Shown: in pieces, positions 1 to 64,000 of the stretch | Numbering within the stretch: the first letter of the stretch is position 1 | Layout: each line of letters begins with the position of its first letter | Origin: Ruegeria faecimaris | GTDB lineage: Bacteria > Pseudomonadota > Alphaproteobacteria > Rhodobacterales > Rhodobacteraceae | Assembly: GCF_900182615.1 (NCBI RefSeq) | Contig: NZ_FXTE01000008.1 | Location: forward strand, 62,001 to 126,000 | Direction: 5' to 3' | DNA: 64,000 nucleotides | Made by a program: the position numbers and the translations under genes | Notes under the pieces: model-generated | Told to the model about the DNA's origin: nothing | Seen by the model: the letters and a program-made list of their open reading frames with translations, nothing else | The model's database searches: none

Positions 1-116
1 GGGTTAGCGCTTGCAATATCGAAAGGATAGCAAAAGGGAAAGGGCCAAGCGCCGGGGCTATGGACAATGATGCATCGCAGCCTAATGTCGCCTAGAGGCA
101 GAGACAGGAGCGCGCG

Positions 117-2408
117 GTGGAAAAGTTTGGCAAAAGCCAGCCCGTCAAACGGACCGAGGACCAGCGGTTTCTGACCGGGCAGGGGCAATATATGGACGAT
201 GTCCTGCCGCACGGGGCTTTGCATGCGGTATTCGTGCGATCCCAGGTGGCGCATGGGGTGATTGGGGCGCTGGATCTGGATGACGCGCGCGCGGCCGAAG
301 GGGTGCGGCTCATCATGACGCTGGACGACCTGAAGGCCGCCGGGATCGACACGTGTATGAATGCGGCCATCCTGAATAACCGAGACGGTTCGAAAGCCGC
401 TGCGCCGGACCGGCATATGCTGGCCGCGGATCGCATACGGTTTGTCGGAGAACCCGTCGCTGTAGTCATTGCCGACACCGCCTTACAGGCCCGCGATGCG
501 GCCGAGCTGATCTGGGTCGAAACCTCAGACTTGCCCGTAAAACTGGACGTGTGTGCGGGCGGAGAAACGCTGCACGCGGAAACTCCGGATAATCGGGCAT
601 TTGACTGGGCGCTGGGCGATGAGGCGGCAACTATTGCTGCGTTTCAGCAGGCGGCTCATACCGTTGCACTGAATGTGGAAGACAATCGAGTGATCAACAC
701 GTCGATTGAACCGCGGGGCTGTCAGGCGCATTGGGTTGATGGGCGGTTGCACTTTTCCTATGGCGGGCAGGGGGTTTGGGCCATGCGTGGTCAGCTGGCG
801 CAAAAGTTGCGACTCAACCCCGAAGATATCCGCGTCACGACCCCGGATGTCGGTGGCGGGTTCGGCATGAAGGTCATGCCCTATCCCGAATATTTCTGCG
901 TGGCCGTTGCTGCGATGAAGTTGGGCCAGCCTGTTCACTGGATGTCTGACCGGTCCGAGGCGATGTTGTCCGATCACCATGGCCGCGATCTGTCGTCGCT
1001 GGCCGAGCTGGCATTTGACAACGATCACCGGATCACCGCCTATCGGGTGCACAGCAAGGTAAATCTTGGGGCCTATAACAGCCATTTCGGCCAGGCGATA
1101 CAAACCAATCTTTTCAGCAAAGTGTTGATGGGTGCCTATGATGTACAAACCACCTATCTGCGGGTCGAGGGGTTCTTTACCAATACAACGCAGGTTGACG
1201 CCTATCGCGGCGCAGGGCGACCCGAGGCGATATATGTCCTTGAACGCGCTATCGACCGCGCGGCCCGAGAACTGGGCGTAGATCCCTGGGAGTTGAGGCG
1301 CAAGAATTTCATCCGGCCTGAGGCATTTCCTTACAAGACCGCGACCGGCGAAACGTATGATGTCGGCGATTTCGACATGGTTCTGTCCCAAAGCCAAAGA
1401 CAGTCCAGCGGCTTTGCCGCCCGCAAGATCGCCGATGCTGAACACGGTTTGTTCCGGGGGCAGGGGATTTGTTACTATATCGAAAGCATTTTGGGCGACC
1501 CTTCCGAGAACGCAAAGATAGAGTTCGTTGAGGATGGCACCTTGAAACTTTTTGTGGGAACCCAATCCAACGGGCAGGGGCACGAAACGGTCTATGCTCA
1601 GTTCCTGTCTGACCAAACCGGGGTTCCCCTGGATTGCATCACCGTAGTTCAAGGTGACAGCGACCAGCTTCCGAATGGTGGGGGAACCGGGGGATCGCGA
1701 TCAGTTACGGTGCAAAGTACAGCGACGCTTGCCACGATCGACGTCATGGTTGCCGCATTCACGCCCTATCTCGCAGATAAGATGGGGGTGGAAGAAAGCG
1801 ACGTGCGCTTTGATTTTGAAACCTTCCGCGCGCCGGGATCAAACCTGACGCCCACTTTGACCGAGGCCGCGGATATGGCCCGTGCCGACGGGCGCGTAGA
1901 TTTGTTGCAGCATCAGGCAAGCATCTCGCTGGACGACCGTAGCTATCCCAACGGGGCACATGTTGTCGAAATCGTGATTGACCCTTGTACCGGCGAAACA
2001 TGGGTAGACCGCTATACTGTGGTCGATGATTTCGGTAATCTTATCAATCCGATGCTGGCCGAGGGGCAAGTTCATGGTGGTGTCGCACAAGGCATCGGTC
2101 AGGCGCTGTCCGAACATGTTGTCCATGATGCGCAGGGGCAACTGCTCACGGCATCGTTGATGGATTACGCCTTGCCCCGCGCAGCCGAGATACCCATGAT
2201 TAAGTTTACCTCGGCGCCGGTACCGTCAACCTCTAACCCGTTGGGAATGAAAGGATGCGGAGAGGCCGGCACCGTGGGCGCGCTGGCTGCAGTGGCAAAT
2301 GCGGTTCAGGATGCGCTCTGGGATCACGGGGTGCGGCAGGCCGATATGCCTTTTACGCCGCACAAAGTATGGGAACTGCTGAACGATGCAACTGTCGCGG
2401 CTGAGTAG
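117..2408 (+). CDS. Xanthine dehydrogenase family protein, molybdopterin-binding (large) subunit
   Basis: This 763-residue protein is a molybdenum hydroxylase large subunit of the CO dehydrogenase / aldehyde oxidase type. It starts at GTG 117, preceded by the ribosome site GACAGGAG. The N-terminal a/b hammerhead domain (about residues 15-130) is followed by the two Mo-cofactor binding domains, with glycine-rich DVGGGFGMK near residue 245. The active-site loop reads AYRGAGRPEA near 365, the form seen in form II CoxL-like enzymes, not the AYRCSFR of true CO dehydrogenase. No FAD (medium) or 2Fe-2S (small) subunit gene follows, and the upstream side is outside the window. The substrate cannot be deduced. 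Confidence 0.9.
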   Translation: MEKFGKSQPVKRTEDQRFLTGQGQYMDDVLPHGALHAVFVRSQVAHGVIGALDLDDARAAEGVRLIMTLDDLKAAGIDTCMNAAILNNRDGSKAAAPDRHMLAADRIRFVGEPVAVVIADTALQARDAAELIWVETSDLPVKLDVCAGGETLHAETPDNRAFDWALGDEAATIAAFQQAAHTVALNVEDNRVINTSIEPRGCQAHWVDGRLHFSYGGQGVWAMRGQLAQKLRLNPEDIRVTTPDVGGGFGMKVMPYPEYFCVAVAAMKLGQPVHWMSDRSEAMLSDHHGRDLSSLAELAFDNDHRITAYRVHSKVNLGAYNSHFGQAIQTNLFSKVLMGAYDVQTTYLRVEGFFTNTTQVDAYRGAGRPEAIYVLERAIDRAARELGVDPWELRRKNFIRPEAFPYKTATGETYDVGDFDMVLSQSQRQSSGFAARKIADAEHGLFRGQGICYYIESILGDPSENAKIEFVEDGTLKLFVGTQSNGQGHETVYAQFLSDQTGVPLDCITVVQGDSDQLPNGGGTGGSRSVTVQSTATLATIDVMVAAFTPYLADKMGVEESDVRFDFETFRAPGSNLTPTLTEAADMARADGRVDLLQHQASISLDDRSYPNGAHVVEIVIDPCTGETWVDRYTVVDDFGNLINPMLAEGQVHGGVAQGIGQALSEHVVHDAQGQLLTASLMDYALPRAAEIPMIKFTSAPVPSTSNPLGMKGCGEAGTVGALAAVANAVQDALWDHGVRQADMPFTPHKVWELLNDATVAAE

Positions 2409-3462
2409 AAAGGTACTGGGGTGGCTTGGACGGCCGCTGCGATCCGAGCATTCGGCCGAAACGCGCCATCGTGAACCTGTCAGCCATGTCATCATTCTAG
2501 ACGGCACCATGTCGACGCTTGAGCCCGGATATGAAACTCATGCGGGGCAGGCGCTGCGGCTGTGCTGCGAGATGGGAAGCAAGGTATCCGTCTTCTATGA
2601 GGCCGGCGTGCAATGGGAAAGCTGGAAGTCCTCGTTGGATGTGATGATGGGGCGGGGGATCAATCGCCAGATACGCCGGGCCTATGGCTATCTGGCCTCG
2701 CGGTATAAGCCCGGCGACCGTATCTATTTCATCGGCTACTCACGTGGGGCCTACGGTGTGCGCAGCCTTGCGGGTGTGATCGATATGATTGGCCTGCTCA
2801 AGGCCGAGCATGCGACCGTAAGGAATATCAAACAGGCCTACCGCCACTATGAATGCAATGCCAATGGTAGCGCTGCTGCTGCGTTTCGCCGGCAGTTCTG
2901 TCATGAAGATGTTGCAATCGAAATGATCGGCGTGTGGGATACAGTAAAAGCGCTGGGCTTGCGTCTACCGCTGCTTTGGCGTTGGGCAGAGGATCGCCAC
3001 GCCTTCCACAACCATCAGCTTGGTCCCGCTACACGCCACGGCTACCACGCGATGGCGCTGGATGAAACGCGCGAGGTATTCGAGCCGGTCCTGTGGAAAT
3101 GTACCCCCGATTTTAAAGGCCATATCGAGCAAGTCTGGTTCCGAGGCACCCATGGCGATGTGGGTGGCCAGTTGAACGGGTTTGAAGAAGCCCGCCCCCT
3201 TAGCAACATCTCGCTGGTTTGGATGCTGGACAAGGCAGAGCTGCACGGCCTGCCATTGCCGGAGGGATGGAGAGACCGCTTTGTGATCGACCCTCATGCG
3301 CGTTCGGTCGGCACATGGCGCGGTTGGGGTAAGATTTTCCTACTGCGCAAGCACCGCAAAGTAGGCCGCGACCGATCCGAGCGGCTGCATGTCTCGGTTT
3401 CGCCAAACGAACTGCCCGGTTGGGTGCCGATGTTGGATTTGCCATCGCATCCAGCGCAGTAA
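2386..3462 (+). CDS. DUF2235 domain protein, alpha/beta-hydrolase-like
   Basis: 358 residues. The protein carries the hallmarks of DUF2235: an N-terminal HVIILDGT strand near residue 32, a nucleophile elbow GYSRGAYG near residue 118 (lipase GxSxG type), and IGVWDTVKALG near 180. Some DUF2235 members are Tle1-like phospholipase effectors of type VI secretion, but no secretion genes are nearby, so that role is not supported here. The ATG at 2386 lies inside the end of the preceding molybdenum hydroxylase gene (23-bp overlap in another frame), which suggests translational coupling. The substrate is unknown. Confidence 0.8.
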   Translation: MQLSRLSRKVLGWLGRPLRSEHSAETRHREPVSHVIILDGTMSTLEPGYETHAGQALRLCCEMGSKVSVFYEAGVQWESWKSSLDVMMGRGINRQIRRAYGYLASRYKPGDRIYFIGYSRGAYGVRSLAGVIDMIGLLKAEHATVRNIKQAYRHYECNANGSAAAAFRRQFCHEDVAIEMIGVWDTVKALGLRLPLLWRWAEDRHAFHNHQLGPATRHGYHAMALDETREVFEPVLWKCTPDFKGHIEQVWFRGTHGDVGGQLNGFEEARPLSNISLVWMLDKAELHGLPLPEGWRDRFVIDPHARSVGTWRGWGKIFLLRKHRKVGRDRSERLHVSVSPNELPGWVPMLDLPSHPAQ

Positions 3463-3586
3463 TTCGGTTCCAGCTGCGAACAAAAATCACTGGGAACATT
3501 TACTGGTTAGTGAGACCCTAGTACTCATATATTGAAACAAGTATCGGATCATCATACTCACGCCGAACACAAAGGCGAATTGACAT

Positions 3587-4675
3587 ATGGCAGACCCATA
3601 TTTTTCCGAACTCAAGTACCTTGGAGGCCCACCACAGGACTTTATCGAGGTCGCTGTTGACGCGGGTGCAGATGTTTCTGGGCTTGTTGTTACGATCTAC
3701 AACTCTGACGGATCTATCCGCAGCACTAACACGCTTGATGGGATCACCCCGACGACAGTCGCAGGCCGGGACGTCTATGTAATTGATTCAGCCAGTTCCG
3801 CCACCTTTACCGGGCTCGGTAAAACCAATGGTATCTCTTTATCCGACGGGTCAACGGTTTATCAGTTCAGCTCTTTCAGCGATCCCCCCAGCCCCGGCCC
3901 GATAACGGCGACAGCTGGCCCCGCCAATGGGATGAGCTCGACGGTTATCGGCGAGGCCGGGGCGGGAGATTCACTTATTTCCACCGACAATGGTGGAACC
4001 TATACGGTGAACACCACTCCGACACCGGGCACCATACCGTGCCTGACGGCAGGAACGTTGATTGCGACCGATCAGGGCCCAGTTTTGATCGAGAGTTTGA
4101 AGCAAGGTGATCGTGTCTTGACGGATCATGGTTGCACGCAGCCTTTGTCACAAATCATTCGGCGACATGTCAGTGTGCGGGATTTGCGCCGCAATCCCAA
4201 GCTTTACCCAGTACGCATTTGCGCTGGCGCGCTAGGGCAGGGCCTGCCCAGACGCGACCTGCTCGTGTCCCGTCAGCACCGGATGCTGATATCCTCGGCG
4301 ATCGTTAAGCGCATGTTTGAGCGCCCCGAGGTTCTGGTCTCAGCTATAAAGTTGGTCGAGCTTCCGGGGATATACGTCGACGACAGAATTACAGAAGTTA
4401 CTTATTTCCACCTGGTGTTTTCTGAACATGAGGTAATTTATGCAGATGGCGCCCCGACCGAGAGCCTTTTGCTTGGCGATGAAGCACTGAAATCTCTACC
4501 GGCAGCAGCCATGGAAGAGCTTTTTACGCTGTTCCCCGATCTTGTCGAAACCCCGATGCAAAAGACCAACTACAAAATCCCGGTGGGGGGGCGGCAAAAG
4601 CGATTGATCGCTCGGCATGCACGGAACCGGCGGCCGCTTTTGGCAGATTACGACTCTTCTTCGATTCCAGTGTGA
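3587..4675 (+). CDS. Hint-domain (Hedgehog/intein-type) protein
   Basis: 362 residues. The first 150 residues are Thr/Ser/Gly-rich and resemble an exported beta-rich region (PYFSELKYLGGPPQDFIEV at the start). From about residue 152 there is a Hint domain beginning with CLTAGTLIATDQGPVLIESL, followed by RVLTDHG and the Rhodobacterales-type core LLVSRQHRMLISS. Hint domains can self-cleave at the Cys. No export signal peptide is evident, so a type I (C-terminal signal) or cytoplasmic location are both open. A paralogue with the same domain lies at 18,875-20,014. It is flanked by a 124-bp upstream gap and convergent gcrA. Confidence 0.8.
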   Translation: MADPYFSELKYLGGPPQDFIEVAVDAGADVSGLVVTIYNSDGSIRSTNTLDGITPTTVAGRDVYVIDSASSATFTGLGKTNGISLSDGSTVYQFSSFSDPPSPGPITATAGPANGMSSTVIGEAGAGDSLISTDNGGTYTVNTTPTPGTIPCLTAGTLIATDQGPVLIESLKQGDRVLTDHGCTQPLSQIIRRHVSVRDLRRNPKLYPVRICAGALGQGLPRRDLLVSRQHRMLISSAIVKRMFERPEVLVSAIKLVELPGIYVDDRITEVTYFHLVFSEHEVIYADGAPTESLLLGDEALKSLPAAAMEELFTLFPDLVETPMQKTNYKIPVGGRQKRLIARHARNRRPLLADYDSSSIPV

Positions 4676-4776
4676 TCGCTCTTAGATGACGCAGAGCCAA
4701 AACAGGTGTATTGCCTGCATTCCGGCCTGCTGCGGGCACCGCGCTCTTTTGCTAGGTGCCTGCCTTCGTCAAAGCC

Positions 4777-5352
4777 TTACCGCCGCCGGTCGCGACGTGA
4801 GCTCATAGGCTGGAACGCCACACCCACATGCGCTTCGCAATAAGGTTTGCCTGCCTCAACGGGCAGACCGCAAAACCAGAAATCCTCGGTCGCGGGGTCG
4901 CCGACGGGCCATTTGCAGGTCTTCTCGGTCAGTTCCATCAGCGTCAGCTTTTTGGCTTTCTTCTCAACCTCGTTGACCTTGGCCAGCGCCTCGGGGCTGA
5001 TCTCGTTCGCTGAAGGTTGCGGCGGCAGCGGTTGACCGGCCGGGATGATCTGACGGCGGGCCGGAACAGCGGGCTTGGCCTCGGCTGCCGGCGCTGCGGC
5101 TGGACGTGCCGGTTCCGTCTTGGGCGTGGGTTTGGGCTTGGCCTCGGCCTTGGGCGCGGGCGCTGGTTTTTCCTTTGGCTCAGCCTTGGCGGGGGTCGCG
5201 CCGGTTGCGCGATTCGACAGGCCCAGCCGGTGGACTTTGCCGATAACCGCATTGCGGGTCACACCGCCCAGTTCCTTGGCGATCTGGCTGGCCGACTGGC
5301 CCTCGCCCCACATCTTTTTAAGCAGCTCTACACGCTCGTCAGTCCAGGACAT
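4777..5352 (-). CDS. gcrA: GcrA cell cycle regulator
   Basis: GcrA is a sigma70-associated activator of CcrM-methylated promoters in alphaproteobacterial cell-cycle control. The first 45 residues hold the diagnostic helix-turn-helix (MSWTDERVELLKKMWGEG, then SASQIAKELGGVTRNAVIGK). A long Ala/Pro/Lys-rich linker occupies residues 50-115. The C-terminal region binds sigma factor and has CKWPVGDP and the FCGLPVEAGKPYCEAH cysteine motif. The start at 5352 (second Met) is preferred because AAAGG then lies 7 bases upstream; 5355 is the alternative. The G/C-rich linker explains the many spurious reading frames on the other strand. Confidence 0.95.
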   Translation of the reverse strand: MSWTDERVELLKKMWGEGQSASQIAKELGGVTRNAVIGKVHRLGLSNRATGATPAKAEPKEKPAPAPKAEAKPKPTPKTEPARPAAAPAAEAKPAVPARRQIIPAGQPLPPQPSANEISPEALAKVNEVEKKAKKLTLMELTEKTCKWPVGDPATEDFWFCGLPVEAGKPYCEAHVGVAFQPMSSRRDRRR

Positions 5353-5478
5353 CATTTGCCTTTCAAAAGCGGAAAGCGGCCCCGGATTCGGGCCGCCTTG
5401 GGAATTCGTCTCAGCCCCCTATTTTAAACACTGCGGTCCGAGTTACAAGCGGTCTTCGAATCAGGTAGAGGGCAGATC

Positions 5479-6282
5479 ATGCAGAATCTCATGGATCAGG
5501 AGGCACGCCGCTTTGGTGCGGTGAACTGGATGGGTCTCTATACGCTGGCCCGGCGGGAAACTTTGCGGTTTATGGCGGTGTGGACGCAGACACTTTTGGC
5601 ACCGCTGGTGACTGCGGGGCTGTTTCTGCTGATCTTCAACATCGCTATCGGGCCCAGCCGGTCTGATGTGATGGGCGTGCCATTTTTGACCTTTCTGGCG
5701 CCGGGCATCATGATGATGACGGTGATCCAGAATGCGTTTGCCAATACTTCGTCCTCGATGGTGATCTCGAAAGTACAGGGCAACATCGTCGATACCCTTA
5801 TGCCGCCGCTTTCGCCGTTAGAGATTCTGCTGGGATACCTTGCGGGCGGCATTGCCCGTGGCTTTCTGATCGCTGTTGTCGTTGCAACCGCGCTGGCGCT
5901 GGTGCTGGGTATTGTCCCGCAGAACCCACTGATCGCCATGATCTTTGTAGTGCTGGGAGGTGCCTTTATGGGCGCGCTGGGCCTTTTTGCCGGGATATTC
6001 GCCAATAAGTTCGACCAGATGGCTGCGATTACCAACTTCATCGTCACGCCTTTGGCGTTTCTTTCTGGCACCTTTTACTCGGTCGAGGCATTGCCGCCGG
6101 TTTTGTACCGGCTAAGCCACGCCAACCCGGTTTTCTATCTGATCGACGGGCTGCGCTACGGTATGATTGGGGTTTCGGACAGCTCGCCCTACCTTGGGAT
6201 GTTGATCTGCACGGCTGCAACACTGGTGGTCGGTGCACTGACCTGGCAGATGCTGCGAACGGGCTATCGGCTCAAGGCCTGA
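5479..6282 (+). CDS. ABC-2 type transporter permease
   Basis: This 267-residue integral membrane protein has about six hydrophobic helices and the ABC-2 permease layout: a cytoplasmic N-terminus (YTLARRETLRF) and helix pairs ending in FLSGTFYSVEALPPVLYRLSHANPVFYLIDGLRYG, which is typical of NodJ/YadH-like export permeases. The ribosome site GAGGGC precedes ATG 5479. The partner ATPase is not adjacent and must be encoded elsewhere. The 3' end overlaps the convergent DMT gene by 19 bp. The exported substrate is unknown, with polysaccharide, lipid or drug all possible. Confidence 0.85.
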   Translation: MQNLMDQEARRFGAVNWMGLYTLARRETLRFMAVWTQTLLAPLVTAGLFLLIFNIAIGPSRSDVMGVPFLTFLAPGIMMMTVIQNAFANTSSSMVISKVQGNIVDTLMPPLSPLEILLGYLAGGIARGFLIAVVVATALALVLGIVPQNPLIAMIFVVLGGAFMGALGLFAGIFANKFDQMAAITNFIVTPLAFLSGTFYSVEALPPVLYRLSHANPVFYLIDGLRYGMIGVSDSSPYLGMLICTAATLVVGALTWQMLRTGYRLKA

Positions 6283-7157
6283 CGGTGCCGCGCCTCGCGC
6301 CACACAAGAATCAGCCCTCCGGCCAAGATGATGGCAGATCCAATCAGGCTGACCGCGTCGGGGACCACATCGAATATCGCAAAATCATATAGCGCAGCGA
6401 ACAGCAGTGTCGCATAGCTTATCGGCGCTACGAAAGACGCATCTGCCCGCGCCATGCCGTTAACGAAACAGGCCTGTGCGCAAGCCATCAATGCGCCGAT
6501 CCCCGCAAGGGCCGCCCATTGCGCCGGGCTGGGCATCTGAAACACGAAACTCACCGCGACCGACGCGATAGTCAGGCCCATAGCGTTGTTCACCAATAGA
6601 ATTTGGATCGGGCTCTCTCGCCCTGACAGCTTTTTGATAAAGATCAGCTCCATCCCGATGACGACCGCCGCCGCCAGCGCCAGTAACGCCGCAGGTTGGA
6701 AGCTCGCAGGTGTCGGGCGCAGCAGAACCATAGCCCCGATCAGGGCCACCGCCGCCGCCAGCCAGCGCCAGGGGCCGACGCCTTCTTTCAGCAAGGGAAT
6801 GGCCAGAACCATCGCAAAGACCGGGTTCAAGAACGAAATCGCCGTCGCATCCGCCATCGGTATGAATGCGACCGATGCAAACATCAGCGTGATTCCCAGC
6901 CAGCCAAAGCTTGTCCTACCGATATGCAGTCCCCAATGGGGCCGCCGCAGGGTAGGGCGCATGATGCCCACTGCCGAAACGATGACGAGGAAGGCGAATA
7001 GAAACCGCCCGTGGCTGATCTGCATTGGATGCAAAGGAGCACCTAGCGTATCTGTCCCCAAAGCTTTGGCCAGCAGGGTGGTTGCCGCAAGGAATGCACT
7101 GGCGACAAAAATCAACAGTGCCGCAAGGGGCGGGTTATGCGCTTTGGGAACGAACAT
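6264..7157 (-). CDS. DMT family transporter (EamA domains)
   Basis: 297 residues with ten predicted transmembrane helices in two EamA repeats, typical of drug/metabolite exporters. The first repeat includes ISHGRFLFAFLVIV and a second-half start around LALAAAVVIGMELIFIKKLSG. It runs convergently with the ABC-2 permease and overlaps its last 19 bp. A second, diverged DMT exporter is found at 23,716-24,642. The substrate cannot be predicted from sequence. Confidence 0.88.
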   Translation of the reverse strand: MFVPKAHNPPLAALLIFVASAFLAATTLLAKALGTDTLGAPLHPMQISHGRFLFAFLVIVSAVGIMRPTLRRPHWGLHIGRTSFGWLGITLMFASVAFIPMADATAISFLNPVFAMVLAIPLLKEGVGPWRWLAAAVALIGAMVLLRPTPASFQPAALLALAAAVVIGMELIFIKKLSGRESPIQILLVNNAMGLTIASVAVSFVFQMPSPAQWAALAGIGALMACAQACFVNGMARADASFVAPISYATLLFAALYDFAIFDVVPDAVSLIGSAIILAGGLILVWREARHRQALSR

Positions 7158-7204
7158 GCGTAAGCGGTGATGTACGGGTGGACGAAAGGCAAGAGGTAAA
7201 ACGG

Positions 7205-7570
7205 TCAGGGCTGTCCCGACGGTGTTGCAAGAGCCTGTTTGGCCTGTCGCAAGCTGTCCAGAAAACGATTTGCGCGGCCGATCCGCGCCTCAACCTCTTC
7301 GATCCGTTCCTGAAGAAATGCTACGCCGTCAAAGGTTTCGGGATCAGCCGCACCAAGTTGCCCCAGCAGAGTTGCAAGTTGGGCGATACTGATCCCCGCC
7401 GCCTGTGCATCGCCGATCTGTTCCAGCGTGATCAGCGTGTCATCCGGGTAGTCGCGATAGCTGTTTGTCGCTTCTGGCCCGGGGCGCGAGGCAATCAATC
7501 CGTGCCGTTCGTAAAACCGCAATGTGTCGCGGGGCAGCCCGCTTCGGCGGGACAGTTCTCCGATACGCAT
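7205..7570 (-). CDS. MerR family transcriptional regulator
   Basis: The 121-residue protein opens with the MerR winged helix MRIGELSRRSGLPRDTLRFYERHGLI, followed by a dimerisation coiled coil (residues 75-115) rich in Glu/Arg/Leu. No C-terminal metal-binding cysteines are visible, so it is unlikely to be a mercury, copper or zinc sensor of the classical kind. The start at 7570 matches the family; an upstream ATG at 7582 would add four residues. It is divergent from the zinc-ribbon gene at 7641, with a dyad operator between them. Confidence 0.85.
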   Translation of the reverse strand: MRIGELSRRSGLPRDTLRFYERHGLIASRPGPEATNSYRDYPDDTLITLEQIGDAQAAGISIAQLATLLGQLGAADPETFDGVAFLQERIEEVEARIGRANRFLDSLRQAKQALATPSGQP

Positions 7571-7577
7571 CTGTAAA

Positions 7578-7599
7578 ACCATTGACTATACTCTATGGT
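7578..7599. promoter_or_regulatory. Putative MerR operator between divergent genes
   Basis: The dyad ACCAT-12 bp-ATGGT sits between the MerR gene and the zinc-ribbon gene. On the + strand a TTGACT -35 element at 7582-7587 is separated by 19 bp from a weak TTATGG at 7607-7612. A long 19-bp spacer with the operator inside it is the usual architecture of promoters controlled by MerR proteins. The -10 match is poor, so this is an inference. Confidence 0.45.
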
Positions 7600-7640
7600 T
7601 TTGATCTTATGGCCCGTGGTCAAAGCCTGCAAGGGGAAAG

Positions 7641-7901
7641 ATGATGGGATCCAAATGTCAAAGCTGCGGCATGCCTCTTAGCAAGGATACCGAAGGGGGA
7701 GGCAGCGAAGCGGACGGAACCCGCAGCACACGGTATTGTTCACTCTGTTACGCTGACGGTGCGTTTCGACATCCCGATGCCTCGTTCGAGGAATTTCAGT
7801 CCCATTGTCTGGATGCGCTGGTGAACAAGGGCATGCCCCGCATTCTGGCCTGGGCTTTTACGCGCGGTATGGGTCGATTAGACCGCTGGAGCGAAGGCTG
7901 A
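7641..7901 (+). CDS. Zinc-ribbon domain protein (putative zinc ribbon family)
   Basis: 86 residues. The N-terminus carries CQSCGMPL, then RYCSLCYADGAFRHP, giving two CxxC pairs that form a small zinc ribbon, as in the putative zinc-ribbon family often found as a stand-alone protein. The rest (FQSHCLDALVNKGMPRILAWAFTRGMGRL) is helical. Likely regulated by the divergent MerR protein. The start is ATG 7641 or 7644 behind AAGGGGAAAG. The cellular role is not known. Confidence 0.75.
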   Translation: MMGSKCQSCGMPLSKDTEGGGSEADGTRSTRYCSLCYADGAFRHPDASFEEFQSHCLDALVNKGMPRILAWAFTRGMGRLDRWSEG

Positions 7902-8140
7902 TACGGGGGTTGCAGCGTTGCAGCAACAAAGCCCTTTTCATCGCAAATCTTCGGCGCTATACGGCATCCATGATCAAACACGCTGATATCCTGCGACTTC
8001 GACGCCGACGCTTTGCCGCGTAACCGGCCCGTTTGATCCTTTTGCGCTGCCCAAATCGGCGCATCTCCCACCAAATCAGTTGACGAACATGGCCCTCGTG
8101 TATCACTCACGGGGCTCAACATATCGAAAAGGATGATCCG

Positions 8141-9328
8141 ATGATCCCGTCCGTTCTGCCGACCTATAATCGTGCGCCCCTGACCTTTGTGAAGGGCGAA
8201 GGCGCTTGGCTGACCGAGGCGGATGGCCGACGTTTTCTGGATATGGGCGCGGGGATTGCTGTGAATGCACTGGGCCATGCGCATCCGGCGCTGGTGAACG
8301 CGCTGACGGAACAGGCCCACGCGCTGTGGCATGTGTCGAACCTTTATAACATCCCTCAGCAGCAGGCGCTGGCTGATAAGCTGGTTGAACATACCTTTGC
8401 CGACACGGTGTTCTTTACCAATTCAGGCACGGAAGCCTGCGAGCTGGCTGTGAAAATGGCACGCAAATATTTCTACGATAAAGATCAGCCCGAACGGGTC
8501 GACATCATCACCTTTGACGGTTCGTTTCACGGTCGGTCTTCGGCAGGTATCGCCGCTGCGGGGTCCGAGAAAATGACCAAAGGCTTTGGCCCGCTGCTGC
8601 CCGGCTTTGTACACCTGACATTTGGTGATCTTGACGGCGTCACCAATGCGATCTCGGACAAGACCGCGGCGATCTTGATCGAACCCATTCAGGGCGAGGG
8701 CGGTATTCGCCCCGTCCCTGATGCCGAGCTCAAAGCGCTGCGTCAGATCTGCAACGACAATGGCCTGTTGCTGATCCTCGACGAGGTCCAATGCGGCGTT
8801 GGGCGTACCGGTAAACTTTTTGCCCATGAATGGGCGGGCATCACGCCTGACATCATGATGGTCGCCAAGGGCATCGGTGGAGGGTTCCCTCTGGGTGCGG
8901 TGCTGGCCACCGAAGACGCGGCCAGCGGCATGACGGCAGGTACGCACGGGTCGACCTATGGCGGAAACCCTCTCGGTTGCGCGGTGGGCTGCGCGGTGAT
9001 CGACCAGGTTGCAACCCCCGCCTTTCTGGACGGGGTCAATCGCAAGGCGGGCATGTTGCGCCAGAAGCTCGAAGGATTGATTGCAAATCATCCGGACGTG
9101 TTCGAAGAGGTGCGCGGCGCAGGGCTCATGCTGGGTCTGAAATGCAAGGCGACCAACTTGGACGTGGTGAATGCGGGATATGATAACGGCCTCATCACCG
9201 TTCCCGCCGCTGACAATGTGATCCGCCTATTGCCGCCTTTGACCCTGACAGAGGACGACATTGCACAGGCGGTTATTCGTCTGGAGAAAACGGCCGCGCA
9301 GGTCGATAGCAATCTGGCGTCTGCCTGA
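8141..9328 (+). CDS. argD: Acetylornithine/aspartate aminotransferase family protein
   Basis: This 395-residue class III PLP-dependent aminotransferase should convert N-acetyl-glutamate semialdehyde to N-acetylornithine in arginine synthesis. Evidence includes [20 protein letters not shown] (PLP phosphate binding), [21 protein letters not shown], and the Schiff-base lysine in [14 protein letters not shown] near residue 247. AAAAGGA lies just upstream of ATG 8141. It is directly followed by ornithine carbamoyltransferase, which supports the arginine assignment over other class III transaminases. Confidence 0.93.
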
Positions 9329-9356
9329 GCCCACCCGATTAGAAAAGCGAAACGAC

Positions 9357-10283
9357 ATGAAGCACTTCCTCGACATTCACAAAACCAATGAAGCCGCTTT
9401 GCGGGGCATGATCGACCAGGCTGCTGCCATGAAGCAGGCGCGTCTGGGGCAGCCAAAGGCGGCACCGGATGACGAATTGGCACTCAAAGACCGCATGGTC
9501 GCCCTGATCTTTGAAAAACCGTCAACCCGGACGCGCGTGTCCTTTGATGTGGGCGTGCGCCAGATGGGTGGTCAGACGATGGTCCTTTCGGGCAAGGACA
9601 TGCAGTTGGGCCACGGCGAAACCATCGCTGACACCGCCCGCGTGCTGTCGCGCTATGTCGATATGATCATGATCCGGACATTTGACGAAACCATCCTAAC
9701 CGAAATGGCGGAATACTCGGACGTGCCGGTGATCAACGGCCTGACCGATCGCACCCATCCTTGCCAAATCATGGCCGATGTTCTGACGTTCGAAGAGCAC
9801 CGAGGCCCGATCGCTGGGAAGAAAGTCGTTTGGACTGGCGATGGAAACAATGTGTGTGCCTCGTTCCTTCACGCGGCGGGCCAGTTCGGGTTTGATCTGA
9901 CTTTTACGGGCCCGGCGCAATTCGACCCCGAAGAGGATTTCATGGGTTTTGCCCGTCAAAAAGGGTCCAAGATTGTTGTGGAACGGGACCCCTACAAGGC
10001 TGTAGATGGGGCCGATCTAGTTGTCGCCGATACCTGGGTTTCGATGCACGACTCTCAATCCGCGAAAGAACGGCGCCATAACCTGCTGCGTCCTTATCAG
10101 GTAAACGCCGAATTGATGGCCCATGCCAAACCCGATGCGCTGTTCATGCATTGCCTTCCTGCGCACCGCGAAGAAGAAGCGACATCCGATGTCATGGATG
10201 GGCCGAACTCGGTCATTTTTGACGAGGCCGAGAACCGACTGCACGCCCAGAAGGCCGTTATGCGTTGGTGTCTGGGTGTCTGA
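9357..10283 (+). CDS. argF: Ornithine carbamoyltransferase
   Basis: 308 residues. It catalyses citrulline formation from ornithine and carbamoyl phosphate. The carbamoyl-phosphate loop is [13 protein letters not shown] near residue 52; further motifs are [11 protein letters not shown] and the ornithine/cysteine loop [16 protein letters not shown]. The ATG at 9357 gives the normal N-terminus [11 protein letters not shown]; a reading frame open further upstream overlaps argD and is not likely to be used. It follows argD by 28 bp, so the two form an operon. There is no visible ARG box. Confidence 0.95.
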
Positions 10284-10340
10284 ACACATGAAAATGGCAA
10301 GAGAGAGCCGCGTGCTCTCTCATGATTTCCGGAGTGCACA

Positions 10341-10682
10341 ATGCCCCATTTAGTCCTCGAATTCTCTCAGGGCCTTGAAGAGAAACATGATTTCCATGCG
10401 GTCTGCGAGAAGTTGTTTGCGGTGCTTTCTGAACATGCTGAGTTTGATGCACCGGCCCTTAAGATCCGTGCCAATCCGGTCACCTATTTTCGGATCGGGA
10501 CCGAACCGCAGACCTTTGTCCATGCGACGCTTTTATTGATGCAGGGCCGGGATGAGGCCACGCGAGCTGAACTGAACGCTACCGTTTTGGATGTTCTGAC
10601 TGTTGCCATGCCCGAGGTTGGCAGCATCACGGTGCAAGAGGTCGAACTGAACCGTGCGTCTTATGCCAAACGCCTGGCGTGA
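10341..10682 (+). CDS. 5-carboxymethyl-2-hydroxymuconate isomerase-like protein
   Basis: 113 residues with the tautomerase-superfamily fold of CHMI (HpaF): start MPHLVLEFSQ with the catalytic Pro after the initiator Met, central FRIGTEPQTFVHATLLLMQGR, and C-terminal VEVELNRASYAKRL-like ending. In the homoprotocatechuate pathway this enzyme isomerises 5-carboxymethyl-2-hydroxymuconate. No other hpa genes are nearby, so the pathway role is unproven. It sits 57 bp behind argF with GGAG upstream of ATG 10341 and may be co-transcribed with it. Confidence 0.8.
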   Translation: MPHLVLEFSQGLEEKHDFHAVCEKLFAVLSEHAEFDAPALKIRANPVTYFRIGTEPQTFVHATLLLMQGRDEATRAELNATVLDVLTVAMPEVGSITVQEVELNRASYAKRLA

Positions 10683-10991
10683 TTGTGTTTGGCAATTTGT
10701 CTATCTGAAGCACGGCGACTGACACATTCTTTGGCCGCAAGCAACATTCCTTTGCAGGGCAGCAAAAATGCCCTGCATTCCCCGTCAAACAGGTGATCGG
10801 ATAGCGAGCTGTTTGGATGGTTCTTTTCTCAGGTGGAACTTCTGTTAGAATTATTATGTAATAACATTAATGATATGTCATAACGGACAAAAATCCACCG
10901 GAGTTGTGCAATTTTTGAGGTTTCTTTCAGGTGCAGCGGCCTGCATCTTGCAGGGGCGAACCGTTGCCTGCCGAAAAAGGGAGAAACTGGA
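10683..10991. other. Intergenic region upstream of pirin with Zur-like sites
   Basis: No gene is visible in this 309-bp gap. It contains an inverted repeat (arms GCAGGGCA and TGCCCTGC around 10755-10777) without a T-run, so only a weak terminator candidate. It also has two Zur-like boxes at 10856-10886 that should lie within or next to the pirin promoter. Confidence 0.5.
10856..10867. promoter_or_regulatory. Putative Zur box 1 upstream of the pirin gene
   Basis: The 12-mer ATGTAATAACAT is an imperfect inverted repeat (ATGT-N4-ACAT). It is identical to the site at 34645-34656 in the zur-znuA intergenic region of this same window. A second, weaker copy, ATGTCATAACGG, follows at 10875-10886 with the same kind of tandem arrangement as at znuA. 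It lies 125 bp upstream of the pirin start. Confidence 0.55.
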
Positions 10992-11954
10992 ATGAGCTGG
11001 AACCCGTCTCACAACCCCGATCGTTTGACTGAGAACCCGTCTTTAGAGGCACTGATCATTCCTCGTGCACGTGATCTGGGTGGGTTCGAGGTGCGCCGCG
11101 CGCTACCCTCGGTCAAACGACAGCTTGTTGGCCCGTTCATTTTCTTTGACCAGGTCGGTCCTGCAGAATTCATCACAGAAGGCGGTATAGACGTTCGGCC
11201 ACACCCTCATATCGGGTTGGGCACGGTCACCTACCTGTATAAAGGGGAATTTGAGCATCGTGATAGCTTGGGCACCCATCAGATGATCTATCCCGGTGAG
11301 GTCAACTGGATGATTGCAGGACGTGGCGTGACCCATTCTGAACGCACCAGCAAGGAAACGCGCAGCAAAAGACACAGTCTTTTTGGCATTCAGACCTGGA
11401 TCGCGCTGCCAGAGGAACAGGAAGATATTGCACCGGACTTCGAACATCATAAACAATCTGCGCTGCCCCATATTCAGGATGCTGGGATCAGCGCTCGTCT
11501 CATCCTTGGCTCGGCTTATGGTGAAAGCAGCCCGGTCACGACACTGTCTGAAACCTTCTATCTGGACGTGCAGCTTGCCCCCGGGGCCTCTTTTCCTTTG
11601 CCTGATGATCAAGAAGACCGCGGTGTTTATGTGACGGAAGGAACGGTTGAGATCGCCGGCGATCAGTTCACCCAAGGTCGTATGATGGTGTTTCGGCCAA
11701 GGGATCGCCTTTCCGTTCAGGCAGGGCCGCAGGGTGCGCGGCTAATGTTGCTTGGAGGTGCGACGTTGAACGAGGATCGTTATATCTGGTGGAACTTCGT
11801 GTCGTCCTCAAAGGAAAAGATAGAAGCAGCCACCCGCGAATGGAAAACGGCGGACTGGGCCAAAGGGGCTTTTCAACTGCCTCCGGGGGACGATCAAGAC
11901 TTCATCCCGATTTCAGAAGACCTTGAACGCACCCGTCCGAGGCGCGCGCGCTGA
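10992..11954 (+). CDS. Pirin family protein
   Basis: 320-residue bicupin. The N-terminal cupin has the pirin metal-binding segment DVRPHPHIGLGTVTYLYKG with HRDSLGTHQ and a downstream H/E (MIAGRGVTHSERT). The C-terminal cupin (from about residue 190) is more diverged. Pirins bind iron or other divalent metal and some act as quercetinase-like dioxygenases or transcription cofactors; the function here is unknown. GGGAGAAACTGGA precedes ATG 10992. The upstream region contains sequences identical to the znuA Zur box, so zinc-responsive control is likely. Confidence 0.9.
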   Translation: MSWNPSHNPDRLTENPSLEALIIPRARDLGGFEVRRALPSVKRQLVGPFIFFDQVGPAEFITEGGIDVRPHPHIGLGTVTYLYKGEFEHRDSLGTHQMIYPGEVNWMIAGRGVTHSERTSKETRSKRHSLFGIQTWIALPEEQEDIAPDFEHHKQSALPHIQDAGISARLILGSAYGESSPVTTLSETFYLDVQLAPGASFPLPDDQEDRGVYVTEGTVEIAGDQFTQGRMMVFRPRDRLSVQAGPQGARLMLLGGATLNEDRYIWWNFVSSSKEKIEAATREWKTADWAKGAFQLPPGDDQDFIPISEDLERTRPRRAR

Positions 11955-12021
11955 CCTCGCGTCAGTTGGCCTTGTCTGACAGGCGGATCGCGGCAATCTT
12001 TGACCGAAGGGGAGGGGCGTC

Positions 12022-12987
12022 ATGAGGATCGCAATCGCGGGGGCGGGCAGCATTGGATGTTACTGCGGGGCTTTGCTGGCCCGATCCGGTCACGATGTCA
12101 CCCTGTTGGGGCGGGCACGAATCCTCGACCCGATCCGGGATAAGGGGCTGATGGTCACAGATTTTTCAGGCCTGCGGTGTCATGTGACCAACCTGTCCCT
12201 GACCGAAGATCCGGCGGAACTGAGTGATGCTGAAATAGTCATTGTCACGGTAAAGACCGGCGCGACGGAAGAGATGGCGAAGCAAATCGGAAAATATGCA
12301 CCAAAGGCTGTGATCCTTTCCTGGCAGAACGGGTTGGAAAATGCAGGCACCTTACATACGATGCTTCCGCACCACGATGTCCGCGCCGGTATGGTGCCGT
12401 TCAACGTCGTACCGACAGATACCGGCGGATTTCATCGCGCGACTTCTGGTGAAATCGTTATCCAATCCGGCCTCGGCGATTTGGGAGCAAAGCTGACTGG
12501 CCCCGACCTACCGGTGTCAGAGAGTGACCAGATCGAAGCCGTCCAATGGGGCAAGCTGGTGATCAATCTCAATAACGCGCTGAATGCGCTGTCCGGGTTG
12601 TCGTTGAAACAGCAGTTGCTGGACCGCAACTGGCGCCAACTGATGGCAGATCAGATGTCCGAGGCTCTGACCGTGTTGCGATCCGCAGGACAACCGATTG
12701 TGTCAATGACGCCGCTGCCCGCATGGATGACACCGTATATCCTGCGTCTGCCTACGCCTTTGTTTTCGCGGGTCGCATCCCGGATGCTGATCATTGACCC
12801 TTCGGCGCGCACCTCTATGGCCTATGACCTGATGGCAGGGCGCCCAACGGAAATCGACAGTCTGCAAGGCGAGATCATCCGTTTGGGCGAGCAGCAAGGC
12901 ATTGCGACCCCAATCTGCGCGCAGGTTCGCGAAAAGATTGCACAGAACCCAAAATCCCCGCTTACTCCCGAGCAAATCCGAAGCTGA
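12022..12987 (+). CDS. panE: 2-dehydropantoate 2-reductase (ketopantoate reductase)
   Basis: 321 residues of the ApbA/PanE family, which reduces ketopantoate to pantoate with NADPH in pantothenate synthesis. The N-terminal Rossmann motif is MRIAIAGAGSIGCYCGALLA, followed by TLLGRARI and VIVTVKTGATEE. The NGLENA motif near 105 and the conserved Lys-Asn pair in WGKLVINLNNALNAL near 175 are catalytic in the family. The start ATG 12022 follows GGGGAGGGG. Family members with other 2-oxoacid substrates exist, so panE is a family-level call. Confidence 0.85.
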   Translation: MRIAIAGAGSIGCYCGALLARSGHDVTLLGRARILDPIRDKGLMVTDFSGLRCHVTNLSLTEDPAELSDAEIVIVTVKTGATEEMAKQIGKYAPKAVILSWQNGLENAGTLHTMLPHHDVRAGMVPFNVVPTDTGGFHRATSGEIVIQSGLGDLGAKLTGPDLPVSESDQIEAVQWGKLVINLNNALNALSGLSLKQQLLDRNWRQLMADQMSEALTVLRSAGQPIVSMTPLPAWMTPYILRLPTPLFSRVASRMLIIDPSARTSMAYDLMAGRPTEIDSLQGEIIRLGEQQGIATPICAQVREKIAQNPKSPLTPEQIRS

Positions 12988-12991
12988 TGGG

Positions 12992-14470
12992 TTAGAGAAA
13001 AGCCGTCAGTGTCCAGAAGATAGCGGCTGATAACACTGCGGTAGCGGGGACCGTTATGATCCAGGCAGCCACGATCGTCATGAAATGCGAGCGACGGACG
13101 AGTTTCCGGCGTTTTTTCTCTTCCTGTGCCTGGCGCCGTTCGGGCAGGCGTTGGTGGTTCGCGTTCTTTCTGCGCCGCTCGGCATGCCATTCGCGATAGA
13201 AGCCCACTCCGAAGACCGCTCCCACTGCGATATGGGTGGAACTGACGGGCAGGCCCAGCCAACTGGCCAGGATCACAGTGATCGCCGCAGAAAGGGCGAC
13301 ACAGAATGCGCGCATTGGGTTGAGCTTGGTGATCTGACTGCCGACCATCCTGATCAATTTTGGGCCAAACAGGAACAGCCCAAAGGAAATTCCCAGCGCT
13401 CCGATCACCATAACCCAGGTTGGAATTGCGACTTGTGCAGCGAAATCCCCGAATTGCGCCGTATGCACGATTGCCGCCAACGGACCAACCGCATTTGCCA
13501 CGTCATTGGCGCCGTGGGCAAAGCTAAGAAATGTTGCTGAGATAATAAGTGGTAGCCCAAACAGCGTTTTCAGAGACTTCGTTCTGTTTTCAAGTCCTTC
13601 TGATCTGCGATGCACCCAAGGGACTGTCACCAGCCATGTCAGAAATCCTGTGGCCAGACCGAACAGCAAAGCGACTTCAAGCTCAACTTTGACAAGCTTG
13701 TTCAGGCCTTTGACGGCCAAATAGGTGGTAAAGGCACCAGCCATGACAGCAACGAGTATCGGCACCCAACGGCGGGCAGCGGCGATCTTGTCGTCTTGAT
13801 ACTGAATTTTGGCATTGATCAAAGCCAGAAAGCCAGCGGCAATAATTCCACCTAACACAGGAGAGATGATCCAACTGGCGGCAATGGCGCTCATCGTGGT
13901 CCAACTGACCGCGCTTAGGCCAGCTGCCGCGATGCCCGCCCCCATGACGCCCCCTACCACCGAATGTGTGGTCGAAACAGGCGCGCCGACCCAGGTGGCC
14001 AAGTTGACCCACATGGCTGAAGAAATCAGAGCCGCCATCATCGCCCAGATAAAGACGGTGCTGTCGTGAACCGATGCCGGGTCTATAATCCCTTTCGAAA
14101 TCGTCGACACTACATCCCCACCTGCCAGCAAGGCCCCCGCGCTTTCTGCGATGGCGGCGATGACGATTGCGCCGGTCATGGTCAGCGCGTTGGCCCCGAC
14201 AGCGGGGCCCATGTTATTGGCAACGTCATTTGCGCCGATATTGATGGCCATATAGGCCCCAAAACCCGCTGCCGCGACAACGATCAACCCGCCATCAGCC
14301 CGCCCAAAAACCACTGCGGCCGTCAGCCCGGCCAGCGCAATAAAGGCGAAGGCGATACCCGGCGCCAGCATGGGGCGTGCCACATGGGCATTGGCATACT
14401 CAACGCGCGAGATGCGCGCCAGATCGCTGTCCAGCGATTGCCAACGGGGTTTGGAGCTTGGGTTCGACAT
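12992..14470 (-). CDS. Inorganic phosphate transporter, PiT family
   Basis: About 492 residues with ten or more transmembrane helices and the two PiT signature repeats: GANDVANNMGPAVGANALT in the N-terminal half and GANDVANAVGPLAAI in the C-terminal half. The protein imports metal-phosphate coupled to protons or sodium. A TTG 24 bases further upstream (14494) could extend it by eight residues; ATG 14470 gives a typical N-terminus MSNPSSKPRW. It ends a few bases from the convergent panE gene. No PhoU-like partner is adjacent. Confidence 0.92.
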   Translation of the reverse strand: MSNPSSKPRWQSLDSDLARISRVEYANAHVARPMLAPGIAFAFIALAGLTAAVVFGRADGGLIVVAAAGFGAYMAINIGANDVANNMGPAVGANALTMTGAIVIAAIAESAGALLAGGDVVSTISKGIIDPASVHDSTVFIWAMMAALISSAMWVNLATWVGAPVSTTHSVVGGVMGAGIAAAGLSAVSWTTMSAIAASWIISPVLGGIIAAGFLALINAKIQYQDDKIAAARRWVPILVAVMAGAFTTYLAVKGLNKLVKVELEVALLFGLATGFLTWLVTVPWVHRRSEGLENRTKSLKTLFGLPLIISATFLSFAHGANDVANAVGPLAAIVHTAQFGDFAAQVAIPTWVMVIGALGISFGLFLFGPKLIRMVGSQITKLNPMRAFCVALSAAITVILASWLGLPVSSTHIAVGAVFGVGFYREWHAERRRKNANHQRLPERRQAQEEKKRRKLVRRSHFMTIVAAWIITVPATAVLSAAIFWTLTAFL

Positions 14471-14563
14471 CAGGCTATTGCGGGCGGCTTCCAAAAGAAC
14501 ACCCGCGGCTATACGGTTTCGCTCAGACGAGCAACCGTGGCGTCATCACTTTTTGTGGAGGTG

Positions 14564-15022
14564 TCACAGCTGCAGCAGCAAAGCGCGCAGTTCGGGTTCC
14601 TGAACACGTTTGGCCGCTATCACGGGCGAAACCCACTCGCGGGTCCTTTCCTCGGCCTCGGGGTAGATATCGGCCAGTTCCTGCACTTCGATCCGATAGA
14701 CATTGGTCACCACAGTCTGGCTGGCCCCGTCTTTCAGGATCTTGTCATAAGTATATTGCCCAACAGGGTCTTTGGATAGGGATTGGGCGCGCACGCCGGC
14801 TTCTTCCCAGGCCTCTTGCCGGGCAGCCTCGGCGCCGTCCAGGCCATCAATCGGCCAACCTTTGGGGATGATCCAGCGTCCGGTGTCCCGGCTGGTGATC
14901 AAAAGAACCTGCAGCCCGTCCTGTGTTTCGCGGGTGCACAAGGCGCCAAACTGCACCCGATGGGGGCGCAGGAACAGAGGCCGGGCGACCTCTTCCCAAA
15001 TATTTCGCAGCCATTTTGTCAT
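14564..15022 (-). CDS. NUDIX hydrolase
   Basis: 152 residues. The Nudix box is PKGWPIDG followed by AARQEAWEEAGV, in which the usual REUxEE arginine is Gln; this AxQEAWEEAGV form is common in a subgroup related to diphosphoinositol-polyphosphate phosphohydrolases. The catalytic metal-binding glutamates EE are kept. The N-terminus (RVQFGALCTRE) and a Tyr-rich middle (GQYTYDKIL) fit that group. It would cleave a nucleoside-diphosphate-linked substrate of unknown identity. Located just upstream of the PiT gene in the same direction. Confidence 0.85.
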   Translation of the reverse strand: MTKWLRNIWEEVARPLFLRPHRVQFGALCTRETQDGLQVLLITSRDTGRWIIPKGWPIDGLDGAEAARQEAWEEAGVRAQSLSKDPVGQYTYDKILKDGASQTVVTNVYRIEVQELADIYPEAEERTREWVSPVIAAKRVQEPELRALLLQL

Positions 15023-15161
15023 GTTTGTCGTTCTCGAACCCGGGTTTTACCTGAGCAGCCCACATAGCAATGAAACAGATAATCTTCAATGAACGCCCGG
15101 AATCACCATGCTTTCCGCATCTTCATGCCAAGAATTCTCGACGAAAATTCCCGACGCCCGC

Positions 15162-17594
15162 CTAATTACGACGTTTTGCGCGCAAGGTGGGGTCGGCCTT
15201 GGTCGGATCTTCGGGCCAAGGGTGTCTGGGATATTGCGCGCGCATGTCTTTGCGCACATCCGCGTATGATCCAGCCCAGAAACCGGGCAGGTCGCGCGTG
15301 ATCTGGATGGGTCGTTGGGCCGGTGAAAGAAGCGTGATCTTGAGGGCCTCACCGCCAATGACCGGATGGCGCGTTACGCCAAACAGTTCCTGCAGCCGCA
15401 CCGAGATTTCCGGTACTGCACCGCCATAATCTATCGGCACCTTTCGCCCCAGAGGAGTTTCAAACGACCCTGGAGCGCGCCGGTCCAGTTCCTGCGTCTG
15501 GGCCCAGTCCAGTCGGGCGCGCAACGCTGGCAACAGGTCGAACCGTTTCCAGTCTTCAGCATTGCGGACGCCGGAAAGCATCGGCAACAGCCAGTCTTGC
15601 AGCGTGTCGGTCAACCCCTCGATCGAGAAATCAGGCAGCTCTGCGCCTTCGGTCCGGACCAGTTCCACCCGTGCCGCCAATCGCGCAGCGGCCCCGTTCA
15701 ATCGCAGGCCAAGATCACGGACGCCATCCAGCATCGCCAATGCAACTGCTTCGTCCGGAACCTCTTTCCAAACACGATCACTCAACGTGATTGCGCCGAG
15801 CCGTTCTTGTTTGCGCGCAACGACACGGCGGTCACGTTTTGACCAGTCGCAGACCTCGATCCAGGTGATCTGATCCTCGAACAAGTCACGAATTTCCTTT
15901 TCCGAGATCTGTGCGGCCATGCGCACCTTTGCTTCGCGGGGGTTGCCATCGGTATCGGTCACAACCAGGTAAGGCGCGGCAGCCAGCGTATCGCTGCCAT
16001 CCAGCACAACACCCTTCCCTCCTGACAACACATAACGCGGCTCATCCCCTTTGCGCCGTTGTCCAATGCGATCGGGATAGGCGAGTGCAGCTGTTGCCGC
16101 TGGGCTGAAGTCGGACAGGTTGCCTTTGCTTTGCAGCCGCTTGGTCTCGGTTTTTATCCGTTCTAACGCACCAATGTTGACCTGCCAGACACGGTTGCGT
16201 TGAAAGGCGCGCATATCTCGCATGGCTTCGAGCCTAAGCAACATATCCACCGGCGCACCCCGTAAGGGATCGCGCTCGGCCATGAGAGCGGCCAAAGGTG
16301 CGGCGGCGGGGCCGACCTGTTCCAGCATATGTCCCAATCGCGGGTGCAGAGGTAGCGCCGCTAGTGACCGCCCGTGGTCGGTGATCCGTCCCTTCCCATC
16401 CAGCGCGCCCAGCATCATCAGCAACGTGCGTGCCTCTGTCATCGTGCCCTCTGGTGGAGGGGTCAGGAAAGACAGTTCTTTGGGGTCCGCCCCCCAAAGT
16501 GCCAGTTCCAGCGCCAGCCCGGTCAGGTCGGTTGCCTCGATCTCGGCCGGGGGATAGGCGGCCAGCGCGCCTTCTTCGCCCTTCGACCATAAGCGATAGC
16601 ACTTGCCTTCGGCGACACGACCAGCGCGGCCAGCGCGCTGCGTTGCCTCGGCGCGCGTCACCCGCTCGGTTACTAGTCTGGACATACCCGAACCCGGATC
16701 GAAACGCGCCCGCCGAGCCTGTCCCATGTCCAAGACCACGCGAATGTCTGGAATGGTCAACGAGGTTTCGGCAATGGACGTAGCCAAAACCACTTTGCGA
16801 CCGGTTTCGACCGGTGCAATCGCTTGGCGCTGGGCAGCGAAAGGCATCGCGCCGAATAGTGGTCGCACCGTAGCTTTGCTGGATAGCCGGCCAGCCAAGG
16901 CGGCCTCTGCCCGGCGGATTTCGCCTTCTCCGGGCAGGAACACCAACATCCCACCTTCTGTATCGCGCTCGGCCTGAACCACAAGATCGACCAATGCGTC
17001 CAGCTTTCGCGCCCGTTGTCCTAGCGGTCGGTCCAGCCAACGTGTTTCGACCGGGTAGCTGCGCCCTTGGGACGTCACAACGGGGGCCTCCATCAACCGC
17101 CCCACGGGTTCAGCGTCCAGCGTTGCCGACATTGCCAGCAGGATCAGATCGTCCCGCAATGCCCCGGCGACCTCAAGGCACAAGGCCAGGCCGAGATCCG
17201 CGTTCAGGGACCGTTCATGGAATTCATCGAAAATCACCGCACTAATGCCGGGCAGATCGGGTTTGACTTGCAGCATCCGGGTCAGGATACCTTCGGTGAC
17301 GACCTCGATCCGGGTCGATTTCGATACCTTCGCCTCGCCCCGCACGCGATAACCAACTGTGTCGCCCATGCGCTGTCCCAGCGTATCGGCCATGCGCTCA
17401 GCAGCAGCCCGGGCCGCCAAGCGGCGGGGTTCCAGCATCACGATCTTGCCATCGCATAGCCCCGCCTCGAGTATCGCCAGCGGCACTCGTGTTGTTTTCC
17501 CCGCGCCCGGAGGCGCCTGCAGCACTGCGCGGCCCGAAGCCTTTAGGGCGGCAAGAAGGTCAGGAATGGCGTCGTCGATGGGCAGGCGTATCAT
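15162..17594 (-). CDS. hrpB: ATP-dependent helicase HrpB
   Basis: 810-residue DEAH-box helicase. Motif I is LQAPPGAGKTTRVPLAIL at residue 30, motif II is VIFDEFHERSL, motif III is LLAMSATLDA, and motif VI is TQRAGRAGRVAEGKCYRLW. The HA2 and HrpB-specific C-terminal domains follow, ending in TRDLPGFWAGSYADVRKDMRAQYPRHPWPEDP, the characteristic HrpB tail. ATG 17594 is chosen over an upstream TTG at 17612. HrpB is widespread but its RNA substrate is not well established. It runs divergently from meaB with a short shared promoter region. Confidence 0.95.
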   Translation of the reverse strand: MIRLPIDDAIPDLLAALKASGRAVLQAPPGAGKTTRVPLAILEAGLCDGKIVMLEPRRLAARAAAERMADTLGQRMGDTVGYRVRGEAKVSKSTRIEVVTEGILTRMLQVKPDLPGISAVIFDEFHERSLNADLGLALCLEVAGALRDDLILLAMSATLDAEPVGRLMEAPVVTSQGRSYPVETRWLDRPLGQRARKLDALVDLVVQAERDTEGGMLVFLPGEGEIRRAEAALAGRLSSKATVRPLFGAMPFAAQRQAIAPVETGRKVVLATSIAETSLTIPDIRVVLDMGQARRARFDPGSGMSRLVTERVTRAEATQRAGRAGRVAEGKCYRLWSKGEEGALAAYPPAEIEATDLTGLALELALWGADPKELSFLTPPPEGTMTEARTLLMMLGALDGKGRITDHGRSLAALPLHPRLGHMLEQVGPAAAPLAALMAERDPLRGAPVDMLLRLEAMRDMRAFQRNRVWQVNIGALERIKTETKRLQSKGNLSDFSPAATAALAYPDRIGQRRKGDEPRYVLSGGKGVVLDGSDTLAAAPYLVVTDTDGNPREAKVRMAAQISEKEIRDLFEDQITWIEVCDWSKRDRRVVARKQERLGAITLSDRVWKEVPDEAVALAMLDGVRDLGLRLNGAAARLAARVELVRTEGAELPDFSIEGLTDTLQDWLLPMLSGVRNAEDWKRFDLLPALRARLDWAQTQELDRRAPGSFETPLGRKVPIDYGGAVPEISVRLQELFGVTRHPVIGGEALKITLLSPAQRPIQITRDLPGFWAGSYADVRKDMRAQYPRHPWPEDPTKADPTLRAKRRN

Positions 17595-17747
17595 GCGGGC
17601 TTTATCCGCCAACGGTACGACAAGGTCCAGTTCCGTCTCTTATACCCGGAGAGCGCATATCCCAGAGGTAAATTCTTGTGCGCTCTGGTCTGGACAAACC
17701 CCTCATTGGGACGGCAACTAGAACTGCCGCAACTGATTGGGGGCGAA

Positions 17748-18725
17748 ATGGAACTGGACAGCCTGAGTGACAGGATTTTGAACGGAGACCGGCGCGCGCT
17801 GGCCCGTGGTATCACGCTGGTGGAAAGCGGTCGCGCCGATCATCGTGCGCAGGCGACGGAACTGCTGACCAGATTGACCAAAGAGGGCCGCCAGGCCCTG
17901 CGGATCGGATTGTCAGGAACGCCCGGCGTCGGCAAGTCCACGTTCATCGAAAGCTTTGGCATGATGCTGACAGGGCAGGGGCTGCGCGTTGCGGTTCTTG
18001 CAGTTGATCCCAGTTCGACTCGGTCGGGCGGGTCCATTCTGGGGGACAAGACCCGGATGGAACGCCTGAGCCGCGAGAAAAACGCCTTTATCCGTCCATC
18101 ACCCAGCCAGTCGCACCTGGGCGGTGTTGCCCGCCGCACACGTGAGGCCATCGCTTTATGTGAGGCCGCTGGGTTCGATGTTGTTTTGATCGAAACGGTT
18201 GGTGTCGGGCAATCGGAGACGGTTGTCTCCGAGTTGTCGGATCTGTTTATGCTGTTGCTTGCCCCGGCGGGCGGTGACGAACTGCAGGGCGTCAAGCGCG
18301 GTATCATGGAAATGGCCGACATGATCTTGGTCAACAAGGCGGATGGTGACCTGAAATCTGCTGCCACTCGCACCTGCGCCGATTATTCCGGGGCGCTGCG
18401 TCTGTTGCGTAAACGCCCCCAGGACCCGGAAGGGTTTCCCAAAGCGATGACTGTCTCAGCGGTCGAGGAACATGGGCTGGCTCAAGCCTGGGAGGAGATG
18501 CAGTCCCTCAGTAAATGGCGCCGTGAAAATGGCCACTGGGAGGTCAACCGCGCCACGCAAGCACAATATTGGTTCGAACAAGAGGTTCGGTCTGCCCTTC
18601 TGGCGCGTCTGGCGACTCCACAAGCGCGCTCGGAAATGGAGCGTCTGGGCTCGCAGGTCAGCACTGGTCAGCTCAGTCCGTCGGTTGCGGCGGAACATAT
18701 GTTGTCTGCTTTAGTCGCTGGCTAA
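17748..18725 (+). CDS. meaB: Methylmalonyl-CoA mutase-associated GTPase MeaB (ArgK family)
   Basis: 325 residues from ATG 17748 (an upstream in-frame ATG at 17676 adds 24 atypical residues). G3E-family GTPase: P-loop GLSGTPGVGKST, DPSSTRSGGSILGDKTRM, G3 region ETVGVGQSE, and NKADGD as the G4 motif. It chaperones B12-dependent methylmalonyl-CoA mutase, protecting it from inactivation and helping cofactor loading. Neither mutase gene (mcm) is in the window. GGGGGCGAA precedes the start. Confidence 0.93.
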   Translation: MELDSLSDRILNGDRRALARGITLVESGRADHRAQATELLTRLTKEGRQALRIGLSGTPGVGKSTFIESFGMMLTGQGLRVAVLAVDPSSTRSGGSILGDKTRMERLSREKNAFIRPSPSQSHLGGVARRTREAIALCEAAGFDVVLIETVGVGQSETVVSELSDLFMLLLAPAGGDELQGVKRGIMEMADMILVNKADGDLKSAATRTCADYSGALRLLRKRPQDPEGFPKAMTVSAVEEHGLAQAWEEMQSLSKWRRENGHWEVNRATQAQYWFEQEVRSALLARLATPQARSEMERLGSQVSTGQLSPSVAAEHMLSALVAG

Positions 18726-18874
18726 GGCCTTATTCAAGCCTTTGATCTCATTCTCTTTCTGATTTCGGATCGGTGGGTTATCGCCCATAGGTTGCAAGTT
18801 GATCCAAACTTGATGCAAACTCAGGTTAAGGCCGCGCATCTGTCGCCAGGCCGGATATGCGGGAACCGTCAGCT

Positions 18875-20014
18875 ATGCCCGATATTACTGGGACCAACGG
18901 CAACGACGATATCGACGTTAACAATGACACGGGGACCCTGAACGGTTCACCGGCTGGAACTCCGATTGATAATATCCGCGGCCGGGGTGGCGACGACGAC
19001 GTCGACATCAATAACAGCACGATTACCGGGAATGTCATCGGCAATGCCGGCTCCGACACGATCACCGTCACCAGCAGCACCATTGGTGGCAGGATTGCCA
19101 GCGGGTCGGATGACGACACTGTCGATATCAGTGGCTCGAGTGTTGGAAACATCCGGCTGGGGAGCGGCAACGATACCCTGAATTTCACCAGCACCAGCGT
19201 CAGTGGTGATTTGCGGGGTGGCGGCGGGACCGACACGTTGAACTTACCTGTGGGTACCGTCATCACCGATACCAATTTTGGCGTCATTAACGTCGTAGAT
19301 GGCGTAGGCTATACCCTGTCCAGCGGGACATTCACCCTACCATCCGGTATCACGGTCACATATTCTGCCTTTGAGAACGGAAGTGGCGTTCCTTGTTTTA
19401 CCCGTGACACGCACATCCTGACGCAGGACGGCATGAAAGCAATCCAAGCGCTACGGATCGGGGACATGGTCCCGACCATGGGGTGCGACCCTCAGCCTAT
19501 ACGCTGGATCGGTCGTCGACAGTTTGACCGCGCCGCCTTGCTGGTAAATCCCAGGCTCTTGCCGGTACGAATCCTTGCAGGTGCGCTGGGCGAGGGTTTG
19601 CCGCATCGCGATCTTCTGGTCTCACGCCAGCACAGGATGCTGGTGCAGTCCAGAATCGCGGAACGCATGTTCGGCACCACCGAAGTTCTGATTCCGGCGA
19701 TCAAACTGACCTCACTGCCGGGAATCTATATCGATGAGGCCGTGCAATCGGTTGAGTATTTTCACCTGCTATTTGATCGCCATCATGTCATCTTTGCCGA
19801 AGATGCCCCAACCGAAAGCCTGTTCACCGGAGTCGAGGCCCTGAAATCCCTCGGATCGGAGGCGCGGCAAGAAATTTTCGAAATCTTTCCGGAACTGATC
19901 GAAAATCATGGTGAAAACCCGGCCCGGTTCATACCATGTGGACGCCAACAGTCCCACCTGATCCAGCGGCATTTGAAGAACAACAAACCCTTGCTTCAAC
20001 GCAATGGCGCCTAG
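18875..20014 (+). CDS. Hint-domain protein with RTX-like nonapeptide region
   Basis: 379 residues (start MPDITGTNGNDDIDVNN; an ATG at 18857 adds six). Residues 1-115 consist of Gly/Asn/Asp-rich repeats such as GRGGDDDVDINN and GSGNDTLNF, similar to calcium-binding RTX repeats of type I secreted proteins. A Hint domain starts at CFTRDTHILTQDG near residue 173 and continues with LLVSRQHRMLVQS. The C-terminal half aligns by eye with the Hint protein at 3587-4675, so the two are paralogues with different N-terminal regions. A self-processing secreted protein is plausible but not shown. Confidence 0.8.
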   Translation: MPDITGTNGNDDIDVNNDTGTLNGSPAGTPIDNIRGRGGDDDVDINNSTITGNVIGNAGSDTITVTSSTIGGRIASGSDDDTVDISGSSVGNIRLGSGNDTLNFTSTSVSGDLRGGGGTDTLNLPVGTVITDTNFGVINVVDGVGYTLSSGTFTLPSGITVTYSAFENGSGVPCFTRDTHILTQDGMKAIQALRIGDMVPTMGCDPQPIRWIGRRQFDRAALLVNPRLLPVRILAGALGEGLPHRDLLVSRQHRMLVQSRIAERMFGTTEVLIPAIKLTSLPGIYIDEAVQSVEYFHLLFDRHHVIFAEDAPTESLFTGVEALKSLGSEARQEIFEIFPELIENHGENPARFIPCGRQQSHLIQRHLKNNKPLLQRNGA

Positions 20015-20183
20015 GTCTTATAGAGTTTAAGATGGGTGCAAAGATTTCGCACGGCCCGTCTTGACCCTTCCTGTGATTCCCACTAAACGCATCCAACCAG
20101 TTTTCGGGCGCGACTTCGGGTTGCGCCCCTTGTGATTTGGCCACGGGTCCTGTACCCAGCCCGCAGATACAAAGGAAGAAACC

Positions 20184-20471
20184 ATGTCGCGCCGTTGCGA
20201 ACTGACCGGAAAAGGCCCGATGACTGGCAACAATGTCAGCCACGCCAAAAACAGAACTCGTCGTCGTTTTCTGCCCAACCTGAACGACGTAACCCTGCAG
20301 TCGGAAACCCTGGGTCGTGGCGTCAAGCTGCGTATCTCGGCCGCTGCCCTGCGTTCAGTTGACCACCGTGGTGGTCTGGATGCGTTCCTGGCCAAAGCCA
20401 AGGATGACGAGCTGTCCACCAACGCACTGAAAGTGAAAAAAGAAATCGCCAAGGCTCAAGCTGCGGTCTAA
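20184..20471 (+). CDS. rpmB: 50S ribosomal protein L28
   Basis: 95 residues with the L28 signature [25 protein letters not shown] at the N-terminus and [20 protein letters not shown] in the middle. Alphaproteobacterial L28 is about this length, longer than the E. coli form. AAGGAAGAAACC upstream gives a good ribosome site. A strong intrinsic terminator follows at 20496-20531. It is a single-gene unit here, without rpmG next to it. Confidence 0.97.
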
Positions 20472-20495
20472 ACGTTCTTTTTCATCAAAGATTTC

Positions 20496-20531
20496 GACCC
20501 TGTACCCGAACGGTGCAGGGTCTTTTCTTTT
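20496..20531 (+). terminator. Intrinsic terminator of rpmB
   Basis: Stem GACCCTG / CAGGGTC (20496-20502 and 20516-20522) with a 13-base loop is followed by TTTTCTTTTG. It lies 25 bp behind the rpmB stop codon. Confidence 0.85.
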
Positions 20532-20878
20532 GTCTGATTGAGTTTAGACGATTTCGCCGTCAGAGCGTGATCTTGTTCACATACAGTGTTCTGATGTTTG
20601 AATATGTTTGTTCATATTCTATTGGCGGAGTTCGATCTCATGTCTTTCAAATCCTTTGATTCCCTCTCCCTGTTGGCGGCCTTTTTTGGCAAGACGTTTG
20701 GGACATGTGTGCGGATGCAGCGTCAGGTGAACAGGTTGCATACTAGCCTGACCAAAGGGTCTGTCAAACGTCCTGGATTGGACAACTGACCTCGTACTGA
20801 CCAAAATGACCCGAGGGCTTCTGGCGCATTCGATTGTGCTTGAAGCCCTTTTTGTCTCGGGCGTATACCGAAGGCAGG
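20532..20878. other. Gap between rpmB terminator and DUF2946-like gene
   Basis: This 347-bp stretch holds one doubtful small frame (20640-20789) and an AT-rich piece around 20590-20640 with TTCACATA and TATTCT elements that could be a promoter. Nothing else is recognised. Confidence 0.4.
20640..20789 (+). CDS. Possible small protein, unknown function
   Basis: A 49-residue frame beginning MSFKSFDSLSLLAAFFGKTF, with a potential ribosome site GGCGGAG nine bases upstream. It is short, basic at the C-terminus, and not recognised. It could equally be a chance frame in the rpmB-to-copper-gene gap. Confidence 0.25.
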   Translation: MSFKSFDSLSLLAAFFGKTFGTCVRMQRQVNRLHTSLTKGSVKRPGLDN

Positions 20879-21229
20879 ATGAAACACTTTCGGAACAGAT
20901 TTCTATCATTTGCCCTGTCGCTGCTGGTCATTCTGACCGGTCAAGGGGTGGCTGCGTCGCGTGGCGTTGATACCGCAGTCGGGCAGATGGTGCTGTGTAC
21001 TGGTGTTGGTCCTGTTGTGATCTATATGGATGCCGAGGGGCAACCGGCAAAGCCCCCGCATTTCTGCCCCGACTATGCGCTGACGTTGCTGGGTGCTATT
21101 GCTGTCGTTTCACATGTGCTGCCCGATGCACCAAGTTATGCCGGGCCATTTTTAGAGCGCGGCGACAGGAGCCTAATAGCAGCGCCCGTTCCGTTTCAGC
21201 CCGCCCGCGCGCCACCTGCAAGAGCCTGA
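20879..21229 (+). CDS. DUF2946-like exported small protein in copper gene pair
   Basis: 116 residues from ATG 20879, with AAGGCAGG directly upstream. A signal-like hydrophobic N-terminus (FLSFALSLLVILTGQGVAA) is followed by MVLCTGVGPVVIYMDAEGQP and PPHFCPDYAL, a Cys-containing pattern seen in DUF2946-like proteins near copper genes. The C-terminal region is Pro/Ala-rich (PAPVPFQPARAPPARA-like). It is followed 42 bp later by the PCu(A)C chaperone, so a role in copper handling is likely but unproven. Confidence 0.65.
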   Translation: MKHFRNRFLSFALSLLVILTGQGVAASRGVDTAVGQMVLCTGVGPVVIYMDAEGQPAKPPHFCPDYALTLLGAIAVVSHVLPDAPSYAGPFLERGDRSLIAAPVPFQPARAPPARA

Positions 21230-21271
21230 TTAAATTTAACTTTTTCAGACACTTGACATAGGAGAGGCGCA

Positions 21272-21736
21272 ATGTCCCTCACTTCCAAACTTTTGGCAAC
21301 CCTGGCTGCGGCCGCATTTGCCACCACTGCAATGGCGCAGGAAACCATCACACTAGAAGATGCCTATGCGCGCTCCGCCGGCAAAACGGCGAAAGCGGGC
21401 GCGGCCTTTATGGTGATTCAGAACACGGGCGAGGCGGATGACCGTCTTGTTCGTGCGGAATCGGAGGCGGCTGCACGGGTTGAGCTGCACACGCATCTGA
21501 TCGATGCCAACGGCGTGGCGCAGATGACCCATGTCGAAGAGGGGTTCGTCATCCCTGCCGGTGGTGCGCATGCGCTCAAGCGTGGGGGCGATCACGTGAT
21601 GTTCATGGGATTGGTTGCTCCGTTTGAACATGGTGCAACTGTGCCTGTGACGCTGGTTTTTGAAAAAGCCGGTGAGGTTGAGATCGACGTGCCGGTTGAT
21701 CTGGAACGAAAAGACATGGGCGCCCACTCGAACTAA
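21272..21736 (+). CDS. Periplasmic copper chaperone PCu(A)C
   Basis: 154 residues with a cleavable signal peptide ending ATTAMA-QE. The Cu(I) ligands of the H-M motif are visible: ELHTHLIDANGVAQM and, later, HALKRGGDHVMFMGL. PCu(A)C delivers copper to the CuA site of cytochrome c oxidase with ScoI-like partners. GGAGAGGCGCA precedes the ATG. Co-oriented with the DUF2946-like gene just upstream. Confidence 0.9.
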   Translation: MSLTSKLLATLAAAAFATTAMAQETITLEDAYARSAGKTAKAGAAFMVIQNTGEADDRLVRAESEAAARVELHTHLIDANGVAQMTHVEEGFVIPAGGAHALKRGGDHVMFMGLVAPFEHGATVPVTLVFEKAGEVEIDVPVDLERKDMGAHSN

Positions 21737-21817
21737 GGTCACGTCAACCTTCAAGCCGCTATGCGGCCGTCATCCACGCGTCAGGCCGGGCTTTGCCCGG
21801 CCTGTTTGCCTATCGCT

Positions 21818-22426
21818 TCAACGGTTAACAACCCGCATCGAAACGCGGTCATGCGCCCGTTTGAAGCGCACTGCCAGAAAGAACATCACGGCGGCGAAAG
21901 CCAGAGCGGAAAAGGCAATGGCCCACCCCAGTGCGACCATGCCACTGCCGGGCCAGAACAACAGCACCAACCCAATGATCAGCGCAATGATCCCCGAGTT
22001 TCGCACCGTCACGGCATCCGGGTTGTTGCTGGGTATCTGCCGCCATGCCAGCAACGAACCGATGCCGACGATCAGCGCCCAAGCACCCAGCAGGAAAAAC
22101 GTCAGCCGCGCAACACCCTCGGGCCAGATCAACAGGACAAGTCCGATCAACAGTGCCCCGATGCCGACGCCGCCGATCAATCCGCGCCGTCCAAAGCCCA
22201 GTAGGGTCAGGCCGCCATCTAGAACCAAAAGCAGGCCGACCAGTCGCAACAGCAAAGAGATACTGCCCGTTGGCCAAAACAGCGCGGCGATCCCCAATGC
22301 TCCGGCCAGACATCCGCGCAACAGGAAGGTCCACCACAGATTTGCCAGTTGGTCGCCAAATGTATCGCGGCCCTCCATACTGGAATCGTCCAGGATTTCT
22401 TCGCGCGTGTGGTGGGGGTCGGTCAT
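21818..22426 (-). CDS. HdeD family membrane protein (DUF308)
   Basis: 202 residues with six hydrophobic helices in repeated pairs (LLVLDGGLTLLGFG, LLAWRQIP, GIIALIIGLVLLFWP), as in HdeD, which is linked to acid resistance in enterobacteria. The N-terminal 35 residues are hydrophilic. The physiological role in this group is not established. GAGGCTCCC precedes the ATG. Convergent with the PCu(A)C gene. Confidence 0.85.
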   Translation of the reverse strand: MTDPHHTREEILDDSSMEGRDTFGDQLANLWWTFLLRGCLAGALGIAALFWPTGSISLLLRLVGLLLVLDGGLTLLGFGRRGLIGGVGIGALLIGLVLLIWPEGVARLTFFLLGAWALIVGIGSLLAWRQIPSNNPDAVTVRNSGIIALIIGLVLLFWPGSGMVALGWAIAFSALAFAAVMFFLAVRFKRAHDRVSMRVVNR

Positions 22427-22480
22427 GGGAGCCTCTTATTTCGATTGTCGTATCAATAATTTTGGTGCCGGTCTGGCGGG

Positions 22481-23176
22481 CTAAGATTCGCGCAGCAGCT
22501 TTTGAACCCAGCGTGGCACGGTTTCGGATGCAGGGCCAAGTATCACCTGATCGAAACTCGAGGCGCCGGATGACGGATCTAGGTTCAACTCGACGGTTCG
22601 TGCGCCTGACATTGTCGCCTCGTGCACAAATGCTGCGGCGGGGTAGACCTGACCCGAGGTGCCGATTGAAGTGAAGATTGCAGCATTGGCCAGGTGATCG
22701 TAGATCAGGTCCATAAAATAGGGCATCTCACCGAACCATACAACATCGGGTCGGGCGGTTGGGCCACCGCAGGCGGGGCAGGGTTCACCCACCGACATCT
22801 CGGGCGGGGCGACCCAGCGGTGATCGCAGGTGGTGCATAAGGCCCCAGCGAGGGTGCCGTGCATATGGATCACATTCTCGGATCCTGCGGCTTCGTGGAG
22901 GCCGTCGACATTCTGGGTCACGATGATAACCTCGCCGGGCCAGTTGCGTTGCAGATGGGTCAGCGCGATATGGGCCGGATTGGGTTGCGCCTGTGCAGCC
23001 TGCACACGGCGCGCGTTGTAGAACTTGTGCACCACCGCCGGATTGCGGGCAAAGCCTTCGGGCGTGGCGACATCCTCGATCCTGTGCTGCGCCCACAGAC
23101 CTCCTTCGTCGCGGAATGTGCCCAGCCCGCTTTCGGCGGAAATCCCGGCACCGGTCAGAATGACGATCTTTTCCAT
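22481..23176 (-). CDS. cobB: NAD-dependent protein deacylase, sirtuin (CobB type)
   Basis: 231 residues from ATG 23176 (ribosome site GAGGCGGAA). Sirtuin motifs are clear: GAGISAESGLGTFRDEGG for NAD binding, VTQNVDGLHEAAGS with the catalytic His in IHMHGTL, and a Cys4 zinc module CTTCDHRW / CPACGG. The class III features GLWAQH and R in AVVHKFYNARR suggest desuccinylase/deacetylase activity as in CobB. Divergent from the LMW phosphatase gene, with 28 bp between their starts. Confidence 0.93.
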   Translation of the reverse strand: MEKIVILTGAGISAESGLGTFRDEGGLWAQHRIEDVATPEGFARNPAVVHKFYNARRVQAAQAQPNPAHIALTHLQRNWPGEVIIVTQNVDGLHEAAGSENVIHMHGTLAGALCTTCDHRWVAPPEMSVGEPCPACGGPTARPDVVWFGEMPYFMDLIYDHLANAAIFTSIGTSGQVYPAAAFVHEATMSGARTVELNLDPSSGASSFDQVILGPASETVPRWVQKLLRES

Positions 23177-23204
23177 TTCCGCCTCACGCGTTACACCCGG
23201 TTGT

Positions 23205-23648
23205 ATGACACACCGTATCCTTTTCGTCTGTTTGGGCAATATCTGCCGGTCTCCGGCCGCCGAAGGTGCCTTTCGCGCCCGTGCGCCGCATCATGCCACC
23301 GACAGCGCCGGAACCTCTGGCTGGCACATCGGAGACCCGCCTTATGGCCCAATGCAGCAGGCTGCTCATGCCCGTAGTATCGACATCAGCGATCTGCGCG
23401 CGCGCAAATTCGTGGCCGAAGATTTTGACCGCTTTGATCTGATCATCGGAATGGATGCAGAGAACCTTACCAATATCGAAAACTTGCGTCCCCGTGGCAA
23501 CAAAACTCCGGTTCGCTTGCTGACTGATTTCGCTACTGAGACAGGCGCGGATCATGTGCCCGATCCGTATTACACCCGTGATTTCGAGGGCACGCTGGAT
23601 TTGATCGAAAAGGCCGTCGCAGGTCTTGACGCACATCTGAGGGCTTAG
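23205..23648 (+). CDS. Low molecular weight protein-tyrosine phosphatase
   Basis: 147 residues from ATG 23205 (in-frame upstream codons overlap cobB on the other strand and look non-coding). The CX5R loop VCLGNICRSP is at residues 7-16 and the catalytic aspartate region is VPDPYYTRDFEGTLDLIE. Length fits the LMW-PTP family. Substrates could be phosphotyrosine proteins; no kinase or exopolysaccharide operon is adjacent. Confidence 0.93.
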   Translation: MTHRILFVCLGNICRSPAAEGAFRARAPHHATDSAGTSGWHIGDPPYGPMQQAAHARSIDISDLRARKFVAEDFDRFDLIIGMDAENLTNIENLRPRGNKTPVRLLTDFATETGADHVPDPYYTRDFEGTLDLIEKAVAGLDAHLRA

Positions 23649-23715
23649 TTGTAGATGCTTTGATGTCTTCGACATTCAGGTGTAAAATCAATCGACGCCT
23701 GCATCGGGACCAAGC

Positions 23716-24642
23716 TCACCTGTTTGGTTCTTTCGCAATCACAGTGGATAAGGTGCGTGTCGTCCGGCTTCTGGTGATTGCAATCGCACCCAAAACCAAA
23801 GCGCAGGCTACGGCCTGTGGTGTTGTGATTGCTTCGCCAAAGGCAAGAAAGCCCACAGCAAACATCGTCGGCAATTCAATGCTGCCGACGACCGCAGTTT
23901 GAGAAGCGCCGATCAACGGCGAGCAGATCGTATAAATGAGCTGTGGCACAAGCGCTGTGACCAGGCCAATTCCGACGATCAAAATCCAGTCGGAATGCCC
24001 CTGCGGGAGCAACTTGGCAACATCGGCGTTCAACATCAGCGGCAACAGCCCGAGAACCGATCCCAAGGAAACCGAAGCAATGCGCGCAAGCGGTGCGATG
24101 CGGGACAACCTGTGAACCAAGACACATATTCCGAAGCCGAACCCGATTGGGGCTGCTAGCGACATCAGAAGCGTTGGTATGTGCTGTATAGGAACGGATG
24201 CGGGCGATCCTGCAATGAGTGCCGCCAACGTAATGAGGCCCGAGGCGAACAATGCGCGCCTTGTGGGAGTATCGGCGAACAAAGCCCAGGCAATGATCAG
24301 CGTGAAAACCGGATAGGTCATATAGAGAACGCCCACAGTCGATGCGGGTAATGTCTCCAGCGCCGTCACATATCCAATCCATCCAAGGCCCATTACCGCG
24401 CCTGCCGAAAGCCCCCAAGCAATCTCGCGCCAAGCGTTTCGGTGTATAATAAGAACAGGCAGCAGCAGAATTGCCGTAACGATGTAGCGATAGAACGCGA
24501 CGGCATAAGGCGCGACGCCTTGCTCGGTCAGCCCTCGGCTAAAAAAGGGAACCAACCCGAAACAAATTGAGGCGAAAAGAACGCCCGCAACCGCAAGCGG
24601 ATAGGGAATAGTTGATCTCGTCTGTGTTGATATCGTTGCCAT
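23716..24642 (-). CDS. DMT family transporter (EamA domains)
   Basis: 308 residues with ten hydrophobic helices in two EamA halves: PFFSRGLTEQGVAPYAVAFYRYIV in the first half, and a second half ending GAIAITRSR. It is unlike the DMT protein at 6264-7157 in sequence, so it is not a recent duplicate. It is separated from the adjacent LysR gene by about 160 bp, and the two could be functionally linked. The substrate is unknown. Confidence 0.87.
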   Translation of the reverse strand: MATISTQTRSTIPYPLAVAGVLFASICFGLVPFFSRGLTEQGVAPYAVAFYRYIVTAILLLPVLIIHRNAWREIAWGLSAGAVMGLGWIGYVTALETLPASTVGVLYMTYPVFTLIIAWALFADTPTRRALFASGLITLAALIAGSPASVPIQHIPTLLMSLAAPIGFGFGICVLVHRLSRIAPLARIASVSLGSVLGLLPLMLNADVAKLLPQGHSDWILIVGIGLVTALVPQLIYTICSPLIGASQTAVVGSIELPTMFAVGFLAFGEAITTPQAVACALVLGAIAITRSRTTRTLSTVIAKEPNR

Positions 24643-24801
24643 TCCAATTTGCTATCACAGGTTTGCGATTGCTGTAGCAGAGATTCGTCGAGCGGTTGCT
24701 TCGGTTCGCAAAGCTAACCCTAGTTCAGTTCTGTATGAAGATGGTGGCAGAAACACACGGCGCGTTGGTAATTATGCTTCCAATATCTGCGGTGCCCTAC
24801 A

Positions 24802-25743
24802 CTAACTCATCACCTTCAACTGCCCGCCCAGCCACGGCACCTGCGCGACTGCCGGATCAACAATCTGGGTCCGCATCAGCCGTCGGATCATGTCTGCAAC
24901 CTCTTTGGGTACTTGGTCCGACCAGTCAGAGCGGGTGAACAGCGAAATTGTGCGGGCGAAGTCACCGAACGGGACCGGATGCGCCTCCATCCCGTCATGA
25001 AACCGGGTCGCACGCATATATCCCAGTGGTGTTGTGATCGCCCAGCCAAGCCCCTGTGCGACCATTGCCATCAGCGCCTGGTGCGAGCCGATTTCAAACC
25101 GTTCCTCGAACTCCATTTGCTGGCGCGCCAGATGCGCCTCGATCTGGCGGCTGATCAGCTGATCTCGGGCGTATCGCAGAAAGGGCAGGTCCTGTATTGA
25201 ATTCCCCACACCCTTTGGGGTCACCAGAATGAAAGGGTCCTGAACCAGAGGGTATTCAATCACACCCTTCAGGACCTCTCCGGAATGCGCGGATACAGCC
25301 ATATGCAGCCTCTGCGCCTCTAGCTCGGCGAACAGGTTTAGGCTGGGCAACGTGATCAGTTTGAATTTCGACCGGGTCAGGCTGTCGGCCAGCAAAGTCG
25401 CCAGCCGCGGGGTCAGATCGTTGTCGAAATCGTCTATCAAACCGATGGAGAGGGTGGTCAGATGCCCCAGATCCATCACGGTCAGTTCGCTTTGGGCCAT
25501 TTGCAGTTCGGCCAGCACGACCTCGGCCCGCGCCAGAAAGCTGCGGCCGGCTTGCGTTAAACGCATTGGTCGTCGCCCGTGATCGACCAGATCAGTGCCC
25601 AATGCCTTTTCCAGATTGCGCAACTGCTGAGAAACCGAAGGCTGGCTGAGCCCCGTGATCTCGGCGGCCTGTGCCACCGATCCTGTCCGCGCCAAAGCCT
25701 CGAACACCTCAAGGCCCCGCAGGGTCAGCCCTTTCATTACCAT
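24802..25743 (-). CDS. LysR family transcriptional regulator
   Basis: 313 residues from ATG 25743 (AAAGG eight bases upstream; an earlier ATG at 25767 has no ribosome site). The winged helix-turn-helix is LTLRGLEVFEALARTGSVAQ with GLSQPSVSQQLRNLEKALG, followed by HGRRPMRLTQAGRSFL and the effector domain. The C-terminal end resembles members with a periplasmic-binding-protein fold. It lies downstream of, and in the same direction as, the DMT gene on the complementary side, so its target is not certain. Confidence 0.9.
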   Translation of the reverse strand: MVMKGLTLRGLEVFEALARTGSVAQAAEITGLSQPSVSQQLRNLEKALGTDLVDHGRRPMRLTQAGRSFLARAEVVLAELQMAQSELTVMDLGHLTTLSIGLIDDFDNDLTPRLATLLADSLTRSKFKLITLPSLNLFAELEAQRLHMAVSAHSGEVLKGVIEYPLVQDPFILVTPKGVGNSIQDLPFLRYARDQLISRQIEAHLARQQMEFEERFEIGSHQALMAMVAQGLGWAITTPLGYMRATRFHDGMEAHPVPFGDFARTISLFTRSDWSDQVPKEVADMIRRLMRTQIVDPAVAQVPWLGGQLKVMS

Positions 25744-25809
25744 CTGATACACCTTTCGCTGCGCCATATCTGAGGTGCAGTGCGCATCAGGTCAAGCAGC
25801 GTGACCAGC

Positions 25810-26121
25810 TTAGTTGCAGATTGCCTGCGCCATCTGGCCAAAGTTCTTGTACCGATCCCACAGCGCATCATCGCGCGAAGTCTGCGACATCTTCAACTCC
25901 TGCGCCTGATGGGGGTCGGTGAACCACTTGGCGACGGTCTTCTGATCGCCCCGCGTCAACGCCTGATCTGCGACGCGCTGAATGCAACTGCACCGTGCCC
26001 GCGTAGCCGCCGACCGGTCCGACGCCAAACACGCCCGTTTGATCTGCGCAGCCTCGCTGGGTGCCGGAGCCATCGCCGTCAGCGATGCCGCGCAGAATGC
26101 GATTAGGAGGAACTGTTTCAT
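25810..26121 (-). CDS. Small secreted protein, unknown function
   Basis: 103 residues with a signal peptide (MKQFLLIAFCAASLTAMA) and mature part with ACLASDRSAATRARCSCIQRVADQAL and a terminal AICN. Four cysteines in the mature part could form disulfides. GAGGCAAGAGC gives a good ribosome site. Not recognised as a named family, though proteins with this shape are common in the Rhodobacteraceae. It is divergent from the 337-residue gene at 26,314. Confidence 0.6.
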   Translation of the reverse strand: MKQFLLIAFCAASLTAMAPAPSEAAQIKRACLASDRSAATRARCSCIQRVADQALTRGDQKTVAKWFTDPHQAQELKMSQTSRDDALWDRYKNFGQMAQAICN

Positions 26122-26223
26122 GCTCTTGCCTCGTTTTTGCCTGCCCGGACGGGTCTGATGCCCCTCTCGGTCTGTGGCGGAGTATGAATCAAACGGGGGG
26201 AGGGATCAATTGTTTTGACAGGC

Positions 26224-26243
26224 AAATCAAACGGTGTTGATTT
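26224..26243. promoter_or_regulatory. Perfect inverted repeat in divergent promoter region
   Basis: Arms AAATCAA and TTGATTT (26224-26230 and 26237-26243) are separated by 6 bp. The site lies between two divergent exported-protein genes and next to a TTGACA element at about 26215. It looks like a dimeric regulator operator; the regulator is unknown. Confidence 0.4.
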
Positions 26244-26313
26244 GACGAGGGCACAACTACGCACTGAGGTGCGTCGGAAATGAATAAAAGCAGCTTATTC
26301 AAGGAGCAATTTT

Positions 26314-27327
26314 GTGGTTTCGATCAAAACGTTTTTCTTCTCGATCGCAGTCTGTTTGTCTCCGATAGCAGCTTTGTCAGATTCTGGTTCTCTGCAAGGC
26401 GAAGACGTGCCGGAATTCAACGAGGCGGTTCAAGCATGGTTGGATGGCGATGATTTGGTCGCATTGCAAAATCTGGCTGGACAGGCGCAACAAGGCAATA
26501 CTGCGGCGCAAATCTTGCTGGCGAGTATAGCAAGCGGCAGCAAATACCACTCTCATGTTACTACAGATATGGAGCGCAAGGAGCGCATTGCTTTGTTGCG
26601 CAAACCCGGCGGTCTGTCTGGTAAATCTTGGCTGACCGAAGCACAGAACTCAGAGGCCTTAGCCCTGGCGCTTCTTCAAGCGTCCAAGATAGGAGAGAAG
26701 GCTCCGGCAATTGCAACGCTCATAGAGTTGGGCGAGCCGCAGACAGCAATAATTGCTGCGCAATCTATGCTGTTAAATGGTGAGGCTGAAGAACTTGTTT
26801 CTGTCTTGCAGGGTCTGGATGACAAACTTCCCGAAGAGGCTGATGTATTATTGGCATGGGCGCTTTTTCAAGCTTCACAAGGCTCAGACAGCCCATATGC
26901 AGGATCGGCTAGTGTTCCTAGAACTTTGACTGGTAATGAGCATTTCCGACTGTCTGAGTTTGCTTGGGGCCATCTCTCGCCACGCGCACTGGTCGAAGAT
27001 GGCGAAGCGCGTGAAGCGGCAATTAAACACAGCGGCAATATCCGAGCTTGGACGCCGGTTCGAAATTTCTGTGAAGATCAATGCCCGGACTCTATTTCGG
27101 AATGTACTGCAACCGGCGGAAGTTACCTTACGACGCCATTGTCACCGCGCAGCCCGTTGGAAAGTGTAATTTCGAACGAAGTTTATTGGGCCAGTAAGCG
27201 TGTCACCGGCGATCTTGCTAGGTCCACTTGGGAAATCATCGTGGAGGCTGACAGTGATGCCAAGGTTCCCGACGCATGTTTCAAACGAAGTATGAAAGAA
27301 CTGCAGCTAGTCGAAGGTCATGGGTAG
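26314..27327 (+). CDS. Secreted hypothetical protein with repeat-like helical region
   Basis: 337 residues starting at GTG 26314 with AAGGAG five to ten bases upstream. A signal peptide (FFFSIAVCLSPIAALSDSG) is followed by a helical region resembling Sel1/TPR-like repeats (AVQAWLDGDDLVALQNLAGQ, GNTAAQILLASIASGS). A C-terminal part (from about residue 220) contains six or more cysteines in CEDQCPDSISECTATGG. GC content and codon use are lower than in flanking genes, hinting at acquired DNA. Function unknown. Confidence 0.55.
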   Translation: MVSIKTFFFSIAVCLSPIAALSDSGSLQGEDVPEFNEAVQAWLDGDDLVALQNLAGQAQQGNTAAQILLASIASGSKYHSHVTTDMERKERIALLRKPGGLSGKSWLTEAQNSEALALALLQASKIGEKAPAIATLIELGEPQTAIIAAQSMLLNGEAEELVSVLQGLDDKLPEEADVLLAWALFQASQGSDSPYAGSASVPRTLTGNEHFRLSEFAWGHLSPRALVEDGEAREAAIKHSGNIRAWTPVRNFCEDQCPDSISECTATGGSYLTTPLSPRSPLESVISNEVYWASKRVTGDLARSTWEIIVEADSDAKVPDACFKRSMKELQLVEGHG

Positions 27328-27470
27328 GAGCGTTAGGTAAGATTTAGCAGGCCCAAGATGGAGCATACTGATGTATTTGCGCCTTAGCTGTTCTCTGTTT
27401 CAAATTTGATCGCCGCTGTTGTTTCAGCAGCCATTGACCAAACCTCAAAATCTATACATATCCCCAATCC

Positions 27471-29270
27471 ATGACAGACCTCGCTCATATCCGCAATTTC
27501 TCCATCGTCGCGCATATCGACCATGGCAAATCCACCCTTGCTGACCGGCTCATCCAAGAGACCGGTACGGTCAAGGATCGTGACATGAAGGAACAGCTGC
27601 TCGACAGCATGGATATCGAGCGGGAGCGTGGCATCACCATCAAGGCCAACACGGTCCGCATCGACTATACCGCCGACAATGGCGAGCAATACGTGCTGAA
27701 CCTGATCGACACCCCCGGCCACGTCGACTTTGCCTATGAGGTCAGCCGGTCGATGCGCGCGGTCGAAGGCTCTCTGCTGGTTGTGGACTCGACCCAGGGG
27801 GTCGAGGCGCAGACGCTGGCGAACGTGTATCAAGCCATCGACGCTGACCACGACATCGTGCCGGTGCTGAACAAGATCGACCTGCCTGCGTCCGATTGTG
27901 ACCGCGTGGCCGAACAGATCGAGGATGTGATCGGCATCGACGCGTCCGAGGCGATTCAGGTCAGCGCCAAGACCGGGCAGGGCATCCATGAGACGTTGGA
28001 GGCCATTGTCACCCATCTGCCGGCTCCCAAGGGTAATCTGGATGCACCGCTCAAGGCGATGCTGGTCGATAGCTGGTACGACGCCTATCTCGGCGTCATC
28101 GTTCTGGTCCGCATCATGGACGGCACCCTGAAAAAGGGCATGCGGGTCAAGTTCATGTCGAACAACACCCTGCACCATGTCGACCGCGTCGGCGTTTTCC
28201 GGCCTGAGATGGAGATGGTCGACAGCCTCGGCCCGGGTGAGATCGGCTTCCTCACCGCCTCGATCAAACAGGTCCGCGACACCCGCGTTGGCGACACCAT
28301 CACCAATGACCGCAATGGCGCAGAAATCGCGCTGGACGGCTTTAAACCCGCGCAGCCGGTGGTGTTCTGTGGCCTCTTCCCCGTCGACAGTTCCGAATTC
28401 GAAGACCTGCGCGACGCGATCGACAAGCTGGCGCTGAATGACGCCAGCTTCAGCTTTGAGATGGAAACCTCGGCAGCACTTGGCTTTGGCTTCCGCTGCG
28501 GCTTCCTTGGCCTGCTGCACCTTGAGGTCATTCGCGACCGGATTGAGCGCGAATATGATATCGAGCTGATCACCACCGCGCCCTCGGTGATCTATCACGT
28601 CTTCATGAAAGACGGCGAGATGATCGAGCTGCACAACCCCGCCGACATGCCCGACCCCTCAAAGGTCGACCATATCGAGGAACCACGCATCAAGGCGACC
28701 ATCCTTGTGCCGGATGAATTCCTGGGCGACGTACTGAAACTGTGCCAGGACCGCCGCGGCATCCAGATGGACCTGACCTATGCGGGCTCGCGCGCGATGG
28801 TCGTCTATGACCTGCCACTGAATGAGGTCGTCTTTGACTTCTACGACCGCCTGAAATCGGTGACCAAGGGCTATGCCTCGTTTGATTATCAGATGACCGG
28901 CTATACCGAGGACGCGCTGGTCAAGATGTCGGTGCTGGTGAATGACGAACCGGTCGATGCGCTGTCGACCATGGTTCACCGTGACCGGGCCGAGATGCGG
29001 GGCCGGGCGATGTGCGAGAAGCTCAAGGACCTGATCCCGCGCCACATGTTCAAAATCCCGATCCAAGCCGCAATCGGAGGTAAGGTCATCGCCCGCGAGA
29101 CCCTCTCGGCCCTGCGCAAGGACGTGACCGCCAAATGCTACGGAGGCGACGCCACGCGGAAACGCAAACTGCTGGACAAGCAGAAGGCGGGTAAGAAAAA
29201 GATGCGTCAGTTCGGGAAGGTTGATATACCTCAGGAGGCATTCATCTCAGCGTTGAAAATGGATAGTTAA
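27471..29270 (+). CDS. lepA: Elongation factor 4 (LepA)
   Basis: 599 residues, standard LepA length. The GTPase domain has G1 [15 protein letters not shown]3 DTPGHVDF, and G4 NKIDLPASD. The C-terminal domain ends in [24 protein letters not shown], which is diagnostic for LepA. It back-translocates ribosomes and is widely conserved. A large reading frame on the opposite strand is a shadow caused by codon composition. A hairpin follows at 29,291. Confidence 0.97.
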
Positions 29271-29290
29271 GGTATCTCACATGATATTTG

Positions 29291-29321
29291 GGCACCCCAA
29301 TCTTTGCAAAAGTGGGGTGCC
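29291..29321 (+). terminator. Hairpin downstream of lepA
   Basis: Stem GGCACCCCA / TGGGGTGCC (29291-29299 and 29313-29321) around a 13-base loop sits 20 bp after lepA and just before the convergent XRE gene end. There is no T-run, so termination would be bidirectional and weak; it could also be an mRNA stabiliser. Confidence 0.5.
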
Positions 29322-29337
29322 AGCTCGTGGAAGGTTG

Positions 29338-29931
29338 TTATTCTAAGGGTTCATCTTGCAGGTTTTTATCCGTTTTGGGTGTGATCTCGTATCGACCGTC
29401 AACTTCAACGCAGTCCAGTCCATTTGCGTCGCAAATAGATTTTATTCCCTTCACTAGGCCATATCCAGCAAGGCCGGCCGCGACCGGAATGGCAGCTACT
29501 AGGCCAATCCCACCGAGCATTGTTCCTCCACCAATTGCTGCAAGGCCCGACGTAATCCCCGCAGCAGATAATCCACTCACGGAACCGGCCACCGAAACTG
29601 CCGCTACAGATCCAGCTATTCCTGAGGCAGTTCCCCCGACCGCGCCAAGTGTATCAAGGAGAGTTTCTCTTTCGCTGTCCGTCAGCTGGCTGAATTTGTG
29701 TCGACCGATAATAACTAGCGCCTTTAAAAGATTCATAAACTCAGGCGTTGCAGCGCTTTTCTTGGTTTCAAGTCGATAAATTGTCGATTCCGAGCATTCT
29801 AGCACCTCCGCGAGCTCTCTTCGCGACAGGCCAGAAACTTCTCTTACCAATTTCAATTTTTCCCCACAGTTGTCAGGTGTAATAGGTCCTTCCATGGCTG
29901 CTTTTTGCCTTTCATCTTCATAGCCCCACAT
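29338..29931 (-). CDS. XRE-family DNA-binding protein with Gly/Ala-rich hydrophobic domain
   Basis: 197 residues. Residues 20-75 form an XRE-type helix-turn-helix (GEKLKLVREVSGLSRRELAEVLECSESTIYRL). Residues 93-165 are a long, glycine/alanine/serine-rich hydrophobic stretch (AAGITSGLAAIGGGTMLGGI, then GLVAAIPVAAGLAGYG), which looks like one or two membrane-inserting helices. The C-terminus is hydrophilic. The start at 29931 is behind AAGGA. It convergently faces lepA. Base composition is lower in GC than lepA. Function is unknown: a membrane-tethered regulator or a pore-forming toxin-like protein are both possible. Confidence 0.6.
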   Translation of the reverse strand: MWGYEDERQKAAMEGPITPDNCGEKLKLVREVSGLSRRELAEVLECSESTIYRLETKKSAATPEFMNLLKALVIIGRHKFSQLTDSERETLLDTLGAVGGTASGIAGSVAAVSVAGSVSGLSAAGITSGLAAIGGGTMLGGIGLVAAIPVAAGLAGYGLVKGIKSICDANGLDCVEVDGRYEITPKTDKNLQDEPLE

Positions 29932-30461
29932 TGAAAATTTCCTTCACAAACCCTCTCAACTCCAGTCATTTTACATTCAAAGATATGTCAAGATCAAGTC
30001 ATGTCACAGTCAGTGATCAGTCATGCTCGGTTATTTGCCGATCTACGCGATGGGTTGGTCTCCAATAATGGACTGGAAATCAATGTGATGCATTCTACTC
30101 ACATCGCCGGGCGGCGTCATGCTGAAAGCATGCCTCCGGAATGACCCGCCCCCGTCAAACCGAAGGTTTGCCTGCGGCAAAACTGGCGGCGCGTTTGCGC
30201 CCTGGGGCTCCGCCCGTTCGACCCTGAAACGGTCCATTGGACCATTTCCCAGACGGGCCTCACCCCCTCGGGCCGGCGCTGCCCTAACCTCTGTTGACTG
30301 AGCGTCGCAAGAGCTTTTACGAGCCAGGGCTCCGCCCGTTCGCGGCTGAATTCGTCCACTGGACGAATTCCAAGACGCCGCTCACTCTGACCCAGATCAA
30401 AGACCGCGTGTGCGCTCAATCCTAGGATCCGCGAAAGTTGAATCCCTGATATGAGGCCCCC
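29932..30461. other. Gene-poor region with duplicated palindrome
   Basis: No gene of normal quality lies here. The region contains a short tandem pair of an element described separately (30205-30262 and 30327-30385). Small hairpins occur elsewhere in it (for example GGCGC-GTTT-GCGCC near 30188). Several possible frames cross it but none has a ribosome site or family signature. Confidence 0.5.
30205..30385. repeat. Duplicated intergenic palindrome element
   Basis: Two copies of the same design lie 122 bp apart. Each begins with the identical 16-mer GGGCTCCGCCCGTTCG (30205-30220 and 30327-30342), then an 11-bp stem hairpin with a one-base centre (arms GAAACGGTCCA at 30226 and GAATTCGTCCA at 30348), then a similar ending (CAGACGGGCCTCAC versus AAGACGCCGCTCAC). 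The stem sequences differ between copies but stay paired. Confidence 0.7.
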
Positions 30462-30641
30462 ATGCTTCCCCTGATGCTGATCGTACATATCTTCCTTGGC
30501 TCCACCTTTGCCGGGTCCGCTGTCATTGCGGTTCTGTCGATGGGGTATACGACGCTATACCCTATCCTGATCGCTGCCGGAGCTGGCTTTATTGCGGCGT
30601 TTCCGGTTTCGTATCTGGTGACCCGAAAGATCGCGGGATAA
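30462..30641 (+). CDS. Small inner-membrane protein (59 aa), unknown function
   Basis: 59 residues (MLPLMLIVHIFLGSTFAGSA start, VTRKIAG end) with two hydrophobic helices. It is too short for typical gene calls. Very similar short proteins in Rhodobacteraceae carry wrong database names such as CTP synthetase; this protein has no such domain. Followed 90 bp later by another small membrane protein. Confidence 0.6.
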   Translation: MLPLMLIVHIFLGSTFAGSAVIAVLSMGYTTLYPILIAAGAGFIAAFPVSYLVTRKIAG

Positions 30642-30731
30642 GGCCTGTTCGGCCCATTGTGACCAACCTCACAGCCGCATCCCGGCTGGCCTGCTAGAGT
30701 TTACGTTGCAGAACCCTAGCAGGAGGCGCAG

Positions 30732-31052
30732 ATGTCCACATCCATGATCCCCTTCATTGCCCTCGGGTCAGCGGGTCTCTATTCCGTTGCCATGGTCGCG
30801 ATGAAGTTCTGGTGGAAAATCCCCGGCTTGGGGCTTGGCCTGCTGATCGTCGCGACCCTGCTGGCCGGGGCGACGCTCGAACTCGCCGCGCTGCGCGACG
30901 AACGGTTGGGCATAATCTATACTGGCATTCTGGGGGCCGAGGTCGTTCTGATCGCCATCGCCTCATTCTTTCTGTTTGGCGAAAACTTCTCGCATCGCGA
31001 AGTGTTTGGCATTTCCCTGGTCGTGATCGGCACCGCGCTGGCCTGGGCCTAA
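30732..31052 (+). CDS. Small EamA/EmrE-like membrane protein (4 TM)
   Basis: 106 residues with four hydrophobic helices, the last GISLVVIGTALAWA, and a conserved first-helix glutamate absent. The pattern resembles half of a DMT transporter or an SMR-type protein. In related genomes it is sometimes mislabelled as 5-aminolevulinate synthase; nothing in the sequence supports that name. AGCAGGAGGCGCAG upstream of ATG 30732 is a strong ribosome site. A hairpin AGGCTTT-TTT-AAAGCCT follows at about 31068-31085. Confidence 0.65.
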   Translation: MSTSMIPFIALGSAGLYSVAMVAMKFWWKIPGLGLGLLIVATLLAGATLELAALRDERLGIIYTGILGAEVVLIAIASFFLFGENFSHREVFGISLVVIGTALAWA

Positions 31053-31949
31053 GCGCGACAATCTGGTTAGGCTTTTTTAAAGCCTTCATGAAGCTTCCTT
31101 CAGGTAAGTTGCAACCGGCACTCAGCCACCCAATCTGTGTAAAAGGCCAGCGAAAGGCCCAGCACAGGAGGTGAGCCAGTGACAGCAAATTCAACTATCG
31201 AAGCGGTAAATGCCCCTTCATTTAGGTTGGCTGCGTGGGCTGGCGCAAGATCCTTGGGCTGTATGTAATTTTGAATTTGCGTAGCCTGCGCGATCGAACG
31301 AGTTCCGGGCTCGTCTCTGGTCTCCAGGTGAACTGAAGCGTCTCTGGTCCGGTTGGAATTTAGGGGGTACTGGCTGCGAATTGCCGCAGCGCTTAGTAGG
31401 TAACTCAACCGGGCCGGAGCGCTTCTCAAATTCAGAACAGGCTTTCAGCGCAATGTGCGGGCAGGTGGCCCTGATTGGTCAGAAAATGCCTCGGTCCTCG
31501 GAGGCCGTGGCCAAAGAGCGACCCGTTCACGGCGGGTTTGATTCGAAATATCAGGGATCGGATCGGCGCAATCGCTCACCAAAACCCCCAGAAGGGTCGT
31601 GCAGCCCGTTTGCGCCTGCAGAAAGAGTCCAAAATCCCGGGCCGAGCACGTAATTTCACTTGTCCAATGGCAACTCTGCGCAGGAACGTAAAATCTAGAG
31701 TTATCCACATCACTCTCCAGCGAGATATCAACAGTTTATCCCCGACTATTTTTTATGCTGCAGTGCTATTTTCTTGCCCGATTATGACCGCGATGTAACA
31801 GTCAGGTTACCGCAGAGGTTCTTAGGATCCTGGGTGGGACGCAAAGGCCAAGGGGGTCGCTGCGGTGAAGTAAAATCTTAGGATTTTGTTCTACTGCAAA
31901 GACTTACCGGTGCGTGATCAGCTGATTTGGGCGTCAAGTTTGAAACAGG
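31053..31949. other. Noncoding stretch with no recognised gene
   Basis: About 900 bp without a credible gene. The frames present (for example 31100-31429 and 31445-31798) have no ribosome site and a non-protein-like composition. A 9-bp DnaA-type sequence TTATCCACA occurs at 31701-31709 but is expected by chance in a window of this size. The region leads into the structured stretch described next. Confidence 0.5.
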
Positions 31950-32143
31950 TGATCAAGCTCTCAGAAGGTTAATGCGTGCTGTGCGGGGCCCTCGGGCTCT
32001 GTTCAGCGGCTGTGGCCCCTTAGGGGGACAAAGCAACTGGATCGGGACGTCCCTCGGGCGTGTCGAACCGGTAAGGCGTCAGGGGTGTCCTTTGGGCACG
32101 TGCAAAGACCGCGTCTGCGCACCTGACGCCTTTTCCTTTTTCC
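31950..32143 (+). ncRNA. Candidate structured RNA ending in a strong intrinsic terminator
   Basis: The stretch is GC-rich with nested pairings: GGGGCC (31984) with GGCCCC (32013), GGGACGTCCC (32044-32053), and finally stem AGGCGTCAGG / CCTGACGCCT (32074-32083 and 32122-32131) followed by TTTTCCTTTTTCC. Inside the last stem are two smaller hairpins, including GTGC-AA-AGAC / GTCT-GC-GCAC around 32100-32122. No start codon with a ribosome site and no family of known RNA was recognised. The 5' end is a guess. Confidence 0.45.
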
Positions 32144-32191
32144 GGGCCCCGGATTCATACAGGCAGCGATTTAATTCCCCCTAAAACGGGA

Positions 32192-32223
32192 ACGGGGTTC
32201 TAGCGTTTAAGCAAGAACCCCGT
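32192..32223. repeat. 10-bp perfect hairpin upstream of the entericidin-like gene
   Basis: Arms ACGGGGTTCT (32192-32201) and AGAACCCCGT (32214-32223) around a 12-base loop. No T-run follows on either strand. It is downstream of the 3' end of the minus-strand entericidin gene and may be the tail structure of its message or of the candidate RNA to the left. Confidence 0.5.
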
Positions 32224-32346
32224 GATCGTGTCAGAAATGCAATGCCGCGTCTATGCACCTGTGTCCGCAAGGATAGCGGGTGTGGGTGCAGAGGGCAACC
32301 ATATCTTGTATGTCGCCCGATCTTGATCGCTACATTCCGAATGGAA

Positions 32347-32484
32347 TCAGATGTTTTCCTGAACCTCGGTGGCTGCGCCCTGAATTGCGTCACCTGCTTT
32401 TTCAATATCTTTACCGGCGCCTTTAGCGGTTTCACATGCGGCGAGTGTGCAAAGGGCCAGTCCAATAAGTGCGGCTCGGATCAT
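32347..32484 (-). CDS. Entericidin A/B-like small lipoprotein
   Basis: 45 residues: signal MIRAALIGLALCTLAAC with lipobox LAAC, mature part C-ETAKGAGKDIEKAGDAIQGA and TEVQENI. Small amphipathic helices of this type are the entericidin antitoxin/toxin lipoproteins; in alphaproteobacteria they are usually single, stress-linked proteins. AGGAGA seven bases before ATG 32484. The frame open upstream (32559) lacks a ribosome site. Confidence 0.75.
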   Translation of the reverse strand: MIRAALIGLALCTLAACETAKGAGKDIEKAGDAIQGAATEVQENI

Positions 32485-32560
32485 AGGTCTCTCCTTTTGT
32501 ATAAGTCCCGATTTTCGTAGCAGTTTTGCTAATGGTGAACCAGAGTTTTGAACCGGCATT

Positions 32561-33355
32561 CTATTCTTTACGAAAAAGTGGCCCGATGGCTGCTGTCACC
32601 AGAAAGATCACAGCTGCGGCGCAGACGATGCTGGGCCCGGCCGGAGTGTCGGCAAGATACGCACCGCACAGCCCGACAAGGGCGGCAGCTGATCCGATGA
32701 TTGCGGCCCCGAATGCCATATTTTCAGGTGTTTTCACCAAAGATCGTGCACCGGCTGCCGGGATGACGAGCAGGGCGGCAATCAACAGAACCCCTACCAC
32801 TTTGATTGCCACGGCAACGGCCAGCGCCATGGTCAGCGTCAACCACACCTCCTCGCGCTTAGGGTCAATGCCGGATGCATAGGCCATGTCCGGGTTCAGC
32901 GTGGCGACAAGTAGGGCTGACCAGCGCCAGATCATGACTGCCAGGATCAACGCGCCGCCGCCCCAAATGGTTGCCAAATCGCCTTTGGTGACAGCCAGGA
33001 TATCACCAAACAGAAAGGCATTTAAATCCAGCCGGACGTCGGACAGCAAGGCGACGGTGACTAGCCCTGCGGCCAGGGCTGTATGCGCTATTACGCCTAG
33101 TAATGTATCCATCGCCAACCCCTTGCCACGCAAAAGCGTGACGGTAAGCCCCATGGCAAGCGCTGACGCCACAATCGACGGCAGCATCGGAAGCGAAAAT
33201 GCCAGAGACAGTGCCACACCCAGAACAGCCGCGTGCGCAGTGGCCTCGCCCAGATAGGCCATCCGGCGCCATACCACAAAGCACCCCAAAGGGGCCGCCG
33301 CGAGTGCAACGCCGATACCAGCCAGCGCCGCACGAACCATAAAATCGTCTAACAT
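32561..33355 (-). CDS. znuB: Zinc ABC transporter permease ZnuB
   Basis: 264 residues, eight or so transmembrane helices. The ABC-3 permease pattern is present: GCFVVWRRMAYLGEATAHAAVLGVALS (typical of ZnuB) and ALLVIPAAGARSLVKTPENMA. It forms the membrane channel of the ZnuABC high-affinity zinc importer. Its ATG shares TGATG with the znuC stop, so translation is coupled. Part of the znuC-znuB-zur operon on the minus strand. Confidence 0.95.
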   Translation of the reverse strand: MLDDFMVRAALAGIGVALAAAPLGCFVVWRRMAYLGEATAHAAVLGVALSLAFSLPMLPSIVASALAMGLTVTLLRGKGLAMDTLLGVIAHTALAAGLVTVALLSDVRLDLNAFLFGDILAVTKGDLATIWGGGALILAVMIWRWSALLVATLNPDMAYASGIDPKREEVWLTLTMALAVAVAIKVVGVLLIAALLVIPAAGARSLVKTPENMAFGAAIIGSAAALVGLCGAYLADTPAGPSIVCAAAVIFLVTAAIGPLFRKE

Positions 33356-34104
33356 CAGTTGGTTGTTTCCTGGTCGTGGTGGTGGTCATGGTCGTGCGAA
33401 TGGCTGTGTTGATGTTGGTAAAGGGCCATCATGCCCTTGGTTCCGCTGCCAAATAAGGCCCGGTATTCAGGTGCGTCCGCGACGGTATGAGGCGACCCCT
33501 CGCAGCATATATGTCCGTTCAGACATAGCACACGGTCTGAGGCCGCCATGACAACGTGCAGATCGTGACTGACCATCACGATCGCGCAACCAAGGTCGCG
33601 TCTGACCTGCTCAATGCGTTGATAGAAGGCAGCTGCACCCGGTTGATCCAGGCCTTGCGTTGCTTCATCCAAAAGCAAGACCTGAGGATCATCAAGGAGT
33701 GCGCGCGCCAGCAGAACTCGTTGAAATTGACCGCCCGAAAGCTGGGTCATTTGCCGGTTGCGCAGATCCGGGACGCCCGCTCGTTCTAGTGCATCCAGCG
33801 CTTTGCGGGCCGAGATCCGTTTGGGTAAGCCCAGGAAACGTTGCACGGTCATCGGAAAAGCGGCGTCCAAAGCCAGTTTTTGCGGGACATAACCGATGCG
33901 CAGGCCGGGCGCGCGGCTTACCTGGCCTTCTGATGGGGTAATGGCCCCAATGATCGCCCGTAAAAGAGTCGACTTACCAGATCCGTTGGGCCCCACAATG
34001 GTCACGATCTCTGCTTCGGAAACTGCCGCATTCACATGTTCAAGGATCGTGCGGCCGTCGATCCGAATGGACATGTTTTTCAATGAAATAAGAGGGGTAT
34101 TCAT
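33355..34104 (-). CDS. znuC: Zinc ABC transporter ATPase ZnuC
   Basis: 249 residues from ATG 34104, which overlaps the zur stop (ATGA). Walker A GPNGSGKSTLLRAI, signature LSGGQFQRVLLARALLDDP, Walker B VLLLDEATQGLD, and a D-loop and switch His in MVSHDLHVV. The C-terminal 20 residues are a His/Asp-rich tail (YQHQHSHSHDHDHHHDQET), which may bind zinc. It powers ZnuB import of zinc bound by ZnuA. Confidence 0.95.
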   Translation of the reverse strand: MNTPLISLKNMSIRIDGRTILEHVNAAVSEAEIVTIVGPNGSGKSTLLRAIIGAITPSEGQVSRAPGLRIGYVPQKLALDAAFPMTVQRFLGLPKRISARKALDALERAGVPDLRNRQMTQLSGGQFQRVLLARALLDDPQVLLLDEATQGLDQPGAAAFYQRIEQVRRDLGCAIVMVSHDLHVVMAASDRVLCLNGHICCEGSPHTVADAPEYRALFGSGTKGMMALYQHQHSHSHDHDHHHDQETTN

Positions 34105-34580
34105 GCCGCCGACCCTACACATTCGGGACATAGGCCCTCGGCCTCGACCACTACTCGTTCGATTTGAAACCCCGAGGTGTTCGCCGCAGCGCCCAATCGA
34201 CCCTGTGTAAGCTCGGTTTCCGTTTCAGCCACTGCTTTGCAGGACCTGCAGATCAGAAACGCGGGGACATGGTCATGGGTCGGGTGGGCGCAGGCTGTAT
34301 AGGCATTCAGTTGCTCGATACGATGCACGAACCCGTTTTGCACAAGGAAATCCAGTGCACGATATGCGACCGGAGGTTGCGACCCGAGCCCTTCTGCAGC
34401 CAGCACAGCCAGGATATCATATGCGCCCATTGCCCGGTGCTTTTCCAACAGGATCTCAAGAACACGGCGCCGGACAGTGGTGAATTGCAGGCGCTTTGTT
34501 CTGCACTTGTTTTCGGCCTGAGACAGCGCAGTGTGAACGCAGTGGGCGTGATCGTGTTGTCTGAATCCAACGGTGCTCAT
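34101..34580 (-). CDS. zur: Fur-family zinc uptake regulator Zur
   Basis: 159 residues. The Fur winged helix (FTTVRRRVLEILLEKHRAMGAYDILAVL) and the metal-binding part with CRSCKAVAETETE, plus a C-terminal CPEC that belongs to the structural zinc site. HAHCVHTALS at the N-terminus is typical of Zur. It represses znu genes when zinc is plentiful. It is divergent from znuA and heads the zur-znuC-znuB operon. Two Zur boxes lie in the shared promoter region. Confidence 0.92.
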   Translation of the reverse strand: MSTVGFRQHDHAHCVHTALSQAENKCRTKRLQFTTVRRRVLEILLEKHRAMGAYDILAVLAAEGLGSQPPVAYRALDFLVQNGFVHRIEQLNAYTACAHPTHDHVPAFLICRSCKAVAETETELTQGRLGAAANTSGFQIERVVVEAEGLCPECVGSAA

Positions 34581-34609
34581 GGCGGGACTCCAATGATTTT
34601 CAACTTGAT

Positions 34610-34621
34610 ATGTAATAACGT
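34610..34621. promoter_or_regulatory. zur: Putative Zur box near zur start
   Basis: ATGTAATAACGT (inverted repeat ATGT-N4-ACGT), 30 bp upstream of the zur start on the minus strand, is one mismatch from the second box at 34645. Together they form a tandem operator in the divergent zur-znuA region. Zur boxes in alphaproteobacteria are AT-rich dyads of this form. Confidence 0.7.
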
Positions 34622-34644
34622 CCGGATTAACAAGCGCTCAACGA

Positions 34645-34656
34645 ATGTAATAACAT
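34645..34656. promoter_or_regulatory. znuA: Putative Zur box near znuA start
   Basis: ATGTAATAACAT lies 18 bp before the znuA ATG and overlaps or abuts its promoter. The same 12-mer occurs upstream of the pirin gene at 10856-10867. Confidence 0.75.
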
Positions 34657-34673
34657 ATCATTTCGGAGGGAAT

Positions 34674-35693
34674 ATGTTCCGACCCACACTGTATTTGTTC
34701 TCAATCGCGTTTGCAGGCCAAGCCATTGCCGAGGCGCCAAGCGTGGCCGTCGATATTGCGCCTGTCCATTCGCTGGTCGCCCGGGTGATGGACGGCGTGG
34801 GTGAGCCCAGCTTGATCATTCCACCCGGCGCGTCACCTCATGATCACGCTATGCGGCCTTCTGAGGCGCGGTCTTTGCAATCCGCCGAGATCGTATTCTG
34901 GACCGGAGAAGAGCTGACCCCTTGGCTGGTTAAACCCTTGGGCGCGCTGTCGCCGGATGCGCTGCATGTCTCTTTGTTGGATGCGGATGGAACAATTCTC
35001 TATGAATTCCGGGATGCGACCGATCATGATGACCATGATGACCATGATGACCATGATGACCGTGCGGATCATGATGGCCACGACGATCACGCGGATCACG
35101 ACGATCATGCGGGTCATGACGATCACGACGACCATGCGGGCCATGCAGACGACCATGGCCATGATCACGAAGGGGTAGACCCCCACGCCTGGCTGGATCC
35201 CGAAAATGCACGTATCTGGGTTCAGGTAATTGCCGCAACGCTCTCAGAGGCGGACCCTGAAAACGCCGATTCTTATCAGCAGAACGCGGCGACCGCAGAT
35301 CGGGAACTGATTGAACTGAAAGAAAAAATTATGACAGATCTGACAGATATGCAGACGCTGTCATTCATAACGTTTCATGATGCCTATCAGTATTTCGAAA
35401 AGCGATTTGGGCTGGAGTCATCCGGCGCAGTCAGTCTTGGCGATGCGTCCTCTCCCGGGCCGGCGCGATTGGCGGCTTTGCGTGAAAAGGTTGAGCATGA
35501 AGGAATTGTTTGTGCCTTTTCCGAGCCACAATTTGACACAAGGCTGGTACGGACAGCGATCGAAGGAACCGGGGCCACGATCTTTGAATTGGATCCCGTA
35601 GGCGTGAGTTTTGACACGGGAATTTCGCACTATGACAGTTTGCTAATGGCCATGTCCGCCGGCTATCAAGACTGTTCCAAAAGTAAGTCGTAA
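34674..35693 (+). CDS. znuA: Zinc ABC transporter substrate-binding protein ZnuA
   Basis: 339 residues from ATG 34674 (ribosome site GGAGGGA); a longer upstream frame overlaps zur and is not used. Signal peptide FSIAFAGQAIAEA. Zinc ligands: VHSLVARVM, HAMRPSEA, and PHAWLDPEN, with FITFHDAYQYFEKRFGL. Residues about 118-166 are a long His/Asp-rich loop (DHDDHDDHDDHDD and similar), a common feature of ZnuA that captures zinc. Divergent to zur and controlled by its boxes. Confidence 0.95.
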   Translation: MFRPTLYLFSIAFAGQAIAEAPSVAVDIAPVHSLVARVMDGVGEPSLIIPPGASPHDHAMRPSEARSLQSAEIVFWTGEELTPWLVKPLGALSPDALHVSLLDADGTILYEFRDATDHDDHDDHDDHDDRADHDGHDDHADHDDHAGHDDHDDHAGHADDHGHDHEGVDPHAWLDPENARIWVQVIAATLSEADPENADSYQQNAATADRELIELKEKIMTDLTDMQTLSFITFHDAYQYFEKRFGLESSGAVSLGDASSPGPARLAALREKVEHEGIVCAFSEPQFDTRLVRTAIEGTGATIFELDPVGVSFDTGISHYDSLLMAMSAGYQDCSKSKS

Positions 35694-35716
35694 GTAGCCG
35701 GGATAGCGGATTGCTC

Positions 35717-36052
35717 TTATTCTTCGTTGCAAAAGAGTTCGTAGACAACCTCTAACATCCGGCGTGGCCGTTCATCGGCAAGTCTATAAAAGATCGCCTT
35801 GCCTTCGCGGCGAGGCGTCACCAACCCTTCAAGTCGCAACCGCGACAGTTGTTGCGAAACAGCGGCTTGCCGCGCCGAAAGCAGCTCTTCCAGTTCTGTT
35901 ACTGACTTTTCTCCCGATACCAGGTGGCACAGGATCATGAGACGCCCTTCGTGGCTGATGGCCTTGAGAAAATTTGCAGCATGCGTTGCGTTCTCAACCA
36001 TTTTGTCGAAATTTTCCGGAGATGTTTCCTGTGAAAGTTGTGGAAGGGCCAT
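35717..36052 (-). CDS. ArsR/SmtB-family regulator, BigR/SqrR type
   Basis: 111 residues from ATG 36052 (AAGGA eight bases upstream; an upstream start would overlap nothing known). Winged helix-turn-helix KAISHEGRLMILCHLVSGEKS, with SVTELEELLSARQAAVSQQLSRLRLEGLV. Two cysteines (in ILCHL and in the C-terminal FCNEE) are at the positions used by BigR and SqrR for sulfide/persulfide sensing through a tetrasulfide or disulfide bond. It probably controls the persulfide operon at 49,448-51,641, although the two are 13 kb apart. Confidence 0.75.
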   Translation of the reverse strand: MALPQLSQETSPENFDKMVENATHAANFLKAISHEGRLMILCHLVSGEKSVTELEELLSARQAAVSQQLSRLRLEGLVTPRREGKAIFYRLADERPRRMLEVVYELFCNEE

Positions 36053-36143
36053 CCTCTGTTTCCTTACCAGCCCACACTTTGGGCGCCTGTTTGTGTTGCT
36101 GCCTGGAGAAGGTCGCAAGTCAGCTAGTTATGAACATTTACTC

Positions 36144-36155
36144 TCATATGCATGA
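36144..36155. promoter_or_regulatory. Dyad upstream of the BigR/SqrR-type gene
   Basis: TCAT-ATGC-ATGA (TCATATGCATGA) lies 92 bp upstream of the regulator start and is AT-rich. It might be an autoregulatory operator; the match is not strong and the known SqrR consensus was not rigorously compared. Confidence 0.3.
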
Positions 36156-36372
36156 ATCAAAATGAGGTGAGGGGAAAAGGGGAACTTGTGAGAGTTCGAC
36201 GCAGATTTCGACTTTGAAGAGCGTATCGCTTTAGTCACCGCTGAATATCTATTTGCATTTGCAGGGCATGAAGTTTCCTGCACCCCTTGCAGCCCCACTG
36301 TGGCGATACTAAGACTCAGGTAACAGATTTTCGGGTAGTGTCCCGATCCATAGCAAAGCAGGCAGGTTTCTT

Positions 36373-37005
36373 ATGTTCGATCCCGTTGACACATACATGA
36401 ACACGCTTGTCCCAATGGTCGTTGAGCAGACCAGCAGGGGTGAGCGCGCATATGATATCTTCTCGCGCCTTCTGAAAGAGCGGATCATCTTTATCAACGG
36501 CCCGATCCACGACGGGATGAGCCATCTTGTGGTTGCTCAGCTGCTGCACCTTGAGGCGGAGAACCCGAACAAGGAAATCTCGATCTACATCAACTCGCCG
36601 GGTGGCGTGGTCACCAGCGGTTTGTCGATTTACGACACAATGCAGTATATCAAACCGAAATGTTCCACATTGGTGATCGGTCAAGCGGCCTCGATGGGGT
36701 CGGTTCTGCTGGCCGGTGGTGAGAAGGGCATGCGCTTTTCCCTGCCGAACAGCCGCATCATGGTGCACCAGCCCAGTGGCGGATATCAGGGGCAGGCAAG
36801 CGATATCATGATCCACGCAGCTGAGACGCAAAAGCTGAAGGATCGCCTGTATGATATCTATGTACGCCATACTGGACAGACCAAAAAGGCTGTTGAAAAG
36901 GCGCTGGACCGTGACAACTTCATGAGCCCGGAAGAGGCTAAGGAATGGGGTCACATCGACGAGATCGTTGAAAACCGCGCCAAGATGAGCGGCGAAGAGG
37001 GCTAA
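36373..37005 (+). CDS. clpP: ATP-dependent Clp protease proteolytic subunit
   Basis: 210 residues. Catalytic serine in [14 protein letters not shown] near residue 109, catalytic His in [15 protein letters not shown], and the Asp near [10 protein letters not shown]. The N-terminal [22 protein letters not shown] is standard. Forms the tetradecameric protease core with ClpX or ClpA. The clpX gene follows at 132 bp, giving a typical clpP-clpX operon. Confidence 0.98.
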
Positions 37006-37137
37006 GCCCAGACCCCTCGTGTCGGCGATACGGGGGGTATTTTGAGATTGTAGCCGCCACAGTGCTGGCCTAAGCTGCACGAACAGGCGCAAGCGCGGCC
37101 CCGCAAGGGGCATAGGATGGAGCCCGAAAGGTAGATC

Positions 37138-38403
37138 ATGGCGACGAATTCAGGCGGTGACGGCAAAAACACGCTCTACTGCAGCTTCTGTGGCAAAAGC
37201 CAGCATGAGGTGCGTAAGCTGATTGCAGGTCCGACCGTGTTCATCTGTGATGAATGCGTCGAGCTGTGTATGGACATCATCCGCGAAGAGACAAAAGCCA
37301 ACGGGCTGAAGTCTTCTGACGGTGTGCCGACGCCGAAAGACATCTGCGAAGTTCTGGACGATTATGTGATCGGTCAGGCTACGGCCAAGCGGGTTCTGTC
37401 AGTGGCGGTTCACAACCACTATAAACGATTGAATCACGCTCAGAAGGCCGGCAGCGATATCGAGCTGGCCAAATCCAACATCCTGTTGATCGGCCCGACA
37501 GGCTGCGGCAAGACGTTGTTGGCGCAAACTCTGGCGCGCATTCTGGATGTGCCCTTTACCATGGCCGATGCGACCACGCTGACCGAAGCCGGTTATGTGG
37601 GCGAGGATGTCGAAAATATCATCCTCAAGTTGTTGCAGGCCAGCGAATACAATGTCGAACGCGCGCAGCGCGGCATCGTTTACATCGATGAGGTCGACAA
37701 GATCACGCGCAAATCCGAGAATCCCTCGATTACGCGCGACGTGTCGGGCGAGGGCGTGCAGCAGGCGCTGCTGAAGCTGATGGAAGGCACCGTCGCCAGT
37801 GTTCCGCCGCAAGGTGGACGCAAGCATCCGCAGCAGGAATTCCTGCAAGTGGACACGACGAATATCCTGTTCATCTGCGGTGGTGCCTTTGCGGGTCTGG
37901 ATAGAATTATCGCACAGCGCGGCAAAGGCTCGGCCATGGGCTTTGGTGCCGATGTGCGGGACAATGATGACCGCGGCGTGGGTGAGATTTTCAAAGAGCT
38001 GGAGCCTGAAGACCTGCTGAAATTCGGTCTGATCCCGGAATTTGTCGGACGTCTGCCAGTTCTGGCCACGCTTGAAGATCTCGACGAGGATGCGCTGGTC
38101 ACCATTCTGACCAAACCCAAGAACGCGCTGGTCAAACAGTATCAGCGTCTGTTCGAACTGGAAGATGCCGAGCTGGGCTTTACCGACGATGCGCTCAAGG
38201 CTATCGCCAAACGCGCCATTGAACGGAAGACCGGTGCACGCGGGCTGCGCTCGATCCTTGAAGATATCCTTCTGGACACGATGTTCGAATTGCCTGGCAT
38301 GAAGAACGTGACCGAGGTTGTCGTTAACGAAGAGGCTGTATCTTCGGACAAACAGCCGCTGATCATCTATGCGGATGCGGCGGAATCGGCTTCGGCCGGG
38401 TAA
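37138..38403 (+). CDS. clpX: ATP-dependent protease ATP-binding subunit ClpX
   Basis: 421 residues. Zinc-binding domain [14 protein letters not shown] and CDECVELC at the N-terminus, AAA+ motifs [23 protein letters not shown], and the sensor region with [11 protein letters not shown]. Unfolds substrates (including SsrA-tagged proteins) for ClpP; in this lineage it takes part in cell-cycle proteolysis. Ribosome site GAAAGGTAGATC. Followed by a terminator hairpin at 38427. Confidence 0.98.
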
Positions 38404-38426
38404 TCACAGAATTTGAATTGCAACAG

Positions 38427-38460
38427 ATGGCGCGGTGATCCCGCGCCATTTTGTGTTTGG
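38427..38460 (+). terminator. Terminator after clpX
   Basis: Stem ATGGCGCGG / CCGCGCCAT (38427-38435 and 38441-38449) with a five-base loop, followed by TTTTGTGTTT. It separates clpX from the RidA-like gene. Confidence 0.8.
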
Positions 38461-38469
38461 GAGGGCAGG

Positions 38470-38844
38470 ATGACGATAAGGCGAATTTCCTCGGGCGGCC
38501 AATATGAGGCCAAAGTCGGCTATTGCCGGGCAGTGGTTGCAAACGGTTTTGTCTTTGTTGCCGGGACCTGCGCACAAGGCGAAATCATTCCCAAAGATAT
38601 CGTCGGACAGTGCAAATCCGCGCTGCAGGCGATTGAAAAGGCCTTGGATGAGGCTGGATCAAATTTGGCGCATGTGGTTCGGGTAAACTACTACCTTCCG
38701 GACATGTCGGAATTTGAACTGTGCTGGCCCTTGCTGGTTGAGGCATTTGGTGAAAACCCGCCGGCGGCGACAGTGACCGAATGCAACCTGATCACGCCAG
38801 AGGACCGCATCGAGATTGAAGTGACCGCAGTTTTGCCGGATTAA
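38470..38844 (+). CDS. RidA family protein
   Basis: 124 residues from ATG 38470 (GGGAGGGCAGG upstream). RidA/YjgF/YER057c fold: [48 protein letters not shown], and [22 protein letters not shown]. Members deaminate reactive enamine/imine intermediates. The usual substrate-binding Arg of canonical RidA (in R-T-x-V) appears replaced in this subgroup (TVTECN), so the activity may differ. It stands alone between the clpX terminator and the respiratory gene. Confidence 0.85.
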
Positions 38845-38923
38845 TGCGCAACGTTACCCTAGCACTGGACCTTGGCGGACCTTTGGTCCATATCTGCAGA
38901 GACAAAAATGCCGGAGGCAGCCG

Positions 38924-39307
38924 ATGGGAATCCTGAACAGTCTTTTGCGCGCCGTGACCTGGTGGAACGGGGCCACCCTGAACACCCAGATTTACACCGC
39001 GCGCAAAGGCGTGAAAGTCGGTGAAGATAATGAAGGCAATATATTTTATCGTACCGCGGATGACAGCAGGCGTTGGGTGATCTTCAACGGCGAGGCCGAG
39101 GCCAGCAGGGTTGATCCCGATTGGCACGGTTGGTTGCACCGCACCTGGGACGAACCGCCAACCGACAAACCTCTGGCACATAAATCCTGGGAAAAACCGC
39201 ATCAGGAAAACCTGACAGGAACCGCGCTTGCTTATGCACCGGCGGGGTCTTTGCGCCGCCCGGATCCGGTCGAGCGTTCGGATTATGAGGCCTGGAACCC
39301 GGAATAA
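38924..39307 (+). CDS. NADH:ubiquinone oxidoreductase subunit NDUFA12 homologue
   Basis: 127 residues. NDUFA12-type signature [25 protein letters not shown] at the start, then [13 protein letters not shown], and [25 protein letters not shown] in the middle. This alphaproteobacterial protein corresponds to mitochondrial subunit B17.2 of complex I. In Rhodobacterales it is next to mlaD and a DUF2155 protein, as here. Confidence 0.92.
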
Positions 39308-39320
39308 GACGAGGCGAGCA

Positions 39321-39773
39321 ATGTCATCTTACAAAGTTTCAGAAGTTTTGGTCGGAGGCGCCGTCCTGGCCGGGGCAATAGCGTTTGGCGTCTATGCGAG
39401 CCAGTCGACAGGCCTGTCCCAGGGCGGTTCTGGTTATGAGCTTAACGCCTCTTTCCGCTCGCTCGAAGGCGTCGGCGTCGGAACGGACGTGCGGCTTGCC
39501 GGGGTCAAAATCGGCACCGTGACAGGGGTGACCCTGAACCCGGAAACCTACCGGGCGGACACGACTTTTGCGATTTCTGATGGAATTCTGGTCCCCGATG
39601 ACAGTGCTATCGTGATCTCATCCGAAGGGTTGCTGGGTGGTAACTTTGTAGAAGTCATGCCAGGCGGATCGCTCTTTAACTTTGAGCCGGGCGATCAGGT
39701 CGAGGATACACAGGGCGCAGTCAGCCTGATTTCGCTTTTGGTTAAGTTCGTCGCCGGAGATGGCGGCGAATGA
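39321..39773 (+). CDS. mlaD: MlaD-type MCE-domain lipid transport protein
   Basis: 150 residues from ATG 39321 (GAGGCGAGCA upstream). One N-terminal transmembrane segment (EVLVGGAVLAGAIAFGVYAS) and a single MCE domain with YELNASFRSLEGVGVGTDVRLAGVKIGTVTG. This binds phospholipids as part of the outer membrane lipid asymmetry (Mla) system. The other Mla proteins (MlaE, MlaF) are not in the window. Its last bases overlap the next gene (ATGA type). Confidence 0.9.
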   Translation: MSSYKVSEVLVGGAVLAGAIAFGVYASQSTGLSQGGSGYELNASFRSLEGVGVGTDVRLAGVKIGTVTGVTLNPETYRADTTFAISDGILVPDDSAIVISSEGLLGGNFVEVMPGGSLFNFEPGDQVEDTQGAVSLISLLVKFVAGDGGE

Positions 39774-40138
39774 AGCGATATGCTCTGATCGCGGCAATAC
39801 TGGCAGCCTCTGGGGTAGCGGCACAGCAAAAGGTTCAATCCGGACCGGGTGCAATGCTCAGAGGGCTGGATAAGGTCAATGGCCAGACAGTTGATGTCGA
39901 ACTGCAAAACGGCCAATCCAAGACAGTCTTTGGGCTGGATGTCGCACTGGGTGATTGCCGCTATCCTGCAGATAACCCAACAGGGGACGCGTTTGCCTAC
40001 CTGACCATTTGGGAACAAGGCGGAACGGATCAACTGTTTGACGGGTGGATGATTGCCACCTCGCCAGCCCTGAATGCGCTTGATCATTCGCGCTATGACG
40101 TCTGGGTGATCCGCTGTATCACGCCATCCGGCGATTGA
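39770..40138 (+). CDS. DUF2155 domain protein
   Basis: 122 residues with a signal peptide (MKRYALIAAILAASGVAAQQ). DUF2155 core: GLDKVNGQTVDVELQNGQSKTVFGLDVALGDCRYPADNPTGDAFAYLTIW, FDGWMIATSPALNALDHSRYDVWVIRC. Two cysteines probably form a disulfide. It overlaps mlaD by 4 bp (ATGA) and its tail overlaps the convergent aat gene by 46 bp. Function unknown; always near mlaD in related genomes. Confidence 0.88.
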   Translation: MKRYALIAAILAASGVAAQQKVQSGPGAMLRGLDKVNGQTVDVELQNGQSKTVFGLDVALGDCRYPADNPTGDAFAYLTIWEQGGTDQLFDGWMIATSPALNALDHSRYDVWVIRCITPSGD

Positions 40139-40725
40139 TCGAGATCAGCAGAGAAATCTGCTGCAATAGTCACTGCCTCTTCCAGCGCGTTCCGATACTG
40201 TGCCCGTGGCACCTCAATCGCACCGAGCGAGGCGAGATGCGCGGTTAAAAACTGTGTATCGAACAGTTTGAACCCGCAGGACCGCAACCGGTCGACCAAA
40301 TAAGCCAGTGCAATTTTTGAGGCATCCTTGCGTCGGGAAAACATGCTTTCGCCAAAGAAGGCAGCGCCAAGAGTAACGCCATAAACGCCCCCAACCAAAT
40401 TCGGGCCGTCCCAGATTTCCAGCGAATGGGCGTGACCGGATTGGTTCAGCTTTTGGTAAAGGGTGCGAAGTTCCTGATTGATCCAGGTATCCGTGCGATC
40501 AGCGCAGCCATCAACAACGCCGGGAAAATCCCTGTTGATTGACACCGTGTACCCACAGTTCCGAATCCTGCGGGCCAAGCTGCGTGAGATGTGAAATCCG
40601 TCCAGAGGGAAGATGCCGCGAAACTTAGGATCAACCCAGAACAGGTCCGGATCATCGCGATGTTCAGCCATCGGGAAGATACCGATGGAATATCCATGGA
40701 GCAGTAATTCCGGGGAAAGGCTCAT
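40093..40725 (-). CDS. aat: Leucyl/phenylalanyl-tRNA-protein transferase
   Basis: 210 residues. Aat motifs: LLHGYSIGIFPMAEHRDDPDLFWVDPKFRGIFPLDGFHISRSL, SLEIWDGPNLVGGVYGVTLGAAFFGESMFSR, and KLFDTQFLTAHLASLGA. Transfers Leu or Phe to N-terminal Lys/Arg of proteins, marking them for ClpAPS. Located downstream of accC in the same direction. Confidence 0.95.
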   Translation of the reverse strand: MSLSPELLLHGYSIGIFPMAEHRDDPDLFWVDPKFRGIFPLDGFHISRSLARRIRNCGYTVSINRDFPGVVDGCADRTDTWINQELRTLYQKLNQSGHAHSLEIWDGPNLVGGVYGVTLGAAFFGESMFSRRKDASKIALAYLVDRLRSCGFKLFDTQFLTAHLASLGAIEVPRAQYRNALEEAVTIAADFSADLDQSPDGVIQRITQTS

Positions 40726-40773
40726 GCCAGGCGCCTCAGGGTCGGAAAGCGATAACCTTCCGACCCAGCAGAG

Positions 40774-42123
40774 TTAGTCGGCCATATTCTCCGCAAGCCA
40801 GTGCTCCAGCCAGTGGATGTTATAATCACCGCTTTGGACGTCACTTTCTTGCAGAAGTGCGTGGAACAAGGGAACCGTCGTGTCGATTCCGTCCACGATC
40901 AACTCACCCAATGCGCGTTCGAGACGGGCCAGTGCTTCGGGCCGGTCGCGGCCCTGCACGATCAGTTTGGCGATCAGTGAGTCGTAGTAGGGCGGGATCG
41001 TGTACCCGTCATACAACGCTGAATCCATCCGCACACCCAGACCGCCCGGCGCATGGTAGGCCGAGATTTTTCCGGGGCAGGGCGAGAAGTTTGGCAATTT
41101 CTCGGCGTTGATCCGAACCTCGATGGCGTGACCATTGATTTTCAGATCATCCTGACCGAATGACATTGGCTGACCAGCCGCAACGCGGATTTGTTCGCGC
41201 ACCAGATCCACGCCAAAGATGCCCTCAGTGACCGGGTGTTCGACCTGTAGGCGGGTGTTCATCTCGATGAAATAGAAGTCGCCATTTTCGTACAGAAATT
41301 CGATCGTACCTGCACCGATATAGTTGATCTTGGCAACCGCATCGGCACAGACCTTACCGATCCTTGCGCGTTCTTCGGGGGTGATGCAGGGGCCGGGTGC
41401 CTCTTCGAATACCTTTTGGTGGCGGCGCTGCAGGGAACAGTCGCGCTCGCCCAGATGAACCGCTTGGCCCTTGCCATCGCCAAAGACCTGAATCTCGATG
41501 TGGCGCGGCGTGGTCAGGTATTTCTCAATATAGACCTCGTCATTACCAAAGGCGGCTTTGCCTTCGGCGCGCGCGGTCATAAAGGCGCTTTCCATCTCAT
41601 CCGCACTCATCGCGACTTTCATGCCGCGTCCGCCGCCACCGGCGGTGGCCTTGATGATTACAGGATAGCCGAATTCTTCACCGATCCGCTTGGCTGCGGC
41701 CAGATCCGGCACGCCACCATCTGAACCAGGCACACAGGGAACGCCCAAGGCCTTCATCGTGTCCTTGGCGGTGATCTTGTCACCCATCACGCGGATATGC
41801 TCAGCGGTGGGTCCAATGAAGCTGATGTCGTGATCTTCGACGATCTGCACAAACTCGGCATTTTCAGACAAAAAGCCGTAGCCTGGGTGGATCGCCTGAG
41901 CGCCAGTGATCTCGCAGGCTGAGATGATCGCAGGCACCGACAGATAGCTTTGTGGGCTGGGCGGGGGGCCGATGCAGACCGATTCGTCCGCCATGCGTAC
42001 ATGCATCGCGTCACTGTCTGCGGTTGAATGGACGGCGACTGTCTTAATCCCCATCTCGCGTGCGGCGCGGATGACGCGCAGGGCGATCTCGCCTCGGTTG
42101 GCAATCAGGATCTTGTCGAACAT
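40774..42123 (-). CDS. accC: Acetyl-CoA carboxylase, biotin carboxylase subunit
   Basis: 449 residues. ATP-grasp motifs [38 protein letters not shown] and [24 protein letters not shown]. Carboxylates biotin on AccB as the first step of fatty acid synthesis. Located 9 bp after accB. N-terminus [23 protein letters not shown] is standard. Confidence 0.98.
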
Positions 42124-42132
42124 GGGGCCGCC

Positions 42133-42624
42133 TTACTCAACAATGACCAGAGGAGTGCCGAATTCCACAGCATCGCCATCACCCACCAAAATACGCTTGA
42201 TAGTACCGGATTTAGGCGCGTGGATGTGGTTCATGGTTTTCATCGCTTCGACGATCAGCAGCGTGTCGCCTTCGGAAACACTGGCACCGACGGAGATGAA
42301 GGACGGCGCACCCGGCTCGGGCTGCATGTACACGGTGCCGACCATGGGCGAAGTCACAGCGCCCGGATGGCTGGCTGGATCGTCACTTGCTGTGGGTGCT
42401 TCAGCTGCTGCAGGTGCGGCTGCCGGGGCTGCGGCTGGCGCGGCCGCCGGGACCGCAACCTGGACCGGAGCGGCGACGGGTGACATGCGGCTAACGCGTA
42501 CGTTCAGGCTGTCATCTTCGCCATAATCGCGCTTTACCTGCAACTCGGTCAGGTCGTTTTCCCGCAGCAGTTCGGCCAGTGCCTTGATAAACGCCACATC
42601 CGCTTCGTGTTTGGTATCTGTCAT
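42133..42624 (-). CDS. accB: Acetyl-CoA carboxylase, biotin carboxyl carrier protein
   Basis: 163 residues. Residues 1-60 are the alphaproteobacterial N-terminal domain, residues 65-90 an Ala/Pro-rich linker ([17 protein letters not shown]), and the C-terminal biotinyl domain has [17 protein letters not shown] with the biotinylated Lys. GAGGACACTC before the start. Transcribed ahead of accC in the same operon. Confidence 0.97.
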
Positions 42625-42776
42625 GAGTGTCCTCGACGGTTCCCCTTTGGCCCGTCTGTTTCGCGCGGGCTTTGGTCTGATTACGCAGCGTTATAAGCTA
42701 AGCGTACGGCCATGAAAAGCACAGTCTCGGCCTGTCAGATGGGGGTTTTGCTGAAGATTACCAGTGGTAAACAGCG

Positions 42777-43313
42777 TTACAGAGGCATTCCGGAGAGTTT
42801 CGCAACCAGTTCAGGCAGTTTACGTGCCCCGAATTTTTCAAGCAGCCGCGCACGGTAGGCTTCGATTGTACGATAGCTCAGGTTCAGTTCCGCACCGATT
42901 TCCTTGGCCGACAAGCCCTTGCAGGACAGAATGGCAACCTCGCGCTCACGGCTGGTTAGCTCGACCAAAGGGCGTTCCTCGGAAATATCCGAAAAACTCC
43001 AGATGCCATGGCGGAATGGATCTTCAGGCGTTAGCGAACGTCCGCGCGCGCGGCACCAGAATAGGTCGCTATCGCGGCGACGCATGACCCTCTCATCCGT
43101 GTAATATCCGGTGTCGCGCATGATTTGCAGGCTCCGTGCGCCGATACGTTCCCAATCTGCGACAGAAGGGTAGAGGTGTAGCAGGGGCATGTTGCGGTAA
43201 TCGGCCTCTTCACCGCCGAAAGTGCGTGCGAACTGCAGATTGCACCGGCGGATCACGCGGTTCTCCAACTCGACCAATCCGATCGGCGCATATTCAAAGG
43301 CTGGGTCGCTCAT
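42777..43313 (-). CDS. PAS-LuxR family transcriptional regulator
   Basis: 178 residues from ATG 43313. A PAS domain (EYAPIGLVELENRVIRRCN, RRDSDLFWCRARGRSLTP) precedes a LuxR-type HTH (LTSREREVAILSCKGLSAKEIGAELNLSYRTIEAYRARLLEKFG). No phosphoacceptor receiver domain is present, so it likely senses a ligand or redox state through PAS. The start is uncertain because the upstream site is weak (GGACAT). It is upstream of accB in the opposite order, separated by 150 bp. Confidence 0.8.
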   Translation of the reverse strand: MSDPAFEYAPIGLVELENRVIRRCNLQFARTFGGEEADYRNMPLLHLYPSVADWERIGARSLQIMRDTGYYTDERVMRRRDSDLFWCRARGRSLTPEDPFRHGIWSFSDISEERPLVELTSREREVAILSCKGLSAKEIGAELNLSYRTIEAYRARLLEKFGARKLPELVAKLSGMPL

Positions 43314-43538
43314 ATGTCCATGGTGCAGGTGTTTTGCCGAAAATAGAAGGGGAAGGCCTGTGATTTTCGAAATATGCAAATGGGTTACACCGTGGACCGG
43401 GTGTTTGGAATTGCGGGATGCGTTTGTGAAGAAAGTAAATTGCTCAAGAAAATTAATTGCTAAAGACTTATATTTAAATAATAGTTTTGAAAATGCTTCT
43501 GTGGTTGACCAAAGGAGCCAGCGGAAAAAGAGGAAATT

Positions 43539-44834
43539 TTGCGGGACACGTTAACAGGCAGCCGTATTCGCGAAAGGCGGCAGATCGCAGGATTGCGTCA
43601 GGCCCAGCTTGCACGGCAGGTTGGAATCTCGGCATCCTATCTGAACCTGATCGAGCATAACCGCCGCAGGATCGGAGGAAAGCTGCTGGTGGATATCGCT
43701 GCGGCCCTGACCGTTGAGCCTTCGGTGCTAACCCAGGGGATCGAGGCGACGCTGATTTCTGCGCTGCGCGAGGCTGCGGCAGATGCTGTTGGCCAGAAAG
43801 CCGAGGTGGACGGGCTTGAGGAATTCGCAAGTAGGTTTCCAGGGTGGGCGGGCGTTTTGGCGCAAATGCACAGCCGAGTGGTGTCGTTAGAGCGAACGAT
43901 TGAAACCCTGTCGGATCGTTTGACCCACGATCCGCATCTGGCAGCATCCATGCACGAGGTCCTTTCGACAGCCGCCGCGATTCGTTCTACCGCTGCCATT
44001 CTTGCTGAAACGCAAGAGATAGAACCCGAGTGGCAAGACCGATTCCACCGGAACCTGCACCAGGATGCCGAACGCCTGGCCGATAGCTCCAAATCGCTGG
44101 TGGCCTATCTGGATGATTCCGAGGGGGCCGAGGATCGTCGCGGGGTCCCTCTGGAAGATGTCGAAGCATTTTTTGACAGGCATGATCACCATTTCCCGGA
44201 AATCGAATCCGGAGGCGGAAGCGCAGATGTTAATCTGAATGAGATTGATTCCTCTGCGGCGCGAAAAGTGGCGCGGGATATTCTGGACGTTTACGAATCC
44301 GACGCTCGGCTTTTGCCTCTGGATGCGCTCAAAGGGGCTTTGGATCGGGGAGTTACAGATCCTTTGCTTTTGGCAACAGAGTATTCAGTCGACATCGCCA
44401 CCGTGCTGAGGCGGCTGGCCGCCTTGCCCAAAGGGTATTTGTCGCGCCCGACCGGGCTGGTGATATGTGATGCCTCAGGCAGCATTTTGTTCAGCAAATC
44501 GGTGCCCGGTTTTGCCATGCCCAGGTTCGGCGAGGCGTGTCCTCTGTGGCCGCTGTTTCAGGCGCTGAACCGGCCGCTGGTTCCGATCCGAAAACGGATC
44601 GTTCAGTTGGGGCGAACGGCCGCGGAATTCGATTGTTATGCCTATGCCTGGCCGCAATCCATTTCCGGCTATGATGATGCGCCGGTTTATCGTTCTGTCA
44701 TGCTGGTTCGATCCGTCGAAGAAAGCCCTCAGGGCAGTCAGGCGGTTGCCCATGTTGGCCCAAGTTGCCGGGTCTGCCCCAATAAGGACTGTGAATCGCG
44801 CCGAGAGCCCTCGATTCTGAGCGAAGGTTTTTGA
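43539..44834 (+). CDS. XRE family short-chain fatty acid-type regulator (ScfR-like)
   Basis: 431 residues starting at TTG 43539 (AAAGAGG upstream). N-terminal XRE HTH (LTGSRIRERRQIAGLRQAQLARQVGISASYLNLIEHNRRR), a helical central region, and a C-terminal DUF2083-like domain with a cysteine-rich tail (CRVCPNKDCESRREPSIL). This ScfR/IrrE-type architecture is found in regulators of short-chain fatty acid metabolism (RamB-like). Upstream of a CheY-like regulator and an SSS-type kinase; the set may form one sensory module. The upstream region is AT-rich. Confidence 0.82.
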   Translation: MRDTLTGSRIRERRQIAGLRQAQLARQVGISASYLNLIEHNRRRIGGKLLVDIAAALTVEPSVLTQGIEATLISALREAAADAVGQKAEVDGLEEFASRFPGWAGVLAQMHSRVVSLERTIETLSDRLTHDPHLAASMHEVLSTAAAIRSTAAILAETQEIEPEWQDRFHRNLHQDAERLADSSKSLVAYLDDSEGAEDRRGVPLEDVEAFFDRHDHHFPEIESGGGSADVNLNEIDSSAARKVARDILDVYESDARLLPLDALKGALDRGVTDPLLLATEYSVDIATVLRRLAALPKGYLSRPTGLVICDASGSILFSKSVPGFAMPRFGEACPLWPLFQALNRPLVPIRKRIVQLGRTAAEFDCYAYAWPQSISGYDDAPVYRSVMLVRSVEESPQGSQAVAHVGPSCRVCPNKDCESRREPSILSEGF

Positions 44835-44912
44835 CAGTTTCGTGACACTGCGCATAAGCTGTTTCGGACAGGTTGACAGTGGTGCAGCCCGTCTCGGGGA
44901 GGGATGAAATAT

Positions 44913-45293
44913 ATGAGCCGAAAGGTTCTGTTGATCGAGGATGAGCCGAACATTGCTGAAGCCATTCGGTTTTTGCTGACCCGCGAGGGATGGCAGGTTG
45001 AAACGCATGCTGAAGGGACGGATGCGCTGCTGGTGATTCAGGGCGCGAAGCCCGATCTTGTGATTCTGGATGTGATGCTGCCGGGCAAAAGCGGGATGGA
45101 GATTTTGCGCGACTTGCGCGAACTCGAAGAACTGCGAAATCTTCCGGTTCTGATGCTAACGGCTCGTGGCCAATCGAAAGATCGTGAGATGGCCGAGAAT
45201 GCAGGGGTCAGCCGGTTCATGACAAAGCCGTTTTCCAATGCAGAAGTTCTGACCGCCGTCCGCGATTTGCACGCGCAGGCCTCGCGGTCATGA
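44913..45293 (+). CDS. Single-domain response regulator (CheY-like)
   Basis: 126 residues from ATG 44913 (an ATG at 44904 has a poorly spaced ribosome site). Receiver domain: LLIEDEPNIAEAIRFLL with acidic pair, phosphoacceptor Asp in LVILDVMLPGKSGMEIL, and the conserved Thr and Lys in MLTARGQSKDRE and FMTKPFSN. No output domain. Probably phosphorylated by the adjacent kinase. Confidence 0.9.
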   Translation: MSRKVLLIEDEPNIAEAIRFLLTREGWQVETHAEGTDALLVIQGAKPDLVILDVMLPGKSGMEILRDLRELEELRNLPVLMLTARGQSKDREMAENAGVSRFMTKPFSNAEVLTAVRDLHAQASRS

Positions 45294-45592
45294 GCATGCA
45301 GGACGACCGCCAACCATCTGGTGCGCGGCCGTCGCTGTTTCTTGAGCGCCAAAGTTACCGCCGACGCAGGCTAACCGACGCCGCCCGTTTATTGCCCATA
45401 TTGGGGGGCGCGCTGATTGCGATTCCGTTGCTGTGGCCGCGTGGGGGCGATGCAGCGGACGGAGTGCCGCTGTCTTCTGCGATTCTCTATATCTTCACAT
45501 GCTGGGCGGTTTTGATCGTTGTCAGCGTTCTCTTTGGGTTCGCCGCAGGACGCATATCAACCGGCGATGAATCCGAGCCAGGTCAAGACTGA
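45290..45592 (+). CDS. Two-TM membrane protein, SSS-transporter small-subunit-like
   Basis: 100 residues with two hydrophobic helices (LLPILGGALIAIPLLWP and LYIFTCWAVLIVVSVLFGFAAGR) and hydrophilic ends, the same shape as the small partner (DUF4212/DUF485 type) found upstream of solute:sodium symporters. Overlaps the response regulator by 4 bp and its stop abuts the SSS kinase start. Not an assigned family by sequence, so the partner role is inferred from layout. Confidence 0.6.
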   Translation: MSMQDDRQPSGARPSLFLERQSYRRRRLTDAARLLPILGGALIAIPLLWPRGGDAADGVPLSSAILYIFTCWAVLIVVSVLFGFAAGRISTGDESEPGQD

Positions 45593-48270
45593 TGGCAACG
45601 CTGAACGTGCTGATCCTGGTTTGTTTAGGCTATGTGGTGCTGTTGTTCAGCGTCGCATTTGCCGCCGACAGAATGGCCGCGGCGGGCAGGGGGGCGTGGC
45701 TGCGATCTCCGTTGATCTACACGCTGTCGCTGTCGATCTATTGTACCGCCTGGACCTTTTATGGCGCGGTAGGGAACGCCGCCCGGTCGGGGCTGGAGTT
45801 CGTAACGATCTATCTGGGACCCACGTTGGTCATGATCTGTTGGTGGTGGGGATTGCGCAAGCTGGTTCGAGTTGGCCGCAGCCAGAGGGTGACCTCAATT
45901 GCTGACCTGATTTCGTCTCGCTATGGCAAGTCGAACACTCTGGCGATTTGCGTCACAATTCTGGCCGTGTTGGGCGGAACGCCCTATATTGCGCTGCAAC
46001 TTCAATCCATTACGCTGTCATTCTCAATCTTTGCCGAGGCCGACCCAAGCGGTCTTTACCGCGAAGGGTCCAGTGTGTTCTGGGTAGCGGCGGGGCTGGC
46101 GGTGTTCGCCATTCTGTTCGGTACCCGCAATCTGGATGCCAACGAACGCCATCATGGCGTTGTCACAGCCATCGCATTGGAATCTGTCGTTAAACTCTTT
46201 GCGCTGCTGGCCGTGGGCATTTTCGTTGTCTGGGGTATAGCCGGAGGAGTCGGTCCGATGATGGACCGCATCGATGCCTCTGAGATCGGGCAGTGGAATG
46301 TGAATGCCGGACGCTGGACGACGTTTATATTTCTATCGGCTGCGGCCTTTGTGTGTCTGCCGAGGATGTTTCAGGTGATGGTGGTCGAGAACGCCGATGA
46401 AGGGCATCTGAGGACAGCCGCATGGGCCTTCCCCCTGTATCTGCTGTTGATGAGTCTCTTTGTCGTGCCAATCGCGGTCGTAGGATTGGACCTTTTGCCC
46501 GAAGGATCGAATCCGGATCTGTTCGTGCTGACGGTGCCCCTGTCGCAGGGCAATGAATGGCTGGCGATGCTGTCCTTTATTGGCGGCTTTTCATCCGCCA
46601 CATCGATGGTGATTGTCACGGCAATGGCCCTATCGACCATGGTGTCAAATCACGTCGTGATGCCGATCTGGTTTAGCCGGCAGGAGGGCACTGGCGCCGT
46701 ATCCGGTGATGTCCGCAATGTGGTTTTGCTGTCCCGGCGGATTTCAATCGCCGTGATCATGGTGCTTGGGTTCTCGTATTACCGCATTTCCGGCGGCGGG
46801 GCCGCGCTGGCCTCGATTGGTCTGGTGGCCTTTGCCGGGATTTCCCAGATTTTGCCTTCGCTGGTTGGCGGGCTGTTCTGGCGCGGGGCGACGCGAACAG
46901 GGGCTCTGATAGGACTGACGGTCGGGTTCTTGTTGTGGATCTACACGCTGTTGTTGCCCGGCATGGGCAGCGCGATTATGTCGGATAGTGTCCTGCAGAA
47001 CGGACCGTTCGGATGGGGCTGGTTGCGCCCGCAGGCCTTGTTCGGGATCGACGGAATGGACCCGATGGTGCACGCTGTGTTGTGGTCGCTGTCGCTGAAC
47101 ACGCTGGCATTTTGCGCGGCCTCTTTGCTGAGTTTTCCAAGCCCGCTCGAACGTTTGCAGGGGGCGCAATTCGTCAACGTATTCGACCATTCGGTTGCGC
47201 TGCGCGGTTGGACCGGATCGGTAGCGCAAAGCGAAGACCTGATGATCATGACCCAGCGCATTTTGGGCGCAGGTCCGGCGCAAGAGTTCTTTCAGGCGCA
47301 GGCGGAACAGCAGGGTGGGCGTTCCAGCCTGCCCGAACCTACGCCTGGGTTTTTGGAGCGGTTGGAACGTGAACTCAGCGGCTCGGTCGGGGCGGCGACA
47401 GCGCATGCGATGATCGGGCAGATTGTTGGTGGTTCCTCCGTTTCGGTCGAGGATTTGCTCGCTGTGGCCGACGAATCCGCGCAGATGTTGGAATACTCCA
47501 GCCAACTGGAAGCGAAATCCGCTGAACTCAGCCGTACGGCGCGCCAGCTGCGCGAGGCAAACACCAAACTGACCCAGATTTCCGAACAGAAGGACGGGTT
47601 CCTTAGCCAGGTCAGCCACGAATTGCGAACCCCCATGACCTCGATCCGAGCATTTTCCGAGATCATGCGGGATACCGAAGGTCTGACCAGCGAAGAAAGA
47701 ACGCGTTACGCCGCCATCATCCATGACGAGGCGCTTCGGTTGACACGGCTGCTGGATGACTTGCTGGACCTGAGCGTTCTGGAAAGTGGGCGAGTCAATT
47801 TGAACAAGAGCGGTGACACCCTGCGGTCGGTTTTGGATCGTGCTGTGTCCAGCGCCTTGGCTGGAACCAGCCAGCAACTGATCGTTCGGCGGTCGAAAAC
47901 CTCCGAACGCGTTCTCCTGCATACGGATTTGGACCGTCTGGGGCAGGTGTTTATCAATCTGATTTCGAACGCTCAGAAGTATTGTGATGCCAAAGAACCA
48001 GTTCTGACGATTTCCGCGCATGATGTCGGCGGACAGGTCGTCATTGATTTTGCTGATAACGGCACCGGCATTCCCCCGGATGCCCGGCAGATGGTTTTTG
48101 AGAAATTTGCCCGCGTCGGAGGCGACAAGGCAGGTGGTGCGGGGCTGGGATTAGCGATCTGCCGTGAGATTATGCAAAGACTGGGGGGCGATATCAGCTA
48201 CTTGCCCGGCCATGGTGGGGCTGCGTTCCGGGTCAGGCTGCCACAGGCCTACCGACAGGCTGCGCAGTGA
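45592..48270 (+). CDS. Sodium:solute symporter-domain sensor histidine kinase
   Basis: 892 residues. Residues 1-500 are a 13-TM SSS/SLC5-type domain (RSPLIYTLSLSIYCTAWTFYGAVG, YIALQLQSI, GFSSATSMVIVTAMALSTMVSNH). A linker and coiled coil (LEAKSAELSRTARQLREANTKL) lead to a HisKA domain with phosphoacceptor His in SHELRTPMTSIRAFSEIM near residue 676 and a HATPase domain (INLISNAQKY, DNGTGIPPDAR, GGAGLGLAICREIM). The layout matches the CrbS/CbrA class that controls acetate or other carbon use. No receiver domain is fused. Confidence 0.88.
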   Translation: MATLNVLILVCLGYVVLLFSVAFAADRMAAAGRGAWLRSPLIYTLSLSIYCTAWTFYGAVGNAARSGLEFVTIYLGPTLVMICWWWGLRKLVRVGRSQRVTSIADLISSRYGKSNTLAICVTILAVLGGTPYIALQLQSITLSFSIFAEADPSGLYREGSSVFWVAAGLAVFAILFGTRNLDANERHHGVVTAIALESVVKLFALLAVGIFVVWGIAGGVGPMMDRIDASEIGQWNVNAGRWTTFIFLSAAAFVCLPRMFQVMVVENADEGHLRTAAWAFPLYLLLMSLFVVPIAVVGLDLLPEGSNPDLFVLTVPLSQGNEWLAMLSFIGGFSSATSMVIVTAMALSTMVSNHVVMPIWFSRQEGTGAVSGDVRNVVLLSRRISIAVIMVLGFSYYRISGGGAALASIGLVAFAGISQILPSLVGGLFWRGATRTGALIGLTVGFLLWIYTLLLPGMGSAIMSDSVLQNGPFGWGWLRPQALFGIDGMDPMVHAVLWSLSLNTLAFCAASLLSFPSPLERLQGAQFVNVFDHSVALRGWTGSVAQSEDLMIMTQRILGAGPAQEFFQAQAEQQGGRSSLPEPTPGFLERLERELSGSVGAATAHAMIGQIVGGSSVSVEDLLAVADESAQMLEYSSQLEAKSAELSRTARQLREANTKLTQISEQKDGFLSQVSHELRTPMTSIRAFSEIMRDTEGLTSEERTRYAAIIHDEALRLTRLLDDLLDLSVLESGRVNLNKSGDTLRSVLDRAVSSALAGTSQQLIVRRSKTSERVLLHTDLDRLGQVFINLISNAQKYCDAKEPVLTISAHDVGGQVVIDFADNGTGIPPDARQMVFEKFARVGGDKAGGAGLGLAICREIMQRLGGDISYLPGHGGAAFRVRLPQAYRQAAQ

Positions 48271-48320
48271 CGGCTGTATAAACAGGTTGGTAACTATCGC
48301 CGGGTTAGACCTGAAAGAGA

Positions 48321-49439
48321 ATGCAGGAACAATCAGCGGTTTTAGGCATGACGCAATCTGTCAGCGCGGCTCTGGCGCGCAAGCTTTCGATCAGTCAGGA
48401 GGAAAAGGGTGACAAGCCTCGCTCGATCCTACGTGCGCTGCGTCTGGCTTTTGCTCGCGCGGCAGAAGATCGTTTGCAGATGCCGTTGTCGGTAATCGGC
48501 GCCAAACAATCCTGTCGGCCACCAGGTGGGCTGACACAGTCTTTGGATGAGGAATGGATATTGCTGCTCTTTTCAGGCTCTGACAGCAGCTTGGCTGCGA
48601 TCTGCATGGATATAGGGTTAGTGTCGGCTGTCGTGCAGGCTCAGACAATAGGCGAGGTGATGCCGGGAGCGCCTTCTGCGCGGGGGTTCACCGATACGGA
48701 CGCGGCCATGGTGTCCCCTTGGATCGAAGAGGGGCTGTCCCGCGCGGCATCACTTGTCGAAACGGCGAGTGACCGCATGTGCCTGATCGGTTTTGAATAT
48801 GCTTCGCGCCTTGCGGATCTGCGAACTTTGACTCTGGCGATGGTGGAAGAGGAATACCGAGTTTTTGAACTGACAGTCGAACTTGGCGGTGGGCTGAGAC
48901 AAGGTCAGCTTTCAGTACTGTTGCCTATCCGACCGGCTGAAACGGCCGAGACGGAGGTGATTCATGATGAGCCAGAGGGCAGGCTTGATCAGGCATCGGG
49001 CGTGTTGAGAGCAGATTTGAATACGGTGGTCTGCCGGATGCCCTTGTCTCTGGCGACGCTTACAGAACTGGTGGTGGGGGATGTGTTGCCATTGATCGGG
49101 GCGCGGCTGGATCGTACCGAGATTGTGGCGATCGACCGCAGCCGGGCCGCGATCGGACGGCTCGGCCAATGCGGAGGATTGCGTGCGGTGCGCCTGAACG
49201 AAACCTACCAAACTCAGACATTTTCCCAGCCCGAAGCAAATGAGTTCCTTGAGGCGAGTTCAGCCAGTATACACGAAGAGGGGCCAACCGAACACGGGCA
49301 GGAAATAATGCCATTTTCCCCCGGCGCGCTGGGCCAAGAGGGGACAGAATTGAACCTCGAGAATTCGGAACACATGGTTGCCGAGATATCTCAACTGGCT
49401 GGTTTATCTGGGGATGAAAGCGCGCTGAAAGGCAGTTAG
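48321..49439 (+). CDS. FliM/FliN family C-ring-like protein
   Basis: 372 residues. The C-terminal SPOA domain is clear (VVCRMPLSLATLTELVVGDVLPLIGARLDRTEIVAIDRSRAAIGRLGQCGG), and an earlier FliM-like region includes LSRAASLVETASDRMCLIGFEYASRLA. This is the Rhodobacterales-type FliM-like switch protein. No other flagellar gene is within the window, so it is an orphan. Start may be ATG 48348 instead. Confidence 0.72.
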   Translation: MQEQSAVLGMTQSVSAALARKLSISQEEKGDKPRSILRALRLAFARAAEDRLQMPLSVIGAKQSCRPPGGLTQSLDEEWILLLFSGSDSSLAAICMDIGLVSAVVQAQTIGEVMPGAPSARGFTDTDAAMVSPWIEEGLSRAASLVETASDRMCLIGFEYASRLADLRTLTLAMVEEEYRVFELTVELGGGLRQGQLSVLLPIRPAETAETEVIHDEPEGRLDQASGVLRADLNTVVCRMPLSLATLTELVVGDVLPLIGARLDRTEIVAIDRSRAAIGRLGQCGGLRAVRLNETYQTQTFSQPEANEFLEASSASIHEEGPTEHGQEIMPFSPGALGQEGTELNLENSEHMVAEISQLAGLSGDESALKGS

Positions 49440-49447
49440 CAGACGGC

Positions 49448-49879
49448 TCAAGTCACTGATCTGCGTATTTCTTCCAAGGTTGGACGCAGGTTGTCCAACG
49501 CATAGCCTGCCTTGGTCGTCGCCTGAAGGATGTCTTCGGTGCTCATGCTTTCGCACTGCCCCAATGCCCAGATCACAGAACAACGCGTGCCCGATGCACA
49601 ATATGCGAGAACCGGACCGGCACAGGATTCTGCCAGGTCACGTTGCAAGGAGACGTTTTCGGGCGTCATGGTCTGATGCGTCAGCTCTAGCACTTCGTAT
49701 TCCAACCCGGCAGCACGCACGGCCTGTCCGATAGCATCTGACTGGAGATCCTCGGGAACTTCGCTGTTCGGCCGGTTGCAGATCACTTTGACAAAGCCTG
49801 CCTCGACAATAGTGGGAACATCCTCGACCGAAATTTGCGGCGAGACGGCATAGCGGGGGGTTATCGGTCGAATCTCCAT
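49448..49879 (-). CDS. DUF442 sulfur transferase / beta-lactamase-hydrolase-like protein
   Basis: 143 residues. DUF442 pattern: YAVSPQISVEDVPTIVEAGFVKVICNRPNSEVP, then LAYCASGTRCSVIWAL with a CxxGxR rhodanese-like loop. It is the N-terminal part of Blh-type proteins as a separate gene. Likely transfers sulfur or removes persulfide in the sulfide operon (with the MBL dioxygenase at 50,778). Last in the operon. Confidence 0.82.
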   Translation of the reverse strand: MEIRPITPRYAVSPQISVEDVPTIVEAGFVKVICNRPNSEVPEDLQSDAIGQAVRAAGLEYEVLELTHQTMTPENVSLQRDLAESCAGPVLAYCASGTRCSVIWALGQCESMSTEDILQATTKAGYALDNLRPTLEEIRRSVT

Positions 49880-49888
49880 GGCTACTGC

Positions 49889-50320
49889 TTAGGTCGCGTT
49901 TACGGTTCTGTCCAGTTTTGCACCTACGGCAGGAGCGGCATACATCCCTGCGAGCATGGAAATCAGAAACACAACGCCTCCGGTTCCGCCATACGTAAGA
50001 GACGCGATGGCTGGACCGGGGCACAGTCCCGCTAATCCCCATCCCATGCCAAACATGACCGATCCGATGATAAGGCGGCGATCCAGTTCATGCTGCACCA
50101 TTGTCGGGAAATTCCCACCCGACAGCGGTTTGCGATCTGGAACCAGCCTCCATGCGATCATCATGGGCACAATGGCTCCCCCCATCACAAATGCGAGTGT
50201 CGGATCCCAGTTGCCGAAAATATCCAGCCACCCCTGCACCTTGGTTGTGTCAGTCATGCCGGAAATCAACAGGCCTGCTCCGAACAAAGAGCCCGAAAGA
50301 AGCGATATCAGATTGCGCAT
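49889..50320 (-). CDS. YeeE/YedE-type transporter half (DUF6691-like)
   Basis: 143 residues from ATG 50320. Four transmembrane helices. Motif FGMGWGLAGLCPGPAIASLTYGG, with the conserved cysteine in GLCPGPA. Together with the adjacent YeeE half it forms a sulfur-compound transporter. Its ATG overlaps the preceding stop codon (TGATG). Confidence 0.8.
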   Translation of the reverse strand: MRNLISLLSGSLFGAGLLISGMTDTTKVQGWLDIFGNWDPTLAFVMGGAIVPMMIAWRLVPDRKPLSGGNFPTMVQHELDRRLIIGSVMFGMGWGLAGLCPGPAIASLTYGGTGGVVFLISMLAGMYAAPAVGAKLDRTVNAT

Positions 50321-50742
50321 CAGATCAACCCCCAGACATGGCGAAACAAGGCCAGCGTCACTGCCCCGGCCGCAATGTAAAGGATCGTTGCCACGATCCC
50401 GCGCACCGAAAACCGGGAAATGCCGCACACCCCATGTCCAGAGGTGCACCCGTTGGCAATTCGTGTCCCGATACCGACAAGCAGCCCAGCCCCGATCACA
50501 ACCGTCAAATTCGAGGTCAGGTTTGTCTGCGGCCCCGGCGACAAAAACAGGCTTAGCATCAACGGCGTCCCAATCATCCCAGCGAGGAAATACAGCCGCT
50601 CGGCCGAGCGGTCAGAGCGATCGACAAGCCCTCCCAGGATACCGCTCGCCCCCATTACACGACCGTTTCCAAGCAGGTAAACTGCTGCGCCAAGACCAAT
50701 CAACAGGCCGCCTACCAGTCCCCATATCCATTCTGAATACAC
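50320..50742 (-). CDS. YeeE/YedE family sulfur transporter half
   Basis: 140 residues starting at GTG 50742 (GGGGGA eight bases upstream). Four transmembrane helices. Conserved cysteine motif NGCTSGHGVCGISRFS. Related to thiosulfate importer TsuA halves. Between the MBL dioxygenase and the second half, so a putative sulfide/thiosulfate export or import unit. Confidence 0.8.
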   Translation of the reverse strand: MYSEWIWGLVGGLLIGLGAAVYLLGNGRVMGASGILGGLVDRSDRSAERLYFLAGMIGTPLMLSLFLSPGPQTNLTSNLTVVIGAGLLVGIGTRIANGCTSGHGVCGISRFSVRGIVATILYIAAGAVTLALFRHVWGLI

Positions 50743-50777
50743 TGATTTGTTCCCCCAAGAAGTTCGGCTCTAGCCGT

Positions 50778-51641
50778 CTAAAGTTTGTTCACTGGTAGTT
50801 TCAGGAACACGTCGCCATTCTCATCCTCAGGCGGCATCTGACCCGCCCGCATATTGACTTGTAAAGAGGGCAGGATCAGCCGCGGCATGGCCAAAGTGGC
50901 ATCGCGGGCGTCGCGCATTTCAACGAATTCCTCGATAGGTCGACCTTGCCCGATATGCACGTTCAAGGATTTTTGCTCTTCAACAGTTGTTTCCCACGCA
51001 AACTCGTCCCGCCCAGGAGCTTTGTAGTCATGCCCGACAAAGATGCGTGTCGCATCCGGCAGTGAAAGGATCCTCTGGATCGAGTTGTACAAATCTCCGG
51101 ACGATCCGCCGGGAAAGTCGCATCGCGCAGTGCCAAAATCCGGCATGAACAGCGTGTCTCCGACAAATGCCGCGTCGCCGATGACATAGGTCATGCAGGC
51201 GGGCGTATGGCCGGGGGTGTGCAAGACGTCACCTCTCATTTGACCGACATGAAATCCGTCGCCGTCGCGGAACAAGGCGTCGAACTGGCTACCATCGCGC
51301 TGAAACTCGGTACCCTCGTTGAAAATTTTCCCGAAAGTTTCCTGGATGGCGACGATTTGATCACCGATGCCAATCTTGCCTCCGAGTTTCTGCTGCAAAT
51401 AGGGGGCTGCTGAAAGGTGGTCGGCATGGACATGGCTTTCCAGAATCCATTCGGTTCGCAACGAATTGGATTGGACATATCTGATGATCTCATCCGCAGA
51501 TCGCGTATTGGTCCGGCCGGATGCGTGATCGAAATCCAGAACACTATCTATGATCGCGCAGGCATCGCCTTCAGGATCCTGAACCAGATAAGACACCGTG
51601 AATGTCTCGGCGTCAAAAAATGCTTTCACTTTGGGCGTCAT
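50778..51641 (-). CDS. MBL fold persulfide dioxygenase-like hydrolase
   Basis: 287 residues. Metal ligands in ESHVHADHLSAAPYLQQ (HxHxDH), HTPGHTPACMTYVIGDAAFVGDTLF, and IFVGHDYK. Family of ETHE1/Blh-type persulfide dioxygenases, which oxidise glutathione persulfide to sulfite. GGAGGAAACC precedes the ATG. First gene of the sulfide operon, with its promoter region at 51,642-51,720. Confidence 0.9.
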   Translation of the reverse strand: MTPKVKAFFDAETFTVSYLVQDPEGDACAIIDSVLDFDHASGRTNTRSADEIIRYVQSNSLRTEWILESHVHADHLSAAPYLQQKLGGKIGIGDQIVAIQETFGKIFNEGTEFQRDGSQFDALFRDGDGFHVGQMRGDVLHTPGHTPACMTYVIGDAAFVGDTLFMPDFGTARCDFPGGSSGDLYNSIQRILSLPDATRIFVGHDYKAPGRDEFAWETTVEEQKSLNVHIGQGRPIEEFVEMRDARDATLAMPRLILPSLQVNMRAGQMPPEDENGDVFLKLPVNKL

Positions 51642-51887
51642 GGTTTCCTCCGCCGGTTAGGTCTTAGTCATATATTAATAACGGAATGTGAAGCAATCAA
51701 CATTTGGTGATTTGATGCCGGTCAAGGCAGAAGCGGCAAAGTTGGGCTAAAATTCTGGCATCCTGCGAAAGCGCGCCGATATTAGGGGGCGGTCGGGCGA
51801 ATATTCGCGCGATAGAATAACAGAGTGATGCAAGTCTTAAAACCGTTACTAAATTATAGGTAACTGATGACATTTGGGAGGATGGAT

Positions 51888-52103
51888 ATGCCGAGAATCG
51901 ATTTGTATTCCGAAGCCGAACAACTTGAGAAAAAACTGAAGGGCGCCAGTGTTGATACCCGCCTTGCCCTTCAGCCCAGTGTCACAAAGGTCATCGAGAA
52001 GATGCGTCTGCAGGGTGTTGAGGTTCCTGCGCGCCTGCGTCGCCTGGATGCGGCCCTGTGCGAGGACGTTATGGAAGCGCGTTTCGACAATCTGCCGGTT
52101 TGA
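51888..52103 (+). CDS. Small conserved hypothetical protein
   Basis: 71 residues (MPRIDLYSEAEQLEKKLKGAS start). The ATG at 51888 is preceded by GGGAGG with correct spacing; an earlier ATG at 51867 is less likely. Helical, charged, single cysteine. Family unknown. Confidence 0.55.
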   Translation: MPRIDLYSEAEQLEKKLKGASVDTRLALQPSVTKVIEKMRLQGVEVPARLRRLDAALCEDVMEARFDNLPV

Positions 52104-52112
52104 TGGCCGCAG

Positions 52113-52358
52113 TCAACCGAACGAGATTCCAAGTATAACCAGCATAAGACCTATCACCGACAAAAAGAGCGCGCCCATGTTCCAGGGCAGCACCCGTTGA
52201 ACAACGGCGCGCAGTTCATCGTCAGACAGGCCGGATTTGCGGGCTTTCATGACATGCAGAATGCACCAAACCAGCCCAGCCAGGCCGATAAGTGACAGGG
52301 CGGCACCGCCCCAGGTGATGAATTCGAACATCGTTTTCCATTTTTCAGCGTCTGACAT
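52113..52358 (-). CDS. Small two-TM membrane protein
   Basis: 81 residues with hydrophobic helices LSLIGLAGLVWCILHVM and ALFLSVIGLMLVILGISFG and a charged middle. No known family recognised. Convergent with the small gene on the left, 10 bp apart. Confidence 0.55.
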   Translation of the reverse strand: MSDAEKWKTMFEFITWGGAALSLIGLAGLVWCILHVMKARKSGLSDDELRAVVQRVLPWNMGALFLSVIGLMLVILGISFG

Positions 52359-52493
52359 GAGCGCTTAACTGATCGCGCTGGCCCGCACAAGCGAGACTGG
52401 TTTTTTGCATGCTTGCGGCTTGGCTCGCACCGATGTATCCCGCTTGTTGCCCACCTTTTCAGCATGACAAACCAGCCTCTGGGAGAGACTTAG

Positions 52494-52760
52494 ATGGAAG
52501 AGAATACCGAAGATCAGGCCGCCGCGAATTACCGTGTAACCGCGGGTGAGTTGCGCCAGTTCATCGAACGGATCGAGCGTCTGGATGCGGAAAAGAAAGA
52601 TTTGGCGGAGCAACAAAAAGAAGTGATGGCCGAGGCAAAAGCGCGGGGCTACGACACCAAGGTCATGCGGAAAGTGATCGCATTGCGCAAACGTGACAAA
52701 GACGACATCGCCGAGGAAGAGGCGGTGTTGGAAATGTACAAGGAAGCGTTGGGAATGTAA
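52494..52760 (+). CDS. gapR: GapR / DUF2312 nucleoid-associated protein
   Basis: 88 residues. Sequence pattern YRVTAGELRQFIERIERLDAEKKDLAEQQKEVMAEAKARGYDTKVMRKVIALRKRD matches DUF2312/GapR, an alphaproteobacterial protein that binds overtwisted DNA and supports replication and topology. GGGAGAGACTTAG upstream. Confidence 0.93.
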   Translation: MEENTEDQAAANYRVTAGELRQFIERIERLDAEKKDLAEQQKEVMAEAKARGYDTKVMRKVIALRKRDKDDIAEEEAVLEMYKEALGM

Positions 52761-52782
52761 CGGCTGCTTTCCCGCTATAGAC

Positions 52783-53655
52783 TCAAGGTTTTAGAACCTG
52801 CACTCCGGGCATGGACTCAAGTCGGTCCATGTCCTGCGCATATAATTCTGCAAACGCGTCGACGATTTCCATGCTCCAATCTGGCAGATCAAGCTCTTCT
52901 GTTGTGAGCTCGGTTTTGGCGTGTTCCTCCAAAACCGTGGCAAGGTCGTCACGCAAATGTTCGTCCTGTTCCAGGCTTTGATCAATCAATGCCAGACCTT
53001 TGGATTTGCCTGAATCGTCTAGAAGTGACAGCAGTAAATCAAACTCATCAACCAGCGTGTTGTCCGAGGGAAGGGCCGCGATTGCACGGACTATATCTCC
53101 CCAGATCAGTGGTGCGTCCTCGTTGCTCCAGAGTGTGATTTTGACATTGGGCGCAAGATCTCTGATGTCCTCGACCATGCTGATCCAGCTGAGGCAGCTG
53201 ATATCGGTACTTCGCATTTTGTCGAGGCGACTCTGTTCAGGTAGCGACATCAAAGCTTTGGGAATAAATCTGCCAGGGCTTAAAAAACCCATACAAAGCT
53301 CAATTTCGTGGTCAGGAAAGGACTTTTCAAGCAACTCCATTCGGCGTCCCGCATTTGGGTATAGCTGCCCGTCGTCCAGCGCATTTCCAACATCGCCTGC
53401 AAAGCTGGCGCATGAGTAAATCAAACGATCGACCTTCGGAGCCGATCGCAACCCAGCCCGAAGCATTTCCATTGCGGCACCGATTTCATCCTGGTTTTCA
53501 ATGGCAGCAAAGGCGGGTTCGAAAATTTGCCGATAACGGCGCGGGCCAAATACGGACGCACCATTTTGATGCAACGCGCCGGTGTTGCGTTGAAGGGACC
53601 GCAATATGAGACCTTCATCGGTGAACGCAGCACCTGCGTGGATTGCAACCTGCAT
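52783..53655 (-). CDS. Hypothetical protein (290 aa), conserved-looking in Roseobacters
   Basis: 290 residues, no signal peptide. N-terminus MQVAIHAGAAFTDEGLILRSL resembles, but lacks the lysine of, a sulfotransferase-like P-loop. The rest is helical and acidic (LLSLLDDSGKSKGLALIDQ, LATVLEEHAKTELTTEELDLPDW). I do not recognise a family. It lies just before the tRNA-Thr gene and the integrated element. Confidence 0.6.
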   Translation of the reverse strand: MQVAIHAGAAFTDEGLILRSLQRNTGALHQNGASVFGPRRYRQIFEPAFAAIENQDEIGAAMEMLRAGLRSAPKVDRLIYSCASFAGDVGNALDDGQLYPNAGRRMELLEKSFPDHEIELCMGFLSPGRFIPKALMSLPEQSRLDKMRSTDISCLSWISMVEDIRDLAPNVKITLWSNEDAPLIWGDIVRAIAALPSDNTLVDEFDLLLSLLDDSGKSKGLALIDQSLEQDEHLRDDLATVLEEHAKTELTTEELDLPDWSMEIVDAFAELYAQDMDRLESMPGVQVLKP

Positions 53656-53839
53656 ATTCGGTTTTTACCCTCGCGTTCGTGCATATTATCTGCTGGGTTA
53701 CAGGCTGTACTCCGCACAGTCAAACCAGGCGGAGTAAAATCTCTGGGCCAGACCCAGTGCCATGAATACAGAAAATCGTTAAGCGGCGGCAAAATTCTGT
53801 CTTGAAGTCCGTAACGAGAGGCATTAATCGACACCAAGT

Positions 53840-53915
53840 GCCCCTATAGCTCAGCTGGTAGAGCAACTGATTTGTAATCAGTAGGTCCGCGGTTCGAGTC
53901 CGTGTGGGGGCACCA
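53840..53915 (+). tRNA. tRNA-Thr (TGT anticodon)
   Basis: 76 bases including an encoded CCA. Acceptor stem GCCCCTA / TGGGGGC, D-arm AGCTCAGCTGGTAGAGC, anticodon stem-loop ACTGA-TTTGTAA-TCAGT (anticodon TGT reads ACA and related Thr codons), T-arm GGTTCGAGTCC. It marks the left border of an integrated element: the next 10 kb has phage genes and differs in composition. The 3' end probably holds the att site. Confidence 0.95.
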
Positions 53916-53970
53916 TTTAAATCATTGAAATTGAAAGATAAATCGAAGCGCAGCAATCTTGATGTGCTGT

Positions 53971-53992
53971 GTTTTTCAAACGTTTTTCAAAC
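53971..53992. repeat. Tandem 11-mer just inside the element
   Basis: GTTTTTCAAAC twice in direct tandem (53971-53981, 53982-53992), 55 bp after the tRNA. A related tandem occurs in inverted orientation at 63795-63817. Such sites could be integrase arm-type or excisionase sites. Confidence 0.5.
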
Positions 53993-54100
53993 ACACATTG
54001 GTTTCACCGTGCATTGATTCTGTTAACGCTTTGGTAAGAATGTTTGGTTAACGGTTGGGAAACAAATTCATTTCCACCAGAGACTTACATCGCCCCACTC

Positions 54101-54892
54101 ATGTTGCAGACGTTCACAGATACCCGGCCCTACAGCCAGCCGTTATCGCCCCTTTCGGTCGATGGTGAACGCTACGCTCTGCCTGTTGACTTCGTTGATG
54201 GGCTTGCCTTTCTGCGACCTTTCGTCAAACGCCGCTGCAAGATGATTGAGAATTTTGTTCACATACTAAGTGGCAAGCTCTACATCGTGACGAATAACTT
54301 GGTTATCGACTACGATATTGGCAGCACGGACCTTCCTAACGCTTGTCTTGGACCCAATGAGATTCGAATTCTAGAAGCCTTCGAAACACCTCCTGTTGAG
54401 GTCATTTTTGATTCCAAAATGTTCCACTTCCATTGGGAGGATGGGCAACAATTCTACTTCGGAGGATCGGGCGCTTCTTGCGTCTACCTGTCTTCCGAAA
54501 CGCATGAACGCGCGGCAAACGACGCTTTCGACCGCTTTCTGCGGTTCAACGATAGCGTTGCAATCACTGATGCCGTGAAACGCGAAATACGCCGGATGCA
54601 CGGTGGTCCAAAAATGGCCAAGGACATCTTCCTAAACGAGCGAGCAATTCTGTCACGGATGAGCAGCGACGGAGAAACGTGGACTTCAGTTTTCACCACT
54701 CCCTTCGAGAACAACGCTGACCGCGTGATGCGCTTTGATCGCCAAGCGTTCCTTGGCATGATCAAAATTGCATCAGAGATCAACTTTGCTACCAGTCCAG
54801 TTTGCTTCCGTCACCAGCATGGACGTGGAATGCTCGTCGAGCTTACAACTGGGTCTGACCTTCCGGATTTCGAGGAGGGCGAAAATGACTGA
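54101..54892 (+). CDS. Phage/element protein, possible sliding-clamp-like fold
   Basis: 263 residues from ATG 54101; a TTG at 54044 would add 19. No signature is certain. The pattern of the N-terminal region (LAFLRPFVKRRCKMIENFVHILSGKLYIVTNNLVIDYDIG) and of the C-terminus (FLGMIKIASEINFATSPVCFRHQHGRGMLVELTT) resembles the alternating strand layout of beta-clamp/PCNA domains, but this is only by eye. First gene of a coupled three-gene operon (8-bp overlap with the next). Confidence 0.45.
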   Translation: MLQTFTDTRPYSQPLSPLSVDGERYALPVDFVDGLAFLRPFVKRRCKMIENFVHILSGKLYIVTNNLVIDYDIGSTDLPNACLGPNEIRILEAFETPPVEVIFDSKMFHFHWEDGQQFYFGGSGASCVYLSSETHERAANDAFDRFLRFNDSVAITDAVKREIRRMHGGPKMAKDIFLNERAILSRMSSDGETWTSVFTTPFENNADRVMRFDRQAFLGMIKIASEINFATSPVCFRHQHGRGMLVELTTGSDLPDFEEGEND

Positions 54893-55517
54893 TCTGCGCG
54901 ATGGATTTCTGTATCACCCCGAAAGCGTAGCCACCACGGCGCAATTGGAACGATTGCTAGCCGGTGAGCACAACACCGCATTCGACGACCCGTTCGGGGC
55001 AGCGGTTCAAGAGGCCGAACAGGAGCTTCGCGATGAGGAAGAAAAGGAACGGAAAGCGCTAGAGCGCCTAAATTTGATCCGCGCCAAAATCGAACGCCTA
55101 AAGGCTCATAAAGTTGAGGTTGAAAAAGCGGTTCATCACTTCCTTGACACCGGTAAAATAGAAGACGTTTTGCTTCCTGCCTGCCGTGAATTGATCTCAA
55201 ATGAATGGCGTGCCTTCAGCGCGGCCGACGCTCCGGCTAAAGAGCAGGAAATCAAGGATGCACATGACACGCTGTCAGACCAACTTGGAGATGATTGGGA
55301 AATTTCTGAGACCAAGGCGGACGACAAGTTTGTCTATGTAACTATAAAACGTCTGCGGGCTGTGGCGGCACCCGAACGTCCATACGCCGATGAGATCGTA
55401 GCTTGCATCACCGAAAAGGTCAGAGCTGCGTTCAAGACTTACCGACTCGACTTCAAAACTCGCGCCCGCCCGCTACGTTTGATGGCTGTGGCCGCCAGTC
55501 CGAGAGCCTCGCCATGA
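54885..55517 (+). CDS. Coiled-coil element protein, unknown function
   Basis: 210 residues. Residues 38-75 form a charged coiled coil (EQELRDEEEKERKALERLNL). The C-terminal half is basic (KTRARPLRL). Overlaps both neighbours (8 bp at the start, 4 bp ATGA at the end), so it should be translated together with them. No family recognised. Confidence 0.5.
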   Translation: MTDLRDGFLYHPESVATTAQLERLLAGEHNTAFDDPFGAAVQEAEQELRDEEEKERKALERLNLIRAKIERLKAHKVEVEKAVHHFLDTGKIEDVLLPACRELISNEWRAFSAADAPAKEQEIKDAHDTLSDQLGDDWEISETKADDKFVYVTIKRLRAVAAPERPYADEIVACITEKVRAAFKTYRLDFKTRARPLRLMAVAASPRASP

Positions 55518-55834
55518 ACAAGATCGAGTGGGACACAGCAGACGGTGTACTTGAAGAATCTAACCTCTGGAAACTGTTCTCGGAATGCCCCGACCAACCA
55601 AGTGAAACCATCCTGTTCTTCTCGCAAATCAAACCGTTTCTTTCAAAAATGCGGTTGGAGGATGATACGCGATATTACCAAGTCTACCTGCACGGGACAG
55701 TGGCCGAGGGGCCAGCTGACTCTCAAACCCGTGCGGTCGTGACGCAGCGGAACCTACGACGTGTTGCAAACGTTATCGCGGGGCGCGGCAATAGCGACGC
55801 TGCAATTCAGTATCTTGGAATCAAGTCTGATTAG
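55514..55834 (+). CDS. Element protein, unknown function
   Basis: 106 residues from ATG 55514, overlapping the upstream stop by ATGA. Sequence MNKIEWDTADGVLEESNLWK and VTQRNLRRVANVIAGRGNS. No family recognised. Third gene of the operon. Confidence 0.5.
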   Translation: MNKIEWDTADGVLEESNLWKLFSECPDQPSETILFFSQIKPFLSKMRLEDDTRYYQVYLHGTVAEGPADSQTRAVVTQRNLRRVANVIAGRGNSDAAIQYLGIKSD

Positions 55835-55985
55835 GTTCCTATCGTGGCCTAATCCTTTGGCCTGTGGCAAACGCTTCGAAGAGTCTTGGTTCAAGCCAAA
55901 TGATTCAACACGCGAGTTTCCTCGCACCTTCCTAAACCTACACTTGCAAGCGCCGTGCTAAGTTGGTCATCTAGGCTAACAGAAT

Positions 55986-56882
55986 TTGAACACATGGTTG
56001 ATTCCTTTGACTGAAATACGCCCTCATTTGAAGCAAGCCAAGTATGGCGACTTAACACAGGGCACAGTTTTTTCTTGTGCCAGTGCTTCTCGATATAACG
56101 GTTGTGAAGTGCATGGATTGGCCATTACGGCTCGGTGTGATTTTGCGCAACGAAAGTTCCCTGTTCTCAACTACGTTCCAGTCGTTGAGCTTCAAGATTG
56201 GGTTCGAAGGGACGGTCTGGATATTTTGGTTGACCAAGAATTGAACGATCAGCGTGGGCAGTTGGTAAGGATGCTCAAACAGGCGCAGGTGTCGGAAGCC
56301 CTACTACAGGCGGTTCCGCATCGAGAAATCGCGGAGACCCACTTTCAAAAGGATGAAGGATCGAAGGCAAAAAAAACCGCGGCAAAAAAATTTCATGATT
56401 TGGTTGATGAAATGGAGAAGTTTTCTTTACTTGTGGCAGCCGACGGAGGTGGTGACATTTTCGAGTGGTTTACCCGAGAGCGTGGAAAGCAAGTAGGCGA
56501 GTTGGTGCGTCGCCTAAGTCGCCATGCGGTTCTCGGGCACTATTTTCTTGAGGCGCTGGAGCCGGACACAACAGAACACAAAGGCTATGTTTGCTTATTG
56601 CGGGAAGTATCAACAATCCCACGCCCCGTCGCAGACAAGCTAGGGAAGGGCCTCGATCAATCGACTTACGCCAAACAATGCAACAATAGTCAATTTGGCT
56701 CGCAATTACAGATACCCGAAGGTGGGCTAGCAATGCCGCTGATTGAAATCGGTTCCCCAACTATTGAACATATCATGCAATCGTTCAGCAACTTGTTTGG
56801 GAGAATTGGCGTCGCTGACCCAATTGAAACCGTGATTGGCAAAATTGTTGATTCTTGCCTGACTCATGCGGAGAAAGATTAA
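55986..56882 (+). CDS. Helicase partner protein, unknown family
   Basis: 298 residues starting at TTG 55986 (MNTWLIPLTEIRPHLKQAKYGDL). The first 70 residues have GLAITARCDFAQRKFPVLNYVP, with a lone Cys-Asp that resembles a catalytic motif. The middle is helical and Lys/Glu-rich. The C-terminus IGSPTIEHIMQSFSNLFGRIGVADP is hydrophobic and looks conserved. The stop is directly joined to the helicase start (TAA then ATG), so both are translated from one message. Likely a partner of the helicase; no family recognised. Confidence 0.5.
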   Translation: MNTWLIPLTEIRPHLKQAKYGDLTQGTVFSCASASRYNGCEVHGLAITARCDFAQRKFPVLNYVPVVELQDWVRRDGLDILVDQELNDQRGQLVRMLKQAQVSEALLQAVPHREIAETHFQKDEGSKAKKTAAKKFHDLVDEMEKFSLLVAADGGGDIFEWFTRERGKQVGELVRRLSRHAVLGHYFLEALEPDTTEHKGYVCLLREVSTIPRPVADKLGKGLDQSTYAKQCNNSQFGSQLQIPEGGLAMPLIEIGSPTIEHIMQSFSNLFGRIGVADPIETVIGKIVDSCLTHAEKD

Positions 56883-59189
56883 ATGAAGTATATTTGCATT
56901 GATGACGGTGCCGTTGCGGAGCTAATTTCTGGAAAGGAATACCAGTCAATTGATTTTGAGGAAGGCGACCGCTTGGTAAATGCACTGTCGGGCAAAGTGC
57001 GGTTTGTCGCGAAGCTACGAAATGTTGTTCTGATTCAAGACGAGGAGGGTGTTTTCCTCACTACCAGCGGCCCTTGGAAAAGAAAACGATACTTGGTGAT
57101 TGACTGCGATCAATCTTCCCTTTTCACCGGATTGAGGTCAGGGGAGACCCTCCAATCCTTTCAAAAGCTACTTCGTTTTTGCGCGAAGTTTTGGTCGGGT
57201 GGTGTACTAAATAGAGCGGAAAAAATCATTAGTGGAACGTCGAAGGCGGTAATATTCCCGCTTCCGTATTCGACAAAGCCCTATCGCATTGCGATTGAAC
57301 GAGAGCCTTGGAAAGTCCGGCTTCAAAAGCGCGACATGAATGGGCACTTCTTACTCGTCTACAAGACTGGTTGGGATGGTGCCGATTCCGCTACGGAAGA
57401 AGCCAACGAGACAAATTTTCGACTAGTTTTTGAGCGATTGCCGAATATCTATGCCTCTGCGGCAAAGATTGATAAGGACCTAAGTAGTGTTAGGCCAAAT
57501 GAGCAAGTGGCTTCAACCGATCTAGGATCGGAAGTTAGCACGCCTAGGCCGGCCCACCTACCTTTCAAAGAGTGGATTCCACATCTTACAGCAAAACAGA
57601 GAGATTTTGTTTTCTCAGACTCAAGCACGCCTCACCGTTTGCAAGGGCCTGCAGGAACGGGCAAGACGCTTTCGCTCATACTCAGGACAGTCCGAACGCT
57701 TTTGGATGCGGAGCGGAAAAAGACGACATGCCACGCGCTCTTGATCACGCACAGCGAAGCGACAAGAGCAGCCATTCAAGACACATTGTCGGTCATCGAC
57801 CCTTGTGATTTTCAGAGCCGCAGCCGAAAGGTCGATGCGGTCGCCTTGTCGGTCGAGACATTGGCTTCATTGTGCGCTGATGTACTGCGTCAGTCTATTA
57901 GCGAGTCGGAGTTCATTGACCGCGATGCCCAAGACTCCAAGCTTTTGCAGCAGATGTACATAGACCAAGCGATTGAGGTGGTGAAAAGCGAAGACCTTCC
58001 CTCGTTCAAACCACACCTAAGTAGAGGCTTCAAAACTGCGTTCGAAAGCACGGAAGCTGAGGAACTTTCATCGCTATTTCAGCACGAAATAAGCGTCCTT
58101 ATTAAGGGCCGGGCTGGAGACTCTTTCGACGTATACAAGAATTGCCCAGCACTTGAATATGGCTTACCCGTTTCCAACGATGCTGACAAAGGTTTGGCAT
58201 TTCGCGTGTACCAGCGTTACCAAGAGCAACTCGAATCCTCTAGTCAGTTTGATACGGATGACGTTGTCATTTCTGCCACCGGCCAACTTGACACACCTAT
58301 CTGGCGTAGACGAAGGTCGCGTGATGGATATGATTTCATAGCGGTGGATGAAACGCATCTTTTCAACATTAACGAGCTTCATGTTTTCCATCATTTTACC
58401 CGAGACACTGCGGCGCTTCCAATTTCGTTCACAGTGGATCAAGCACAAGGTGTCGGAGATCGGGGTTGGAACGATATTTCCAAATTCTCAGACCTATTTG
58501 GTCAAGACGATTCAAAGGGTGAGAATAGTACCATTGTCACCGCAGTTTTCAGAAACTCCCCTCAAATACGCGAGTTTTGCCAATCTGTCTTGGCCTCCGG
58601 AGCTATGCTGTTCACTAATTTCGAAAATACACTTTTGGAGTCGCAAAGCGTCTTTACTGCGGAAGATGAAAGAAAGTCTCAACCTGTTGATTATATAGAG
58701 TTTCCAAATGACAATACGATGATTGAAGGTGCTTTCAAGAGGGCAGAGGAACTTCTTTCGAAAACTGAATCTAGTCGATCCCAAGTGCTTATTACCAGCT
58801 TGTGCGACGATGTTCTAAAAGACCTTCGTGAATACGCAAGCAACAACAACAAGCCGGTCACGTATCTTGAGCGAAGGGGAGACTTTGTTAGGGTAAAACA
58901 AGCTGAAAGGTCAGGGCACTTAGTGCTTGGTCATGCCGATTTCGTTGGAGGGCTTGAGTTCAATGTTGTCGTTATCGTCGGGGTGGATAAAGGTCGTGTT
59001 CCGCATGAGGGTGAAACAGCAGACTCAAATTCGCGCAGCTTTGCGTCCTACTCCGCGCACAATAGGCTCTACGTCGCCTCCTCAAGGGCAAGATACGCGC
59101 TGAATATCCTAGGTGTGAAATCGCGTGGCCCGAGTGATATTCTCCAAGGTGCCAAGGCCAGCAAACTTATTGACGGAGTTGTTTCCTGA
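56883..59189 (+). CDS. UvrD-like superfamily I helicase with novel N-terminal domain
   Basis: 768 residues. Residues 1-230 have no recognised domain. A helicase core follows: Q-motif-like LTAKQRDFVF, Walker A LQGPAGTGKTLSLI (residue 253), ALLITHSEATR, Walker B FIAVDETHLF (DETH instead of DEAQ), FTVDQAQGV, VFRNSPQIREF, VGGLEFNVVVIVGVDKGRVP, and HNRLYVASSRARYAL. No C-terminal nuclease motif is visible. Joined to the 298-residue partner gene. Candidate anti-phage defence pair. Confidence 0.75.
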   Translation: MKYICIDDGAVAELISGKEYQSIDFEEGDRLVNALSGKVRFVAKLRNVVLIQDEEGVFLTTSGPWKRKRYLVIDCDQSSLFTGLRSGETLQSFQKLLRFCAKFWSGGVLNRAEKIISGTSKAVIFPLPYSTKPYRIAIEREPWKVRLQKRDMNGHFLLVYKTGWDGADSATEEANETNFRLVFERLPNIYASAAKIDKDLSSVRPNEQVASTDLGSEVSTPRPAHLPFKEWIPHLTAKQRDFVFSDSSTPHRLQGPAGTGKTLSLILRTVRTLLDAERKKTTCHALLITHSEATRAAIQDTLSVIDPCDFQSRSRKVDAVALSVETLASLCADVLRQSISESEFIDRDAQDSKLLQQMYIDQAIEVVKSEDLPSFKPHLSRGFKTAFESTEAEELSSLFQHEISVLIKGRAGDSFDVYKNCPALEYGLPVSNDADKGLAFRVYQRYQEQLESSSQFDTDDVVISATGQLDTPIWRRRRSRDGYDFIAVDETHLFNINELHVFHHFTRDTAALPISFTVDQAQGVGDRGWNDISKFSDLFGQDDSKGENSTIVTAVFRNSPQIREFCQSVLASGAMLFTNFENTLLESQSVFTAEDERKSQPVDYIEFPNDNTMIEGAFKRAEELLSKTESSRSQVLITSLCDDVLKDLREYASNNNKPVTYLERRGDFVRVKQAERSGHLVLGHADFVGGLEFNVVVIVGVDKGRVPHEGETADSNSRSFASYSAHNRLYVASSRARYALNILGVKSRGPSDILQGAKASKLIDGVVS

Positions 59190-59334
59190 ACCTTACGGTG
59201 AAATTTCGTTCCGGTATATCCTAACCAGCTTTCTGCCACGAATACTGTGTGGCGGGATGAGTTGTTTGTTAAGAGCGATGATCGTGAGGCTAAAACCTGC
59301 TTGGTGCAGGATCGGCTTCACTTCTCGACAATCG

Positions 59335-60072
59335 TCAATACCACCCGCGCAGCGTGTGCGTCGTGACCATCTTCGGGCGCAGGTATTGCGACGCGAACGC
59401 GCCGACGATGACCGCAATCCCCAAATCCCCATGACCGCCCGCTGACCTTGACTGCGTGATGATCTGGTTTCCTGCTGCCGTTGTCTGCAAGGAGAAGGAA
59501 GCCAGGTCGGATGCGATCTCGTCGCGCAGCGGCAGGTCGTGCGCAAATTTGAGATCACCCGAGGCAAACAAAACGGAGAGGTTTTCGATCATGAATGTCT
59601 TCCCTGCGTTGACGTACCGCGAGCTTTCCTTGCGCCAAGACTGCCCGCCCGTCATTTGCACCGCATGGTGATCGACTGATTGATCCCAGAGCATGTCAGA
59701 GACGACCCTGCCGAGGCTCGTTCCATCTAAAACCAATTCCGACTTGCCCCCGAAAGGCGGCGCGTTGCGCAGGCGGATCAGGTAGTCAACGACGTCCACA
59801 TAGGACACGCCACGGAAGCGGTCGGCGTAAACGATGGAACGGTGGCGTGGCCCAACGATCACTTTCGAGCCGTCAACGATGGGCAACGCCTCATCTTTAA
59901 TTACTGTCACAGCCGTAAAATCATTTGCTTGTCCGAGATCAGCCGCAACCCAGTAATTTTGATGCCCTGTGACGCGTTCTATCGCGGGGTCTTGGTTCGT
60001 TTCGTTGACCACGCGCCCGTCAGGCAGATAGACAAGATTGAGTGCGGTTTCGTAGTTCACATCTTGGGACAT
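59335..60072 (-). CDS. Terminase large subunit, nuclease half (split TerL)
   Basis: 245 residues from ATG 60072 behind GGAGGGCGCGAT. RNase H-like nuclease fold: WVAADLGQANDFTAVTVIKD (two acidic residues D45 and D51), SELVLDGTSLGRVVSDML, and GGHGDLGIAVIVGAFA. This is the C-terminal half of a large terminase. It begins 16 bp inside the end of the ATPase half, in another frame. It is the last packaging gene; no portal gene follows to the left. Confidence 0.8.
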   Translation of the reverse strand: MSQDVNYETALNLVYLPDGRVVNETNQDPAIERVTGHQNYWVAADLGQANDFTAVTVIKDEALPIVDGSKVIVGPRHRSIVYADRFRGVSYVDVVDYLIRLRNAPPFGGKSELVLDGTSLGRVVSDMLWDQSVDHHAVQMTGGQSWRKESSRYVNAGKTFMIENLSVLFASGDLKFAHDLPLRDEIASDLASFSLQTTAAGNQIITQSRSAGGHGDLGIAVIVGAFASQYLRPKMVTTHTLRGWY

Positions 60073-60836
60073 ATCGCGCCCTCCGTGCTTGTTGCTTTTT
60101 CGATGATTGAGAGGTCGAAATAGCTGGTGCCATCCGAGAGCAGTTCGCATTCGATCTCTTGGCGGAATTTGGTCGCGGACAACGTGCGACGCATCCGTTC
60201 CACTTTGTCTTTCAATCGCGGGATGTCCGTGCCTTTGACGACGATGCGGTGAACACCATCACCCGGCTTTGCGTCGAGGAACAATCGAGCGAAATAGTTG
60301 TTTTTGCCGGCAGGAGTTGACGAGAAGTAGACTTGCCCTTTTTCCGTCAGCATCGGCAAGACACCCGCAATCAGGTCTTCCCCGCCACCTTCGCCTTGCA
60401 AGAATGCGCATTCGTCAATGATCAGACACGACACCGAAGGATAACCGCGAATGGTGTCCGACGTAGACGGCAGCGCGACGACGCGCGCACCGTTCGACAT
60501 TTCGAGTTCGGTGAGAGTCGAGCGGGTAATGACCAATTCGGTGCGCTTCAACTGTCGCCCGATTTCTCGCGCGATGATCTTCGCTTGTCGTTCCGCAGGC
60601 GCAACGCAGATGGTCAAGGATTCCGGGATGTGCAATTCCTCGACCGAGCGGGCGGCGAGAACAGACGTCTTGCCCGCCTGACGGCCAACGCGCAGGGCGA
60701 CCTCCGTTGCCTGCGTGGTAAATGCGTCGATCTGCCAAGGATCAGGCTCATGGCCGATCCAATGGCGTAGACGCGCGGCAGGATCGAGCGAGCGTTCAAG
60801 CTCTGCGCACCACGGTATGAGGGCATCAAAGGGCAT
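60057..60836 (-). CDS. Terminase large subunit, ATPase half (split TerL)
   Basis: 259 residues from ATG 60836 (frame open further upstream is not used). Walker A in VALRVGRQAGKTSVLAARS near residue 51, Walker B CLIIDECAFLQGEG near residue 140, and coupling motif YFSSTPAGKNNYFARLF. The sequence ends with ELLSDGTSYFDLSIIEKA, just where a normal TerL would continue into the nuclease domain. Drives phage DNA packaging. Confidence 0.85.
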   Translation of the reverse strand: MPFDALIPWCAELERSLDPAARLRHWIGHEPDPWQIDAFTTQATEVALRVGRQAGKTSVLAARSVEELHIPESLTICVAPAERQAKIIAREIGRQLKRTELVITRSTLTELEMSNGARVVALPSTSDTIRGYPSVSCLIIDECAFLQGEGGGEDLIAGVLPMLTEKGQVYFSSTPAGKNNYFARLFLDAKPGDGVHRIVVKGTDIPRLKDKVERMRRTLSATKFRQEIECELLSDGTSYFDLSIIEKATSTEGAICPKM

Positions 60837-60837
60837 G

Positions 60838-61068
60838 TTACTGCCCCATCTGACAGGCGCGGCAACAACCCATCGAATAACGCGGGGAGATGTGGCCGTT
60901 CTTGCATGGCTTGCCTGTGAAATACATGCCCGCCCCTTTTGCCTCACGACGGGACGCAGGTAGTTCAACCCATTCGGGATGACCGACCGCGTTGGCTGCT
61001 TCAAGCCGCCTCGCATATTCGCGCGCGTAGTGATCCCATCCGAGGAATTCTGAATGGGGCGACTTCAT
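60838..61068 (-). CDS. Small phage zinc-finger/HNH-like protein
   Basis: 76 residues. C-terminus YFTGKPCKNGHISPRYSMGCCRACQMGQ has a CxxGH plus CxxC pattern, as in zinc-binding parts of phage HNH proteins. The N-terminal half has FLGWDHYAREYARRLEAAN. Located between terminase subunits, overlapping the previous gene by ATGA-type spacing. Confidence 0.6.
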   Translation of the reverse strand: MKSPHSEFLGWDHYAREYARRLEAANAVGHPEWVELPASRREAKGAGMYFTGKPCKNGHISPRYSMGCCRACQMGQ

Positions 61069-61652
61069 AGCACCGACCCCTCTTTTGTGACGCTGAGAAC
61101 ATTGTGGCGCATGTGCCGCAGCAGCGGTTCACGGGCGGCGGGCACCTCGTCGCAAACAGCCTGCAACACGGATTTGAGTGTCACCCATTCAGGCGAGGTA
61201 GCGAGTGATTGCGTGACTGTCAGGTTGGTCGCCATCTTCCCGTGCATTGTCGCAATGTCGCGGAGCACCTTGCGCAAGCCGTCCATCGCGGCCAAAGCAA
61301 AGCCATCGTCGCCTGCTTCCTCGGCTTTCGTGATCAGTTTTTCGACGCGGCGCGCAAGGCTGTCATAGGTGCGCGCAACGTCCATTCGCTCGTCATTGAG
61401 AACCCGCGTCGCCTCGTCCATGGGCGCGGTGTGCGCCTCCGCCAAGATCGAACGCACCATTTCCTCGGTGATGTGTTCTTTGCGATACCGCGAAACAGAA
61501 TCCGCGTGCATCCCAACACGTTTTGCGACCTGTGCCTTTGACATGCCGCCCGGCAGGCCGTGTTCCCCAAGCACGATCTGCTTAATGATCGTCTTCTTCT
61601 CGGGGTGCGTGTTGATCGTGTTTGGCCGACCGCTGCCTTTGTTACCTGCCAT
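61065..61652 (-). CDS. Terminase small-subunit-like DNA-binding protein
   Basis: 195 residues. N-terminus MAGNKGSGRPNTINTHPEKK, a helix-turn-helix GMSKAQVAKRVGMHADSVSRYRKEH, and a long helical C-terminal part (LARRVEKLITKAEEAG). Located directly upstream of TerL, as small terminase subunits usually are. No firm family match. GGAGGCG precedes the ATG. Confidence 0.6.
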   Translation of the reverse strand: MAGNKGSGRPNTINTHPEKKTIIKQIVLGEHGLPGGMSKAQVAKRVGMHADSVSRYRKEHITEEMVRSILAEAHTAPMDEATRVLNDERMDVARTYDSLARRVEKLITKAEEAGDDGFALAAMDGLRKVLRDIATMHGKMATNLTVTQSLATSPEWVTLKSVLQAVCDEVPAAREPLLRHMRHNVLSVTKEGSVL

Positions 61653-61655
61653 TGT

Positions 61656-62045
61656 TCAATCGCCTCCCGAAGGCGTGGTTGAGGCGGTGATGGGCGAGCA
61701 CTTATCGTCGCGGTACCAAGCAATCCGCTGCTTCAAGCGGTTCCACTCTTCAACGGAGACGTCTTTCAAATGATCATGAACGCGATCTGCCACCTGTTCC
61801 CGCATACCAGCCGCGACGAGATCGCGGCGCAACTCGCCAAACTGCAACCCTCGGATGCGGAGTTTCATCGTCTGCGCGAGCGCGACAATCAGGGCGTCCT
61901 GACTGCTGCCTGACGGGTTTAGTGTTTCGTGATCGTGCTGAGTGATCACAGTCAGATCGCGGAGCACGATCACTTCATCTTCCGCCGAAAACCCAAGGAC
62001 GACACGATAGGCCCATTCGATGGTTGCACGGTCCTCAGGCGTCAT
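61656..62045 (-). CDS. Phage hypothetical protein
   Basis: 129 residues, MTPEDRATIEWAYRVVLGFS start, RGLQFGELRRDLVAAGMREQ middle. It overlaps the next upstream gene by 11 bp. No family recognised. Confidence 0.45.
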   Translation of the reverse strand: MTPEDRATIEWAYRVVLGFSAEDEVIVLRDLTVITQHDHETLNPSGSSQDALIVALAQTMKLRIRGLQFGELRRDLVAAGMREQVADRVHDHLKDVSVEEWNRLKQRIAWYRDDKCSPITASTTPSGGD

Positions 62046-62604
62046 TGGATTTCTCCATCAGCGCGAGTTTGGTTTGCATGTGCTGCGGGAGATCGTCGGC
62101 GTTGCTCCACTGCTGCACGGTCATGCCATTTGCTCGAAGTTGGCGGTATTGACGCGCGTCTGATGCCATCACATCGCGGCGCATGTAGGCGATTTTTTGG
62201 TCGTCGTCGCGGATCAGGGTGGTTTTCAGCGAGGCGTCGATTTCCGAACGGCTTGCGCGTCGGTGCGTGTCGTCAGGTTCCGTGGGATCGACAATTTGCA
62301 ATTGGACGCCCGCTTTCGCTGCTGCCGCTTTGGCCGCACGATACTTTTGCGGGTCGCGTGCTTCTTCGCGCGTGAGGCGGTGTGTCGGTTGCGTTCCTTT
62401 CGGATACCAATCGCCATTGATTTGCTCAAAGCCTGCCGCTGCCATTTTCGCCTTTGCGTCGGGATCAGCCGCGAGGGCGCGTTTCATGTCTTTCTTTTCA
62501 TCAAGCAAGCGTTCGTTGTGCTTCTTGATTCCAGAAATTTCGGTGGTCAGCGATTCCACTTGTTTGATCAGCGCCTGAATTGCAGCGTCGGTGTCGGTTG
62601 CCAT
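62035..62604 (-). CDS. Phage hypothetical protein with N-terminal coiled coil
   Basis: 189 residues from ATG 62604 (AAGGACACAAA upstream). Residues 8-40 form a coiled coil (ALIKQVESLTTEISGIKKHN). The middle has FEQINGDWYPKGTQPTHRLTREEARDP. It may be a scaffold-like or packaging accessory protein. No family recognised. Confidence 0.5.
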   Translation of the reverse strand: MATDTDAAIQALIKQVESLTTEISGIKKHNERLLDEKKDMKRALAADPDAKAKMAAAGFEQINGDWYPKGTQPTHRLTREEARDPQKYRAAKAAAAKAGVQLQIVDPTEPDDTHRRASRSEIDASLKTTLIRDDDQKIAYMRRDVMASDARQYRQLRANGMTVQQWSNADDLPQHMQTKLALMEKSNDA

Positions 62605-62717
62605 TTTGTGTCCTTTCAAAACCAAAGCAGACGCGGCTGGGGAGCCACGCCTGCAATTGCTTGGTAAGGACATGACGCGCCGCGCATGACATGAATTTAT
62701 GCAATGGTGGGAGTTGG

Positions 62718-63053
62718 TTACACCGAAGAAGCAGGTAGAGTGTGGGGGTATTTAAGGTGTTGCCAACGCTTGCGAGCAAGATCGACCTGCACGGCGTGTT
62801 GCTCGCTGGTTTCGAGAGTGAAGGGGTGTAGATCGGCGTTGCCTTCAAGGCCTTCGACGATGCGTTGGGCGGCAATGTCACCGTCGAGTCCCAAAAGACC
62901 GAACAGTTCACCGCGCCATCGGGCGTGTCGGCCATTGGGGGCGGTCAGGAACGTTATCGCCGCGTATGCGTGGTCATCATTTGGCCCAAGCATGTCGGAG
63001 TAGGCTTGCGAGATGATGGCCGCGACGAACGCACCCTCAGCCGTGCCCGTCAT
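62718..63053 (-). CDS. Phage hypothetical protein
   Basis: 111 residues from ATG 63053 (MTGTAEGAFVAAIISQAYSD). Acidic and helical with HARWRGELFGLLGLDGDIAA. Its start region overlaps the end of the next gene. No family recognised. Confidence 0.45.
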   Translation of the reverse strand: MTGTAEGAFVAAIISQAYSDMLGPNDDHAYAAITFLTAPNGRHARWRGELFGLLGLDGDIAAQRIVEGLEGNADLHPFTLETSEQHAVQVDLARKRWQHLKYPHTLPASSV

Positions 63054-63292
63054 TCCATCCACGGCTTTCTGCTGCCGGGTTCGATATGGACGATTTTGCG
63101 GGCAACAACGAGGTGTTCGGCAACGTCGATCTCGTGCTTGTTGGGGGCCTCCTGCCAATCAACATAGACGCGCGGTGGGGTGTCGAGGCCAATATGCATC
63201 GTCCACACGCCGTGGACGCGCAGGCCGCGGTCATGCAGCGTGCCGCGTGTCAGGGGCAGTTCACGCCATAGGGGTCGCACCGTGTCCGGCAT
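63050..63292 (-). CDS. Phage hypothetical protein
   Basis: 80 residues from ATG 63292 (MPDTVRPLWRELPLTRGTLH). Contains GVWTMHIGLDTPPRVYVDWQ. Overlaps its downstream neighbour by 4 bp (ATGA). No family recognised. Confidence 0.45.
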   Translation of the reverse strand: MPDTVRPLWRELPLTRGTLHDRGLRVHGVWTMHIGLDTPPRVYVDWQEAPNKHEIDVAEHLVVARKIVHIEPGSRKPWME

Positions 63293-63293
63293 G

Positions 63294-63560
63294 TCAGGCG
63301 CGCAGCTGATCGACCACGGAGGCAATGTGTTGCCACGGGATCGGGAACGAATGGGGATGCACCTCGACGGTCACGCCTTCGGGCTGCACCAAGACGTTGT
63401 AGGCGTCGCGGTAGATGTTGCCCTGATCGGGGTTGAACGTTGATTTGAGGTCGCTGGCAAAATCAGCCGCATCGGGCACGCCGAGGTTCGACGTGGTGTT
63501 CATGCGGGTGTAGGTGAGCGTGACAGCTTCATGCTCGTCAATGGTCGCAGTGATGGTCAT
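63294..63560 (-). CDS. Phage hypothetical protein
   Basis: 88 residues from ATG 63560 (GAAGGACGACCACA upstream). Sequence MTITATIDEHEAVTLTYTRM and later YRDAYNVLVQPEGVTVEVH. It is the first gene of the visible packaging module. No family recognised. Confidence 0.5.
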   Translation of the reverse strand: MTITATIDEHEAVTLTYTRMNTTSNLGVPDAADFASDLKSTFNPDQGNIYRDAYNVLVQPEGVTVEVHPHSFPIPWQHIASVVDQLRA

Positions 63561-64000
63561 TGTGGTCGTCCTTCGAATTATGGCGCGCACCGGGTTCATC
63601 GCGGCAGTCGGGATAGCCGATGCTAGGCCATTCCCGATGCGCGCAGACCCAGCACGAAATGCGTATCATCCGCTGTTGGGGCATTGGTCTGTGGAATGAG
63701 GTGGTGAGTTGGGAGATTTAGGTGGCGCAATACGCGGGGACGCCATGAATATGTCAGCCTTGGTGACGGGTTTTTGAGGTCTTTTTCGCGGCGCGTTTGA
63801 AAGCACGTTTGAAAAGCGTATAACGAAGCAAGTAACCGCTTGACGAAACAATGGTATTTTCCGCGTCGGCGGATGATTGATTGTCAGTAGGTCGGGGTTT
63901 CAGGCCGTAGTTGCGACTTGCTCACAACAAGAACGCGGAGAATGCGGGAGGAGGTAGGCAGGGAAACACAGGCACCTCCCGTCGAGATTACAGGCAATGC
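63561..64000. other. Right-edge stretch of the element
   Basis: About 440 bp without a supported gene. A frame at 63666-63851 has low-complexity sequence and no ribosome site. The inverted tandem repeat lies at 63795-63817. The promoter of the leftward module and further element genes may begin here. Confidence 0.4.
63795..63817. repeat. Tandem repeat, inverted counterpart of the 53971 site
   Basis: GTTTGAAAGC (63795-63804) and GTTTGAAAAGC (63807-63817) are reverse complements of the GTTTTTCAAAC-type sites at 53971-53992 with one or two changes. They are 9.8 kb apart in inverted orientation. Confidence 0.4.

What the first reader, a model, noticed from the sequence alone, without database searches (positions are those of the whole stretch)
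55986..59189. Two-gene helicase cassette: uncharacterised 298-aa protein joined to a UvrD-like helicase
Seen directly: the two genes are contiguous (TAA then ATG) and sit in a tRNA-adjacent island of lower GC, between a small operon and a phage packaging module. The helicase has a full SF1 motif set but with DETH in place of DEAQ, a 230-residue unrecognised N-terminal domain, and no C-terminal nuclease. The partner has a TARCDF motif and an IEHIMQSFSNLFGRIGV tail. Known: SF1 helicase plus partner pairs on mobile elements are often phage-defence systems. Inference: this may be an undescribed one.
Basis: partly seen in the sequence, partly recalled or inferred. Interest (0 to 1): 0.7.

Follow-up and report, generated by a model that had tools for sequence, protein, structure and literature searches.

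The report
Uncatalogued helicase-plus-partner candidate phage-defence pair
Two side-by-side genes, a DNA helicase and a partner whose predicted shape resembles a bacterial toxin, travel together on prophages, phage satellites and plasmids, several times at spots where such elements keep phage-defence genes, so they are probably a defence system not yet catalogued, though nobody has tested it here.

Summary
In detail: a ~294-aa partner (non-ATG start) and a 768-aa UvrD-like SF1 helicase abut (TAA|ATG) inside a 14.8-kb element integrated in tRNA-Thr with 52-bp att repeats. The pair is a conserved two-gene unit: the partner lies directly before the helicase in 20 of 20 loci examined with upstream DNA (exceptions seen are truncated E. 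coli remnants), and their divergences track each other (Mantel r 0.975, 13 loci). Copies occupy P4 psu–int and P2 gpA–gpQ defence hotspots, lie near GmrSD/HEPN, SIR2, OLD-like or type I R-M genes, and are on plasmids of 109 of 5426 complete E. coli genomes. Partner proteins match Pfam and PADLOC-2023 only at chance level; the papers searched name no such pair. The partner's predicted fold is a MazF/CcdB-like barrel with a helical insertion (Z 10.2, 107 of 114 residues), but the MazF sequence signature is missing and another motif, A[R/D]CD…K, is invariant. Five records keep an intact partner with a broken helicase, arguing against a simple toxin–antitoxin pair. Most likely: a two-gene anti-phage system, helicase sensor/motor plus toxin-fold effector. 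Function is inferred, untested.

The parts
53840..53915 (+). tRNA-Thr (TGT), the integration target of the element
   Evidence: ARAGORN
53867..53918 (.). attL: 52-bp perfect direct repeat covering the 3' part of tRNA-Thr; the other copy (attR) lies beyond the window at L019:4622-4673 (= window coordinate 68622-68673)
55986..56882 (+). partner gene (298 aa from the first TTG; true start uncertain among 55986/55998/56007/56028). Predicted MazF/CcdB-like barrel, with a poorly conserved helical insertion at residues ~65-175 of the 294-aa form
56883..59189 (+). UvrD-like SF1 helicase, 768 aa, DExH-type motif II
56883..57578 (+). N-terminal ~232-aa domain of the helicase, unassigned
   Evidence: no Pfam match up to E 10
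57579..59186 (+). helicase core; the C-terminal 2A domain (residues ~554-767) matches the HelD (6vsx) and 3dmn C-terminal domains

Best explanation
The pair is a two-gene anti-phage (inter-mobile-element exclusion) system. The helicase is an ATP-driven sensor/motor that recognises an unusual nucleic-acid state made by an invading phage. The partner is the effector: a MazF/CcdB-superfold protein with a family-specific helical insertion and its own conserved site (Q-G ... G-x-x-[IV]-x-A-[RD]-C-D ... K ... Q ... G). It is recruited or switched on by the helicase to act on nucleic acid or a nucleic-acid machine, stopping the infection. Shown: the gene pair, its conservation, synteny, co-divergence, mobile and defence-hotspot contexts, intact helicase motifs. 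Predicted by computation: the partner's fold. Inferred: defence function (about 0.75), sensor/effector division of labour (about 0.5), nucleic-acid cleavage by the partner (about 0.3).
For: Partner directly upstream of helicase in 20 of 20 loci examined with upstream DNA held. Intergenic distance -14 to +13 nt in 13 loci and identity-matrix correlation 0.975, Mantel p 0.0001. Hotspots: P4-like Psu - pair - integrase in L020, and integrase - pair - Psu-like in L016; P2-like phage between the nicking-at-origin gene and the portal gene in L012. PMC9122126 (passages) describes psu-int of P4-like and gpA-gpQ of P2-like elements as defence hotspots. Neighbours: in L015 a GmrSD-type gene (best PADLOC models NsnA E 4.2e-68 and PD-T4-2_A E 5.5e-45) and a HEPN gene, between an integrase and the pair; a SIR2 gene (PDC-S25, E 7.3e-167) 2.6 kb upstream in L002; an AAA_15 ATPase resembling AriA/Old directly upstream in L004; an IetA-like ATPase about 4 kb downstream in L010; type I R-M R and S subunits about 1.2 kb and more upstream in L092; multiubiquitin/ThiF/DUF6527 genes directly upstream in L084; WYL and multiubiquitin genes upstream in L083. 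Fold: VIA-align 2 Z 10.2, rmsd 3.0, 107 of 114 residues to MazF 4mzp_A; CcdB 2vub Z 9.6; Kid 1m1f Z 8.5; all 50 listed rows are of this superfold. Of 25 invariant partner residues within residues 17-294, 24 lie outside the insertion and 1 within it.
Against: No functional data. Foldseek E-values for the fold are poor (best 0.57). Profile comparison with 20 MazF/PemK-family ORFs finds no secure similarity: P 0.13; P 0.037 local and 0.017 global with the wider partner profile, 0.0094 with the four distant partners alone, all at probability under 5%. The MazF 'RP' arginine and the Thr (recalled as catalytic) have no conserved counterpart. The insertion's role and the helicase's N-terminal domain are unknown. 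In 3 loci the pair sits near SOS/translesion genes (L006, L008, L024). In L001, L003, L007, L009 and L093 I saw no recognised defence neighbour, and most of their flanking proteins were not scanned. Neighbour proteins given to PADLOC and Pfam were chosen because they looked informative, so the neighbour tally is not an unbiased rate.
Confidence: 0.68

Rival explanations
1. The helicase alone is the active agent (displacing or degrading phage replication intermediates with host nucleases). The toxin-fold partner is a non-catalytic adaptor that binds nucleic acid, RNA polymerase, gyrase or a phage protein, much as CcdB (recalled) poisons gyrase by binding, without catalysis of its own.
For: MazF signature positions not conserved. 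CcdB structures score within about 1 Z of MazF. The partner's C-terminal segment SP..E..Q.....F.R.G is invariant in 14 of 14 close relatives. The helicase 2A domain matches that of HelD, an RNA-polymerase-binding helicase (6vsx Z 20.0, rmsd 2.1, 159 of 159 residues; 3dmn equally, Z 20.0, rmsd 2.3, 161 of 161).
Against: An invariant polar set (Q21, C47, D48, K53, Q261 in window numbering; 13 of 13 rows) could be a chemical or ligand site; whether these residues lie together in space was not tested.
Confidence: 0.35
2. A housekeeping DNA-repair or replication accessory module of mobile elements (SOS-type), not defence.
For: Loci L006 (UmuC-like and SOS-response peptidase), L008 (ImuA, DNA polymerase Y, error-prone polymerase) and L024 (umuC pseudogene) lie near translesion genes. 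The weak sequence relatives are PcrA, UvrD, Rep and AddA, repair helicases (recalled).
Against: Cargo positions in P4 and P2 hotspots and near restriction, SIR2, OLD-like and GmrSD/HEPN genes. Patchy distribution: partner in 4 of 398 phylum and 2 of 295 family genomes, the window's own genome included. Translesion genes are themselves common on plasmids (recalled).
Confidence: 0.15
3. A toxin-antitoxin (addiction) module in which the MazF-fold partner is the toxin and the helicase its antitoxin.
For: MazF/CcdB/Kid fold; small gene directly upstream of its partner gene; frequent plasmid location.
Against: Full-length partner with a broken helicase in 5 records: Rhizobium pRSpC104a, E. coli NZ_CP126943 and NZ_CP126945, Klebsiella NZ_OQ281831 and NZ_MW316656. 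Expression of these partners is not known. Recalled antitoxins are small, unlike a 768-aa helicase.
Confidence: 0.1

Closest known systems
Gabija (GajA OLD nuclease + GajB UvrD-like helicase)
   Same: Two adjacent genes, one a UvrD-like SF1 helicase; GajB is the best PADLOC hit of the helicase (E 3.7e-11).
   Different: Partner matches no GajA model (0 of 14) and no AAA_15 or TOPRIM family; the GajB matches are partial; the helicase has an unassigned 232-aa N-terminal domain.
Helicase + DUF2290 system of P4/P2 hotspots (PMC9122126, passages read)
   Same: Two-gene helicase plus small partner carried in the P4 hotspot; reported in that paper as active against T7.
   Different: Partner is not DUF2290. 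Seven DUF2290 loci contain no match to the partner or helicase profiles at E 1.
Hachiman (HamA nuclease + HamB helicase; abstract start in listing)
   Same: Idea of a sensor helicase restraining or releasing a small effector encoded next to it.
   Different: HamB is an SF2-type helicase and HamA a different nuclease family (recalled); no such model is matched by either protein.
MazF / Kid / CcdB toxins
   Same: Predicted fold of the partner barrel.
   Different: No secure sequence-profile similarity; ~110-residue helical insertion; MazF signature positions not conserved; no small antitoxin gene directly beside it, a helicase instead.
HelD-type SF1 helicases
   Same: Full-length match of the 2A domain (6vsx, 159 of 159 residues).
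   Different: HelD is a lone RNA-polymerase recycling factor with its own N-terminal arm (recalled); no evidence of polymerase binding here.

Membership tests
Gabija | GajA: OLD-family ATPase with TOPRIM next to the helicase | tested here: not met
   none of 14 partner proteins matches a GajA model (E up to 0.1) or an AAA_15/TOPRIM family (E up to 10); one of 14 has a chance-level AAA_14 hit, E 0.0053
Gabija | GajB: UvrD-like helicase | tested here: inconclusive
   weak partial PADLOC GajB matches, best E 3.7e-11, best stretch residues 432-509
Helicase + DUF2290 | DUF2290 protein (PF10053) | tested here: not met
   no PF10053 match in any of 14 partners; partner and helicase HMMs find nothing at E 1 in 7 DUF2290 loci, which are short (2.0-3.6 kb) and hold only part of the neighbouring helicase
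Hachiman | HamA-family nuclease next to an SF2 helicase | tested here: not met
   no HamA or HamB model among the PADLOC matches of either window protein; the helicase is UvrD-type SF1
MazF/Kid/CcdB superfold | barrel fold (on a predicted model) | tested here: met
   Z 10.2, rmsd 3.0, 107 of 114 residues; all 50 listed rows MazF/CcdB/Kid type; model pLDDT 81.7; Foldseek E only 0.57
MazF/PemK family (PF02452) | family sequence signature | tested here: not met
   no PF02452 match in 14 close and 4 distant partners; hhalign P 0.13, 0.037 and 0.0094 at probability under 5%
Type II toxin-antitoxin pair | toxin gene cannot persist without its antitoxin gene | tested here: inconclusive
   5 records keep a full-length partner beside a broken helicase, which argues against it; whether those partners are expressed is unknown
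UvrD-type SF1 helicase | motifs Q, I, Ia, II, III, IV, V, VI | tested here: met
   present in 14 of 14 aligned proteins, with DETH at motif II; PF00580 E 4.6e-11
Anti-phage defence system | protects a cell from phage | not testable with these tools
   only genomic association available
Anti-phage defence system | carried at recognised defence hotspots or near known defence genes | tested here: met
   P4 psu-int (L016, L020), P2 gpA-gpQ (L012), near GmrSD/HEPN, SIR2, OLD-like and type I R-M genes; not at every locus

The most novel reading that the evidence does not exclude
A previously unreported immune family in which a MazF/CcdB-fold effector with a re-invented active site (A[R/D]CD...K instead of the MazF residues) is controlled by a DExH-variant UvrD helicase, not by an antitoxin. 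It would be a bridge between toxin modules and helicase-sensor immunity, carried among Proteobacteria by phage satellites (P4-like among them), P2-like phages, other prophages and plasmids (IncF/ColV among them).
Probability: 0.35. Interest if true: 0.75.

Novelty: new variant of a known kind. Interest (0 to 1): 0.6.

Why it matters
It would add a helicase-plus-effector immune family not found in PADLOC 2023 or in the papers searched, present on plasmids of 109 of 5426 (2%) complete E. coli genomes, and so testable at once in laboratory E. coli. It would also ask how a toxin-like fold can be governed by a helicase instead of an antitoxin. If the pair turned out to serve DNA repair instead, its repeated presence at defence hotspots would still need explaining.

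Tried and rejected
RelE/ParE-like N-terminal domain of the helicase: suggested by UvrD helicases that carry such a domain (L068, and 14 further loci). Profile comparison gave P 0.09, so it is not supported. phrog_1967 relatives were uninformative because the family is general UvrD (58 of 58 genomes match).

The three genes at about 54.1-55.8 kb as part of the system: rejected. tblastn found no relatives of them in loci L001-L012 other than the window's own stretch L005, the first has no plasmid match, and a gap of about 150 bp separates them from the pair.

DUF2290, Gabija and Hachiman identities: see Membership tests. Single-member weak hits of partners are treated as chance: JetB E 0.004, AAA_14 E 0.0053 and others from 0.064 up, among them Gal11_ABD1 E 0.093.

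PD-T4-2 as the neighbour system of L015: the GmrSD-type protein matches NsnA better than PD-T4-2_A, and the HEPN protein matches no PADLOC model, so I do not name the system.

MazF homology by sequence: profile comparisons with MazF/PemK ORFs (a first extraction was faulty) gave no secure score. The best local match falls at the C-terminal segment expected from the fold, which is only a hint. The viral-structure search gave nothing at E 0.001 (PemK-like proteins are among the weak rows). A sequence search of solved structures with the partner profile gave nothing better than E 0.068.

E. coli chromosomal copies: none with the ColV or satellite versions as query (0 of 121 and 0 of 113 places on chromosomes) and no match at all with L020. 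In one search, 11 of 120 genomes with a match hold less than 80% of the pair; the listed ones are remnants of one or both genes or a short stretch near the end of the query.

Breadth: the helicase was found in 1 of 101 relatives and the partner in 1 of 385 class genomes, the window's own in both cases.

Literature: (listings and abstract starts only) name no such pair; two searches returned no paper. Passages were read in PMC9122126, PMC13092281 and PMC9519451. Supplementary tables could not be read, so the 79 groups of P4-hotspot systems of PMC9122126 were not compared one by one; the pair may be listed there without a name.
Full report
What is there. The window carries two abutting genes, a 298-aa partner from a TTG start (55986-56882) and a 768-aa helicase (56883-59189), with TAA followed directly by ATG. 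No ATG start exists for the partner; four of the five close relatives (L001, L002, L003, L006) also have only GTG or TTG candidates there, while L004 has an ATG. GC is 0.46-0.50 across the pair.

The element. The 3' part of the tRNA-Thr at 53840-53915 is repeated perfectly over 52 bp at window coordinate 68622-68673, in the adjoining stretch L019. Between the copies lie the three-gene operon, the pair, terminase genes, a primase-like gene (phrog_21866, E 2.2e-6), an AlpA/excisionase-like gene and a tyrosine integrase near attR. At 14.8 kb, with no capsid, portal or tail gene recognised among the proteins scanned (not every ORF was scanned), it looks like a phage satellite or a reduced prophage. 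The pair lies in the attL half, away from the integrase. Of 295 genomes in the same family and 398 in the phylum, 2 and 4 have a partner homologue, the window's own genome included in both; of 385 class genomes only the window's own (narrower profile). The cargo is therefore rare and patchy.

The pair is a unit. In the 20 loci examined where upstream DNA is held (window, L001-L004, L006-L010, L012, L015-L017, L020, L083, L084, L092-L094) the partner lies directly upstream of the helicase in 20 of 20. L012 and L017 are near-identical, the partner of L094 is broken into three fragments, the helicase of L083 is split and that of L010 is cut short. L024 and L025 carry the same E. coli type as L009, and L005, L018, L021-L023 repeat loci already counted; these are left out of the 20. 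L011/L013 and L014 begin at the helicase start and cannot be tested. Plasmid record counts, helicase/partner, are E. coli 79/78, Klebsiella 4/4, Shigella 2/2, Leisingera 1/1, Azoarcus 1/1, Paraburkholderia 1/1, Rhizobium 1/1, Agrobacterium 2/0 and Undibacterium 1/0. For Undibacterium and for the one Agrobacterium record opened, a partner is present but too diverged for that search. Exceptions seen are remnants: E. coli NZ_CP049970 has a helicase cut short near an IS1 and no partner, and NZ_JCCJTA010000002 keeps only part of the partner. Identity matrices of partner and helicase correlate at 0.975 (Mantel p 0.0001, 13 loci), and the gap between the genes is -14 to +13 nt.

Where it sits. L020 has Psu (Pfam E 8.7e-89), the pair, then an integrase; L016 has an integrase, the pair, then a Psu-like gene (phrog_6165, E 1.1e-22), with a P4-type primase further on. 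The P2-like phage of L012 has it between the portal gene and the nicking-at-origin gene. Passages of PMC9122126 describe psu-int and gpA-gpQ as hotspots of anti-phage systems. L094 looks like a decayed P4-type locus by eye (Psu-like and integrase fragments; not scanned). In L015 a HEPN gene and a GmrSD-type gene (NsnA E 4.2e-68, PD-T4-2_A E 5.5e-45) lie between an integrase and the pair. L002 has a SIR2 gene of type PDC-S25 (E 7.3e-167) 2.6 kb upstream; L004 has an AAA_15 ATPase resembling AriA/Old directly upstream, its TOPRIM match being below Pfam's cut-off; L010 has an IetA-like ATPase about 4 kb downstream, past an IS21 element. L092 lies about 1.2 kb downstream of type I restriction genes (S E 2.4e-64, R E 9.4e-172). 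L084 lies beside multiubiquitin, ThiF and DUF6527 genes; L083 downstream of a WYL regulator and a multiubiquitin gene. Against this, L001, L003, L007, L009 and L093 show no recognised defence neighbour, and L006, L008 and L024 lie near translesion-polymerase genes. The neighbour proteins scanned were picked, so no unbiased rate is claimed. In E. coli, 109 of 5426 complete genomes hold at least 80% of the ColV-type pair; all 121 matching places are on plasmids and none on a chromosome.

The helicase. All SF1 motifs are intact in 14 of 14 aligned proteins; motif II is DETH in all 14, and DEVH, DELH and DEMH in the more distant L020, L083 and L084. Structure comparison places residues ~228-768 on UvrD/PcrA/Rep (best rows Z about 19-21, but rmsd about 10-11 over several domains), and the 2A domain alone on HelD (6vsx, Z 20.0, rmsd 2.1, 159 of 159) and 3dmn (Z 20.0, rmsd 2.3, 161 of 161). 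The whole model is weak (pLDDT 71.1, pTM 0.39), and residues 1-232 remain unassigned: no Pfam match up to E 10, and the RelE-like idea was not supported.

The partner. No Pfam, PHROGs or NCBIfam family matches the window's partner beyond chance. Over 14 family members, Pfam shows no family shared by two members and PADLOC only one single-member weak hit; four distant partners match no PADLOC or Pfam family. Its predicted structure is fair (pLDDT 81.7, pTM 0.76). Foldseek ranks MazF first, but with E 0.57. VIA-align 2 gives Z 10.2, rmsd 3.0 and 107 of 114 residues to 4mzp_A, with CcdB and Kid close behind and every one of the 50 listed rows of that superfold. The tool notes a typical best Z of 7-8, and 4-5 at rank 50, for models without a clear match (higher for mostly helical ones); here rank 50 is 7.5. 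This is a second look at Foldseek's own candidates, not an independent search. Of 25 invariant residues among residues 17-294, 24 lie outside the helical insertion 65-175 and 1 within it. Distant members read QGD-[VIL] ... [TN]ADCD ... K where the window reads QGTV ... TARCD ... K; Q21, G22, G40, A45, C47, D48, K53, Q261 and G271 (window numbering) are invariant in 13 of 13 rows, and the same nine in the 13 rows. Sequence-profile comparison with 20 MazF/PemK-family ORFs gives no secure score (P 0.13; 0.0094-0.037 at probability under 5%). The MazF Arg of 'RP' and the Thr (recalled as catalytic) have no conserved counterpart when strands are matched in order; that matching is my own, by element order.

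Not a simple toxin-antitoxin pair. Five records keep a full-length partner with a broken helicase: Rhizobium pRSpC104a, two E. coli and two Klebsiella plasmids. Other E. coli plasmids have a broken partner with an intact helicase. Neither gene therefore appears to need the other for the cell to survive at native expression, if the remaining gene is expressed at all.

Mechanism. The parsimonious reading is a helicase-gated effector system: the motor detects a nucleic-acid state caused by an invader and licenses the toxin-fold partner. Two-gene logic of this kind is known for Gabija and Hachiman (abstract starts in listings). Membership of those systems and of Helicase + DUF2290 was tested and not met. 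The strongest rival is that the partner is a non-catalytic adaptor, as the loss of MazF signature residues and the near-equal match to CcdB allow.

Novelty. No PADLOC 2023 model describes the partner, and none of the searches listed in Tried and rejected found the pair in print. Supplementary tables and newer tool models were not available, so prior listing under a cluster number is possible. I rate it a new variant of a known kind: a helicase-plus-effector defence pair with a new partner family.

Noticed in passing
window 53867-53918 and L019:4622-4673: 52-bp direct repeats of the tRNA-Thr 3' end bound a 14.8-kb element with integrase, AlpA-like regulator, primase-like gene and terminase but no capsid or tail gene recognised among the proteins scanned: a candidate phage satellite in this genome.
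   Followed up: partly
window 59335-61016 (minus strand): The terminase large subunit is read as two overlapping ORFs in different frames (ATPase part 60057-61016, phrog_7579; second part 59335-60150, phrog_27743): frameshift, pseudogene or sequencing error.
   Followed up: no
window about 54101-55834 (+): Apparent three-gene operon with ATGA-type overlaps next to attL; no Pfam, PADLOC, PHROG or NCBIfam match of note and no plasmid match for its first gene; possibly a second unknown cargo system.
   Followed up: partly
L084:1003-6602: Agrobacterium plasmid: multiubiquitin, ThiF (DUF6791) and DUF6527 genes directly upstream of a distant copy of the pair, with another, longer UvrD helicase before them.
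   Followed up: no
L068 and loci L069-L082: A separate family of UvrD helicases with an N-terminal domain weakly like RelE/HigB toxins (PF05015 E 0.0069 for L068), found in 14 of 200 phylum genomes searched.
   Followed up: partly
L024 (E. coli plasmid pM505-a): Here the ColV-type pair sits between IS elements about 4.5 kb from tet(B), so it can travel with resistance plasmids.
   Followed up: no
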